A DNA stretch of 39,732 nucleotides from SAR202 cluster bacterium Casp-Chloro-G2 (GTDB lineage: Bacteria > Chloroflexota > Dehalococcoidia > Lucifugimonadales > UBA3495), in contig MUCI01000001.1 in assembly GCA_002816575.1 (NCBI GenBank), positions 1 to 39,732 of the forward strand. Direction: 5' to 3'. The notes below the pieces were generated by a model, which saw only the letters and a program-made list of their open reading frames with translations, did not search any database and was not told where the DNA came from. Position 1 is the first letter of the stretch, and each line of letters starts with the position of its first letter. The translations under genes were made by a program, and so were the position numbers. Below are positions 1 to 39,732 of this stretch, in pieces.

Positions 1-1282
1 CCCCCCCGCCGTTCTTGGACTGCATCCCGGCCATCCACTCGACGCCACGTTGGATGGCTTCGGCACGGCGGGGTTCCTCCGGACCGGGCAGTCGCACCGG
101 CTCCAGGGCCATGACCACGATGGATGCGTCGTCGATATCCGGGTATATCTGGTTATCGAACTCGAAGGACCAGCCTCCAGGCCTGGTTTTCTTGGCGCGG
201 ACCTGCCAGTCGCCGCCGGCGAATATCTGCTTGTCCATGAGCCATCTAGCCGACGTCTGGACCATGGGGTCGTCAGGCGCTATTCCAGAGTCCATCAGCG
301 CCAGTTGCGCCAGACACGTGTCCCAAACCGGCGAGACGCAGGCCTGTACGGTGCAGGTGTCCTCGTCTTCGATGGCGAAGGCTTCGAACCCCTGAAATCC
401 CTTCTTGACCGCCTCATGTTCGGGCCCATAGCCCATGACGTGGAGCGCGATCAGCGAGTAGACCCACGGTGGCTGGATCCCTGCCCAGGAACCGTCTGCT
501 TCTTGGTGTTCCAGCACCCACCGCATTATCTTGCGCTCGGCGAACCCGCGGAACGGGTGCACCGGCATGCGGTGATAGAGCGCGACCGCTTTGTCGGCCC
601 AATGGAGCGCCTTGGCCCAGCCGAAACCGCCGGTGGGTTTGGGCAAACGGTAATCTGTTCCAACGCGGCCGCCGGGATAAAGTTCGTCGATGTTGGCCGA
701 CTCGGGCACCGGGCAATACGGCCGGCGGGTCAGGATGATCAGCATTGGCGCCACGGTGGCGCGAGCCCAACTGGCGAATTCGTAGAGGTTGAACGGCGCC
801 CACGAAGGCAGGTAGATCATCTCCGGAGGCATGTTGGGCGTGCCCTTCCAGTCCCACTGGCCGAACAGCGCCAGCCAGATCTTGGTGAACACCCGGACCT
901 TGGGCATGCCGCCCTTGGATAGGATGAACTCCCGTGCCTTCACCAGCGGTTCCGACTCTGCAGAGTGCCCGGCCAGTTTGAGGGCGAAGTAACATTCAAC
1001 GGAGGTGCTAACGTCGCCGGGGGCCTCGTAATACTGGCCCCATGAGCCATCGGACCGTTGCTTACTGAGGATGTAATTGGAGACCTTGCGCCAGCGTTCC
1101 GGGTCGTGCCGTCCGGTGAAATGGCACAGCATCAGGTACTCGGCTTCCATGGTGGCGTTGGACTCCAACTCGCCCCACCAGTAGCCGTCGGGATGCTGGG
1201 TCCGGCGGAAATAGCCCTGAGACCGGAAGACCGCTTGGTCCGCCGCCTGGCCAACTTCGCTATATGTCTGTTGCGCCGCCAA
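1..1282 (-). CDS. shc: Squalene-hopene cyclase, N-terminal part (3' end beyond window)
   Basis: Converts squalene to hopene/hopanol, the first committed hopanoid step, at the membrane. The frame is open from 1282 to the window edge (about 427 codons of a usual 630-720). The catalytic DXDD motif is DIDD at residues 382-385, close to its position in characterised cyclases. QW-type repeats are visible, including SDGSWGQYY and ADGSWAGIQ. No ATG or GTG lies near the start; I chose the TTG at 1282 because it falls just after the TAA of the preceding hpnA and TGA closes the frame upstream. At the left edge the codons read Asn-Gly-Gly-Gly where this family normally has Asn-Gly-Gly-Trp, and the edge is a run of seven C, so an end-of-contig error is possible. 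Last gene of the hopanoid operon visible here. Confidence 0.93.
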   Translation of the reverse strand, partial: MAAQQTYSEVGQAADQAVFRSQGYFRRTQHPDGYWWGELESNATMEAEYLMLCHFTGRHDPERWRKVSNYILSKQRSDGSWGQYYEAPGDVSTSVECYFALKLAGHSAESEPLVKAREFILSKGGMPKVRVFTKIWLALFGQWDWKGTPNMPPEMIYLPSWAPFNLYEFASWARATVAPMLIILTRRPYCPVPESANIDELYPGGRVGTDYRLPKPTGGFGWAKALHWADKAVALYHRMPVHPFRGFAERKIMRWVLEHQEADGSWAGIQPPWVYSLIALHVMGYGPEHEAVKKGFQGFEAFAIEDEDTCTVQACVSPVWDTCLAQLALMDSGIAPDDPMVQTSARWLMDKQIFAGGDWQVRAKKTRPGGWSFEFDNQIYPDIDDASIVVMALEPVRLPGPEEPRRAEAIQRGVEWMAGMQSKNGGG

Positions 1283-1284
1283 AG

Positions 1285-2310
1285 TTAGGCTCTGCTGCTC
1301 CCCTGGGTTTTGGCTTGGCCTTTTCGGTCAACATAACCGTGTCCGGTGAACCAATCCACGGCCTGCCGTAGGGCGTCTTCGATGGGGCGCTGCGGCAGGC
1401 CCAACTCCCGGACCGCTTTTTCGCAGCTGACATAGGCGGGAGTCTTGGATGCCAGCACGCCTTCCACCGGGATGGCCGGCTCCCGGCGCAGCAGCGAACC
1501 CTCAATGAACCGGTCCGCATAGCCAACGCCGACGACCAGCCAATAAGGTACCCTGATGCGGGGCGTCGCGAGCCCCGTTTGCCGGCTCAATATGTCGAAT
1601 ATTTCCTTCAAACTCACGTTCCGGTTGCCCAAGATGTACCTTTCTCCGGACCGTCCTTTCTCCAGCGCCAGGATGTGGCCCTCTACCACGTCGGCCACGT
1701 CCACCAGATTCATCCCCGTCTTCAAGTAGGCCGGAATCTTCCGGCGGAGAAAATCCAGGATCATCCTTCCGGTGGGTGTGGGTTTAACGTCCCACGGTCC
1801 CACGGGAGCCGTCGGGTTCACCACCACCAGCGGCATGCCGTCTGCCGCCATCGCCAGTGCTTCCTGCTCCGCCTGGAGCTTGGACCGCTTGTAATAGCCG
1901 TGCAGCGATCTGGCGTCCAACGGCGTGTTCTCATCGCCCAGACCGGTTTTCGGCGTCCCCACGGTGGACACCGTGCTGGTGTAGACCGTCCGGGACACTC
2001 CCGCCTGCCGCGCCGCCGCCAGCACGTTGGCCGTGCCGGTCGCGTTGGTGCGCGACACGCCCGCCGGGTCTCTGGACCAGAAGGTGTACGCGGCAGCCAC
2101 GTGGAAAACCGCCTCGCATCCCTCCACCGCGCGGTCGACCGAACGGCGGTCCAGGATGTCGCCTTCCACCGGGATTATGCCGGTGTCCTGGATCGTTAAC
2201 CGGTTGCTGTCCGGGCGGACCAACGCCCGCACCTCGTCACCCCGCCGCCACAGCTCGCGGGCCAGATTCCCACCGATGAACCCGGTTGCGCCGGTGACCA
2301 ACACTTTCAT
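1285..2310 (-). CDS. hpnA: Hopanoid-associated NAD(P)-dependent sugar epimerase HpnA
   Basis: Extended short-chain dehydrogenase/epimerase of 341 residues. The Rossmann glycine motif TGATGFIG is at residues 6-13, a Ser/Thr-rich segment at 111-116, and the catalytic Tyr-xxx-Lys is Y140/K144 (YYKRSK). The overall pattern matches the HpnA family, which is linked to hopanoid operons; its exact substrate is not established to my knowledge. It sits 34 nt after hpnG and 2 nt before the cyclase, so all are probably on one transcript. A generic dihydroflavonol-4-reductase-like epimerase would look similar; the operon context decides the name. Confidence 0.88.
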   Translation of the reverse strand: MKVLVTGATGFIGGNLARELWRRGDEVRALVRPDSNRLTIQDTGIIPVEGDILDRRSVDRAVEGCEAVFHVAAAYTFWSRDPAGVSRTNATGTANVLAAARQAGVSRTVYTSTVSTVGTPKTGLGDENTPLDARSLHGYYKRSKLQAEQEALAMAADGMPLVVVNPTAPVGPWDVKPTPTGRMILDFLRRKIPAYLKTGMNLVDVADVVEGHILALEKGRSGERYILGNRNVSLKEIFDILSRQTGLATPRIRVPYWLVVGVGYADRFIEGSLLRREPAIPVEGVLASKTPAYVSCEKAVRELGLPQRPIEDALRQAVDWFTGHGYVDRKGQAKTQGSSRA

Positions 2311-2344
2311 GGTTAATGGCTAAGTCCAACGCGTGGGAAAAGCG

Positions 2345-3112
2345 TTAGTACGGAGCGCCCGGCGATTTGTTCCCATCTGCTTCGCCGCCGTTCCCGATCA
2401 CTCCCGCCACCTTGAGGTAGGCCAGTCCGAAATTGGTTATGACCATCTGTCCCAGTTGCAGCTGCCTCTTAAGATTCAGCATCGTGGGGATGCGCCACGG
2501 CAGCAGGACCACGTTTGTCAGCACCTTGTAGGGAGACCGGGCCAACCCCGGCAGATAGCCGGGCAGTTGCTGGTTGGCGGTGTCCAGTACAACCCTGGCC
2601 GAGAGGAACGGCACCCCGGCCTTCTGGGCCGAGTGCGCCACCCGGTAGTCCTCCATGTTGACGCTGTCCACTTGGTATTGCGCCCGCAGCTCATCGCGCT
2701 CGTCCGGCCCAGCCACCAGGTGGTCAACGGTCAGTGACCCGCCGTTGCAGACCGGCATGGAGAGGTCGAGCGCCGCCTGCTGCGCCGATTGGAGCATCTG
2801 CGGATCGGGCCTGATGCTTTGCCCGAAACCCTGAGCGGCCCCGTTCTGCAACGAGTACCGGTTGGCCAGCAACAGATCGCCGGTTTCCAATACCGGGTCG
2901 ACGCCGCCGGCCACGCCCAGGACCAGCACCCCTTCCAGGTCAGCGTTCCGGGCATCCAGCAAGGTGGCCATGGCGCTTCCTGAGCGTTCGGGTCCCACGC
3001 CCAATACCTTGAACTCCACCGGGGGATGCACCCCCGTGGTGTCTTCAATCTCGAGCAATGCGCGCCGGAGTCCGATCAACTCTTGCTCCATGCTGGCAGC
3101 TACGATCAGCAA
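2345..3112 (-). CDS. hpnG: Nucleoside phosphorylase-like HpnG (adenosylhopane nucleosidase)
   Basis: 255-residue member of the purine/uridine phosphorylase (PNP_UDP) fold. In known hopanoid pathways HpnG removes adenine from adenosylhopane, giving a ribosylhopane precursor of bacteriohopanepolyols. The GVAGG segment near residues 66-70, the VNMEDY motif whose Glu would contact the ribose, and a downstream VLDTA Asp are visible and match the family. The only standard start in the 5' part is TTG at 3112; the frame upstream closes with TAA at 3149-3151 and contains no ATG, GTG or TTG. The Shine-Dalgarno signal is poor. It lies 51 nt downstream of hpnH, as expected for consecutive steps. Confidence 0.87.
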   Translation of the reverse strand: MLIVAASMEQELIGLRRALLEIEDTTGVHPPVEFKVLGVGPERSGSAMATLLDARNADLEGVLVLGVAGGVDPVLETGDLLLANRYSLQNGAAQGFGQSIRPDPQMLQSAQQAALDLSMPVCNGGSLTVDHLVAGPDERDELRAQYQVDSVNMEDYRVAHSAQKAGVPFLSARVVLDTANQQLPGYLPGLARSPYKVLTNVVLLPWRIPTMLNLKRQLQLGQMVITNFGLAYLKVAGVIGNGGEADGNKSPGAPY

Positions 3113-3163
3113 CTCTTTGAGTCCGTTAGATCCAATGGACCGAATAGGTTAGTCAACAAAGAA

Positions 3164-4231
3164 CTAGGCAGCGGTGATGCCGCCTTTGTGGGCCGCGCCC
3201 GACTTGATCAAGGTAGCCCAGTCTTTGGGCGTCTTCAGGGCCTGGAAGATGGTGGCCGACTCGAACCCGCAGTGCATCATGCAATTCGCGCACCGTGGAT
3301 CTTTGCCCACGCCGTACCTCTCCCAGATGTCCTCGTCGAAAAGCTCTGCCACGTGTTCCACATGCTCGTCGGCCAGGGGATAGCAGGGCTTTCGCCAGCC
3401 CATCACGGTGTAGGTCGGATTGGACCAGGCGGTGCATTGATATTCCCGCTCCCCCTTCAAAAAGCTCAGGTATAGGGGGTTATTGTAGAAAGTGGCGCCC
3501 TCGGAATTCTCCGGAGACAACAACTCTTGGAACAGCTCGTGGGACTCCTGGCGGGTCAAGAACATCTCCTGCTCCGGGGCGTCCTCAAAGTCGAACCCCG
3601 GCGAGATCATGGAACCTTCAACGCCGATGTCGCTGACCATCCGGAACATCTCGGTGAGGTCGCTCACATCGCTGGTGCGGAACACGGTGGAGTTGGTGCA
3701 GACACGGTAGCCGCGGTCCAGTGCTGACTGGACGGCCTCGACAGCCTTTTTGAAGACACCCTGGCGGTCCACCGACTCGTCGTGTTTGGCTTCCATGCCG
3801 TCTAGGTGCACCACCCAGCATAGGTACTTGGACGGCGGCACCTTGTCCATCACCCGGTCTAGCAGCAGGCCGTTGGTGCAGCAATACACGAAGTATTTCT
3901 CTTCGACCAACGTGTTGATGATCTCATTGATCCTGGGATGGATGGTCGGCTCGCCGCCGGCGATGGAAACGATGGGCGCGCCGGACTCCCGGACCGCCGC
4001 CAGCGCTTGCTCAACGGGCATCATCTTATCCAGCACCGGTTTGTACTCGCGGATACGCCCGCAACCGATGCAGGCCAGGTTGCACATCTCCAGCGGCTCC
4101 AGCATGGTAACCAAAGGAAACTTCTTCCGGCCTTTGAGCTTGTTCTTCAACAGGTACGCCGCCAGTCTGGCGGATAGTTCCAGGGGTCTCTTGGCTCTCT
4201 TCTTCGTGGTGGTTATGTCGGTGGTGGCCAT
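3164..4231 (-). CDS. hpnH: Radical SAM protein HpnH (adenosylhopane synthase)
   Basis: Radical SAM enzyme of 355 residues that in known hopanoid producers adds a 5'-deoxyadenosyl radical to diploptene to make adenosylhopane, the C35 precursor. The [4Fe-4S] ligands are C50, C54 and C57 in CNLACIGC, the C-x3-C-x2-C spacing of the superfamily. A GGEP motif follows, and the C-terminal part has a second cysteine cluster (CANCMMHC) typical of HpnH. It lies between the prenyl synthase (72-nt gap) and hpnG (51-nt gap). Its presence next to a cyclase implies extended C35 hopanoids and not only diploptene. It would depend on an Fe-S assembly system such as the suf genes at 21088-27047. Confidence 0.95.
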   Translation of the reverse strand: MATTDITTTKKRAKRPLELSARLAAYLLKNKLKGRKKFPLVTMLEPLEMCNLACIGCGRIREYKPVLDKMMPVEQALAAVRESGAPIVSIAGGEPTIHPRINEIINTLVEEKYFVYCCTNGLLLDRVMDKVPPSKYLCWVVHLDGMEAKHDESVDRQGVFKKAVEAVQSALDRGYRVCTNSTVFRTSDVSDLTEMFRMVSDIGVEGSMISPGFDFEDAPEQEMFLTRQESHELFQELLSPENSEGATFYNNPLYLSFLKGEREYQCTAWSNPTYTVMGWRKPCYPLADEHVEHVAELFDEDIWERYGVGKDPRCANCMMHCGFESATIFQALKTPKDWATLIKSGAAHKGGITAA

Positions 4232-4303
4232 ATCGTAAAAACCTCGCCGGTTAAAGCTTCCTAATCGGATAGAACGTGATAGCTGATCGCCGTTGGCTTA
4301 CGG

Positions 4304-5422
4304 CTAGTATTCCCTTCGGGCGAGAAAATCGATCAAGTCTTCGGCTTCGGTTTGGGCCCAGTTGGGCAGCGAGACAGGCCTCAGGGCATCCATGGCCTGG
4401 GCGGCGGCTTCTTCCGTAAGGCGCTGGGCGTTCTCGCGGGAGCCCACCTCGTCCAATACCGCCAAAACCCGCTGGACATCGTCTTCGTCCAGCTCGTCTT
4501 GCCCGTAGATGCGTAGAAGTTCATTCATCGCCTGGCCGCTGGCCTGCTCCAGGGCATACACCACCGGATAGGACTTCTTCCTGCGCCGGATGTCGTTGCC
4601 GGTGGCCTTGCCCAGCGTGGCCTCGTCGCCCCAGATACCCAGATAGTCATCCCTGATCTGGAATGCCCGGCCCAGGTATTCACCGAATCTGGCGAAGGCC
4701 TGCACCGTGGCCGCGTCATCAGTGGCCAGAAGCGCCCCTATCTCCAGCGCGCTTCTGATCAACGCCCCGGTCTTGCAGGCAATCATATAGAGGTATTCAT
4801 CGGCCTTGATGTCGGTCCTCGATTCGAACTCGAGGTCCAGACACTGGCCCTGGATCATCTCAATGTAACTTTCCGTCAAGATGCTAGAAACCCTGAGGGC
4901 GGTTTCCGGGGCAACGCCCAGGTCCGCCACGTTCAGCATCGCCAAGTCGCCGGTGCACTGCATCGCGTTGCCGGCCGACAGGGCCTTCGGGATTCCCCAG
5001 AGGTGCCAAACCGTGGGCTGGTGGCGCCGTTCCACATCCCGGTCCTGGATGTCGTCGTGTATCAACGAGAAATTGTGGATCAACTCTAAAGCAGCTGCCG
5101 CGGGAAGGGCCTTGGTGAAATCGTTGGCCAATGCGTCGCAGGCGAATAAGCACAATGTGGGGCGCAGGGCTTTGCCTTGGGAGAGGGAGGAATCCATGTC
5201 GGCGCCCTGCTGGTCGACCCAGCCAAGATGGTAGCGGAGCAACCGGTAGGCTTCTGAGGAGCCGGTACCCGCGCCTGAGCCGGGCACAGCCTTATAGAGC
5301 TCCTGCTCCACGGAGCTTTTGTATCTGGAGAACATTCCCGGAAGCGCACCCGTCTGGGCCATTACAGGAGCCGCGTTCCGGTCCGTGCCCTCGTTGGTTT
5401 GCTGGCCGTGGTTTTGGACCAT
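4304..5422 (-). CDS. Polyprenyl diphosphate synthase (FPP/GGPP synthase type)
   Basis: Trans-isoprenyl diphosphate synthase of 372 residues that condenses IPP with allylic diphosphates. The first Asp-rich motif is D123-D124-x-x-D127 (HDDIQDRD). The second is D258-D259 followed by YLGIWGD, a form common in actinobacterial and Chloroflexota GGPP/FPP synthases and lacking the classical third Asp at that spacing. About 60 N-terminal residues precede the catalytic core. ATG at 5422 has AGAAGAGG just upstream. First gene of the hopanoid operon, so it probably supplies FPP for squalene. Chain length cannot be fixed from sequence alone; squalene synthase or HpnCDE genes are not in the window. Confidence 0.88.
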   Translation of the reverse strand: MVQNHGQQTNEGTDRNAAPVMAQTGALPGMFSRYKSSVEQELYKAVPGSGAGTGSSEAYRLLRYHLGWVDQQGADMDSSLSQGKALRPTLCLFACDALANDFTKALPAAAALELIHNFSLIHDDIQDRDVERRHQPTVWHLWGIPKALSAGNAMQCTGDLAMLNVADLGVAPETALRVSSILTESYIEMIQGQCLDLEFESRTDIKADEYLYMIACKTGALIRSALEIGALLATDDAATVQAFARFGEYLGRAFQIRDDYLGIWGDEATLGKATGNDIRRRKKSYPVVYALEQASGQAMNELLRIYGQDELDEDDVQRVLAVLDEVGSRENAQRLTEEAAAQAMDALRPVSLPNWAQTEAEDLIDFLARREY

Positions 5423-5540
5423 AGTCCTCTTCTCACTGAGAAAAGGTTGACCGCAGGGTGGCGGCCCGGGATCTTCCAGCGTGATCGCCTATCAAGCGCG
5501 GCGCCGATACATCGGCTTACGATGGTGAATCACGCCTGAA

Positions 5541-5570
5541 ATGCTAGCAAAGCATTCGAGATGATGTCAA
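5541..5570 (-). promoter_or_regulatory. Sigma-70-type promoter for the hopanoid operon
   Basis: On the minus strand TTGACA (5565-5570) is followed after 18 nt by TAGCAT (5541-5546). This predicts a start near 5534 and a leader of about 110 nt before the ATG at 5422. The -10 hexamer TAGCAT is the same as at the suf promoter. Confidence 0.6.
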
Positions 5571-5606
5571 GACAGGCTGCAGAGCCAACACTAAGATGTA
5601 TTCCAA

Positions 5607-5632
5607 GGGCGCTCTTGGCGGGCGCTCTTGGC
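5607..5632. repeat. 13-bp perfect tandem duplication
   Basis: GGGCGCTCTTGGC occurs twice head to tail (5607-5619 and 5620-5632), upstream of the hopanoid promoter. One of several short tandem duplications in this window. Confidence 0.9.
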
Positions 5633-5926
5633 CGGTTGCCAAGTCTTTAGGCTTGGCGGGTTCTTAGGCATGAGCCACACCTAACTCATGACTTTTGCCG
5701 CGGGACAGTAGTTGATATAATATCCGCATGGTTCATCGCACAACCAAGCGCACTACGGTGCACACACAGATAATAGTGCACCAAGGTGCCGAAAGATTGG
5801 CGGTATTTTGGCTCATTCCGGTCCAAAGCTGAGTTGGCGGCAACAAGGCAGCCGATTCGAAATGGCGAAAGTCTCACGCTTTTGCCAGGCACGGATTAGC
5901 TTTGGATAATCTGGGTGCGATTTCTG

Positions 5927-5955
5927 TTGACACTTCTGCCACATTAGTTTATATT
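5927..5955 (+). promoter_or_regulatory. Strong sigma-70-type promoter for the DUF1800-DUF1501-NHL genes
   Basis: TTGACA (5927-5932), a 17-nt spacer, then TATATT (5950-5955). Predicted start near 5962, leaving a leader of about 145 nt that contains a GC hairpin at 5997-6010. Confidence 0.7.
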
Positions 5956-6107
5956 TCTTCCTTGTAATCAATGTTACATAAGAGGCGTTAGAGATTGGGG
6001 GCCAACCCCCTGTCCGCTAGGCCTTCTTCATGTAACCGGGAAATTGCGGGTGGCGGGGCCGCCCAGAGAAGATAGATCCAAATCAGACTTTTCCATAGGA
6101 GGAGCAC

Positions 6108-7532
6108 ATGGCTGAACAGGATATTGCGTTGATGGCTCACCTCATGCGCCGCGCCGGTTTTGGTGCGAGCCGCGATGAGATTGAAGCCAGAGTGGCGCAA
6201 GGTTATGACAACGTAGTCCAAGAGCTGCTCAACCCCGAGACCCAGGAGGCCGTCGAGGAAGATCTGCTCATGCGCTACAACCCCTCGTACTACGAGGCTG
6301 CCGCCATCGAGAACAACGTGCAGCAATGGGTCTGGCGGATGATCAACAGCCCTCGCCAACTTCAAGAGAAGGTGGCGCTTTTCTGGCACATGATCTTCTG
6401 TGCCGGGCATAGCAAGATTGACAGCGGTCAAGAGATGGGTCTGATGGTCGACATCTTCCGCCGCAACGGGATGGGCAAATTCGACGACCTGCTTTTGGCT
6501 CTGTCGACCAATCCCGGCATGATGTACTACCTGGACAACACCGAGAGTCACAAGACCAACCTCAACGAGAACTATGGCCGTGAGCTCCTTGAGCTCTTCT
6601 CACTGGGCGTAGGGATGGATGAGGGCTTCAACTACAGCGAAGACGACGTCAAAGCCTGCGCCAGGGCCTTCACCGGTTGGAACATCGCCCCGCCCTATCC
6701 TCCGTTCCCCCACGGCCGCAGTCCTTGGGAGTTCCGCTTCGACCCCGCCGACCACGACAACAGTGAAAAGACGTTCCTCGGCGAGACCGGCAGGTGGAAC
6801 GGCGACGACATCATCAACATCGTCTGCAAGCAGCCGGCGACCGCCCGGTTCATTGCCCGTCACATGTATAACTTCTTCGTAGCCGACGAGCCGCAGGTCC
6901 CGGCATGGCGGTTGACCCCGCCCCGAGACAAGGCTGCCATCGAAGCCATGGAGAAGGCGTACTGGGATTCCGACCACTCCATTAAGGCCATGTTGGAAGT
7001 GCTCTTCACCTCCGACTTCTTCAAAGACGAGGCGGTCCGCTACGCCAAGGTTAAGAACCCCACAGAGATGGTTGTTAGCCTGCTGCGCATGACCGGCGAG
7101 TTCAAGGGCCATCAGCCCGGCCTGTTCGAATTCTCCCAGGAGCCCAAGTACATGGGCATGGACCTGATGAACCCGCCCACCGTTGAAGGTTGGCACACGG
7201 GCCGCGAGTGGATCGACTCCGGCACGTTGGTCGAGCGCATCAACTTCGCCTCCGACATCCTAGGTAACACCGAGTTGGCCGGCGTCCGCAACTTGGTGGA
7301 CCGGCTGATGTCTTTGGGCGACAAGCTCAGCCCTGAACAGTTCGTTAACGGGTGCCTGGAATTGACCGGTCCGGTGGTCGTAACTTCCGACACCATGGGT
7401 CAGTTGCTCGCCCACGCCGCCAAGGAGGGCGAACTCGCCCACGGCAGCGATGCCGAGCAGGCTGAGTTCACCCGCCGGTCCGGCGAGATGTTCCAGATGA
7501 TCGCCGCTACCGCCGAATTCCAGTTCGAGTAA
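6108..7532 (+). CDS. DUF1800 family protein
   Basis: 474 residues matching the DUF1800 family: N-terminal HLMRRAGFGAS, a central AFTGWNI segment after NYGRELLELFSLG, and LMNPPTVEGWHTGREWI near the C terminus. The biochemical function of the family is unknown; members are commonly encoded beside DUF1501 proteins, as here. No signal peptide or transmembrane segment is seen: the N terminus is charged (MAEQDIALMAHLMRRAG). ATG at 6108 follows a strong ribosome site (AGGAGGAGCAC). It is first in a probable three-gene operon, with a 63-nt gap to DUF1501. Family name is secure; role is not. Confidence 0.92.
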   Translation: MAEQDIALMAHLMRRAGFGASRDEIEARVAQGYDNVVQELLNPETQEAVEEDLLMRYNPSYYEAAAIENNVQQWVWRMINSPRQLQEKVALFWHMIFCAGHSKIDSGQEMGLMVDIFRRNGMGKFDDLLLALSTNPGMMYYLDNTESHKTNLNENYGRELLELFSLGVGMDEGFNYSEDDVKACARAFTGWNIAPPYPPFPHGRSPWEFRFDPADHDNSEKTFLGETGRWNGDDIINIVCKQPATARFIARHMYNFFVADEPQVPAWRLTPPRDKAAIEAMEKAYWDSDHSIKAMLEVLFTSDFFKDEAVRYAKVKNPTEMVVSLLRMTGEFKGHQPGLFEFSQEPKYMGMDLMNPPTVEGWHTGREWIDSGTLVERINFASDILGNTELAGVRNLVDRLMSLGDKLSPEQFVNGCLELTGPVVVTSDTMGQLLAHAAKEGELAHGSDAEQAEFTRRSGEMFQMIAATAEFQFE

Positions 7533-7595
7533 ATCAACCCCGTAGTCAGTAAATCAATCGGCTATTGGGATGCCTAAATAACGTAAGGAGTAATC

Positions 7596-8735
7596 ATGGT
7601 ATCAACCAAGAAAGATCCCGTCCTGGCAGTGCTTTCCTTGTCCGGGGGTAACGACGGACTAAACTGCGTCATCCCTCGCAACAACGGCTTCTACCGGGAC
7701 TTCCGGCCCACCTTGGCCGTGCCCGAAGATCAGATCATTCCCATCAACGATGAACTGGGCTTCCACCCCACGATGGGCCCTCTGAAGAAGTACTGGGACG
7801 AGGGCAAGCTGGCCATTTTCGTCGGCATCGGATATCCCACGCCCAGCTACTCCCACTTCCGTTCCATGGACATCTGGCACACCTGCGAGCCGGAAAAGAT
7901 TGGAACCGAGGGTTGGCTGGGACGCGCCACCAAACAGTTGGACGCCAACTCCGAGAACGTGCTGACCGCCGTTAACTTCGGCCGAGGCCTCCCCCGTGCA
8001 TTGGTCATGGACGGCGTGCCTGTCGCGTCCGTCGGTAACCTGGAGACCTATGGTCTGCTGACCGGCATCGAGGGCGAGAACCAGCGGAACGATGCGCTAG
8101 ACGTATTTGGTCGCATGTACGCCCCCGCCATCGGCACCGGCGCCGTCATGGATTACATCCACCAGACCGGCACCGACGCTCTCAAGGGCGCCGACATCCT
8201 GTCCACCGCACCGGACAAGTACACTTCCAACGTTGAGTACTCGAACACCGCTATCGGGCAGTACATGAAAAACATCGTGCAGACCCACCTCGCCGGCTTC
8301 GGCACGCGGGTTCTGTATACCACCTCGCCTTACAATGGCTTCGACTCCCACGCCAACCAGGCGCAGGCCAACGCAGGACTGTTGACCGACGTTTCCAACA
8401 CCGTGGACACGTTCATGACCGACCTGCGTGATCACGACGCCAGCGACGAAGTTACCCTGATGTTCTTCAGCGAGTTTGGCCGCCGCGTCGCCGACAATGG
8501 TTCCGGCACCGACCACGGCGCCGCCGGTGTGGCTTTCGCACTGGGTGAGCACGTCAAGGGCGGCGTCTATGGCACGTATCCTTCCCTGGACCCGGCCCAT
8601 CAGGAAGATGGCGGCAACCTCAAGTTCAACTTGGACTTCCGGTCTGTCTACTCCACCATCCTGGAAGACTGGTTCCAACTGGACGCCGAGCCCATCGTCG
8701 GCGGAAACTTCGAGCGGACCAAGTTCTTCGCCTAG
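7596..8735 (+). CDS. DUF1501 family protein (alkaline-phosphatase-like fold)
   Basis: 379 residues with the DUF1501 pattern: LSLSGGNDGLNCVIP at the N terminus, SYSHFRSMDIWHT near residues 88-100, and MFFSEFGRRVADN followed by GTDHGAAG near residues 289-310. These probable metal-ligand segments resemble those of sulfatase/alkaline phosphatase relatives. DUF1501 proteins usually carry a Tat signal; this one starts directly at MVSTKKDPVLAVLSLSGG with none, so it is probably cytoplasmic or leaves the cell another way. Ribosome site AAGGAGTAATC precedes ATG 7596. Substrate unknown. Codon use is strongly biased to C-ending codons, as in its two neighbours. Confidence 0.9.
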   Translation: MVSTKKDPVLAVLSLSGGNDGLNCVIPRNNGFYRDFRPTLAVPEDQIIPINDELGFHPTMGPLKKYWDEGKLAIFVGIGYPTPSYSHFRSMDIWHTCEPEKIGTEGWLGRATKQLDANSENVLTAVNFGRGLPRALVMDGVPVASVGNLETYGLLTGIEGENQRNDALDVFGRMYAPAIGTGAVMDYIHQTGTDALKGADILSTAPDKYTSNVEYSNTAIGQYMKNIVQTHLAGFGTRVLYTTSPYNGFDSHANQAQANAGLLTDVSNTVDTFMTDLRDHDASDEVTLMFFSEFGRRVADNGSGTDHGAAGVAFALGEHVKGGVYGTYPSLDPAHQEDGGNLKFNLDFRSVYSTILEDWFQLDAEPIVGGNFERTKFFA

Positions 8736-8781
8736 GCCTTGCTTAAAGGCTAAGCGTCCTTGATCTCGGTTACTAACGAAA

Positions 8782-8800
8782 GACGGCTGGCTGGGCCGTC
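8782..8800. other. Intergenic hairpin between DUF1501 and NHL genes
   Basis: GACGGC-tggctgg-GCCGTC, a perfect 6-bp stem with a 7-nt loop and no T-tract. Just upstream, GCCTT-gctta-AAGGC follows the DUF1501 stop. Could be an RNA processing or stability element tuning expression of the downstream gene. Confidence 0.4.
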
Positions 8801-8862
8801 ACGCCGGCCACTGGTCAGGCTTGGGGCGGCCCAGCTCACAACGCGACGAAGAGGTAAAAAAT

Positions 8863-9867
8863 ATGGCAACACATTTCTTCGGTCTAACCAACCGAACATT
8901 CCGCTATGACCATTCCGTCGGCCGGGCAGAATTCGCCGGAACTGGCTTCCGGAACGCCACCGACATGGCCATCGCGCCCGACGGTACCGTGTATATCTGC
9001 AACCGGTCCTATGAGAATCGGCCCGACGGCGTGCACGTGACCGCTCTCACCCTGGACGAAGAGTACATCACCGAATTCGGCGGCTACGGCGAGGCCGACG
9101 GCGAATTCATGTGGCCCACGTCCATCGCTCTCGACAGTAAGGGTAACCTTTATCTGGCCGACGAGTGGTTGAACCGCATCACCAAGTTCACCAGCGACGG
9201 TGAGTACGTCAGCAAGTGGGGAACCGCTGGTTCTGGCGACGGCGAGCTGAACGGACCTTCCGGCATGGCCATCGACGCCGACGACAACATGCTTCTCGTC
9301 GACAGCGGCAACAACCGGGTCCAGAAGTTCACCTTGGACGGCAAGTTCATCAGCAAGTTTGGGTCGAAGGGCTCCGGCGACGGAGAATTCAACCTGCCTT
9401 GGGGCATTGCGCTGGACAACGATGGTCACATCTACATCGCCGACTGGCGGAATGACCGCATCCAGAAGTTCACCGCCGACGGCCAGTGGGAAGCCTCCAT
9501 CGGCTACTCTGGCAGTGGCGTTGGTCAACTGAACCGCCCCAACGGCGTGGCGGTTGACGCGGATGGCGACATCTACGTTGCCGACTGGATGAACAACCGC
9601 GTACAGGTGTTCGCTCCCGACGGACGCTACGTCGCCCAGTTCAAGGGCGAGGCTGAGCTTTCCAAGTGGGGCAGGGACAAGCTTGGGTCCAACCCCGACA
9701 TGATTCGGCAGCGCTCCCTTGCTTACAACAACGATCCCGATTTCGAGAGGAAACTGGCCCATCCCTGCGCCGTCAAGATTGACCCTCAGGGCCGGATCGC
9801 CATCATCGACCACACCCGCAACCGGATTCAGGTTTACGTCAAAGAAACCAATCCCGTGCTGGTCTAG
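8863..9867 (+). CDS. NHL-repeat beta-propeller protein
   Basis: 334 residues made almost wholly of NHL repeats. About five blades of roughly 47-48 residues carry the pattern GSGDGEF-x-P-x-GIA-x-D-x-G-x-IYIAD-x-x-N-x-RIQKF. Blades around residues 78-220 are the most regular; the C-terminal blade (HPCAVKIDPQGRIAIIDHTRNRIQVY) follows a longer insertion at about 265-295. Such propellers act as protein- or ligand-binding scaffolds or as lyase-like enzymes; no catalytic set can be assigned. No signal peptide is apparent. ATG 8863 was chosen because GAAGAGGTAAAAAAT lies just ahead; the frame is also open from a TTG at 8821. It ends the DUF1800-DUF1501-NHL group. Confidence 0.88.
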   Translation: MATHFFGLTNRTFRYDHSVGRAEFAGTGFRNATDMAIAPDGTVYICNRSYENRPDGVHVTALTLDEEYITEFGGYGEADGEFMWPTSIALDSKGNLYLADEWLNRITKFTSDGEYVSKWGTAGSGDGELNGPSGMAIDADDNMLLVDSGNNRVQKFTLDGKFISKFGSKGSGDGEFNLPWGIALDNDGHIYIADWRNDRIQKFTADGQWEASIGYSGSGVGQLNRPNGVAVDADGDIYVADWMNNRVQVFAPDGRYVAQFKGEAELSKWGRDKLGSNPDMIRQRSLAYNNDPDFERKLAHPCAVKIDPQGRIAIIDHTRNRIQVYVKETNPVLV

Positions 9868-9886
9868 CCGGTACCCATCATCGAAC

Positions 9887-9921
9887 AAAAAAGAGCCGGG
9901 GCATTGCCCCGGCTCTTTTTT
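9887..9921. terminator. Bidirectional intrinsic terminator
   Basis: A 16-bp perfect inverted repeat with a 3-nt loop: six A, a GC-rich stem (GAGCCGGGGC and its complement), then six T. It ends the NHL transcript on the plus strand and can end the mogA-side transcript on the minus strand. Confidence 0.95.
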
Positions 9922-9975
9922 GTTTCCTGACATCGGGCGACTTTCGCTCCAATACCTCTTGGGGGAAGCCCAGCC

Positions 9976-10308
9976 CTACGGGCCTTCCGGCATTCCTCCG
10001 TCGATCCACGCCACTATCTCGTCGATCTCCTCGGGCTTGAGGAACGGTCCCCGCAACGGCATCTTGCCGGATGTGCCGACGCTCCGGGCCAACGACTTGA
10101 CCAGGTTGGTCTCTCTGGCGGGGATGCCCGGTTCGATGGAACGGAGTCCCGAGAGCACGGAGTCCTTGAGTTCTTGGGCCGTCTCCCAATAATAGGCATG
10201 GATGCCGGGCAACGGCTGCCGGCCCCAGCGCTCGACCCAACGGGCCATGATGCCGTCCAGAATCTCCTTCACCCGGGGCCAGTAAACAACTTGTACTTCT
10301 TCGCTCAT
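9976..10308 (-). CDS. Small protein of unknown function with a cytochrome-c-like C-terminal tail
   Basis: 110 residues from ATG 10308 (a GTG two codons upstream is also in frame). The C-terminal stretch LKPEEIDEIVAWIDGGMPEG resembles the last helix of cytochrome c-like domains in planctomycete-type proteins, but there is no CXXCH heme motif, no cysteine and no signal peptide. The N-terminal half has an aromatic-rich segment (MARWVERWGRQPLPGIHAYYWETAQEL). It follows mogA after 42 nt, so it may be co-transcribed with it. I do not recognise a named family. Confidence 0.6.
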   Translation of the reverse strand: MSEEVQVVYWPRVKEILDGIMARWVERWGRQPLPGIHAYYWETAQELKDSVLSGLRSIEPGIPARETNLVKSLARSVGTSGKMPLRGPFLKPEEIDEIVAWIDGGMPEGP

Positions 10309-10350
10309 GGTCACAGCTCTGATTTAAAGATCGAGATCGGGGAGTGCCAG

Positions 10351-10842
10351 CTAACGGGGGTGTTCGTTCACCGACTCGCGGTGGAGCAGCTCCAACGCGT
10401 GTGGTATGACAGGCATCACAACCTCGAGACACTCGTTCACAGCCTTGGTGCTGCCAGGGAGTGTGATTATCAAGGTGTTGCCCCGTATACCGGCCACCGA
10501 ACGGCTGATCATAGCCATCGGTGTGAATTGCAGAGTCTTGGCCCGCATCGCTTCCGCCATGCCGGGCACCTCTTTGTCCAATATGGCCAAACAGGCTTCG
10601 GGTGTAACGTCATACCGGCCCAGACCCGTGCCGCCGGTGCTCACTATCAGGTCAACATCTCCGGCGTCGGCCCACTCGGCCAACTTGCTCGAGATGGTGT
10701 CCTTGTCGTCGGTCACAATCTCGTAGCGGACCACCTTGAAGTTTTCGCCTTCGAGGAGATCCTTGATGGCCTGTCCGCTGCTATCGTCGCGGTTGCCCTG
10801 TGACCCCGATGTGCTGACCGTTAACACGCCTAAACCGAACAT
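10351..10842 (-). CDS. MogA/MoaB family molybdenum cofactor biosynthesis protein
   Basis: Binds molybdopterin and, in MogA, adenylylates it for molybdate insertion. The 163-residue product has the MoCF motif VSTGGTGLGRYDVTPEA (TGGTG at residues 69-73) and the later GIRGNTLIITLPGS segment. The frame extends to 10980, but ATG 10842 has GGAGGGTGAA directly upstream and gives the usual family length, so it is the likely start. MogA and MoaB cannot be separated from sequence by eye. No other molybdopterin genes lie nearby. Confidence 0.9.
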   Translation of the reverse strand: MFGLGVLTVSTSGSQGNRDDSSGQAIKDLLEGENFKVVRYEIVTDDKDTISSKLAEWADAGDVDLIVSTGGTGLGRYDVTPEACLAILDKEVPGMAEAMRAKTLQFTPMAMISRSVAGIRGNTLIITLPGSTKAVNECLEVVMPVIPHALELLHRESVNEHPR

Positions 10843-10959
10843 TTCACCCTCCGGGGAAATAATAACACAGGCAGAGCCCAGGCACGAGAAGGCCCTTGGC
10901 GTTACATAAGCCACGGCCTGGGTGAATTGGGAGCGTGCACCGGCTGAGAACGGGTCAGA

Positions 10960-10988
10960 TTGACATCGAATTGGGCGCAATCTATAGT
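10960..10988 (+). promoter_or_regulatory. Sigma-70-type promoter for the HIT-crotonase pair
   Basis: TTGACA (10960-10965), 17-nt spacer, TATAGT (10983-10988). The predicted start near 10995 gives a short leader to the TTG at 11027. Confidence 0.72.
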
Positions 10989-11026
10989 CACTACGCTAGC
11001 CGACCTGCCGGGAGAACCAACCGCCC

Positions 11027-11362
11027 TTGAATTCAAACCCCAGCTGCGTTTTCTGCCGCATCTCCGCCGGACAAGAACCCGCCAGATACCGCTATCTCGA
11101 CGAAGACCTGATGGTCATTGTGAACAAGCTCACCTGGGTCCCACTGATGCTGTTGGTGATTCCCCGGGAGCACATGAGTCAGATACAACTCTGGAGCAGT
11201 GGTCTCCTGACCCGCATGGGCAACCTGGCGGTGGACATGGGCGCCATGTACGCCCCCAACGGCTTTCGGATACTATCCAACTTCGGACACGACGGCATGC
11301 AGAGCCAAGCCCACGGCCACATTCACGTGATCGGCGGCGTCAGCTTGGGTCCGTACGCCTAA
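11027..11362 (+). CDS. HIT-family nucleotide-binding protein
   Basis: 111 residues, typical length for a HIT hydrolase acting on AMP conjugates or dinucleoside polyphosphates. The histidine triad is H96-G-H98-I-H100-V, preceded by an N-terminal CVFC pair characteristic of zinc-binding HIT proteins. The start is TTG at 11027; GGGAGAA lies about 12 nt upstream, and the next ATG (codon 29) would remove the CVFC motif. It is 58 nt before the crotonase gene and shares its promoter. Substrate unknown. Confidence 0.88.
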   Translation: MNSNPSCVFCRISAGQEPARYRYLDEDLMVIVNKLTWVPLMLLVIPREHMSQIQLWSSGLLTRMGNLAVDMGAMYAPNGFRILSNFGHDGMQSQAHGHIHVIGGVSLGPYA

Positions 11363-11420
11363 ACCAGACCCGCCTCCCGGTAACCGGGTCCCGATTAACT
11401 CATCTTAGGAGCTATTTACA

Positions 11421-12197
11421 TTGGCTGAGACGATTCTTTACGAGAAACAAGGCAACATCGTTACCATGACCCTCAACCGGCCCGACTCCCTGAACGCCAT
11501 CAACCGGTTGCTGCGTAAGGAACTCGCGGATGCGATAGTTGAGTTCGACAATGACCCCGAGGCATTCGTGGCCATCATCACTGGTGCCGGCCGGGCCTTC
11601 TGTTCCGGACGGGACCTCAAGGAACGGGCCGAAGACAACGCCAAGGGCGTTCAGGCCAGGGCCTCGGCCAGCATGACCAAGGACAGTCCCTTCATGTGGC
11701 CCCGCACCTGGAAGCCCATGATCGCCGCGGTCAACGGATTCGCTCTCGCCGGTGGTTGGTCCATCGCCCAGATGTGCGACCTGCGTATCGCGTCCGAGGA
11801 GGCCAAACTGGGCATCTCTGAAACCAAGTGGAGCCTGCTGCCGCCCTTCGGCACCATTCTCCCCAAGCAGATGAACCTGGCGTCGGTGTTGGAACTGGTG
11901 TTGACCGCTCAACCGGTGACGGCCCAACGGGCCTACGACATGGGGTTCCTGAACAAGGTGGTGCCCGCTGGAGACCTGATAGAGGAAGCCGTGACCATGG
12001 CCCAGCAGATCGCCGACAACGCTCCCCTGGCCGTGCAGACCTTCAAGGAACTGGCCTACCGGGGCCTGAACATGTCCAACCAGGATATCTCCGCTCTGAC
12101 CTACCAGATGTACGACGCCCTACTCCTCACCGAAGATTCCAAGGAAGGCCCCAAAGCCTTCGCCGAGAAGCGCAAACCCCAGTGGAAAGGCCGGTAG
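11421..12197 (+). CDS. Enoyl-CoA hydratase/isomerase (crotonase) family protein
   Basis: 258 residues with the crotonase fold. Oxyanion-hole segments are GRAFCSGRDLKE (about 57-68) and NGFALAGGWS (105-114). In enoyl-CoA hydratase two Glu act on water; the position of the second (E164 in rat) is kept as E134 (ISETKW), but the first (E144 in rat) is Ser114 here (GGWSIAQMCD). It may therefore be an isomerase, thioesterase or other crotonase activity. TTG 11421 follows TAGGAGC at 8-10 nt. It ends at a strong terminator. Acyl-CoA substrate unknown. Confidence 0.9.
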   Translation: MAETILYEKQGNIVTMTLNRPDSLNAINRLLRKELADAIVEFDNDPEAFVAIITGAGRAFCSGRDLKERAEDNAKGVQARASASMTKDSPFMWPRTWKPMIAAVNGFALAGGWSIAQMCDLRIASEEAKLGISETKWSLLPPFGTILPKQMNLASVLELVLTAQPVTAQRAYDMGFLNKVVPAGDLIEEAVTMAQQIADNAPLAVQTFKELAYRGLNMSNQDISALTYQMYDALLLTEDSKEGPKAFAEKRKPQWKGR

Positions 12198-12223
12198 GCT
12201 CCAAGACCAAACCCAGCCCGATT

Positions 12224-12257
12224 AAAAAACCCCACTCCAATCGGAGTGGGGTTTTTT
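12224..12257. terminator. Bidirectional intrinsic terminator
   Basis: 15-bp perfect stem: six A then CCCCACTCC, 4-nt loop AATC, GGAGTGGGG then six T. It ends the crotonase transcript and can act on the opposing acyl-CoA dehydrogenase transcript. Confidence 0.95.
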
Positions 12258-12267
12258 GCGCCAGGGT

Positions 12268-12374
12268 CCGCTCATGGTGAGCCTGTAAAACCACAGGTGG
12301 TGGTGGGCCATCTTGTTCACCGATAAGTGCTCTGGCTGCTGGCGGTCCTTCGACAAGCATCTCAGGATGAGCGG
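12268..12374. repeat. REP-like inverted pair of dispersed-repeat units
   Basis: Unit 1 (12268-12297) reads CCGCTCATGGTGAGCCTGT then aaaACCACAGG. Unit 2 (12347-12374), read on the minus strand, begins CCGCTCATCCTGAG and ends CTTGTCGAAGG. The two share an 8-base start plus TGAG and face each other across 49 nt. Related strings (TTCGTGGTGAGCCTGTCGAACC, CTTCGACAAGCTCAGG) are familiar from many genomes as extragenic repeats; both copies here are degenerate. They lie between convergent genes. Confidence 0.55.
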
Positions 12375-12391
12375 GTGGTTGGGCTGCCTGC

Positions 12392-13555
12392 CTACAATTG
12401 GTACTCCGGCAGCCTGAGAAGTTGCTTGGCGATGACCAGGCGCATCACCTCGTTGGTGCCCTCGCCGATGATCATCAGCGGGGCGTCGCGGTAGTAGCGC
12501 TCCACCGGTGACTCCTTGATGTACCCGTAGCCGCCGTGCACCCGCATGGACTCCATCGCCACTTCCAGGCAGACCTCACTGGCGAACAGCTTGGCCATGC
12601 CCGATTCCAGGTCCACCCTTTGGCCGGTGTCCTTCTTGGCTGCGGCGTCGTAGACCATCAGGCGGGCCGCCTGGATCTTCGTCGCCATGTCGGCCAGTTT
12701 GAGCTGAATGGCCTGATGCTCGGAGATGGGCTTGCCGAAAGTCTCCCTCTGTTGAGAGTATTTGATGGCGGCTTCAAAGGCGGCCTGGGCCACGCCAACC
12801 GCCCTCGCGGCCACGTTGATGCGGCCGGTCTCCAAGCCGCTCATGACCATGCCGAATCCCGCCCCCTCCTTGCCGCCCACCAGGTTGTCTTCGGGGATGG
12901 CATAGTTGTTGAAGTGAAGCTCGCAGGTGTCCAGGCCCCGGTAGCCCAGCTTGTCCAGGTCGCGGCCCACTTCGAACCCCGGCCCGCCCTTCTCCACCAC
13001 GAACGCGCTGATGCCTCGGTGCCTGGGTTCCATGTCCGGGTCGGTGCGGGCCAGCAGGCAGAACATGTCGCCATAGCGGCCGTTGGTGATGAACATCTTG
13101 GTGCCGTTGATGACGTACTCTTCGCCGGACTTGGTGGCGGTGGTCTGTAGGTTGGCCATGTCCGTGCCGCCGCTGGGCTCGGTAAGGGCCAGGCCGCCCC
13201 GCTTGCGCCCCGAGGCCAGGTCGGGGAGGAACCGCTGCTTCTGCGCTTCGGTGCCGTAGTGAGTCAGCACGTAGGTCAGGATGTGGTGGGTGCCGATGGC
13301 CCCGCTTAGCGTCATGAACCCCTTGCTTAACTCCTCGAAGATGCTGGCGAAGGTGGTGTAGTCCAAGCCCATACCGCCGTACTCTTCGGGCACGGTGATG
13401 CCGAAAAGCCCCAATTCCTTCATGCGGTCGATCAGGTCATGAGGCACCGTGTCGTCGCGGTCATGTTGGGCCGCCACCGGCTCCACCTCCCGCCGGACAA
13501 AGTCGCGGACCATGTTTACGATCTGGGCTCGGGCCTCGGGTGGTGTAGTCGTCAA
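12392..13555 (-). CDS. Acyl-CoA dehydrogenase
   Basis: FAD-dependent desaturation of an acyl-CoA thioester at C2-C3, passing electrons to ETF. 387 residues, standard length. Signatures: LTEPSGGTDMANLQTTA, YVINGTKMFITNG, and the C-terminal RVHGGYGYIKESPVERYYRDA. The catalytic base is probably E365 in IIGEGTNEV, the usual position. Start is TTG 13555, with TTAGGAGATCCCG just upstream. The gene is convergent with the crotonase and separately transcribed from PPDK, since a terminator lies between them. Chain-length specificity cannot be read from sequence. Confidence 0.95.
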   Translation of the reverse strand: MTTTPPEARAQIVNMVRDFVRREVEPVAAQHDRDDTVPHDLIDRMKELGLFGITVPEEYGGMGLDYTTFASIFEELSKGFMTLSGAIGTHHILTYVLTHYGTEAQKQRFLPDLASGRKRGGLALTEPSGGTDMANLQTTATKSGEEYVINGTKMFITNGRYGDMFCLLARTDPDMEPRHRGISAFVVEKGGPGFEVGRDLDKLGYRGLDTCELHFNNYAIPEDNLVGGKEGAGFGMVMSGLETGRINVAARAVGVAQAAFEAAIKYSQQRETFGKPISEHQAIQLKLADMATKIQAARLMVYDAAAKKDTGQRVDLESGMAKLFASEVCLEVAMESMRVHGGYGYIKESPVERYYRDAPLMIIGEGTNEVMRLVIAKQLLRLPEYQL

Positions 13556-13665
13556 CGGGATCTCCTAATCATGCCGGGAAGTTGAGTCTGTACCGGGCTT
13601 AAATACAGCCTAAGAAGTGATTGGCAGTCTATCCCAGGGCTCAGACACGGTCAAGAATGCAAGAA

Positions 13666-13691
13666 CGGCGCTCACACAGGTGTGAGCGCCG
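13666..13691 (-). terminator. Probable terminator downstream of PPDK
   Basis: 11-bp perfect stem (CGGCGCTCACA and complement) with a 4-nt loop. Read on the minus strand the stem is followed by TTCTTGCATTCTTG, a weak T-rich tail. Confidence 0.65.
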
Positions 13692-13723
13692 CTGAAAGAC
13701 GAGGAAACCAAAGCAGATCGAGT

Positions 13724-16504
13724 TCAGCTTCCCGACAAGGCAGCCTGGGCCGCGGCCAGCCTCGCCACCGGCACCCGGTAGGGAGAGCAGCTGACATAAT
13801 CTAGGGCTGCTTCATGGCAGAACACGACACTGGCCGGGTCTCCCCCGTGCTCGCCGCAGATGCCGATCTCCAGATTCGGCCTTTCCCGGCGGCCCGCGGT
13901 CACCGCGGCCTTGACCAGCGCCCCCACGCCCTCGGGGTCGATGGAGGCGAAGGGGTCATTGGGCAGCACCCCCTCGTCGATATACCGGCGTAGGAATTTG
14001 CCCTCGGCATCGTCCCGGCTGAACCCGAAGACCATCTGAGTTAGGTCGTTGGTGCCGAAGCTGAAGAACTCCGACTCCTTGGCGATCTCACCAGCGGTGA
14101 GCGCGGCCCGGGGAGTCTCAATCATGGTGCCAAACTTGTAATGGACCTTGACGCCCAACCGCTCCTGCACCTGGGATGCAACCAGGCTCAGGTCCTGCCG
14201 TAGCCGGTGTATCTCCTCCACGTCGACCGTCAAGGGAATCATGATCTCCGGGCTAACGTCCAGGCCCTCTTGCGCCAGCAGAGCGCCGGCGGTGATGATG
14301 GCCTCGACCTGCATCCGGTAGATGGCCGGGAAGCTCAGGCCCAACCGGCAACCGCGGTGCCCCAGCATGGGATTGGACTCTCGGAGCGAGTCCACCAACT
14401 GGAGGAAACTCTCTTTCTCTTCCAATCTTGCCTCGGGCGCCCCCGAGTGACGGAGTTCTATCAACTCGGTGAGCAGGGTCTCATAGGGAGGCAGGAATTC
14501 GTGGAGTGGCGCGTCCAGCAGGCGTATGATCACTGGCCTGGAGCCCATCACCCGCAGGATGCCGCCGAAATCGCCGGTCTGCAATTCCTTGACCTGGTCC
14601 AGCGCCTGATAAAAGTCTACGACTGCTTGGGGGGCGTCCGGGTTGTCCTGCCGCCGGAACGCACGGTCATTGTTCTCTCTGCGCCACGATTCGGCCGCCT
14701 CCGCGTTCAGCAGCATCTGCCGTACGCTTGGCAATCGTTTGGGGTCCAAGAACATGTGCTCGGTACGGCAAAGACCGATGCCCTCGGCGCCCATATCCAA
14801 TGCCTGGGCGGCATCGGACGGCGTGTCGGCGTTGGCCATCACCCCCAGCCGGCGGGTCTGGTCGGCCCACCCCAACAGTTCTCGGGCCTCCGGAAGTTCG
14901 TTCAGGCTGGGTTGGACCGTTTCAAGCTCCCCCAGATAGACCGAACCCAAAGCGCCGTCCATGCTGATCTGCTCGCCCTCACGGACGGTCTTGCCGGCGG
15001 CGGTGAACAGGCTGGCGTCCAGGTCAACTACGATATCTTCGCAGCCGACGATGCACGGCTTGCCCAGTCCTCTAGTAACCACGGCCGCGTGGCTGGTTAC
15101 GCCGCCACGGCTGGTCACGACGCCCACCGCGGCTGTTATGCCGTGGATGTCGTCGGGCTTGGTCTCCGGGCGCACCAGGATCACAGCCTTTCCGGCGGCG
15201 GCCAGTTCGGCGGCCTTGGTGGCGTCGAAACAGACCGTTCCCGACGCAGCCCCGGGGGACGCTGGTGCGCCGCGGGCCAGGAAACGGATTTTTAGAGCTT
15301 TTTCGGAAAGGGCGTCCGAGAACTGGGGCACCAGTAACTTGGAAATCTCTTCGGCATCCACTCTAAGCAGTGCCTGCGACTGGCTGATCAGACCCTCGTG
15401 GACCATGTCCACGGCCGTCTTCACCGCGGACAGGGCGGTTCGCTTGGCGCTGCGGGTCTGCAACAGGAAGAGACGGGCGTTCTCGATGGTGAATTCCACG
15501 TCCTGCACGTCGGCGTAGTGGGTTTCCAGGTTGTGGGCCAATTCCATGAGCTGACCGTAGGCCTCGGGGAGCACGTCATGGAGGCTGGCGATTGGTTGAG
15601 GGGTCCGCACCCCGGCAACCACGTCCTCGCCCTGGGCATTGGTCAGAAACTCGCCGTAGACCTCGGCCTTGCCGGTGGAGGGGTTGCGGGTGAACAGCAC
15701 CCCGGTGCCGCTGGTGGGGCCAAGGTTTCCAAAGACCATGGACATTATGGTCACGGCGGTTCCCATGTCGTGGTCGATGTTGTTGTGTTGTCGGTAGAAG
15801 ATAGCCCTGGGCGTGTTCCAGCTACGGAAAACGGCCTCGACGGCAGACATTAGCTGTTCCCAAGGGTCGGCGGGAGGCTCGGAGCCGGTCGCTGCCTTGG
15901 CCACGGCCTTGAAGTCGGCCACCAAGCCCTGCAACTGCTCGGCGCTCAATTCGCTGTCCAGGGTCACGCCTGCCGCCTTTTTATGGGTGTCCAGCGCTTC
16001 CTCGAACGCCGCGGCATCCACGCCCATGACCACTTCTGAATAGATCTGGAGGAAGCGGCGGTAGGCGTCGTAGGCCGGGCGGGGGTCGCCCATCATGTCG
16101 GCCAACCCCTCAACGATCTGGTCGTTGATGCCCAGGTTCAAGATTGTGTCCATCATTCCGGGCATGGAGATGCGGGCCCCGGACCGCACCGACACCAGAA
16201 GGGGGTTCGATGCCGACCCAAAGTCGTGCCCGATGGACGTCTCTAGCTCCCGGATGTTCTCTCTGATGGACTCTTCAAGACCCTGAGGAAGGGTCTGGTT
16301 CTTTGATAGATAGTCCCGGCAGACCTGCGTGGAGATAACAAAACCCGGAGGAACTGGCAGTCCCATCCGGGCCATCTCGCAGAGGTTGCTTCCCTTGCCG
16401 CCGAGGAGGTCGGCCATTGCGGCGTTCCCCTCATCGAACCGGTACACAAGCTTTGTGGTCCCAATTCCAGTTCCGATTCCGGTTCGGGGAGTGTGTATGG
16501 TCAT
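13724..16504 (-). CDS. ppdK: Pyruvate, phosphate dikinase
   Basis: Interconverts pyruvate + ATP + phosphate and phosphoenolpyruvate + AMP + diphosphate. 926 residues, in the family range. The N-terminal ATP-grasp domain includes LLGGKGSNLCEMARMG; the swivelling phosphohistidine domain has H472 in GGVTSHAAVVTRG; the C-terminal PEP/pyruvate barrel has C883 in GICGEHGGD. ATG 16504 was chosen (GATGGGAGGGCGAAGCCC upstream) over an in-frame ATG at 16591. The first residues hold a short TGIGTGIGT repeat (DNA period 12). Monocistronic: promoter at 16601-16628, terminator at 13666-13691. Confidence 0.96.
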   Translation of the reverse strand: MTIHTPRTGIGTGIGTTKLVYRFDEGNAAMADLLGGKGSNLCEMARMGLPVPPGFVISTQVCRDYLSKNQTLPQGLEESIRENIRELETSIGHDFGSASNPLLVSVRSGARISMPGMMDTILNLGINDQIVEGLADMMGDPRPAYDAYRRFLQIYSEVVMGVDAAAFEEALDTHKKAAGVTLDSELSAEQLQGLVADFKAVAKAATGSEPPADPWEQLMSAVEAVFRSWNTPRAIFYRQHNNIDHDMGTAVTIMSMVFGNLGPTSGTGVLFTRNPSTGKAEVYGEFLTNAQGEDVVAGVRTPQPIASLHDVLPEAYGQLMELAHNLETHYADVQDVEFTIENARLFLLQTRSAKRTALSAVKTAVDMVHEGLISQSQALLRVDAEEISKLLVPQFSDALSEKALKIRFLARGAPASPGAASGTVCFDATKAAELAAAGKAVILVRPETKPDDIHGITAAVGVVTSRGGVTSHAAVVTRGLGKPCIVGCEDIVVDLDASLFTAAGKTVREGEQISMDGALGSVYLGELETVQPSLNELPEARELLGWADQTRRLGVMANADTPSDAAQALDMGAEGIGLCRTEHMFLDPKRLPSVRQMLLNAEAAESWRRENNDRAFRRQDNPDAPQAVVDFYQALDQVKELQTGDFGGILRVMGSRPVIIRLLDAPLHEFLPPYETLLTELIELRHSGAPEARLEEKESFLQLVDSLRESNPMLGHRGCRLGLSFPAIYRMQVEAIITAGALLAQEGLDVSPEIMIPLTVDVEEIHRLRQDLSLVASQVQERLGVKVHYKFGTMIETPRAALTAGEIAKESEFFSFGTNDLTQMVFGFSRDDAEGKFLRRYIDEGVLPNDPFASIDPEGVGALVKAAVTAGRRERPNLEIGICGEHGGDPASVVFCHEAALDYVSCSPYRVPVARLAAAQAALSGS

Positions 16505-16600
16505 GGGCTTCGCCCTCCCATCGCCTATCTCATCTGTTAAGCAGTTGCGCCGGTAAACCGTCGTACCGTGATGCGACAGCCCCAACATCAACCAAGCGAC

Positions 16601-16628
16601 TATATACCGGACCGCTCTGACAAATCAA
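16601..16628 (-). promoter_or_regulatory. Candidate promoter for PPDK
   Basis: Minus strand TTGATT (16623-16628), 16-nt spacer, TATATA (16601-16606). Start predicted near 16594, about 90 nt before ATG 16504. Confidence 0.45.
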
Positions 16629-16637
16629 CTTGAAGCG

Positions 16638-16696
16638 AAAAAAGAAAGGCCGAAATCCACGCCTAACGATTACGAAATACGTAGATATTCGGCCTT
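16638..16696 (-). terminator. Terminator downstream of the aldo/keto reductase
   Basis: AAGGCCGAA (16646-16654) pairs with TTCGGCCTT (16688-16696) around a 33-nt loop holding a smaller TACG/CGTA hairpin. On the minus strand the stem is followed by TCTTTTTTCGC. Confidence 0.65.
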
Positions 16697-16761
16697 AAAT
16701 TGTGGTAACCGTTAATATTTATGTCAGCCTGCCCGGCGTAATTGGGCCGCGGCCCAGGGCT

Positions 16762-17766
16762 TTAGATCTCTCGGAACTGTGGCTCCGGCTCGGAGATGTC
16801 GAAACCGTGTTCCCATAGCTCGTCCATCTTCGCCTGCTCCTCGTCGGTGAGCATGGGTGTGTCCAACGCGCTGGTGTATTCGGACAGCTCAGCCAGGTTG
16901 GTGAAGTTGGGCAGCACGGAGATGATGGCCGGCTGCTTCAGCACGAACTGGATGGCCGATTGGGCCATGGTGCGGGTGTCTTCCTGCACCAGGAACCGCA
17001 CCCGATCCACCTTGCGCATCGCCTCTTCCAGCCACTCGTTCTTGCGGTGGGCACGGTGGTCGTCGGGGTCGAAAACGGGCAGCCCTTGGTCGTACTCCCC
17101 AGTAAGGGTGTTGGATGCGTGCGGCACCCGCGACAGCAAGCCCACTTCATGCTCTTCGGCCAGCTTGATCAGGTCCTTGGCTGGGTCCTGCTCCAACATG
17201 CTGTAGATGATCTGGGCGCTGGAGATGTTGCGCTGGCGCATGGAGTACTCGCCCTCTTCGTACCAGCCGATGTCTGGGCCCAGGGCCACGCCATAGTAGC
17301 GAATCTTGCCCTCGAATTGGAGCTGTTCCAGGGTCTCGAACAGCTCGTCCTTCTCCAGGTCGGCCAGCTTGATATTGTGGGCTTGGTAGAGGTCGATGTA
17401 GTCGGTTCCCAGGCGGCGCAGGCTCTGTTCGCAAGCGTACTTCACGAATTCCTTGTCAAACTTCTGCGCCCTTTCCTTGTGGCCGTCGCGGGGCGTGGGG
17501 TCGTAGATGTCGTAGCCAAACTTGGTGGCGATGACGATGTCGTTGCGCTTGTGTCCAAGCACGTCGGCCAGAATCTCCTCGCCAAGTCCATCGCCATAGG
17601 TGTCCGCGGTGTCGAAGAAGTTGATGCCTTCTTCCACGGCATTTTCCAACAGGGCCGCCTTGTCGGAATCCTCTATCTTGCCCCACCAGTTGGTGGCAAC
17701 GGTCCAAACGCCGAACCCGATCTCCGACAGGACCAGGTCGGTGCGGGGCATCTTGCGAAACTTCAT
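16762..17766 (-). CDS. Aldo/keto reductase
   Basis: NAD(P)H-dependent oxidoreductase of 334 residues with a TIM-barrel fold. The catalytic tetrad is visible: D52 and Y57 (FDTADTYGDG), K82 (ATKFG) and H130 (YQAHN). The long form with a C-terminal helix extension resembles the YhdN/IolS group. The frame is open to 17871, but ATG 17766 with AAGGATGA about 8 nt upstream gives the normal family start (MKFRKMPRTDLVLSEIGFG). Its ATG overlaps the TGA of an upstream reading frame (17763-18002). Substrate unknown. Confidence 0.93.
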   Translation of the reverse strand: MKFRKMPRTDLVLSEIGFGVWTVATNWWGKIEDSDKAALLENAVEEGINFFDTADTYGDGLGEEILADVLGHKRNDIVIATKFGYDIYDPTPRDGHKERAQKFDKEFVKYACEQSLRRLGTDYIDLYQAHNIKLADLEKDELFETLEQLQFEGKIRYYGVALGPDIGWYEEGEYSMRQRNISSAQIIYSMLEQDPAKDLIKLAEEHEVGLLSRVPHASNTLTGEYDQGLPVFDPDDHRAHRKNEWLEEAMRKVDRVRFLVQEDTRTMAQSAIQFVLKQPAIISVLPNFTNLAELSEYTSALDTPMLTDEEQAKMDELWEHGFDISEPEPQFREI

Positions 17767-18002
17767 GATAATTTCATCCTTGATCCACCGGAGCTTTGGA
17801 AGTTCCCGATATTCGGGATCACCGGCGCCTGATTCTGGGAAGTGAACTTGCCGGAGCAGGTGCCGCGCCACTCCCGGACGATCAACTCCGCAGTCCGGTC
17901 GCTGGCCAGTTGGCAGGGCATGTCCCTCACTAGATCGAAAGCTGATTTGCCATCCAGGGTCTGGCCCGGTACACGCTTTCCCCGGTCAAAAGGTCGAGCG
18001 AT
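17763..18002 (-). pseudogene. Remnant of a transglutaminase-like protein gene, or a short ORF coupled to the aldo/keto reductase
   Basis: Minus-strand frame open from 18002 to a TGA at 17765-17763, which overlaps the reductase ATG as ATGA. From ATG 17921 it encodes 52 residues; upstream codons continue the same frame to a TAG at 18005-18003 without a good start. The stretch DRTAELIVREWRGTCSGK resembles the region before the active-site Cys in a family of transglutaminase-like hypothetical proteins (GTCSxKH), but the sequence diverges right after it and the normal His and rest of the domain are missing. I read it as a decayed N-terminal fragment; a real small coupled gene is the alternative. 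The similarity is from memory, not a search. Confidence 0.4.
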
Positions 18003-18028
18003 CTACCCATATAACGCTCTTAAGGCGG

Positions 18029-18619
18029 CTAACCCGCGGTTACGGCGAGGCCCAAACTGCCCTTGATCTTATCCACCCGGCGCTGGAATTCGGCGTCGTC
18101 CAACACCGCCTCCATCTTGCCTAGATTAACGGTTTTCAGTACCTCGACCCATGATGTGCAACCGCTGTACTCCTTCAGGAAGGGCACGGTGACCGGTTGT
18201 TCCAGCTTGTACACCCGCAGCAACATCACCGACAGGGGGAGCATGGGCTTCCAGTGGAGCTTGGATTGGGCGTAGGCAGTCGTCCAGATGTGGTGGGGCT
18301 CCAGGGCGTCCACCTTTTCCTGTTCTTCTATCTCAAGCACTTCCTCGGCCTTGGCCCAGTGAGTGAAGGTGATGTGCTCGTCGTCGTGGGGCTGCTCCAA
18401 GACTCTCTGCAGAGCGGGTTGGTAGGCCGGCTGCAACAGGTCTTCCTTCTGGTGGAGGTAGGTGGGATAGAACAGGAACTCGCGGTGTATCACGCGGAAG
18501 TCCTTGCCGTCCTCGTGGATACCGCCCTTGCGCAGCAGCAGCACTTGGTCTCCCTGCGCCATGGCATCGACGGTTACTGCCCACTCTTTCAGCGCCATCT
18601 GGCAATTGGTTGGCAACAT
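18029..18619 (-). CDS. DUF1802 family protein
   Basis: 196 residues. The opening ALKEWAVTVDAMAQGDQVLLLRKGGIHEDGKDF is the hallmark of DUF1802, followed by REFLFYPTYLHQK and HHIWTTAYAQSKLHWKPMLPLSVMLLRVYKL. Function of the family is unknown; the start of the domain recalls Nudix-like folds, but no Nudix box is seen. ATG 18619 has GGAG 10 nt ahead; an in-frame ATG at codon 8 (MALKEW) is possible. Separated from lysR by 222 nt that include a structured inverted repeat. Confidence 0.88.
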   Translation of the reverse strand: MLPTNCQMALKEWAVTVDAMAQGDQVLLLRKGGIHEDGKDFRVIHREFLFYPTYLHQKEDLLQPAYQPALQRVLEQPHDDEHITFTHWAKAEEVLEIEEQEKVDALEPHHIWTTAYAQSKLHWKPMLPLSVMLLRVYKLEQPVTVPFLKEYSGCTSWVEVLKTVNLGKMEAVLDDAEFQRRVDKIKGSLGLAVTAG

Positions 18620-18646
18620 CTAAACACCGCTCCATCGTTTATCCGT

Positions 18647-18679
18647 GAACCGGTCGGCCCAGATCGGGCCAGCCGGTTC
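18647..18679. repeat. Nested inverted repeat upstream of DUF1802
   Basis: Outer arms GAACCGG/CCGGTTC (18647-18653, 18673-18679) enclose GGCCC-agatc-GGGCC (18656-18670), giving an extended 12-bp stem with a small internal loop. There is no T-tract, so it is more likely a leader structure or protein site than a terminator. Confidence 0.5.
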
Positions 18680-18841
18680 CGAAAGTCGGAATCTCGTCTC
18701 AAAACTGCTAAATCCCCAGATAACTGGGCGAAAAGTACCAAAACTGTGTCTGTAAGGTCAATGGTATCACTGGCCCAACATGCGCTCAATCCCTGAGGCT
18801 AGACACGGCCGGGAAGGCCCGATGGCGACTTTGGGTGGCTA

Positions 18842-19807
18842 TCAGGCCGATGTCAGGTCTAAAAGGGAAGCCTTTTCGGCCATGAGGAATTCGCGGAAGG
18901 CCCGCTGCGATGGGGACAGGTAACGTTCTTTGGGCTGGATCAGGGTCAATGGACGGCGGCAATCCCAACCAGCCACGTCCAACACTACGAGCATGCCGGC
19001 CTTGACCTCAGCGGCGATGCCGAGAGCTGAGATGATCCCAACCCCGCCGCCGGCCACTGCCGCCTGTTTGATCGCCTGGTTGCTGCCAAGTTCGATGGCG
19101 ATCTTGGGCGACACGCCAAGCTCTCGGAAATGACGCTCGGCCGACTGCCGGGTGGCCGACCCCAATTCCCTGGCCACCAGCCCTGCTTCCACAACCTGCT
19201 CAGGGGAGATCCGCCCCAGGTTGGCTATCGGGTGGCTGGGGGCGGCGACCAATACGATCTCGTCGTTCTGAAAGTCCACCGTTTCCAGTTCGTTGGAGTG
19301 CTCATCCAGGTGGTCGCCCACCATGCCCAGGTCCATGTCCCGGTCCAATATGCGCTGAACGATGGAGCGGGTGTTGCCGATGATCAACTCGACGTGGATG
19401 CCGGGGTAGACCTGGTGGAACCGGCCCACAACCAGCGGCAGGACGTATTCGCCGGGCGTGGTGCTGGCCCCCAACACCAGATGGCCTGACTGGAGATCGC
19501 CCATCTCTTGGATGGTGACCAGCAACTGGTTGGAAAGGGCGAATATCTGCTGCGAGTAGGCCAAAACGGCTTCGCCGGCTTCGGTGATCCTCAGTCCACG
19601 GGGCCGCCTGTGGAACAGGGTTATCCCCAGGAACTTCTCCAGTTCCTGGACCTGGATCGAGACCGCCGGCTGGGTGATCTCCAGCGCTTCGGCAGCCCGC
19701 GAGAAGCTCAGGTGATTGGCGACCATCTGGAAGATATAGAGTTGATGGAAGTTCAACTGGCCCGTGGAAGACCCACCGCCTCCGAGCCGTTTTTGCTGCT
19801 CGGGCAT
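18842..19807 (-). CDS. LysR-family transcriptional regulator
   Basis: 321 residues. The N-terminal winged helix-turn-helix spans about 18-77 (LSFSRAAEALEITQPAVSIQVQELEK), followed by the periplasmic-binding-like effector domain (about 105-305). The closest look is to the CbbR/CysL group. ATG 19807 lies 5 nt after the tatD stop, so the two are co-transcribed, with weak ribosome-site evidence. No divergently transcribed target is adjacent, which is unusual for LysR regulators; its target may be remote. Confidence 0.93.
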   Translation of the reverse strand: MPEQQKRLGGGGSSTGQLNFHQLYIFQMVANHLSFSRAAEALEITQPAVSIQVQELEKFLGITLFHRRPRGLRITEAGEAVLAYSQQIFALSNQLLVTIQEMGDLQSGHLVLGASTTPGEYVLPLVVGRFHQVYPGIHVELIIGNTRSIVQRILDRDMDLGMVGDHLDEHSNELETVDFQNDEIVLVAAPSHPIANLGRISPEQVVEAGLVARELGSATRQSAERHFRELGVSPKIAIELGSNQAIKQAAVAGGGVGIISALGIAAEVKAGMLVVLDVAGWDCRRPLTLIQPKERYLSPSQRAFREFLMAEKASLLDLTSA

Positions 19808-19812
19808 GGCCG

Positions 19813-20610
19813 TTATTCCGGGCCGCCGAGATGCTCCAGCCGAAGCAGCCGGGTAAGATTACGCGTTGTCACCCTAGCGACCTCTTCCACCGGGATCCTT
19901 TTGATCTCGGCAAGGGTCTGGGCCACCGACTGGACGTGTCTTGGCTCCGTCCAGTTTGTGCGGTATTTCTTGAACGGCTGCGGTGCGGCGTCTGTTTCCA
20001 GGACGATATTTTCCAGGGGGATAACCTTGGCCACGTCCTGCAACTCTGGGAGCCGGGTGAGCGGACGGGCCAAAGATAAGTAGAACCCGCAGTCGATGGC
20101 TTCCCGGGCGGTGGCCTCGTCGCCTTGGAAGTAATGCATCGCCCCGCCAACCTCGCCTGCGTTCTCCTCGCGCAATACCCGGAACACCTCGGCATGCGAC
20201 TCACGAGAATGAAATATGATGGGCAATCTGAGGCTGCGTGCCAGGCGGATATGCTGGCGGAAGACCTGGTCTTGGGTGCCGTGGTCCGGGGAGGCCGGCA
20301 GATAGTCCAAGCCAACCTCGCTGATACAGACCACTTTGGAAGAAGACTTGGCCATGCTCTCCAGCTTGGCGTAGACCTCGTCGGTGACTTCCTCGGTGGC
20401 CTCCATGGGATGGATGCCGACTCCGGCGTAGAGGGGCGTGTGCTGCTCAGCCAGATCGATACAGTCTTGGGTCGACCGCAGCGTGGTCCCGGCACATACG
20501 GCGAACGCGACGCCTGCTTCGGTGGCCCGGTCTAATATGCCGGGCATCTCCGCAGGTCCGTACTGGTCGAGGTGGGTATGACAATCACCCAGCAAATAAT
20601 CGATAGGCAT
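19813..20610 (-). CDS. TatD family metal-dependent hydrolase (putative DNase)
   Basis: 265 residues with the amidohydrolase-type TatD metal site: H11 and H13 (DCHTH), E98 (SEVGLDY), H134 (FHSR), H159 (MHYF) and D207 (ETDAAPQPFKK). TatD proteins are Mg-dependent 3'-5' exonucleases or related hydrolases in the cytoplasm. ATG 20610 has AAGG about 8 nt upstream. First gene of the tatD-lysR pair, divergent from the suf operon. Confidence 0.92.
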   Translation of the reverse strand: MPIDYLLGDCHTHLDQYGPAEMPGILDRATEAGVAFAVCAGTTLRSTQDCIDLAEQHTPLYAGVGIHPMEATEEVTDEVYAKLESMAKSSSKVVCISEVGLDYLPASPDHGTQDQVFRQHIRLARSLRLPIIFHSRESHAEVFRVLREENAGEVGGAMHYFQGDEATAREAIDCGFYLSLARPLTRLPELQDVAKVIPLENIVLETDAAPQPFKKYRTNWTEPRHVQSVAQTLAEIKRIPVEEVARVTTRNLTRLLRLEHLGGPE

Positions 20611-20720
20611 GTGAATTACCTTATTGGCGTGATCGGTATGATTGATCCTGGCCTAGGGACTAATATCGCGAAAATCAACCATCTGTCCTGAATCATATCC
20701 CATCAGGTGCCATGCAGAGC

Positions 20721-20743
20721 CGATCAGGGCCGATCAGGGCCGA
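20721..20743. repeat. 10-bp tandem duplication
   Basis: CGATCAGGGC occurs twice in tandem (20721-20730, 20731-20740) plus three further bases of a third copy. Confidence 0.88.
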
Positions 20744-20820
20744 ACACAGGGGATTGTTCAGGTAGTTGTGACGAAAATTACATATTCCATTATAAAGAAT
20801 AATAGCGAAAAAACTATTGG

Positions 20821-20836
20821 ATATCCCTTGGGATAT
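20821..20836. repeat. Perfect 7-bp inverted repeat upstream of the suf promoter
   Basis: ATATCCC (20821-20827), spacer TT, GGGATAT (20830-20836). It lies about 110 nt upstream of the -35 box; a regulator site is possible but unproven. Confidence 0.7.
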
Positions 20837-20947
20837 TGAACCTGGTCAAAGATTGAGGTTTTTCGGCCAGCTTCCTGCTGGAGAACACCCTCACCGCTGG
20901 TGAATCAGGCGGCGTTTGGCCGCGTTTCCGGGCGGTTACGAAACTCG

Positions 20948-20976
20948 TTGACACCCTCAAACGCGAATGGTAGCAT
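20948..20976 (+). promoter_or_regulatory. Sigma-70-type promoter of the suf operon
   Basis: TTGACA (20948-20953), 17-nt spacer, TAGCAT (20971-20976). Start predicted near 20983, inside the palindrome at 20978-21002; the leader to ATG 21088 is about 105 nt. Confidence 0.68.
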
Positions 20977-20977
20977 A

Positions 20978-21002
20978 ATTGTTGACCAAAGAGGTCGACA
21001 AT
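20978..21002. promoter_or_regulatory. Candidate operator: 25-bp near-perfect palindrome at the suf start site
   Basis: ATTGTTGACC (20978-20987), AAAGA, GGTCGACAAT (20993-21002). Nine of ten arm positions pair. It begins 2 nt after the -10 hexamer and covers the predicted transcription start, the classic place for a repressor. No SufR, IscR or Fur-type gene is in the window, so the regulator is unknown. Confidence 0.6.
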
Positions 21003-21087
21003 CTCTTTCGGCGACCGGTCCTGACTGATTATAGCCGTGCATCCCACTGGCTCAGGGTCATCGCCAATCCCGGTCCAGGAGCATTCA

Positions 21088-22545
21088 ATGACCACACCTA
21101 GGGTCATTTCAAGAGACGCCACTTCCAGTGAGTTGGATTCCGACTACAAGTGGGGTTTTACAATTGACATCGGTTCCGATCTGGCCCCCAAGGGGCTCAG
21201 CGAGGAAATCGTCCGGCTCATCTCGGCCAAGAAGGAAGAACCCGAGTGGATGCTGGAGTGGCGGCTCAAAGCCTTCCGCCAGTGGCTGAAGCTCAAAGAA
21301 CAGCCGCCGAAATGGGCCAACGTGGAATATCCGCCCATCGACTACCAGGATATCTACTACTACGCGGCCCCCAAGAGTGACGCGCCTAAGAGCCTGGACG
21401 AGGTTGACCCGGAGATTCTAGAGGCTTTCGAGAAGCTGGGCATTCCCTTGGCGGAAAGGGCCAAACTGGCCGGTGTTGCCGTGGATGCCGTGGTGGATAG
21501 TGTGTCGGTGGCCACAACCTACCAGGACACGCTGGAGAAACAGGGCATCATCTTCTGCTCCATGAGCGAAGCGGTCAAGAAGCACCCGGAGTTGGTCCAG
21601 AAGTACCTGGGCTCGGTGGTGCCCTACTCCGACAATTTCTATGCCACGCTAAACTCCGCCGTGTTCACCGACGGATCCTTCGCCTACATACCCAAAGGCG
21701 TGCGCTGTCCCATTGAATTGATGACCTACTTCCGCATCAACCAGGCCGACTCCGGCCAGTTCGAGCGGACCCTGATCATCGCCGACGAGGGCTCCTACGT
21801 CAGCTACCTGGAAGGCTGCACCGCCCCCGCCAGAAAGACCCACCAGCTTCACGCTGCGGTGGTCGAGTTGGTGGCCTTGGACGACGCCGAGATTAAGTAT
21901 TCCACCCTGCAGAACTGGTTCCCCGGCGACAAGGACGGCAACGGCGGCGTCTACAACTTCGTGACCAAACGCGGCAAAGCGGCCAAGAACGCCAAGATAT
22001 CGTGGACCCAGGTTGAGACCGGATCGGCCATCACCTGGAAGTACCCCAGTGTCATCTTGGAGGGCGATAACTCGGTGGGCGAGTTCTACTCGGTGGCCCT
22101 GGTTAACAATCACCAGCAGGCCGACACCGGCACCAAGATGATTCACATCGGCAAGAACACCCGCAGCACCATCGTCGCCAAGGGCATCTCAGCAGGCCAG
22201 GGCAACGCCACCTACCGGGGCTTGGTTAAGGTGCTGGCTTCGGCCGACGGCGCCAAGAACTTCACCCAGTGCGACTCCCTACTGGTTGGAGACAAGTGCG
22301 GGGCGCACACGGTCCCCTACATCGAGGTGAAAAACCCGACGGCCCAGATGGAGCATGAGGCGTCAACCTCCAAGGTCAGCGACGACCAGCTCTTCTACTG
22401 TCAGCAGCGGGGCATGTCGGTCGAGGACGCCCATTTCATGATAATCAACGGCTTCTGCCGAGGCATCTTCCAAGAGCTTCCGTTCGAATTCGCCATGGAG
22501 GCGTCGCAGCTCTTGAAGGTCAGCCTGGAAGGAGCAGTGGGATAA
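21088..22545 (+). CDS. sufB: Fe-S cluster assembly scaffold SufB
   Basis: 485 residues, standard SufB length. With SufC and SufD it forms the SufBC2D scaffold on which Fe-S clusters are built from persulfide sulfur. Family marks: [15 protein letters not shown], and C244 in [13 protein letters not shown], matching the conserved Cys that accepts sulfur in E. coli SufB. The C-terminal [20 protein letters not shown] is also typical. The frame is open to 21037, but ATG 21088 has CCAGGAGC at the right distance. It abuts sufC with no gap. Confidence 0.97.
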
Positions 22546-23334
22546 ATGGCTACTGAAACTAAGAAATCGACGCCCCTGTTGTCGATCAAGGGTCTGACCG
22601 CGTCGGCGGGGGACCTGAAGATCCTTAAGGGCATCGACCTAGACATCTACCCGGGCGAAGTGCACGCCATCATGGGGCCCAACGGCTCCGGTAAGAGTAC
22701 GCTTACCAATGTGCTGGCCGGCCGCCCCGACTACACGGTCACCGGCGGCGAGGTCTTGTTCGAGGGCCAAAGCATCTTGGGACTGGAGCCGGAGATCAGA
22801 GCACGCATGGGCCTGTTCCTCGCCTTCCAATACCCGCTGGAACTTCCCGGGGTACGCGCCTGGCAATTCCTCAAGGCGGGCGTGGATGCCAAACGGCTTC
22901 ACAACGGCCAAGAAGAGATGAGCGCCCGGGAATTTGACCAGATGCTCAAAGCCAAGGTCGCGGAGGTCCAGATCGACCCCGAACTGGTTCGGAGGGCGGT
23001 TAACGAGGGATTCTCCGGCGGCGAGAAGAAACGGAACGAAGTCCTCCAGATGGCCGTGCTTGACCCTAAGCTGGCTCTCCTGGATGAGACCGATTCCGGC
23101 CTGGATATCGACGCCCTGCGCATCGTTTCCGATGGTGTGAACCTCCTTCGCTCCCCAGATAAGGCGGTTGTTCTGGTGACCCACTACCAGCGGATACTCA
23201 ACTATATCTCACCCAATCACGTTCACGTGCTATACGACGGTCGAATCGTCCGGTCCGGCGGCCCTGAACTGGCCCACGAGCTGGAAGAAAAGGGCTATGA
23301 CTGGATCAAAGACCTCGTCGACGCCACCGTATAG
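22546..23334 (+). CDS. sufC: Fe-S assembly ATPase SufC
   Basis: ABC-type ATPase of 262 residues that drives the SufBCD scaffold; it is soluble and not a transporter. Walker A is GPNGSGKST (residues 44-52), the signature FSGGEKKRNE, and Walker B LALLDETDSGLD, where SufC-type DETDSGLD is diagnostic. ATG 22546 immediately follows the sufB TAA; GGAAGGAG lies in the sufB end. Confidence 0.97.
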   Translation: MATETKKSTPLLSIKGLTASAGDLKILKGIDLDIYPGEVHAIMGPNGSGKSTLTNVLAGRPDYTVTGGEVLFEGQSILGLEPEIRARMGLFLAFQYPLELPGVRAWQFLKAGVDAKRLHNGQEEMSAREFDQMLKAKVAEVQIDPELVRRAVNEGFSGGEKKRNEVLQMAVLDPKLALLDETDSGLDIDALRIVSDGVNLLRSPDKAVVLVTHYQRILNYISPNHVHVLYDGRIVRSGGPELAHELEEKGYDWIKDLVDATV

Positions 23335-23358
23335 CCGCCCCGGGGATAAACAGACCGT

Positions 23359-24753
23359 ATGACGACTGCGCCAGCCAAATACGCCCACTACCTTGCCGAC
23401 TTCCAGTCATTGACTGAGGGGCCTGGCGCCGAAGCTCCAGCATGGCTCAAGAGCGCCCGGGATAACGCTTGGACCAAGTTCGCCGCGACCGGTTTCCCCA
23501 CCGCGCGGCGCGGCAATGAACGCTGGAAGTACACCAACGTCGGCCCCATCGCCAGGACCGATTTCGGATACCCCTTGGCCCCTGCGCCGGCCGACGGCTC
23601 CGAAGGATTGGTTCCTTCGTATCAGGTTTCAGGGCAGACCGTTTTTGACCTGATTTACGTTGACGGCGTGTATTCACCCGGGCTTTCTTCGCCTGCCTTG
23701 GACGCGAGCGGCGTGGTTGCCGCCAGCCTGGCCGTGGCCGCCGGCAATGATAGCCTCGATCTGGAAGGCCAGGTAGGGCGTTACGCCCCGCCGGACGACG
23801 ACGGGTTCGCCGCGCTGAACACCGCTTTCCTCCGGGATGGCGCCTACGTGAACGTGGCCGACGATCATGCCGAGAAAGTGGTTATCCGCATCTCTTACAT
23901 CACGTCTCAGAGCGAAGACGCGAACCACAAAGTAACCTATCCCCGCACCATGATCGTCGCCGGACGCAACACCGACATCACGGTGGTAGAGAGTTACCGG
24001 GGCCCCCAAGAAAGTGTCTACTTCACCAACGCGGTCACCGAGATATCGGTCCGTGAAGGCGCCAAGCTCGACCACTACCGCCTGCTCTTGGAAGGCGGCA
24101 AAGCCTTCCATGTTGGCACCAGCCGGGTTATCCAAGAGAAGGACAGCAGCTTCAGCTCGGCGTCCTTCGCCTTGGGAACTACCCTGGCCCGGAACGACCT
24201 TGAAGTGCTGCTCGACGCCCCTGGCGCGTACTGTTCCCTGAACGGACTCTACCTGACCGCCGACAACCAGCACATCGACAACCTGATCAGCATCGACCAC
24301 GCCAAGCCCAACTGTACCAGCCGCTTGAACTACAAGGGCATCTTGGACGGCAAGTCCCGGGCGGTGTTCGGCGGCACGGTGATGGTGCGCCGCGACGCCC
24401 AGAAGAGCGATGCCGAGCAGACCGACAAAAACCTGATACTGTCCAACTCGGCTGAGGTCGACAGTAAGCCCAGCCTTCTGATCTATGCCGACGACGTGAA
24501 GTGCAGCCACGGTGCCACCGCCGGCCATATCGACGCCGACACCCTGTTCTACCTCCGCAGCCGGGGCCTAGACCTGGACACGGCCAGCCGGATGCTGGTC
24601 CATGCCTTCGCCAGTGAGATCATCAACACGGTGAACCTGGAACCGCTCCAGGATTACCTGAACACACTTTTCGCGGCGGCGATCCCAAACAAAGCTCTGC
24701 CTATCGCCGGTCTCGTGCCTTCCCGACGCGCCAAAGCAGCGGGGGATAAATGA
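23359..24753 (+). CDS. sufD: Fe-S assembly protein SufD
   Basis: 464 residues, paralogue of SufB and partner in the SufBC2D complex. N-terminal helical part, then the right-handed beta-helix core. The conserved segment DDVKCSHGATAGHID contains C382 and H384, matching the Cys/His region at the SufB-SufD interface where clusters form. FSSASFALGTTLARND and YLTADNQHIDN are typical SufD strands. 24 nt after sufC; its TGA overlaps the sufS ATG (ATGA), indicating coupled translation. Confidence 0.95.
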   Translation: MTTAPAKYAHYLADFQSLTEGPGAEAPAWLKSARDNAWTKFAATGFPTARRGNERWKYTNVGPIARTDFGYPLAPAPADGSEGLVPSYQVSGQTVFDLIYVDGVYSPGLSSPALDASGVVAASLAVAAGNDSLDLEGQVGRYAPPDDDGFAALNTAFLRDGAYVNVADDHAEKVVIRISYITSQSEDANHKVTYPRTMIVAGRNTDITVVESYRGPQESVYFTNAVTEISVREGAKLDHYRLLLEGGKAFHVGTSRVIQEKDSSFSSASFALGTTLARNDLEVLLDAPGAYCSLNGLYLTADNQHIDNLISIDHAKPNCTSRLNYKGILDGKSRAVFGGTVMVRRDAQKSDAEQTDKNLILSNSAEVDSKPSLLIYADDVKCSHGATAGHIDADTLFYLRSRGLDLDTASRMLVHAFASEIINTVNLEPLQDYLNTLFAAAIPNKALPIAGLVPSRRAKAAGDK

Positions 24754-26000
24754 CCACGGGAGACCGGAGCACATCGGCGGCGGCGTTCGACGTGCATAAG
24801 GTGCGGGACGATTTCCCCATCTTGAAGCAACAGGTAAACGGCAACCCGCTGGTTTACCTGGACAACGGGGCCACGTCCCAGAAACCCCAGTCGGTGATCG
24901 ACGCCATCGTGCGCTACTACACCACCGAGAATTCCAACGTGCACCGGGGCGTCCATACCCTCAGCCAGCGGGCCACCGACGACTACGAGGGTGCGCGGGC
25001 CAAGATTCGCAAGTTCATCAACGCTGGCGACGACCGGGAGATTATCTTCACCAGGAACACCACCGAGGGGATCAACCTGGTGGCCCACACCTACGCCAGG
25101 CAGCACGTGGGTCCCGGCGATGACATCATCGTTTCCAACATGGAACACCACTCCAACATCGTCCCCTGGCAGATGTTGTGCGAAGAGAAGGGAGCCAACC
25201 TTAAGGTTGTGCCCATCGACGACACCGGCGAGTTGCTGATGGACGAGTATGAGCAGATGCTCAGTCCCCGTACCAAGCTGGTCTCCATAACCCATGTTTC
25301 CAACGCCCTGGGCACGATCCTGCCGGCGGCAAAGATCGTCGAACTCGCCCATGCCCACGGCGCTCCGGTACTGCTGGACGGCGCTCAGGCCGTGCCCCAC
25401 ATGCCGGTGGACATGCAGGAACTGGACTGCGACTTCTACGTATTTTCCGGCCACAAACTGTTCGGCCCCACGGGCATCGGCATCCTCTACGGAAAGGCTG
25501 AATTGCTGGAAGCCATGCCGCCATTCATGGGCGGTGGGGACATGATCAAGTCGGTAACCTTCGAAAAGACGATCTACAACGATCTGCCGTACAAGTTCGA
25601 GGCTGGAACGCCAGACATCGCCAGCGCCATCGCCCTGGGCGCCGCCGTGGATTACGTGACCAACCTGGGCTTCGATCAGATCACGGCCCACGAAGAGGAA
25701 CTGCTCCGTTACGGCACCCAAGCGCTGACCTCCATCGCGGGGGTGCGATTGGTCGGCACCGCCCCTCATAAAGCCGGGATACTTTCATTCGTGATGGACA
25801 AAGCCCATCCCCACGACATCGGCACCATACTGGACGAACAGGGAATCGCCATCCGCACCGGCCATCACTGCGCCCAGCCGGTGATGCAGCGGTTCCGGAT
25901 ACCTGCCACCGCCCGTGCCTCATTGGCCTTCTACAACACGAAAGAAGACATTGACGCCCTGGTGAAAGGCATTGACCGCGTACTAGAGGTTTTCAGTTAA
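24750..26000 (+). CDS. sufS: Cysteine desulfurase SufS
   Basis: PLP enzyme of 416 residues (class V aminotransferase, group II desulfurase) that takes sulfur from cysteine. The PLP lysine is K236 (FSGHKLFGPTG), the substrate-histidine region is EHHSNIVPW, and the persulfide cysteine is C374 in RTGHHCAQPVMQRF. It overlaps sufD by 4 nt and sufU by 1 nt, so desulfurase and sulfur-transfer protein are made together. Confidence 0.97.
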   Translation: MTTGDRSTSAAAFDVHKVRDDFPILKQQVNGNPLVYLDNGATSQKPQSVIDAIVRYYTTENSNVHRGVHTLSQRATDDYEGARAKIRKFINAGDDREIIFTRNTTEGINLVAHTYARQHVGPGDDIIVSNMEHHSNIVPWQMLCEEKGANLKVVPIDDTGELLMDEYEQMLSPRTKLVSITHVSNALGTILPAAKIVELAHAHGAPVLLDGAQAVPHMPVDMQELDCDFYVFSGHKLFGPTGIGILYGKAELLEAMPPFMGGGDMIKSVTFEKTIYNDLPYKFEAGTPDIASAIALGAAVDYVTNLGFDQITAHEEELLRYGTQALTSIAGVRLVGTAPHKAGILSFVMDKAHPHDIGTILDEQGIAIRTGHHCAQPVMQRFRIPATARASLAFYNTKEDIDALVKGIDRVLEVFS

Positions 26001-26449
26001 TGGCCGGCTTGAGTGACCTTTACCAGGAGATACTCCTGGAACATAACAGCAAACCCCGTAATTTCCGCGAGGTCGTTGAACCGACCCAGTCCGCCGAGGG
26101 ATTTAACCCGCTCTGCGGCGACCAGATCACCCTCTATCTCAAAGTTGTTGACGGCGTGATTGACGACGTGGGATTCCAGGGGACCGGCTGCGCTATCTCG
26201 CGGGCTTCCGCCTCGATGATGACCCAGAGCATCAAGGGCCAGAGCCTGGAGAAGGCCGAAGAGATATTCGACGCCTTCCATCACATGATTACCGAGCCTG
26301 GCGGTGAGCTGGACCTGGACACGCTGGGTGACCTGGAAACACTGTCGGGGGTCAACGAATACCCCACGCGCATCAAATGCGCCATCTTGGCCTGGCACAC
26401 CATGAAGGCCGCGTTGGCCGGCGACAGCGACGGTATCACCACCGAATAA
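26000..26449 (+). CDS. sufU: SufU-type zinc-dependent sulfurtransferase
   Basis: 149 residues. SufU takes persulfide sulfur from SufS and passes it to SufB in SufE-lacking bacteria. The zinc site is complete: C39 and D41 (NPLCGDQ), C64 (GTGCAIS) and C127 (RIKCAIL). The SufU insertion between the second and third cysteine (about residues 92-120) distinguishes it from IscU. ATG 26000 shares a base with the sufS TAA. Confidence 0.94.
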   Translation: MAGLSDLYQEILLEHNSKPRNFREVVEPTQSAEGFNPLCGDQITLYLKVVDGVIDDVGFQGTGCAISRASASMMTQSIKGQSLEKAEEIFDAFHHMITEPGGELDLDTLGDLETLSGVNEYPTRIKCAILAWHTMKAALAGDSDGITTE

Positions 26450-26588
26450 GGCCCGTGGCGCGCTACCTGGGCAGGCACCGCCCCGTGACGGGTTGTGATC
26501 TCCGCGCCGTTCTTTCCCCTCACGCATGATGCGTTTCGGCTTCCCTGTGCTAAGCTGGTTACGATTCTTACTTATGGCCGACTAACCG

Positions 26589-27047
26589 ATGCCTCAACAG
26601 CCCGACGTCTCCCTCGATGGCCTCTACGGCGACCTGGTCATGGACCACTACCGTAACCCCCGCAACCGCACTCCCCTGGATGACGCGGATGTGGAGGCTG
26701 AAGAGTTCAACCCGTTCTGCGGCGACCGCGCCACCTTCCAGCTCAGTTTGGACGACGATGGCATGGTGGCCGGCGTCAGCGCACGCTCGGAAGGCTGCTC
26801 CATAATCCAGGCGGCCACATCCATGCTCTCCAGCCTGTTGCCGGGCAAGTCCCTGGGCGAAGTGGAGGAACTGGGTACCAGTTACCGGGAATCCATGCGG
26901 AACGGCCTAAAAGACGACGGTGTGGACGGTCTGGGCGACCTGCTGGCCCTTCAGGTGGTGCGCCAGTACCCGGTGCGCATCAAGTGCGCCCTGCTGCCGC
27001 TGGTGGCTCTGGAGGAAGGCATCAAAGCCTACCGGTCCAAGTCATAA
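26589..27047 (+). CDS. Second SufU/NifU-like protein
   Basis: 152 residues, paralogue of the preceding gene. All four zinc/cluster ligands are kept: C44 and D46 (NPFCGDR), C70 (SEGCSII) and C133 (RIKCALL). It diverges elsewhere, with an acidic N-terminal part (DDADVEAEEF). The 139-nt gap and lack of a clear ribosome site before ATG 26589 suggest different translation from the upstream genes. It could be a second sulfur-transfer protein or a variant scaffold; the sequence does not decide. Confidence 0.9.
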   Translation: MPQQPDVSLDGLYGDLVMDHYRNPRNRTPLDDADVEAEEFNPFCGDRATFQLSLDDDGMVAGVSARSEGCSIIQAATSMLSSLLPGKSLGEVEELGTSYRESMRNGLKDDGVDGLGDLLALQVVRQYPVRIKCALLPLVALEEGIKAYRSKS

Positions 27048-27100
27048 CTTGGATGAAAGAGGCGATAAGGATCTGTTGGTCTAAGTCCTAGATCGATCCT

Positions 27101-28858
27101 TTAACGGTCCAGCCAGGCCCTTGACCAGAAGTTGTACTCAGATAGCGCCGTGTTGGGCTCGAACCCCTTTAAGTCTTCGCGGAACACCCACCGGGACGCG
27201 GCGGTCACCGGACTGAACAAGTAGGCCTGCTCGAGCACCCGGCGCTGAATCTCCACCAACTGGCCTTTCCTGATCGAGTCGTCGAATTCGGCGGCCTGGA
27301 CCTCAATCATGGAATCCAACTGGGTGTCCTGATGCCCCGCCATGTTCCACTGGCCCTGGCTGTGCAACAGTCCGAACAGGAAGCTGTTGGTCGTGGAGGT
27401 CGGCGGCGCCGCGCCCACGGCCAACTGAAACTCCCGCGCCGGACCCATGACCAGGTCATTGAACTGCACCGGGTTCATGCGGCGCAGTTCGGGGTTGAAT
27501 CCGACGGCGGTCAGGTCGGCCAGCAGCTTTTTTTCCAGGGCCAGGTTCTCGCCGCCGGTCCGTTCGATTCGTACCGTCACTTCGATATCCACGGGCAACT
27601 TTTGGCCCGAGTTTGCCAGCAATCGGCGCGCCTTGCCGGGGTCGGCGAAATAGTTTCGGCGCATATCCTCCCGGTCCAGCAACCAACCGGGCTCCCGCAC
27701 CGGTATCCCCACGCTGGTGAACCCCAGGCCCGACCAAACAGTGTCCAGATAATCCCAGGGGTCTATCGCCTGAAACACGGCCTGCCGCACGGCTGTCTTG
27801 GTCAAGGCCGGCGTTTGGGTGTTCATGGCCAGCATCACTCCCGCGCCCGACCGGCGGGATACTACAGACTGAAACCTGGTATCGCCGCCACGCAACGTTT
27901 CCCACTCGCCGGGACCCACGGAAAGAACGTCGATCAATCCAGCCCGGAAGGCGGCCACCTGGTCCGACTCACCCGTCCCGGACGAATCGGAAAACAGACC
28001 AGGCCGCATGACCACGATGTTCAATCCGTCGAGGAATGGCAGATTGTCTTCAAAGTAGTCAGGGTTGCGCAGGAACTTCATCCCCTCGCCTGACCCACCA
28101 TTGGGCACGGCCTCTTGCCAAACCCAGGGTCCGGTGCCGATCACCGGGGCGTCTTTAAGGTCGCCGTACTCGGCCACAACCTCCGGGGCCACCACTTTGA
28201 TATGCCCGTCGGCCAAGGCCAATAGGGCGTCGGCGTCCTCTAAGGACAATTCGATCTGCAGGGTCCGGTCGTCTATCGCCGAAATCTTGCCGATGGATGC
28301 CAGCAGGGGGGCGTTGGGCCAGTCTGGCGTCTTGATCCGGTCCAGACTGAACACCACATCCTGGGCCGTGAGCGCCCGGCCGTTAACCGGCGCCACGTTC
28401 TGCCAGAGCACGTCCGGCCGCAGCCTGAACTGGTACATCAGGTCTTCGGTCAGGACCCAACTCTGGCACAGGTCGCACTCCAGAAGCAGGTTGGGCTGGT
28501 TGGCCCCCTCGCCGGAGCGGAGCCGTAACAGCCTGCTGTAGGCCAATCCAGGCCCCAGGGCGGTCAGCGTCTCCTGCACCTCTTGATGCACGTCCCGGTG
28601 GGGGATGTCCGCCGACGCCGCGACCGTAAGCACACCGCCGGACTTACCCGCGGGCGCCACGGTGATGACGGGAGTGGGGGTGGGGGTGGGGACTCCGCTG
28701 GCGATGGCGGTTTTCTCGGATGGGCTGAGAGAGCGGGTGGACTCGTTGCTGGTCGGGGTGTCTGATGATGTACAGGCAACGGCAAATATGGCCGCCAGGA
28801 TAATCAAGGGCTTAATCAAGAGCTTTTTCGTCGGGAACATCCTCATCATCCCTTTCAT
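27101..28858 (-). CDS. ABC-type peptide/solute-binding lipoprotein (SBP_bac_5)
   Basis: 585 residues. A signal peptide with hydrophobic core (about 13-27) ends in AVAC, so C29 would be the lipidated residue. A Ser/Thr/Pro linker with PTPTPTP (about 57-63, from a GT-rich DNA repeat) leads to the extracellular binding domain, with SRLLRLRSG, QFRLRPDVLWQNVAPVNGRALTAQDVVFSLDRI and GTGPWVW typical of DppA/OppA-like proteins. ATG 28858 is one of several closely spaced Met (codons 1, 4, 5, 7), so the start is uncertain. No permease or ATPase gene is adjacent: it is an orphan. Convergent with the suf operon. Confidence 0.93.
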   Translation of the reverse strand: MKGMMRMFPTKKLLIKPLIILAAIFAVACTSSDTPTSNESTRSLSPSEKTAIASGVPTPTPTPVITVAPAGKSGGVLTVAASADIPHRDVHQEVQETLTALGPGLAYSRLLRLRSGEGANQPNLLLECDLCQSWVLTEDLMYQFRLRPDVLWQNVAPVNGRALTAQDVVFSLDRIKTPDWPNAPLLASIGKISAIDDRTLQIELSLEDADALLALADGHIKVVAPEVVAEYGDLKDAPVIGTGPWVWQEAVPNGGSGEGMKFLRNPDYFEDNLPFLDGLNIVVMRPGLFSDSSGTGESDQVAAFRAGLIDVLSVGPGEWETLRGGDTRFQSVVSRRSGAGVMLAMNTQTPALTKTAVRQAVFQAIDPWDYLDTVWSGLGFTSVGIPVREPGWLLDREDMRRNYFADPGKARRLLANSGQKLPVDIEVTVRIERTGGENLALEKKLLADLTAVGFNPELRRMNPVQFNDLVMGPAREFQLAVGAAPPTSTTNSFLFGLLHSQGQWNMAGHQDTQLDSMIEVQAAEFDDSIRKGQLVEIQRRVLEQAYLFSPVTAASRWVFREDLKGFEPNTALSEYNFWSRAWLDR

Positions 28859-28896
28859 CTACACACCACTCTAGCCGGTAAAAACAGTCAGACTCG

Positions 28897-28902
28897 ATTA
28901 TA
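28897..28902 (-). promoter_or_regulatory. Candidate -10 element for the binding-protein gene
   Basis: Perfect TATAAT on the minus strand, about 40 nt before the start at 28858. No good -35 hexamer is seen at 16-18 nt. Confidence 0.35.
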
Positions 28903-29012
28903 GGCGCGTTTCCTTGCTAGGCCACGATAGATTCATTGCGCGCTCGAACGAAAACACGAGCAAAATATGAGTGGAAATACGAGTCTGCTCGGCACGGGGT
29001 GGGGTGAGTGGG

Positions 29013-30029
29013 TCAGTCGAGAGGCGGTTTGACGGTTGCGGGCTCGGACGAAAGTAGATCGGCAGCGATATTATGGCGCCGGCCGGTGATCGCCCAGGTC
29101 GCGAAAGCCATGATGGAGATCAAGATGGGGGGCAGGAATAAGATTGCGTGAATCACCAGCGCGAACCCCAGCGCGTCGCCGTCTCCCACGCCGATGGTGG
29201 TGAGCAGATAGAAGACCGCGAACTCAAAGGTGCCCACGGAGGCCGGGAGCGAGGGCACCAGCGCGACAAATGTGAGAGTGCCGATGACCAGCAGCGTGGC
29301 GACCATCGGGGATATGTCGATGTCCATGCCGTACGCCAAGACCCAGGCGGAAAGGCCCAGCAGTAGCCAATACCCCATCGTTAGCAAGAAGGACCACGCG
29401 AGTCTCAACCGTGCCTGAATAAGCCCCTGGAGGGATGACGATGTCGATGCCAGCAATTGCAGGTGGGTCAGGCCCGGCCTGGACCCGAACCAGATCACCG
29501 CAGGCACCGCCAACACGCTGACCAACGCCAGCACCACTGCGCCGATCACGTAAGGGATGAACCCTTTGAGGCTGGGCAGCACCATCACGCCCAGGCCCAA
29601 CAAGATCGCCGCGATCACGAAATCCAACACCCGCTGCACGCCCAGCGTCGCCGCCACTTCCTCGCCGCGCACCCGGTAACGCAGGGTGAGCAGGAAGAAT
29701 TGGGTGACCTCGCTGATGACACGGATTGGTGAGACGCTATTCAGGCCGATGCCGATGTTCTGCACCAGAAGCAACCGGTGCAACGGGACCGACCGTTTGA
29801 TGAACAACACCTGCCAGCGGTAGGCCCGCATGGCCGTGGCAAGGGCGAAGATCGCCAGAGAGAGCAGCATGTAGCGGACGGGGAATTCATTGAAGGCCGC
29901 TGACAGCGAGCCCCAGTCCATGTCTTTGACCACGGCGAAGCCGATGCCGACGCCAACGGCTAGTCCGAGAACCAGCCGGAGCTTCGGCTGCATCAGCAAG
30001 CGCGATGACAGTACGGTCGCTGTTTTCAC
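29013..30029 (-). CDS. Flippase-like integral membrane protein (UPF0104/LPG synthase TM domain)
   Basis: 338 residues with about eight hydrophobic segments (for example 17-34, 54-67, 136-156, 159-182, 215-232, 241-258, 295-312). It matches the lysylphosphatidylglycerol synthase transmembrane/UPF0104 family, with the RAYRWQVLF and PASVGTFEFAVFYLL motifs. Relatives act with glycosyltransferases or in lipid modification; no partner enzyme is adjacent, so the substrate is unknown. GTG 30029 is the first start; ATG at codon 13 (29993) is an alternative. Confidence 0.88.
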   Translation of the reverse strand: MKTATVLSSRLLMQPKLRLVLGLAVGVGIGFAVVKDMDWGSLSAAFNEFPVRYMLLSLAIFALATAMRAYRWQVLFIKRSVPLHRLLLVQNIGIGLNSVSPIRVISEVTQFFLLTLRYRVRGEEVAATLGVQRVLDFVIAAILLGLGVMVLPSLKGFIPYVIGAVVLALVSVLAVPAVIWFGSRPGLTHLQLLASTSSSLQGLIQARLRLAWSFLLTMGYWLLLGLSAWVLAYGMDIDISPMVATLLVIGTLTFVALVPSLPASVGTFEFAVFYLLTTIGVGDGDALGFALVIHAILFLPPILISIMAFATWAITGRRHNIAADLLSSEPATVKPPLD

Positions 30030-30113
30030 AATCTCGGTCTACGGTCCAGCGGGTCTAAAGAGAGATTCGGGCGTGGGCAAAGGCCGTGGAGGGCTCACCA
30101 TAGCCTAATCATC

Positions 30114-30142
30114 AAGCTACGCGTGGGGGGGTGATATGTCAA
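30114..30142 (-). promoter_or_regulatory. Candidate promoter for the flippase-like gene
   Basis: Minus strand TTGACA (30137-30142), 17-nt spacer with a C-run, TAGCTT (30114-30119); leader about 78 nt. Confidence 0.45.
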
Positions 30143-30193
30143 GGAACGTGCCCCAGGGTTTGGAGCCCCATTTCCCACCCGAGATAAACGCCC

Positions 30194-30703
30194 CTAGGGC
30201 TTTCCTGACCGGGCTAGACCCTTCAGATAGGCGATGTGACCTTGGTGCTGGTAGACCTCGCCGATGACCTGCCGGAAGATCCGCCCCACCGACATCTCGG
30301 GCCGGGCCTCTCTCGGAACAACGTCCATCTGTTCCGGAGTCAGCGTCTTCAGATAAGCCAAGGTGGTAGACCGCACCGCCTCACCGTACTTCAGCATCTC
30401 GGCCAGATCGTAAGCGGGGAACGCGGCCACCTGCTCCGTTGTATGGTTGAAGCCGTTGTCTCTCGTGGGCAGCCCAAATCTCTCATTCCAGCCGTCCCGC
30501 TCCCAGATCTCGGGTTCCCGTTGGATGAAGAACTGGAACCACATGTCCTCAACCCTGGTCATATGCCAAAGTATCCAGCCGATGGGATTCGCCTCCGGAC
30601 CGGGACGCCACACCATTTCCTCGGGAGTCAGGTCGCCTAGGGCGTCCATCAGATATTCGTGTTCCGTGTTGAATGCGTCTTCGATAAACTCGTTCAGAGT
30701 CAT
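30194..30703 (-). CDS. DinB family protein
   Basis: 169-residue four-helix-bundle protein. The metal-ligand His residues are visible in ILWHMTRVEDMW (about residue 47) and near the C terminus in VYQHQGHIAYLKGL. DinB proteins are metal-binding and include thiol transferases and DNA-damage-induced proteins; the specific role is not predictable. ATG 30703 follows CGGAGATTAAGGG. A 7-bp inverted repeat TGCCGGA/TCCGGCA lies just upstream at about 30726-30748. Confidence 0.88.
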   Translation of the reverse strand: MTLNEFIEDAFNTEHEYLMDALGDLTPEEMVWRPGPEANPIGWILWHMTRVEDMWFQFFIQREPEIWERDGWNERFGLPTRDNGFNHTTEQVAAFPAYDLAEMLKYGEAVRSTTLAYLKTLTPEQMDVVPREARPEMSVGRIFRQVIGEVYQHQGHIAYLKGLARSGKP

Positions 30704-30908
30704 CCCTTAATCTCCGGTTGATCTGCCGGAAACCAGAGGTCCGGCAAAGGATTTGGCAGGCCAACATGATACACCCGTCCGGCGCATCCGCGGTATGCTA
30801 AACTGCACTCGGCGCACGCCTGCCACGTCATGGCGGCACGCCCGTCTCGCGGCCCCATGAAACGGCCGCACCCGCCTGCGTTAACAAGCTAACCGGAGAG
30901 AATATCCC

Positions 30909-31976
30909 ATGTCAGATTCACTGATCACACCGGAGGTCCGTGCCCTCATCGGTACCGAGACCTCTCCCGAGAAGAACCGGTTCCCTCTCAGCGACGAGAT
31001 GGCCTACGACTTGGCCGACGCCACCGAAGACCCCAACCCCCTTTGGGTCGACAAAGCCCAGGCCACCGCCAGCCGGTTCAAGGGGCTGCTCTGTCCTCCG
31101 CTGGCGACCTGGAAAGACATCGCGCCGTCCATCGGCTATTTCGGGGCCGGCCAGGAGTCCCACTTCGATATCCCCCTGCCCTTTAACAGCTATGGCCTGA
31201 ACGGGGGCAGCGACTGGCAATTCCTGCGTCCCGCCTACTCCGGCGACTGGGTCACCCGCCGATTCAAGATCATGGACATCTTTGAGAAGGAAGGACGCTC
31301 CGGTCCGCTGGTTTTCATCGTGCGCCGGGAGACCCAAACCAACCAGCACGGCGACGCCATCAGCGTGGCCGACCGGGTGAGCATCCACCGCAGCAGGCCG
31401 CCGCGGGAGGAGGTGCAAGCCACCGCCGACGCCGGTGAAGGGCTGGAAGCCGTGGTGATCTCGCCGCCCGCACCCGGCCACACAGTGCCACGTTCCGTCC
31501 ACGTCTCGGGTGGGCAGAGGTATTTCGAAGACATATCTGTTGGGATGGACCTGGAGCCGGTGGTAAAGGGGCCTTTGACCACCACCCATCTGGTGCGGTG
31601 GGCCGCCGCCAACGGCAACTATGCCCGCATCCATTGGGACCTGCCCTTCGCCCAGGTACATCAGGGTTTGTCCAACGTGGTGGTGAACGGCTCGCTCAAG
31701 AACCAGTACCTAGGCCAACTCATGATCAGGTTCGCCGGCCAAGAGGGTTGGTTCAAGCGGTTCTATGTTGAGCACCGTGGCATGGACTACCCCGGCGACA
31801 TCATCACCGCGTCGGGAAAAGTGACGGCTGTCCGCGAGGTCGGCAATTACGGACACGTCGGTTGCGAGGTCAACCTGACCAATAACCGGGGAGACCGGAC
31901 GGCGTCGGGGCGAGGCACCGTCGTGCTGCCCAAGAAGGGCCAGAGCCTGCCATTGGTCTGGGAGTTGGAAGACTGA
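30909..31976 (+). CDS. MaoC-like double-hotdog acyl dehydratase
   Basis: 355 residues in two hotdog domains, the FAS1-like/MaoC arrangement. The N-terminal domain (about 10-160) has EDPNPLW at 40-46, where the usual hydratase His is Trp. The C-terminal domain (about 205-350) keeps H242 in GNYARIHWDLPFA, so that half is likely the catalytic one. It would hydrate an enoyl-CoA or dehydrate a hydroxyacyl-CoA; mesaconyl-CoA hydratase and similar enzymes share this layout. GGAGAG precedes ATG 30909. Its stop overlaps the next start (TGATG), forming an operon with the CoA-transferases. Confidence 0.9.
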   Translation: MSDSLITPEVRALIGTETSPEKNRFPLSDEMAYDLADATEDPNPLWVDKAQATASRFKGLLCPPLATWKDIAPSIGYFGAGQESHFDIPLPFNSYGLNGGSDWQFLRPAYSGDWVTRRFKIMDIFEKEGRSGPLVFIVRRETQTNQHGDAISVADRVSIHRSRPPREEVQATADAGEGLEAVVISPPAPGHTVPRSVHVSGGQRYFEDISVGMDLEPVVKGPLTTTHLVRWAAANGNYARIHWDLPFAQVHQGLSNVVVNGSLKNQYLGQLMIRFAGQEGWFKRFYVEHRGMDYPGDIITASGKVTAVREVGNYGHVGCEVNLTNNRGDRTASGRGTVVLPKKGQSLPLVWELED

Positions 31977-33172
31977 TGCCCGCTGGGCTACTGAATGGGA
32001 TCCGCGTGTTGGACCTGGGTTCAGGGATATCGGCCCCCTGGTGCGCCAAGATACTGGCTGACTACGGCGCCGATGTCATCAAGGTTGAACCGCCGGGTGC
32101 GGGAGACTGCGCGCGCCGCATGGGCCCCTTTGCCGGCGACGACCCTCACCCTGAGAAGAGCCTGGGCTTCCTATATCTGAACACCAACAAGCGGGGCGTC
32201 ACCCTGGACCCGTCCAGCCCCACCGGACGCAAGCTGCTGGAGCGGCTGGTGGCGGAGGCCGATGTTCTGGTCGAGAACCACCCACCGGCCCGGTCCCAAG
32301 AGCTGGGGTTGAATTATCAGTCTCTCGCTGAGGTGAACCCCAAGCTGGTCGTTACCTCCGTCACTCCATTCGGGCAGACCGGGCCGTACCGCGATTACCA
32401 AGCCACCGATATCGTGACCTACGCCCTCAGCGGTCTGATGTACCACTCCGGCGATTCGGACAAAGAGCCGCTGCGGAACGTCCTCGACCAGTCTTTCTAC
32501 GTCGCCGGGGCCAACGCCGCCGCCGCGACCCAGGTGGCCTTGTTCGCCCGGCTATACTCCGGCGAGGGCCAGCAGGTGGACGTCTCCGCCGCCGAATGTC
32601 TGGGGGCACACATGGTCCAACCCCTGCCCTACTACAATTACATGGGTGCGGTGAAAGGCCGCCGTCCGGTGCGCGGGGCCGGGTTCGAAGAGCTGATGCC
32701 CGCCAGAGACGGCTACGTTGCCCCGTCGGTTCAGGGGTCCCGGCCTTGGTCCACGGTGGCTGCCCTGATCGGAGGTGAGGAATTGCAGGACGAGAAATTC
32801 GCCACCGGCGCCGGCCGGGTTGCCCACGGTGAAGAATTGAAGCAACTGCTGATCAAAGGACTGGCCGAATGGGACCGCATGCCATTGTTCCTGGCGTCAG
32901 GGGAACAGCGGCTGGTGTTCGGCATGGCCCAGGACGCCGGAGACCTGGCCAACTGCCCCCATCTGGAGTCCCGCGGTTTCTTCGTTGAGGTCGACCACCC
33001 GGTGGCCGGCCGGGCCCGATACCCTGGCATGGCTGTCCGTCTGCCCGGCGAGACCATCACCGCCACGCGGCCCGCTCCGCTGCTCGGCCAGCACAACGCC
33101 GACGTGTACGGCCAGGAGTTGGGCTACTCCGCCGCCGACCTGGCGACCCTCCGCCAACACGCCATCATCTGA
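31976..33172 (+). CDS. Class III CoA-transferase (CaiB/BaiF family), probable non-catalytic subunit
   Basis: 398 residues. N-terminal VLDLGSGISAPWCAKILADYGADVIKVEPP and the later RLYSGEGQQVDVS identify the family. In formyl-CoA transferase the nucleophile Asp169 lies 18 residues before a conserved Arg; the matching position here is Phe174 (QSFYVAGANAAAA). The nearest Asp (D171) is three residues off. It may be an inactive partner of the following gene, which keeps the Asp. Co-translated with the MaoC gene through TGATG. Acceptor acid unknown. Confidence 0.9.
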   Translation: MPAGLLNGIRVLDLGSGISAPWCAKILADYGADVIKVEPPGAGDCARRMGPFAGDDPHPEKSLGFLYLNTNKRGVTLDPSSPTGRKLLERLVAEADVLVENHPPARSQELGLNYQSLAEVNPKLVVTSVTPFGQTGPYRDYQATDIVTYALSGLMYHSGDSDKEPLRNVLDQSFYVAGANAAAATQVALFARLYSGEGQQVDVSAAECLGAHMVQPLPYYNYMGAVKGRRPVRGAGFEELMPARDGYVAPSVQGSRPWSTVAALIGGEELQDEKFATGAGRVAHGEELKQLLIKGLAEWDRMPLFLASGEQRLVFGMAQDAGDLANCPHLESRGFFVEVDHPVAGRARYPGMAVRLPGETITATRPAPLLGQHNADVYGQELGYSAADLATLRQHAII

Positions 33173-33182
33173 ACATCGTCTG

Positions 33183-33210
33183 CGCGTACCGATATACGCG
33201 TACCGATATA
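33183..33210. repeat. 14-bp perfect tandem duplication
   Basis: CGCGTACCGATATA occurs twice head to tail in the 57-nt gap between the two CoA-transferase genes, just upstream of the second gene's ribosome site. Confidence 0.92.
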
Positions 33211-33229
33211 AAGGAAGCAAGTTATACAG

Positions 33230-34648
33230 ATGTCCGCAGCGCCGCTCAAAAACATCCGGGTTATGGACCTTAGCCGGGTCTTCGCCATGCCCTTTGCCGG
33301 GGCCAACCTGGCGGACTTGGGCGCGGAGGTCATCAAGATCGACACCTGCCAGGCCCAGTTCATGGACACCACCCGCACCATCACCGGGCCATTTCCCGAC
33401 AACCGGACCGGCGAGCTTTGGTGGGAGCAGGGTGGCACCTTCCAGAACTTGAACCGGGGCAAACGCAGCCTGACGCTGGACCTGCGCTCCGAGCAGTCCC
33501 AGGCCATCATCAAGGACCTGGTCCGGTTGTGCGACGTTGTCTTGGAGAATTTCACCCCCAGGGTCATGGCCCGGTTCGGGTTGGACTATGAAAGCCTCCG
33601 GGCGCACAAGCCCGACCTGATCATGGTGTCCAACACGGGCTACGGCCACAGCGGCCCCTGGAGTAACTTTGGCGCCATGGCGTCGGCGCTGGAACCGACC
33701 CACGGGACCGGCGCCTTCATGGGTTATATGGAAGAGGGACCGGATGGACGCCTGATCGAAGGGCAGGTCCCCAATAAGATGGGCAATTCGTATTCCGACT
33801 TTATGGCCACCTGGACGGCCCTGGGCGGTCTGATGGCGGCGTTGCTGCGGCGGGCGCGTACCGGCCAAGGTCAGTGGATCGACCTGGCGATGTACCAGAC
33901 CGGGACCACCGTGATCGGCCAGGGCCTTCTGGATTTCGCTTTCAATGGAAGTGGCACGGGAAGTGGCACGGGAAAGGGCACGGGAAGGCGCACGCAACGC
34001 ATCGGCAACCGCCACCCCGTCTGGTCACCCCACGGTGTCTATCCCTGCCAAGGCAAAGACCAATGGGTGGCCATCGCCGCGCGGGACCAGGACGATTGGC
34101 GGGCCCTTTGTCTGGCAATGGGCCAACCGGAGCTTGCCGCCGACCCAAGGTTCAACGACCCCATGGACCGCCGCCGGCACCAGGAAGAACTGGACGCGGT
34201 CATCGCCGCCTGGACGGCGCAGCGGACCTCCTATGGGGTGACTGCTTGTCTCCAAGACGCCGGAGTGCCTGCCGGAGCGGTGCTAAACGCCAAGCAAGCT
34301 TTGACCGACCCCCAATACGTGTCGCGCGGCTTCTTCGAGACCGTGCATAACCCGCCGGAGGTCGAATTGCGGCCCAAGGGCTACGTGGGACGAGGCTGGA
34401 AGTTTTCGGGCAGCCAGGCCCAGGTGCGGGGGCCGGCGCCCCAACTGGGCGAGGGCAATGAATACGTATTGGGTGAATTGCTGGGCGTGGACCAAGGCCG
34501 TATAGACGCCTTTGCCAGCGATTGGACCATCGGCAACACGCCGGAGGGTGGCAGAGCGCCCGCCCAGGTGCCGCTGGACGAACAGGTCGAGATTGGGTCC
34601 ATCGCTGAATACGACGCCGACTACCTGGACCATCTTCCTTCTATATAA
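33230..34648 (+). CDS. Class III CoA-transferase (CaiB/BaiF family), catalytic
   Basis: 472 residues, with RVMDLSRVFAMPFAGANLADLGAEVIKID at the N terminus and RRARTGQGQWIDLAMYQ after it. The predicted nucleophile is D190 (NSYSDFMATW), 18 residues before the conserved Arg as in formyl-CoA transferase. An unusual low-complexity insertion GSGTGSGTGKGTGRRT at about 240-255 comes from a 12-bp DNA repeat in four copies. Third gene of the MaoC-CaiB-CaiB group. It may work as a heteromer with the preceding protein; separate homodimers are the alternative. Confidence 0.93.
   Translation: MSAAPLKNIRVMDLSRVFAMPFAGANLADLGAEVIKIDTCQAQFMDTTRTITGPFPDNRTGELWWEQGGTFQNLNRGKRSLTLDLRSEQSQAIIKDLVRLCDVVLENFTPRVMARFGLDYESLRAHKPDLIMVSNTGYGHSGPWSNFGAMASALEPTHGTGAFMGYMEEGPDGRLIEGQVPNKMGNSYSDFMATWTALGGLMAALLRRARTGQGQWIDLAMYQTGTTVIGQGLLDFAFNGSGTGSGTGKGTGRRTQRIGNRHPVWSPHGVYPCQGKDQWVAIAARDQDDWRALCLAMGQPELAADPRFNDPMDRRRHQEELDAVIAAWTAQRTSYGVTACLQDAGVPAGAVLNAKQALTDPQYVSRGFFETVHNPPEVELRPKGYVGRGWKFSGSQAQVRGPAPQLGEGNEYVLGELLGVDQGRIDAFASDWTIGNTPEGGRAPAQVPLDEQVEIGSIAEYDADYLDHLPSI
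33947..33994 (+). repeat. In-frame 12-bp tandem repeat, four copies
   Basis: GGAAGTGGCACG twice exactly (33947-33958, 33959-33970), then two diverged copies (33971-33982, 33983-33994). Each unit encodes Gly-x-x-Thr (GSGT, GSGT, GKGT, GRRT) inside the second CoA-transferase. Confidence 0.93.
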
Positions 34649-34683
34649 CGCTATATAGCGTTCTCTTCTTAAGATCTTAAGAA
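34647..34683. repeat. Two adjacent perfect palindromes after the CoA-transferase
   Basis: AACGCTATATAGCGTT (34647-34662, 16 bp) starts inside the stop codon; TTCTTAAGATCTTAAGAA (34666-34683, 18 bp) follows after 3 nt. Both are perfect with no spacer, so they would cruciform or bind dimeric proteins more readily than act as ordinary terminators. Confidence 0.9.
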
Positions 34684-34779
34684 ATAACCCATCAGGATGG
34701 GGCAATGCAAATGGGACGGGTGTGGCAGCCGGGCATGGGTATGAGTTTGGATCTATTCTGATTTCCCACGCACGGACGC

Positions 34780-34809
34780 TTGACACTATGGAAAATCGGA
34801 ACCTATAAT
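34780..34809 (+). promoter_or_regulatory. Consensus sigma-70 promoter for pyrG
   Basis: TTGACA (34780-34785), 18-nt spacer, TATAAT (34804-34809); both hexamers match the consensus exactly. Start predicted near 34816, giving a leader of about 185 nt. Confidence 0.78.
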
Positions 34810-34829
34810 TACGGTGGTTTCCGGGTAAG

Positions 34830-34865
34830 CGTTCCGTGACTTCCCGGCAAACGTCCGCTTTTTTT
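34830..34865 (+). promoter_or_regulatory. Possible attenuator hairpin in the pyrG leader
   Basis: CGTTCCG (34830-34836) can pair with CGG...AACG (34845-34853, 2-nt bulge), followed 5 nt later by seven T (34859-34865). A competing CCGGG/CCCGG pairing (34821-34825 with 34843-34847) exists. This could be a transcription attenuator about 50 nt after the start; folding was judged by eye. Confidence 0.35.
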
Positions 34866-35000
34866 CCATAACGACCCGCATCGAGCCCCTGTAACCACTG
34901 TGTTAAGCGGCATTCTTGTCGACTCAGTGGTCTGGTTATCCCAATCAGCAGATGACCGGCAGGCCGTACCCTCCCCAACACCCGTTTATTGCGTAGGCAA

Positions 35001-36647
35001 ATGCCGACAAAGTTTATCTTCGTTACCGGGGGAGTTGTCAGTTCATTGGGCAAAGGGATCAGCGTCGCATCGATTGGACGCATCCTGAAGAGCCGGGGAC
35101 TCACCGTCTCCGTCATCAAACTGGACCCTTACCTCAATGTTGACCCCGGGACCATGTCCCCCTACCAACACGGCGAAGTCTTTGTGACCCATGACGGCGG
35201 CGAGACCGACCTAGACCTGGGCCATTATGAAAGATTCATCGATGTCGAACTGACCCGGACGTCGAACCTCACCGCGGGAGAGGTCTACCTCAACCTGATA
35301 GCCAAAGAGCGCCGCGGCGATTTCTTGGGCGGCACCATTCAAACGGTGCCCCACGTCACCAACGCCATTAAAGATAGGGTTCTTGCCCTGGCCGCCGAGT
35401 CCAAGGCCGATGTGATCATAACGGAGGTCGGCGGGACGGTCGGCGACATCGAGGGCCTGCCCTTCTTGGAGGCCATTCGGCAGATGAGGAACGATGTGGG
35501 CCGGGACAATGTCTTCTACATCCATCTCACTTTGCTTCCATACATAACGGCGGCAGAGGAACTTAAGACCAAGCCGACCCAACACAGCGTGAAAGAACTG
35601 AGGTCCATTGGAATTCAGCCCGACGCCATCCTCTGCAGGAGCGACTACCCGGTCTCGGAGTTCATCTGCGAGAAGATCTCGGCATTCTGCGACGTTCCGG
35701 CCAATGCCGTGATCCCCGTGGTGACCGTTAAGAATGTATACGAAGTGCCCCTGATGCTCGAGGAAGCCGGCTTGGGCGACATCGTTCTGGACTCGCTGGG
35801 TATGTCCGGACATCCAAAAGACATGTCTGAATGGGCGGCCATGGTCAAACGGATGAACGAACCGAAAGAGAGCCTGTCCATCGCGCTGGTCGGAAAATAC
35901 GTCGAGTATCCCGATTCCTACGCTTCGGTCCGGGAAGCGCTGCGGCATGCTGGGCTGGACCACCACAGGGATATCGACCTCCAATGGGTCCACTCCGAAG
36001 ACATAGAACGGGATGGCCCCGATGAGCTTTTGGCTGACGTATGCGGGATCGTCGTTCCGGGCGGTTTCGGACCCCGCGGCGTCGAGGGCATGATTGAGAC
36101 CGCGCGCTACGCCCGGGAGCATCAGGTGCCCTACCTGGGCCTCTGCCTGGGATTGCAGGTGATGGTCATCGAGTGGGCCAGGAACATCTTGGGCATGACC
36201 GGCGCCAACTCTGAGGAGTTGGTCCCCGAGACCCAATATCCGGTGGTCCACATAATGCCCGACCAACAAGGCATCGCCACCAAAGGCGGCACCATGCGCC
36301 TGGGGGACTATCCCTGCCACCCCCAGACCAAAACGCGGACCAAGGCGGCTTACGGCGCCGACGTTATCTTGGAACGCCACCGCCACCGCTTCGAGCTGAA
36401 CAATGCCTACCGCGAGTCGCTGGAAAGCACCGGACTCATCGTTGGCGGCCTGTCACCCGACGGGAACCTGGTGGAGACCGGCGAAGTTAGGGACCATCCT
36501 TTCATGATTGGGACCCAATACCACCCTGAGTTCAAGTCGCGGCCCAACCGGCCCCATCCGCTGTTCAAGCAATTCATCGGCGCCGCGAAAAAAACCATTA
36601 GAGAGGGCGTTCAACGGCCATTGCCTCTGGAACTCCCCAACGATTAA
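35001..36647 (+). CDS. pyrG: CTP synthase
   Basis: Converts UTP to CTP with ATP and glutamine ammonia. 548 residues, standard length. The synthase domain opens with KFIFVTGGVVSSLGKGI (4-20) and contains DPYLNVDPGTMSPYQHGEVFV. The glutaminase domain has the nucleophile C382 (LGLCLGLQ) and the partner His/Glu in GTQYHPEFKSRP near the C terminus. ATG 35001 was preferred over the in-frame TTG at 34989. It has its own strong promoter and a long leader. Confidence 0.97.
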   Translation: MPTKFIFVTGGVVSSLGKGISVASIGRILKSRGLTVSVIKLDPYLNVDPGTMSPYQHGEVFVTHDGGETDLDLGHYERFIDVELTRTSNLTAGEVYLNLIAKERRGDFLGGTIQTVPHVTNAIKDRVLALAAESKADVIITEVGGTVGDIEGLPFLEAIRQMRNDVGRDNVFYIHLTLLPYITAAEELKTKPTQHSVKELRSIGIQPDAILCRSDYPVSEFICEKISAFCDVPANAVIPVVTVKNVYEVPLMLEEAGLGDIVLDSLGMSGHPKDMSEWAAMVKRMNEPKESLSIALVGKYVEYPDSYASVREALRHAGLDHHRDIDLQWVHSEDIERDGPDELLADVCGIVVPGGFGPRGVEGMIETARYAREHQVPYLGLCLGLQVMVIEWARNILGMTGANSEELVPETQYPVVHIMPDQQGIATKGGTMRLGDYPCHPQTKTRTKAAYGADVILERHRHRFELNNAYRESLESTGLIVGGLSPDGNLVETGEVRDHPFMIGTQYHPEFKSRPNRPHPLFKQFIGAAKKTIREGVQRPLPLELPND

Positions 36648-36756
36648 CCGGGCCATCATTATCATCTGCCTAGCTCGTACATTCATGAATATTCCTCGAA
36701 CATCCAGCCGGGCCTCCTTTCCTGAGGCATCCGTACTCCGGGCTTCCGTACCGATC

Positions 36757-36785
36757 AATACGGGTCCGGGTAATACGGGTCCCGG
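36757..36785. repeat. Imperfect 15-bp tandem repeat
   Basis: AATACGGGTCC recurs at 36757-36767 and 36772-36782 in a 15-bp period, with GGGT versus CGGA between. A related TTCCGTAC/ATCCGTAC pair lies just upstream. Located between pyrG and the transaldolase gene. Confidence 0.7.
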
Positions 36786-36820
36786 ACTCCCGATTCTTAA
36801 CCCTTGATGGCGGTGAAGTC

Positions 36821-37480
36821 GTGAAACTATTTCTGGATACGGCCAACATTGGAGACATCCGAAACGGCGTTCGTCTCGGCGTGATCAGCGGCGTCACCAC
36901 CAACCCGTCGCTTGCCGCGGCGGAAGGGATCGGAAGCGCCGAAAGCTACAAATCCGCGGTTCGCGAGATCTCAGAGATGGTGGACGGCCCCATATCAGTG
37001 GAAGTGGTGTCCCTGGACGCTAAAGGCATGATCGCCGAAGGCCGCGACATCGCTGGCTGGATACCCAACCCCTGGGTGAAGATTCCCAGCACCGCTGATG
37101 GGTTCGAGGCCATCTCGGTTCTGACCAGCGAGGGGATCAATGTGAACCAAACCCTTTGCTTCTCGGTGAACCAAGCCCTGCTCGGCGCTCAGGCCGGCTC
37201 CACCGCAGTTAGCCCGTTCATCGGCCGTCTGGACGACATCGGTTTGCAGGGAGTCGACCTGATCAGGGACATCGTCTCCGTGTACGAGAAACACAAGATT
37301 GAAACCAAGGTATTGGCGGCCAGCATCCGCCACACCCTCCACTGCACTCTGGCGGCCCAGGCCGGGGCGCACATCGCCACCGTTCCTTATAAAGTGCTGC
37401 TCCAGATGGTCAACCACCCGCTGACCGACTCCGGCGTTGCCCGGTTCAAGGCAGACTGGGACAAGACGGGTAATTCCTAA
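36821..37480 (+). CDS. Transaldolase / fructose-6-phosphate aldolase-like protein (TalC type)
   Basis: 219 residues, the short transaldolase class. It starts MKLFLDTANIGDIRNGVRLGVISGVTTNPSLAA; the Schiff-base lysine is K87 in WVKIPSTADG, and the C terminus has AASIRHTLHC and YKVLLQMVNHPLTDSG. It moves a dihydroxyacetone unit in the non-oxidative pentose phosphate pathway, or cleaves fructose 6-phosphate in the FSA variants. The start is GTG 36821, with GGCGGTGA ahead. Between pyrG and rho, an arrangement also seen in Gram-positive bacteria (pyrG-fba-tal-rho region in Bacillus). Confidence 0.92.
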   Translation: MKLFLDTANIGDIRNGVRLGVISGVTTNPSLAAAEGIGSAESYKSAVREISEMVDGPISVEVVSLDAKGMIAEGRDIAGWIPNPWVKIPSTADGFEAISVLTSEGINVNQTLCFSVNQALLGAQAGSTAVSPFIGRLDDIGLQGVDLIRDIVSVYEKHKIETKVLAASIRHTLHCTLAAQAGAHIATVPYKVLLQMVNHPLTDSGVARFKADWDKTGNS

Positions 37481-37541
37481 CACAGGGCTGGCAGTGGCAT
37501 CGCCGGAAGATTAACCAACGAAATGCTTCTCCGACCGACAA

Positions 37542-37572
37542 ATACCACCCGGCAGATACCACCCGGCAGATA
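37542..37572. repeat. 14-bp perfect tandem duplication upstream of rho
   Basis: ATACCACCCGGCAG occurs at 37542-37555 and 37556-37569, followed by ATA of a third copy. It lies in the 210-nt tal-rho gap, where rho leaders commonly carry autoregulatory sites. Confidence 0.92.
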
Positions 37573-37690
37573 TCCATAGCCTGCTCGAGCCTTCTCGCCA
37601 AACTCCGGTGCGGCGCTCTGGCCCGAGACCCCATCACACGGCTCCATCACGAATCCCCAAAAATGAAACGGACCCCCGCTAGAGGTGAAC

Positions 37691-38980
37691 ATGGCGACCA
37701 CACAAAAAATGCTTGATGTCTCAGAGATGGGAGCCAAGTCCAAAGAAGAACTCTTGGGCCTGGCCAGTGATGTCGGACTGAACGACACCACCGCTCTGGC
37801 GAATCTGCATAAAGAAGACCTGCTCAGCCGGCTGTTTCAAGTGGTCTCCGCCCAACAGGCCCTAGTCTCCACCGGTATCCTGGAGATCATGGACGAGGGA
37901 TACGGATTCCTCCGCCAGATCGCCACCTACCGGGTCTCGGGAGACGTCTATATCTCCCAGTCGCAGATCCGGCGCTTCAACCTGCGGAATGGCGACACTG
38001 TCACGGGGCAGGTCCGGCCTCCCAAAGAGGGTGAGCGTTACTTCGGCCTAGTGCGGGTTGAACTGATTAACGGGATGGAAACCGACCAGGTCCAGAGCCG
38101 CTACCGCCCCACCTTCGAGCACATGACCCCGATCTTTCCCGAGAAACAGGTTATCCTCGAGACGGAAGGCTCCGAGCTTTCAACCAGGATGGTAGACCTG
38201 TTCGCACCCATCGGCCTGGGCCAGCGCGGCCTGATCGTCTCGCCGCCCAAAGCGGGCAAGACCACCATGCTGAAGCAGATCGCCCACGGCGTTCAGAAGA
38301 ACTGCCCCGAAGCCACATTGATGGTAGCTCTGATCGGTGAGCGCCCTGAAGAGGTGACCGACATGCGCCGGGCGGTGGACGGCGATGTATTCGCCTCCAC
38401 GTTCGATGAATCGGTGGAAGAGCAATGCCGGGTGGCCGAACTGGCCCTGGAACGGGCCAAACGCCTGGTTGAGATGGGTCAAGACGTGATCATCCTGCTT
38501 GACAGCATCACCCGCCTTACCCGCGCCTATAACTTGGCCGTGCCCACCAGCGGACGGACCCTCTCCGGCGGCATAGACCCGGCCGCCCTTTATCCGCCCA
38601 AGAAGTTCTTTGGCGGCGCCCGAAACATAGAGGAAGGCGGCAGCTTGACCATCATAGCCACCTGCCTGGTCGATACCGGCAGCCGGATGGATGAGGTCAT
38701 CTACGAAGAGTTCAAAGGCACCGGCAACATGGAACTCCACTTGGACCGCCGTCTCGCCGAGCGCCGCTACTTCCCCGCCATCGACATCGTGCGAAGCGGG
38801 ACCCGCCGGGAAGAGCTCCTGTTCAGCAGTGAAACGCTCAAGCAGATAGTGCTGTTGCGGCGCATGATCAGCCTTATCTCCAATGACAGCTCGGTAAATG
38901 CCACGGAAAGAGTGTTGGAGCGGCTGGCCAAGTCGTCCAACAACCAAGAGTTCCTGGCGAACCTGAACAAAGACGCGTAA
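37691..38980 (+). CDS. rho: Transcription termination factor Rho
   Basis: Hexameric RNA-dependent ATPase/translocase, 429 residues. The N-terminal helical part is followed by the RNA-binding cold-shock-like domain (GYGFLRQ at 70-76); the P-loop is PPKAGKTT (185-192), Walker B is [12 protein letters not shown], and the Q/R-loop region [43 protein letters not shown] is fully conserved. No large N-terminal insertion. ATG 37691 follows AGAGGTGAAC; a GTG two codons earlier is in frame. Confidence 0.97.
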
Positions 38981-39317
38981 GAACCGGCAGCCTCGCCCCT
39001 CTACCGCCAAGATTTTATACCATGACCAAAATCATGGCTGAATTGGCCCGTATCACGTCTTGCGCTTTGAGGCAAACCTACTCACAATGGACTTTGCTTC
39101 GGGGTAACATCCAGGGGAAGATCGGGACCAAGAGACCTCCAAGCATATGGCCTGGAGCGCCGGTTAGGCGCTCCGACCGCGGTCTAACCCCGCAGGAAAT
39201 ACCAGACCGCAAGCCAAACGGCCGGTAGTCGTCCTGGCTTTTAAAACCGTTTCTTCGGACCGCCTTTAGGTTAAAGCCAAGGGGCGATTTTTAATGATTA
39301 GAGCCGTTTTAATCGCC
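38981..39317. other. Intergenic region after rho
   Basis: No convincing gene. It holds a perfect hairpin GGAGCGCC-ggtta-GGCGCTCC (39154-39174) directly followed by the 10-bp palindrome GACCGCGGTC (39175-39184), and a 7-bp inverted repeat GGCGATT/AATCGCC (39283-39289, 39311-39317) ending just before the next -35 box. The hairpin has no T-tract; it may help Rho-dependent termination or protect the rho mRNA 3' end. Confidence 0.5.
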
Positions 39318-39361
39318 TTGACAAGCTAAAGTTCGTGGTGCTAAATATGAGAGAATTTAGC
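39318..39361 (+). promoter_or_regulatory. Promoter with overlapping palindrome upstream of the exported protein
   Basis: TTGACA (39318-39323), 18-nt spacer, TAAATA (39342-39347). GCTAAAT (39340-39346) and ATTTAGC (39355-39361) form a perfect 7-bp inverted repeat with an 8-nt centre, covering the -10 box and start site, an operator-like placement. Confidence 0.5.
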
Positions 39362-39399
39362 TCAGCCCATCTATTACAAATAGGAGGCGAGGGGTAATC

Positions 39400-39483
39400 A
39401 TGTCTTTTTGTGGCCTTATTTTTGTTTCCCGGGATGTCGATCCCTCCAACATACCCAAGCCTCTACGGGGGTTGTATATGTGA
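39400..39483 (+). CDS. Possible 27-residue leader peptide
   Basis: ATG 39400 is preceded by a strong ribosome site (TAGGAGGCGAGGGGTAATC) and reads MSFCGLIFVSRDVDPSNIPK followed by PLRGLYM to TGA 39483. It lies on the predicted leader transcript of the exported protein, about 160 nt before its start. The good ribosome site is the main argument; no family is recognisable, and chance is possible for so short a frame. Confidence 0.35.
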   Translation: MSFCGLIFVSRDVDPSNIPKPLRGLYM

Positions 39484-39643
39484 CTAGAGGTTCGATTCCC
39501 CGGCGGACTTGCAGGTAATATACCGGTAACACAGATTCCGGTAACTTAAGTTCAAGCAAAGCGAAGTTCAGCGGAGTCCAGACGGTAAAGAATCGCAGAA
39601 GCAGTCTTCGCTTCAGGCAAGCAGAACAAGGAGATAGGAGTAG

Positions 39644-39732
39644 ATGAACACTAAAATCGGAAAATCTTTTGGGCTCGCATTGCTCATGGCCATCGGCGTC
39701 GTTGTCACGATGCTGGCCATGGGAATGTTCTC
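39644..39732 (+). CDS. N terminus of an exported protein (runs off the window)
   Basis: 29 codons plus two bases are visible. MNTKIGKSFGLALLMAIG then VVVTMLAMGMF has a basic n-region and a long hydrophobic h-region, a typical Sec signal peptide or membrane anchor. AAGGAGATAGGAG precedes ATG 39644. Similar N termini occur, from memory, on large surface proteins of Dehalococcoidia; no mature domain is visible here, so function cannot be given. Confidence 0.7.
   Translation, partial: MNTKIGKSFGLALLMAIGVVVTMLAMGMF

Follow-up and report, generated by a model that had tools for sequence, protein, structure and literature searches.

What does a run of DUF1800, DUF1501, and NHL-repeat genes do in a cell when none of the three products carries an export signal? 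DUF1800 and DUF1501 are widespread, uncharacterized families, and the question is raised here by a 39,732-nucleotide stretch of DNA (the window) from a SAR202-type Chloroflexota MAG. The deep ocean holds large SAR202 populations, and the named loci among DUF1501 relatives, which are up to 94% identical, are Dehalococcoidia or SAR202 MAGs. The reading preferred here, with a probability of roughly 0.5, is that the cassette encodes a cytosolic metal-dependent ester hydrolase and two partners, multiplied by cassette duplication. Three genes that are co-oriented, inherited together, and free of credible export signals would constitute a cytosolic enzyme module.

The genes form a tandem plus-strand run at positions 6108–9867 of the window, with a promoter on the 5′ side and a terminator on the 3′ side, as the earlier note described, and all three Pfam matches lie above the curated cut-offs. 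The first gene (6108–7532, plus strand) encodes a DUF1800 protein of 474 amino acids that matches PF08811 with an E-value of 2e-103 and 347 bits against a cut-off of 26.1, covering positions 1–418 of the 419 in the profile. The second (7596–8735, plus strand) encodes a DUF1501 protein of 379 amino acids whose match to PF07394 (E 6e-21; 75.5 bits, cut-off 27) has a best stretch covering only profile positions 228–347 of 390; its N-terminal motifs were aligned by MAFFT. The third (8863–9867, plus strand) encodes an NHL-repeat β-propeller protein of 334 amino acids, matched by PF01436 in four stretches (E 1e-42; 142 bits, cut-off 20). Signal peptides are missing from all three. The ribosome sites, read directly, are as good as had been claimed: AGGAGG at 6097–6102 (plus strand) is the Shine–Dalgarno sequence of DUF1800 and is kept in orthologues as AGGAG(G), while AAGGAG at 7585 and AGAGGT at 8850, both on the plus strand, serve DUF1501 and NHL. 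The C-ending codon bias ascribed to the three genes is present but genome-wide, not particular to them. Their CAI falls only at the 66th–72nd percentile among non-cassette genes, and ribosomal genes have no distinct CAI in this genome, so the suggestion that the operon is well expressed is not supported.

The same triad recurs widely. DUF1800 occurs in 33 of 40 relatives, with up to 19 copies per genome, and the window's own genome has seven DUF1800 places and six DUF1501 places. The fetched neighbourhoods of relatives contain 64 DUF1800 places, 54 with both partners, eight with NHL only, and two with neither (loci overlap partly between collections, and raw counts are not all independent). 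An NHL neighbour is therefore found at 62 of the 64 DUF1800 loci surveyed, and the third gene, whose conservation beside the pair the earlier note had left to a neighbourhood survey, proves to be a conserved member. The set used for order and distances was reduced to 60 complete cassettes that are distinct from one another. In 58 of them the order is DUF1800–DUF1501–NHL, and the pairwise evolutionary distances computed for each of the three proteins are correlated with those of the other two (r 0.89–0.91; permutation maximum 0.25, p < 0.0005). The conserved order and correlated distances together indicate that the cassette duplicates and evolves as one unit. The genes flanking it vary between copies, and the flanks surveyed contain neither a fourth constant gene nor a clue to the substrate. 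The copies probably arose by whole-cassette duplication and then diverged in substrate range; paralogue duplication with substrate divergence has already been proposed for other SAR202 families.

Several individual copies show features of their own. A SAR202-type DUF1501 gene in the window's genome (L050, 9413–10696) has no DUF1800 or NHL neighbour that could be found, and the contig ends 505 bases upstream of it. In one paralogous cassette set (L176 12307–12756 and relatives) a Fur-family regulator gene follows, which may hint at metal control of those copies, and in another set a menaquinone-biosynthesis gene follows.

Structural modeling of DUF1501 (pTM 0.84, mean pLDDT 77) predicts an alkaline phosphatase-superfamily fold. 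VIA aligns the model with a nucleotide pyrophosphatase/phosphodiesterase at a Z-score of 17.9 (rmsd 3.1, 240 aligned), and the best Foldseek matches are sulfatases, with an E-value of 1.9e-6. The earlier description of DUF1501 as phosphatase-like thus agrees with both searches at the level of the fold only. Sequence searches returned no solved relatives for either DUF1501 or DUF1800. Across 116 NHL-type and 22 other DUF1501 sequences, one of them incomplete at D20, nine residues are invariant: D20, S86, H87, D250, H252, E293, R296, D306, and H307. NHL-type sequences add the near-invariant H95, C97, and H231, and C97 (112 of 116) is confined to this form. The formylglycine sulfatase motif C/S-x-P-x-R is missing; the corresponding region reads YPTPSYSHFR, with S86 of SHF as its invariant residue. 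A complete superfamily site would have a two-metal ligand set around a Ser/Thr/Cys nucleophile. Candidate residues for it are invariant, but the motif that follows the final long strand of the core is E-F-G-R in place of the usual D-H, which makes metal ligation uncertain.

In the proposed mechanism, catalysis would fall to DUF1501, which would hydrolyze phosphate or sulfate esters in a metal-dependent reaction. Its likely nucleophile is S86, and the metal or the substrate would probably be bound by D20, D250, H252, E293, D306, and H307. The stable partners of DUF1501 would be DUF1800 and the NHL propeller, probably contributing substrate recognition or a second step. Alternatively, the module could still be cytosolic but DUF1501 a degenerate alkaline phosphatase fold kept for binding or assembly, with DUF1800 and the propeller doing the work. 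This alternative is unlikely, even though the eight of 64 loci with a DUF1800–NHL pair and no DUF1501 indicate that DUF1501 is not always core, leave NHL as the more constant partner of DUF1800, and are joined by the departure of E-F-G-R from canonical metal ligands. The polar residues common to Tat-type proteins are, however, all kept in the 116 NHL-type sequences, which would be unusual for a dead enzyme.

The two putative partners differ in how readily their structures can be placed. The DUF1800 model is confident (pLDDT 84) and mostly helical, as the earlier note anticipated. Foldseek returned nothing for it with an E-value below 0.001 and VIA no Z-score above 4.7, so no fold was assigned, and the lack of a match to the model does not prove a new fold. 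The NHL protein has relatives in the PDB (TRIM71, Thin, and Pizza6), and its C-terminal part, beyond the repeats, carries the conserved motif LSKWGxDKLxSNPDM. The protein scores 185 bits against the ScyF model NF035926, below the curated cut-off of 350. Anti-phage defence models match neither DUF1800 nor DUF1501, and the NHL repeats match the defence model PD-T4-6 only weakly, probably through the propeller alone.

The cytosolic assignment depends on the absence of export signals, which were assessed with rules for hydrophobicity and twin arginines. In the window, in-frame stops lie three codons 5′ of the DUF1800 and DUF1501 starts, making a longer start impossible for either and ruling out mis-annotation there; the NHL frame runs further upstream, where it has no hydrophobic N-terminus. 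The DUF1501 start sits directly before the first core strand, and neither DUF1800 nor DUF1501 has an RR-hydrophobic segment before its domain. The maximum 19-residue hydropathy of the three proteins is 1.14, versus 2.26 for a lipoprotein-like control N-terminus from the same window. Given the upstream stops and the low hydropathy, the absence of signals noted from the start is genuine for the window copy.

The pattern is kept across relatives and is linked to the NHL gene. None of the triad DUF1501 or NHL proteins surveyed has a credible export signal: 140 of 140 NHL-linked DUF1501 proteins and 155 of 155 NHL proteins are unflagged. A separate count flags one NHL-linked DUF1501, by way of the frame upstream of its conserved start, and the flags on 5 of 149 DUF1800 proteins all lie in that same position. 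Close orthologues hence offer no credible signals that would point to a mis-started copy in the window. DUF1501 proteins without an NHL neighbour carry Tat-like N-termini in 18 of 22 cases, the other four being the SAR202-type orphan L050 and the divergent L232, L233, and L235. Similarly, DUF1800/DUF1501 pairs of other Chloroflexota are mostly Tat-signalled and have no NHL neighbour. TatC was detected in 34 of the 40 relatives. The missing signals therefore do not stem from a lineage-wide loss of Tat, and the route is available yet unused by the cassette. TatC was not found in the window's genome, which fits its completeness of 75%.

In a maximum-likelihood tree, all NHL-linked DUF1501 proteins and the orphan L050 group as a single clade with 100/100 support. 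A single clade argues for one switch rather than many independent ones, so the link between the NHL gene and signal loss reflects essentially one evolutionary switch. Three previously unexamined genomes, chosen by sequence similarity alone, were all NHL-linked with a signal-less DUF1501, as predicted, and two genomes (G104 and G192) contain both Tat-type and NHL-type pairs. Judged by DUF1501 sequences, the signal-less triad is a clade distinct from the Tat-type pairs, with its own conserved residues and many copies per genome.

Export by a leaderless or piggy-back route, followed by an envelope role like that of the Tat-type relatives, is improbable. It would accord with the Tat signals of the nearest relatives and with the presence of Tat in the clade, but a signal-bearing partner to carry the others is missing, as DUF1501 and NHL have no signals and the few DUF1800 flags fall upstream of the conserved start; the restriction of C97 to the NHL form also argues against it. 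That the operon merely joins three unrelated housekeeping genes by chance is very improbable and already contradicted, because the same triad stands at many loci per genome with variable flanks and the trees of its three proteins mirror one another, even though flanking synteny at the window locus is also kept within the genus.

The preferred reading, a duplicated cytosolic hydrolase cassette, extends to the control of the window copy, which has its own promoter, a palindrome in the initial transcript, and a structured leader. The sigma-70-type promoter at 5927–5955 (plus strand; TTGACA 5927–5932, TATATT 5950–5955) has 11 of 12 matches. The bare match is weak, with five sites in the region versus 1.7 ± 1.6 in shuffles. 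Both hexamers and their spacing are kept in 13 orthologues, lending weight to the TTGACA-17-TATATT assignment made earlier. At the expected transcription start lies an inverted repeat, TGTAAT-CAAT-GTTACA (5963–5978, plus strand), also kept in 13 orthologues, which may be either a DNA operator or a 5′ mRNA hairpin. The pattern TGTAAYNNNNRTTACA has a single match in the whole 1.9 Mb genome, which rules out the palindrome as the operator of a regulon.

The predicted 92-nucleotide leader (5960–6051, plus strand) forms a long imperfect hairpin with arms GUUACAU...AUGUAAC and is supported by covariation across 13 genomes, with 93% of cells paired versus 34–54% in slid controls and six pairs showing compensatory changes. 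Its covariance model finds one place per genome in these 13 genomes, only at the cassette locus. The matches span the host genus and one neighbour genus, with convincing matches nowhere else, and this confinement rules out a widespread riboswitch. Rfam contains no match at gathering scores, only chance-level hits with E-values of 3.8 or more. Family-level orthologues retain just the CCTTRTAAY portion of the leader region, and the 5′ CCUU of the leader could alternatively pair with the Shine–Dalgarno sequence. An extended version of the preferred reading, possible but doubtful, is a hitherto undescribed three-protein cytosolic enzyme machine of DUF1501, a new-fold DUF1800, and NHL, of which each cell could hold as many as about 19 versions for different dissolved organic esters, with the window copy under its own leader RNA.

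At the other end of the cassette, an intrinsic terminator occupies 9883–9925 (plus strand; −36.3 kcal/mol, z −8.95). The earlier note was right about its presence and short on its length, as the stem is 20 bp with a 3-nucleotide loop rather than 16 bp. This stem is symmetric and would also serve the convergent minus-strand gene. That gene (9976–10308), which is small and conserved, has no Pfam match and 40 members in the fetched loci, and adjoins a MoaB-like gene. Upstream of the cassette and divergent from it, the minus strand at 2–5422 carries squalene-hopene cyclase, HpnA-like epimerase, phosphorylase-type, radical-SAM-like, and polyprenyl synthase genes, a set that is likely to serve hopanoid biosynthesis. 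It is kept beside the cassette in the genus and missing there in several family members, which makes a functional link to the cassette doubtful. Further along, positions 21133–27047 contain genes resembling a Suf-type iron–sulfur cluster assembly operon, judged by translations only.

Among known systems, ScyF-type NHL proteins (NF035926) share NHL repeats with the cassette, whereas the cassette protein falls below their cut-off and has no signal peptide. Nucleotide pyrophosphatase/phosphodiesterases and sulfatases share the fold of DUF1501, but at about 10% identity, and DUF1501 is without C/S-x-P-x-R and differs in the motif behind the final long strand of the core. A search of the open-access literature found no paper linking NHL to the DUF1800/DUF1501 pair. 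Tat-bearing DUF1501 beside DUF1800 has been described near bacterial chitin synthase genes (PMC5122149). Such Tat-type pairs have the same Pfam families, gene order, and invariant DUF1501 polar set as the cassette; they differ in mostly carrying twin-arginine signals and lacking an NHL gene, whereas the cassette has NHL, no signal, and a clade of its own.

The closest precedent comes from SAR202 itself. We take COG4102 to be DUF1501, COG5267 to be DUF1800, and COG3391 to be the propeller. These three COGs are expanded in SAR202, correlated in number, and uncharacterized (Saw et al. 2020, PMC6946804), and they are very probably the same three families as the cassette. The likeness lies in the expansion and the correlated numbers; the difference is that the main text of that study describes no physical unit, neither the cassette nor the word operon appearing there. 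The cassette thus traces a gene expansion that had been noted in SAR202 without an explanation to a single physical unit, and the contrast between a Tat-type pair without a propeller and a signal-less triad, together with the repeated cassette, offers a direct route to the function of these families.
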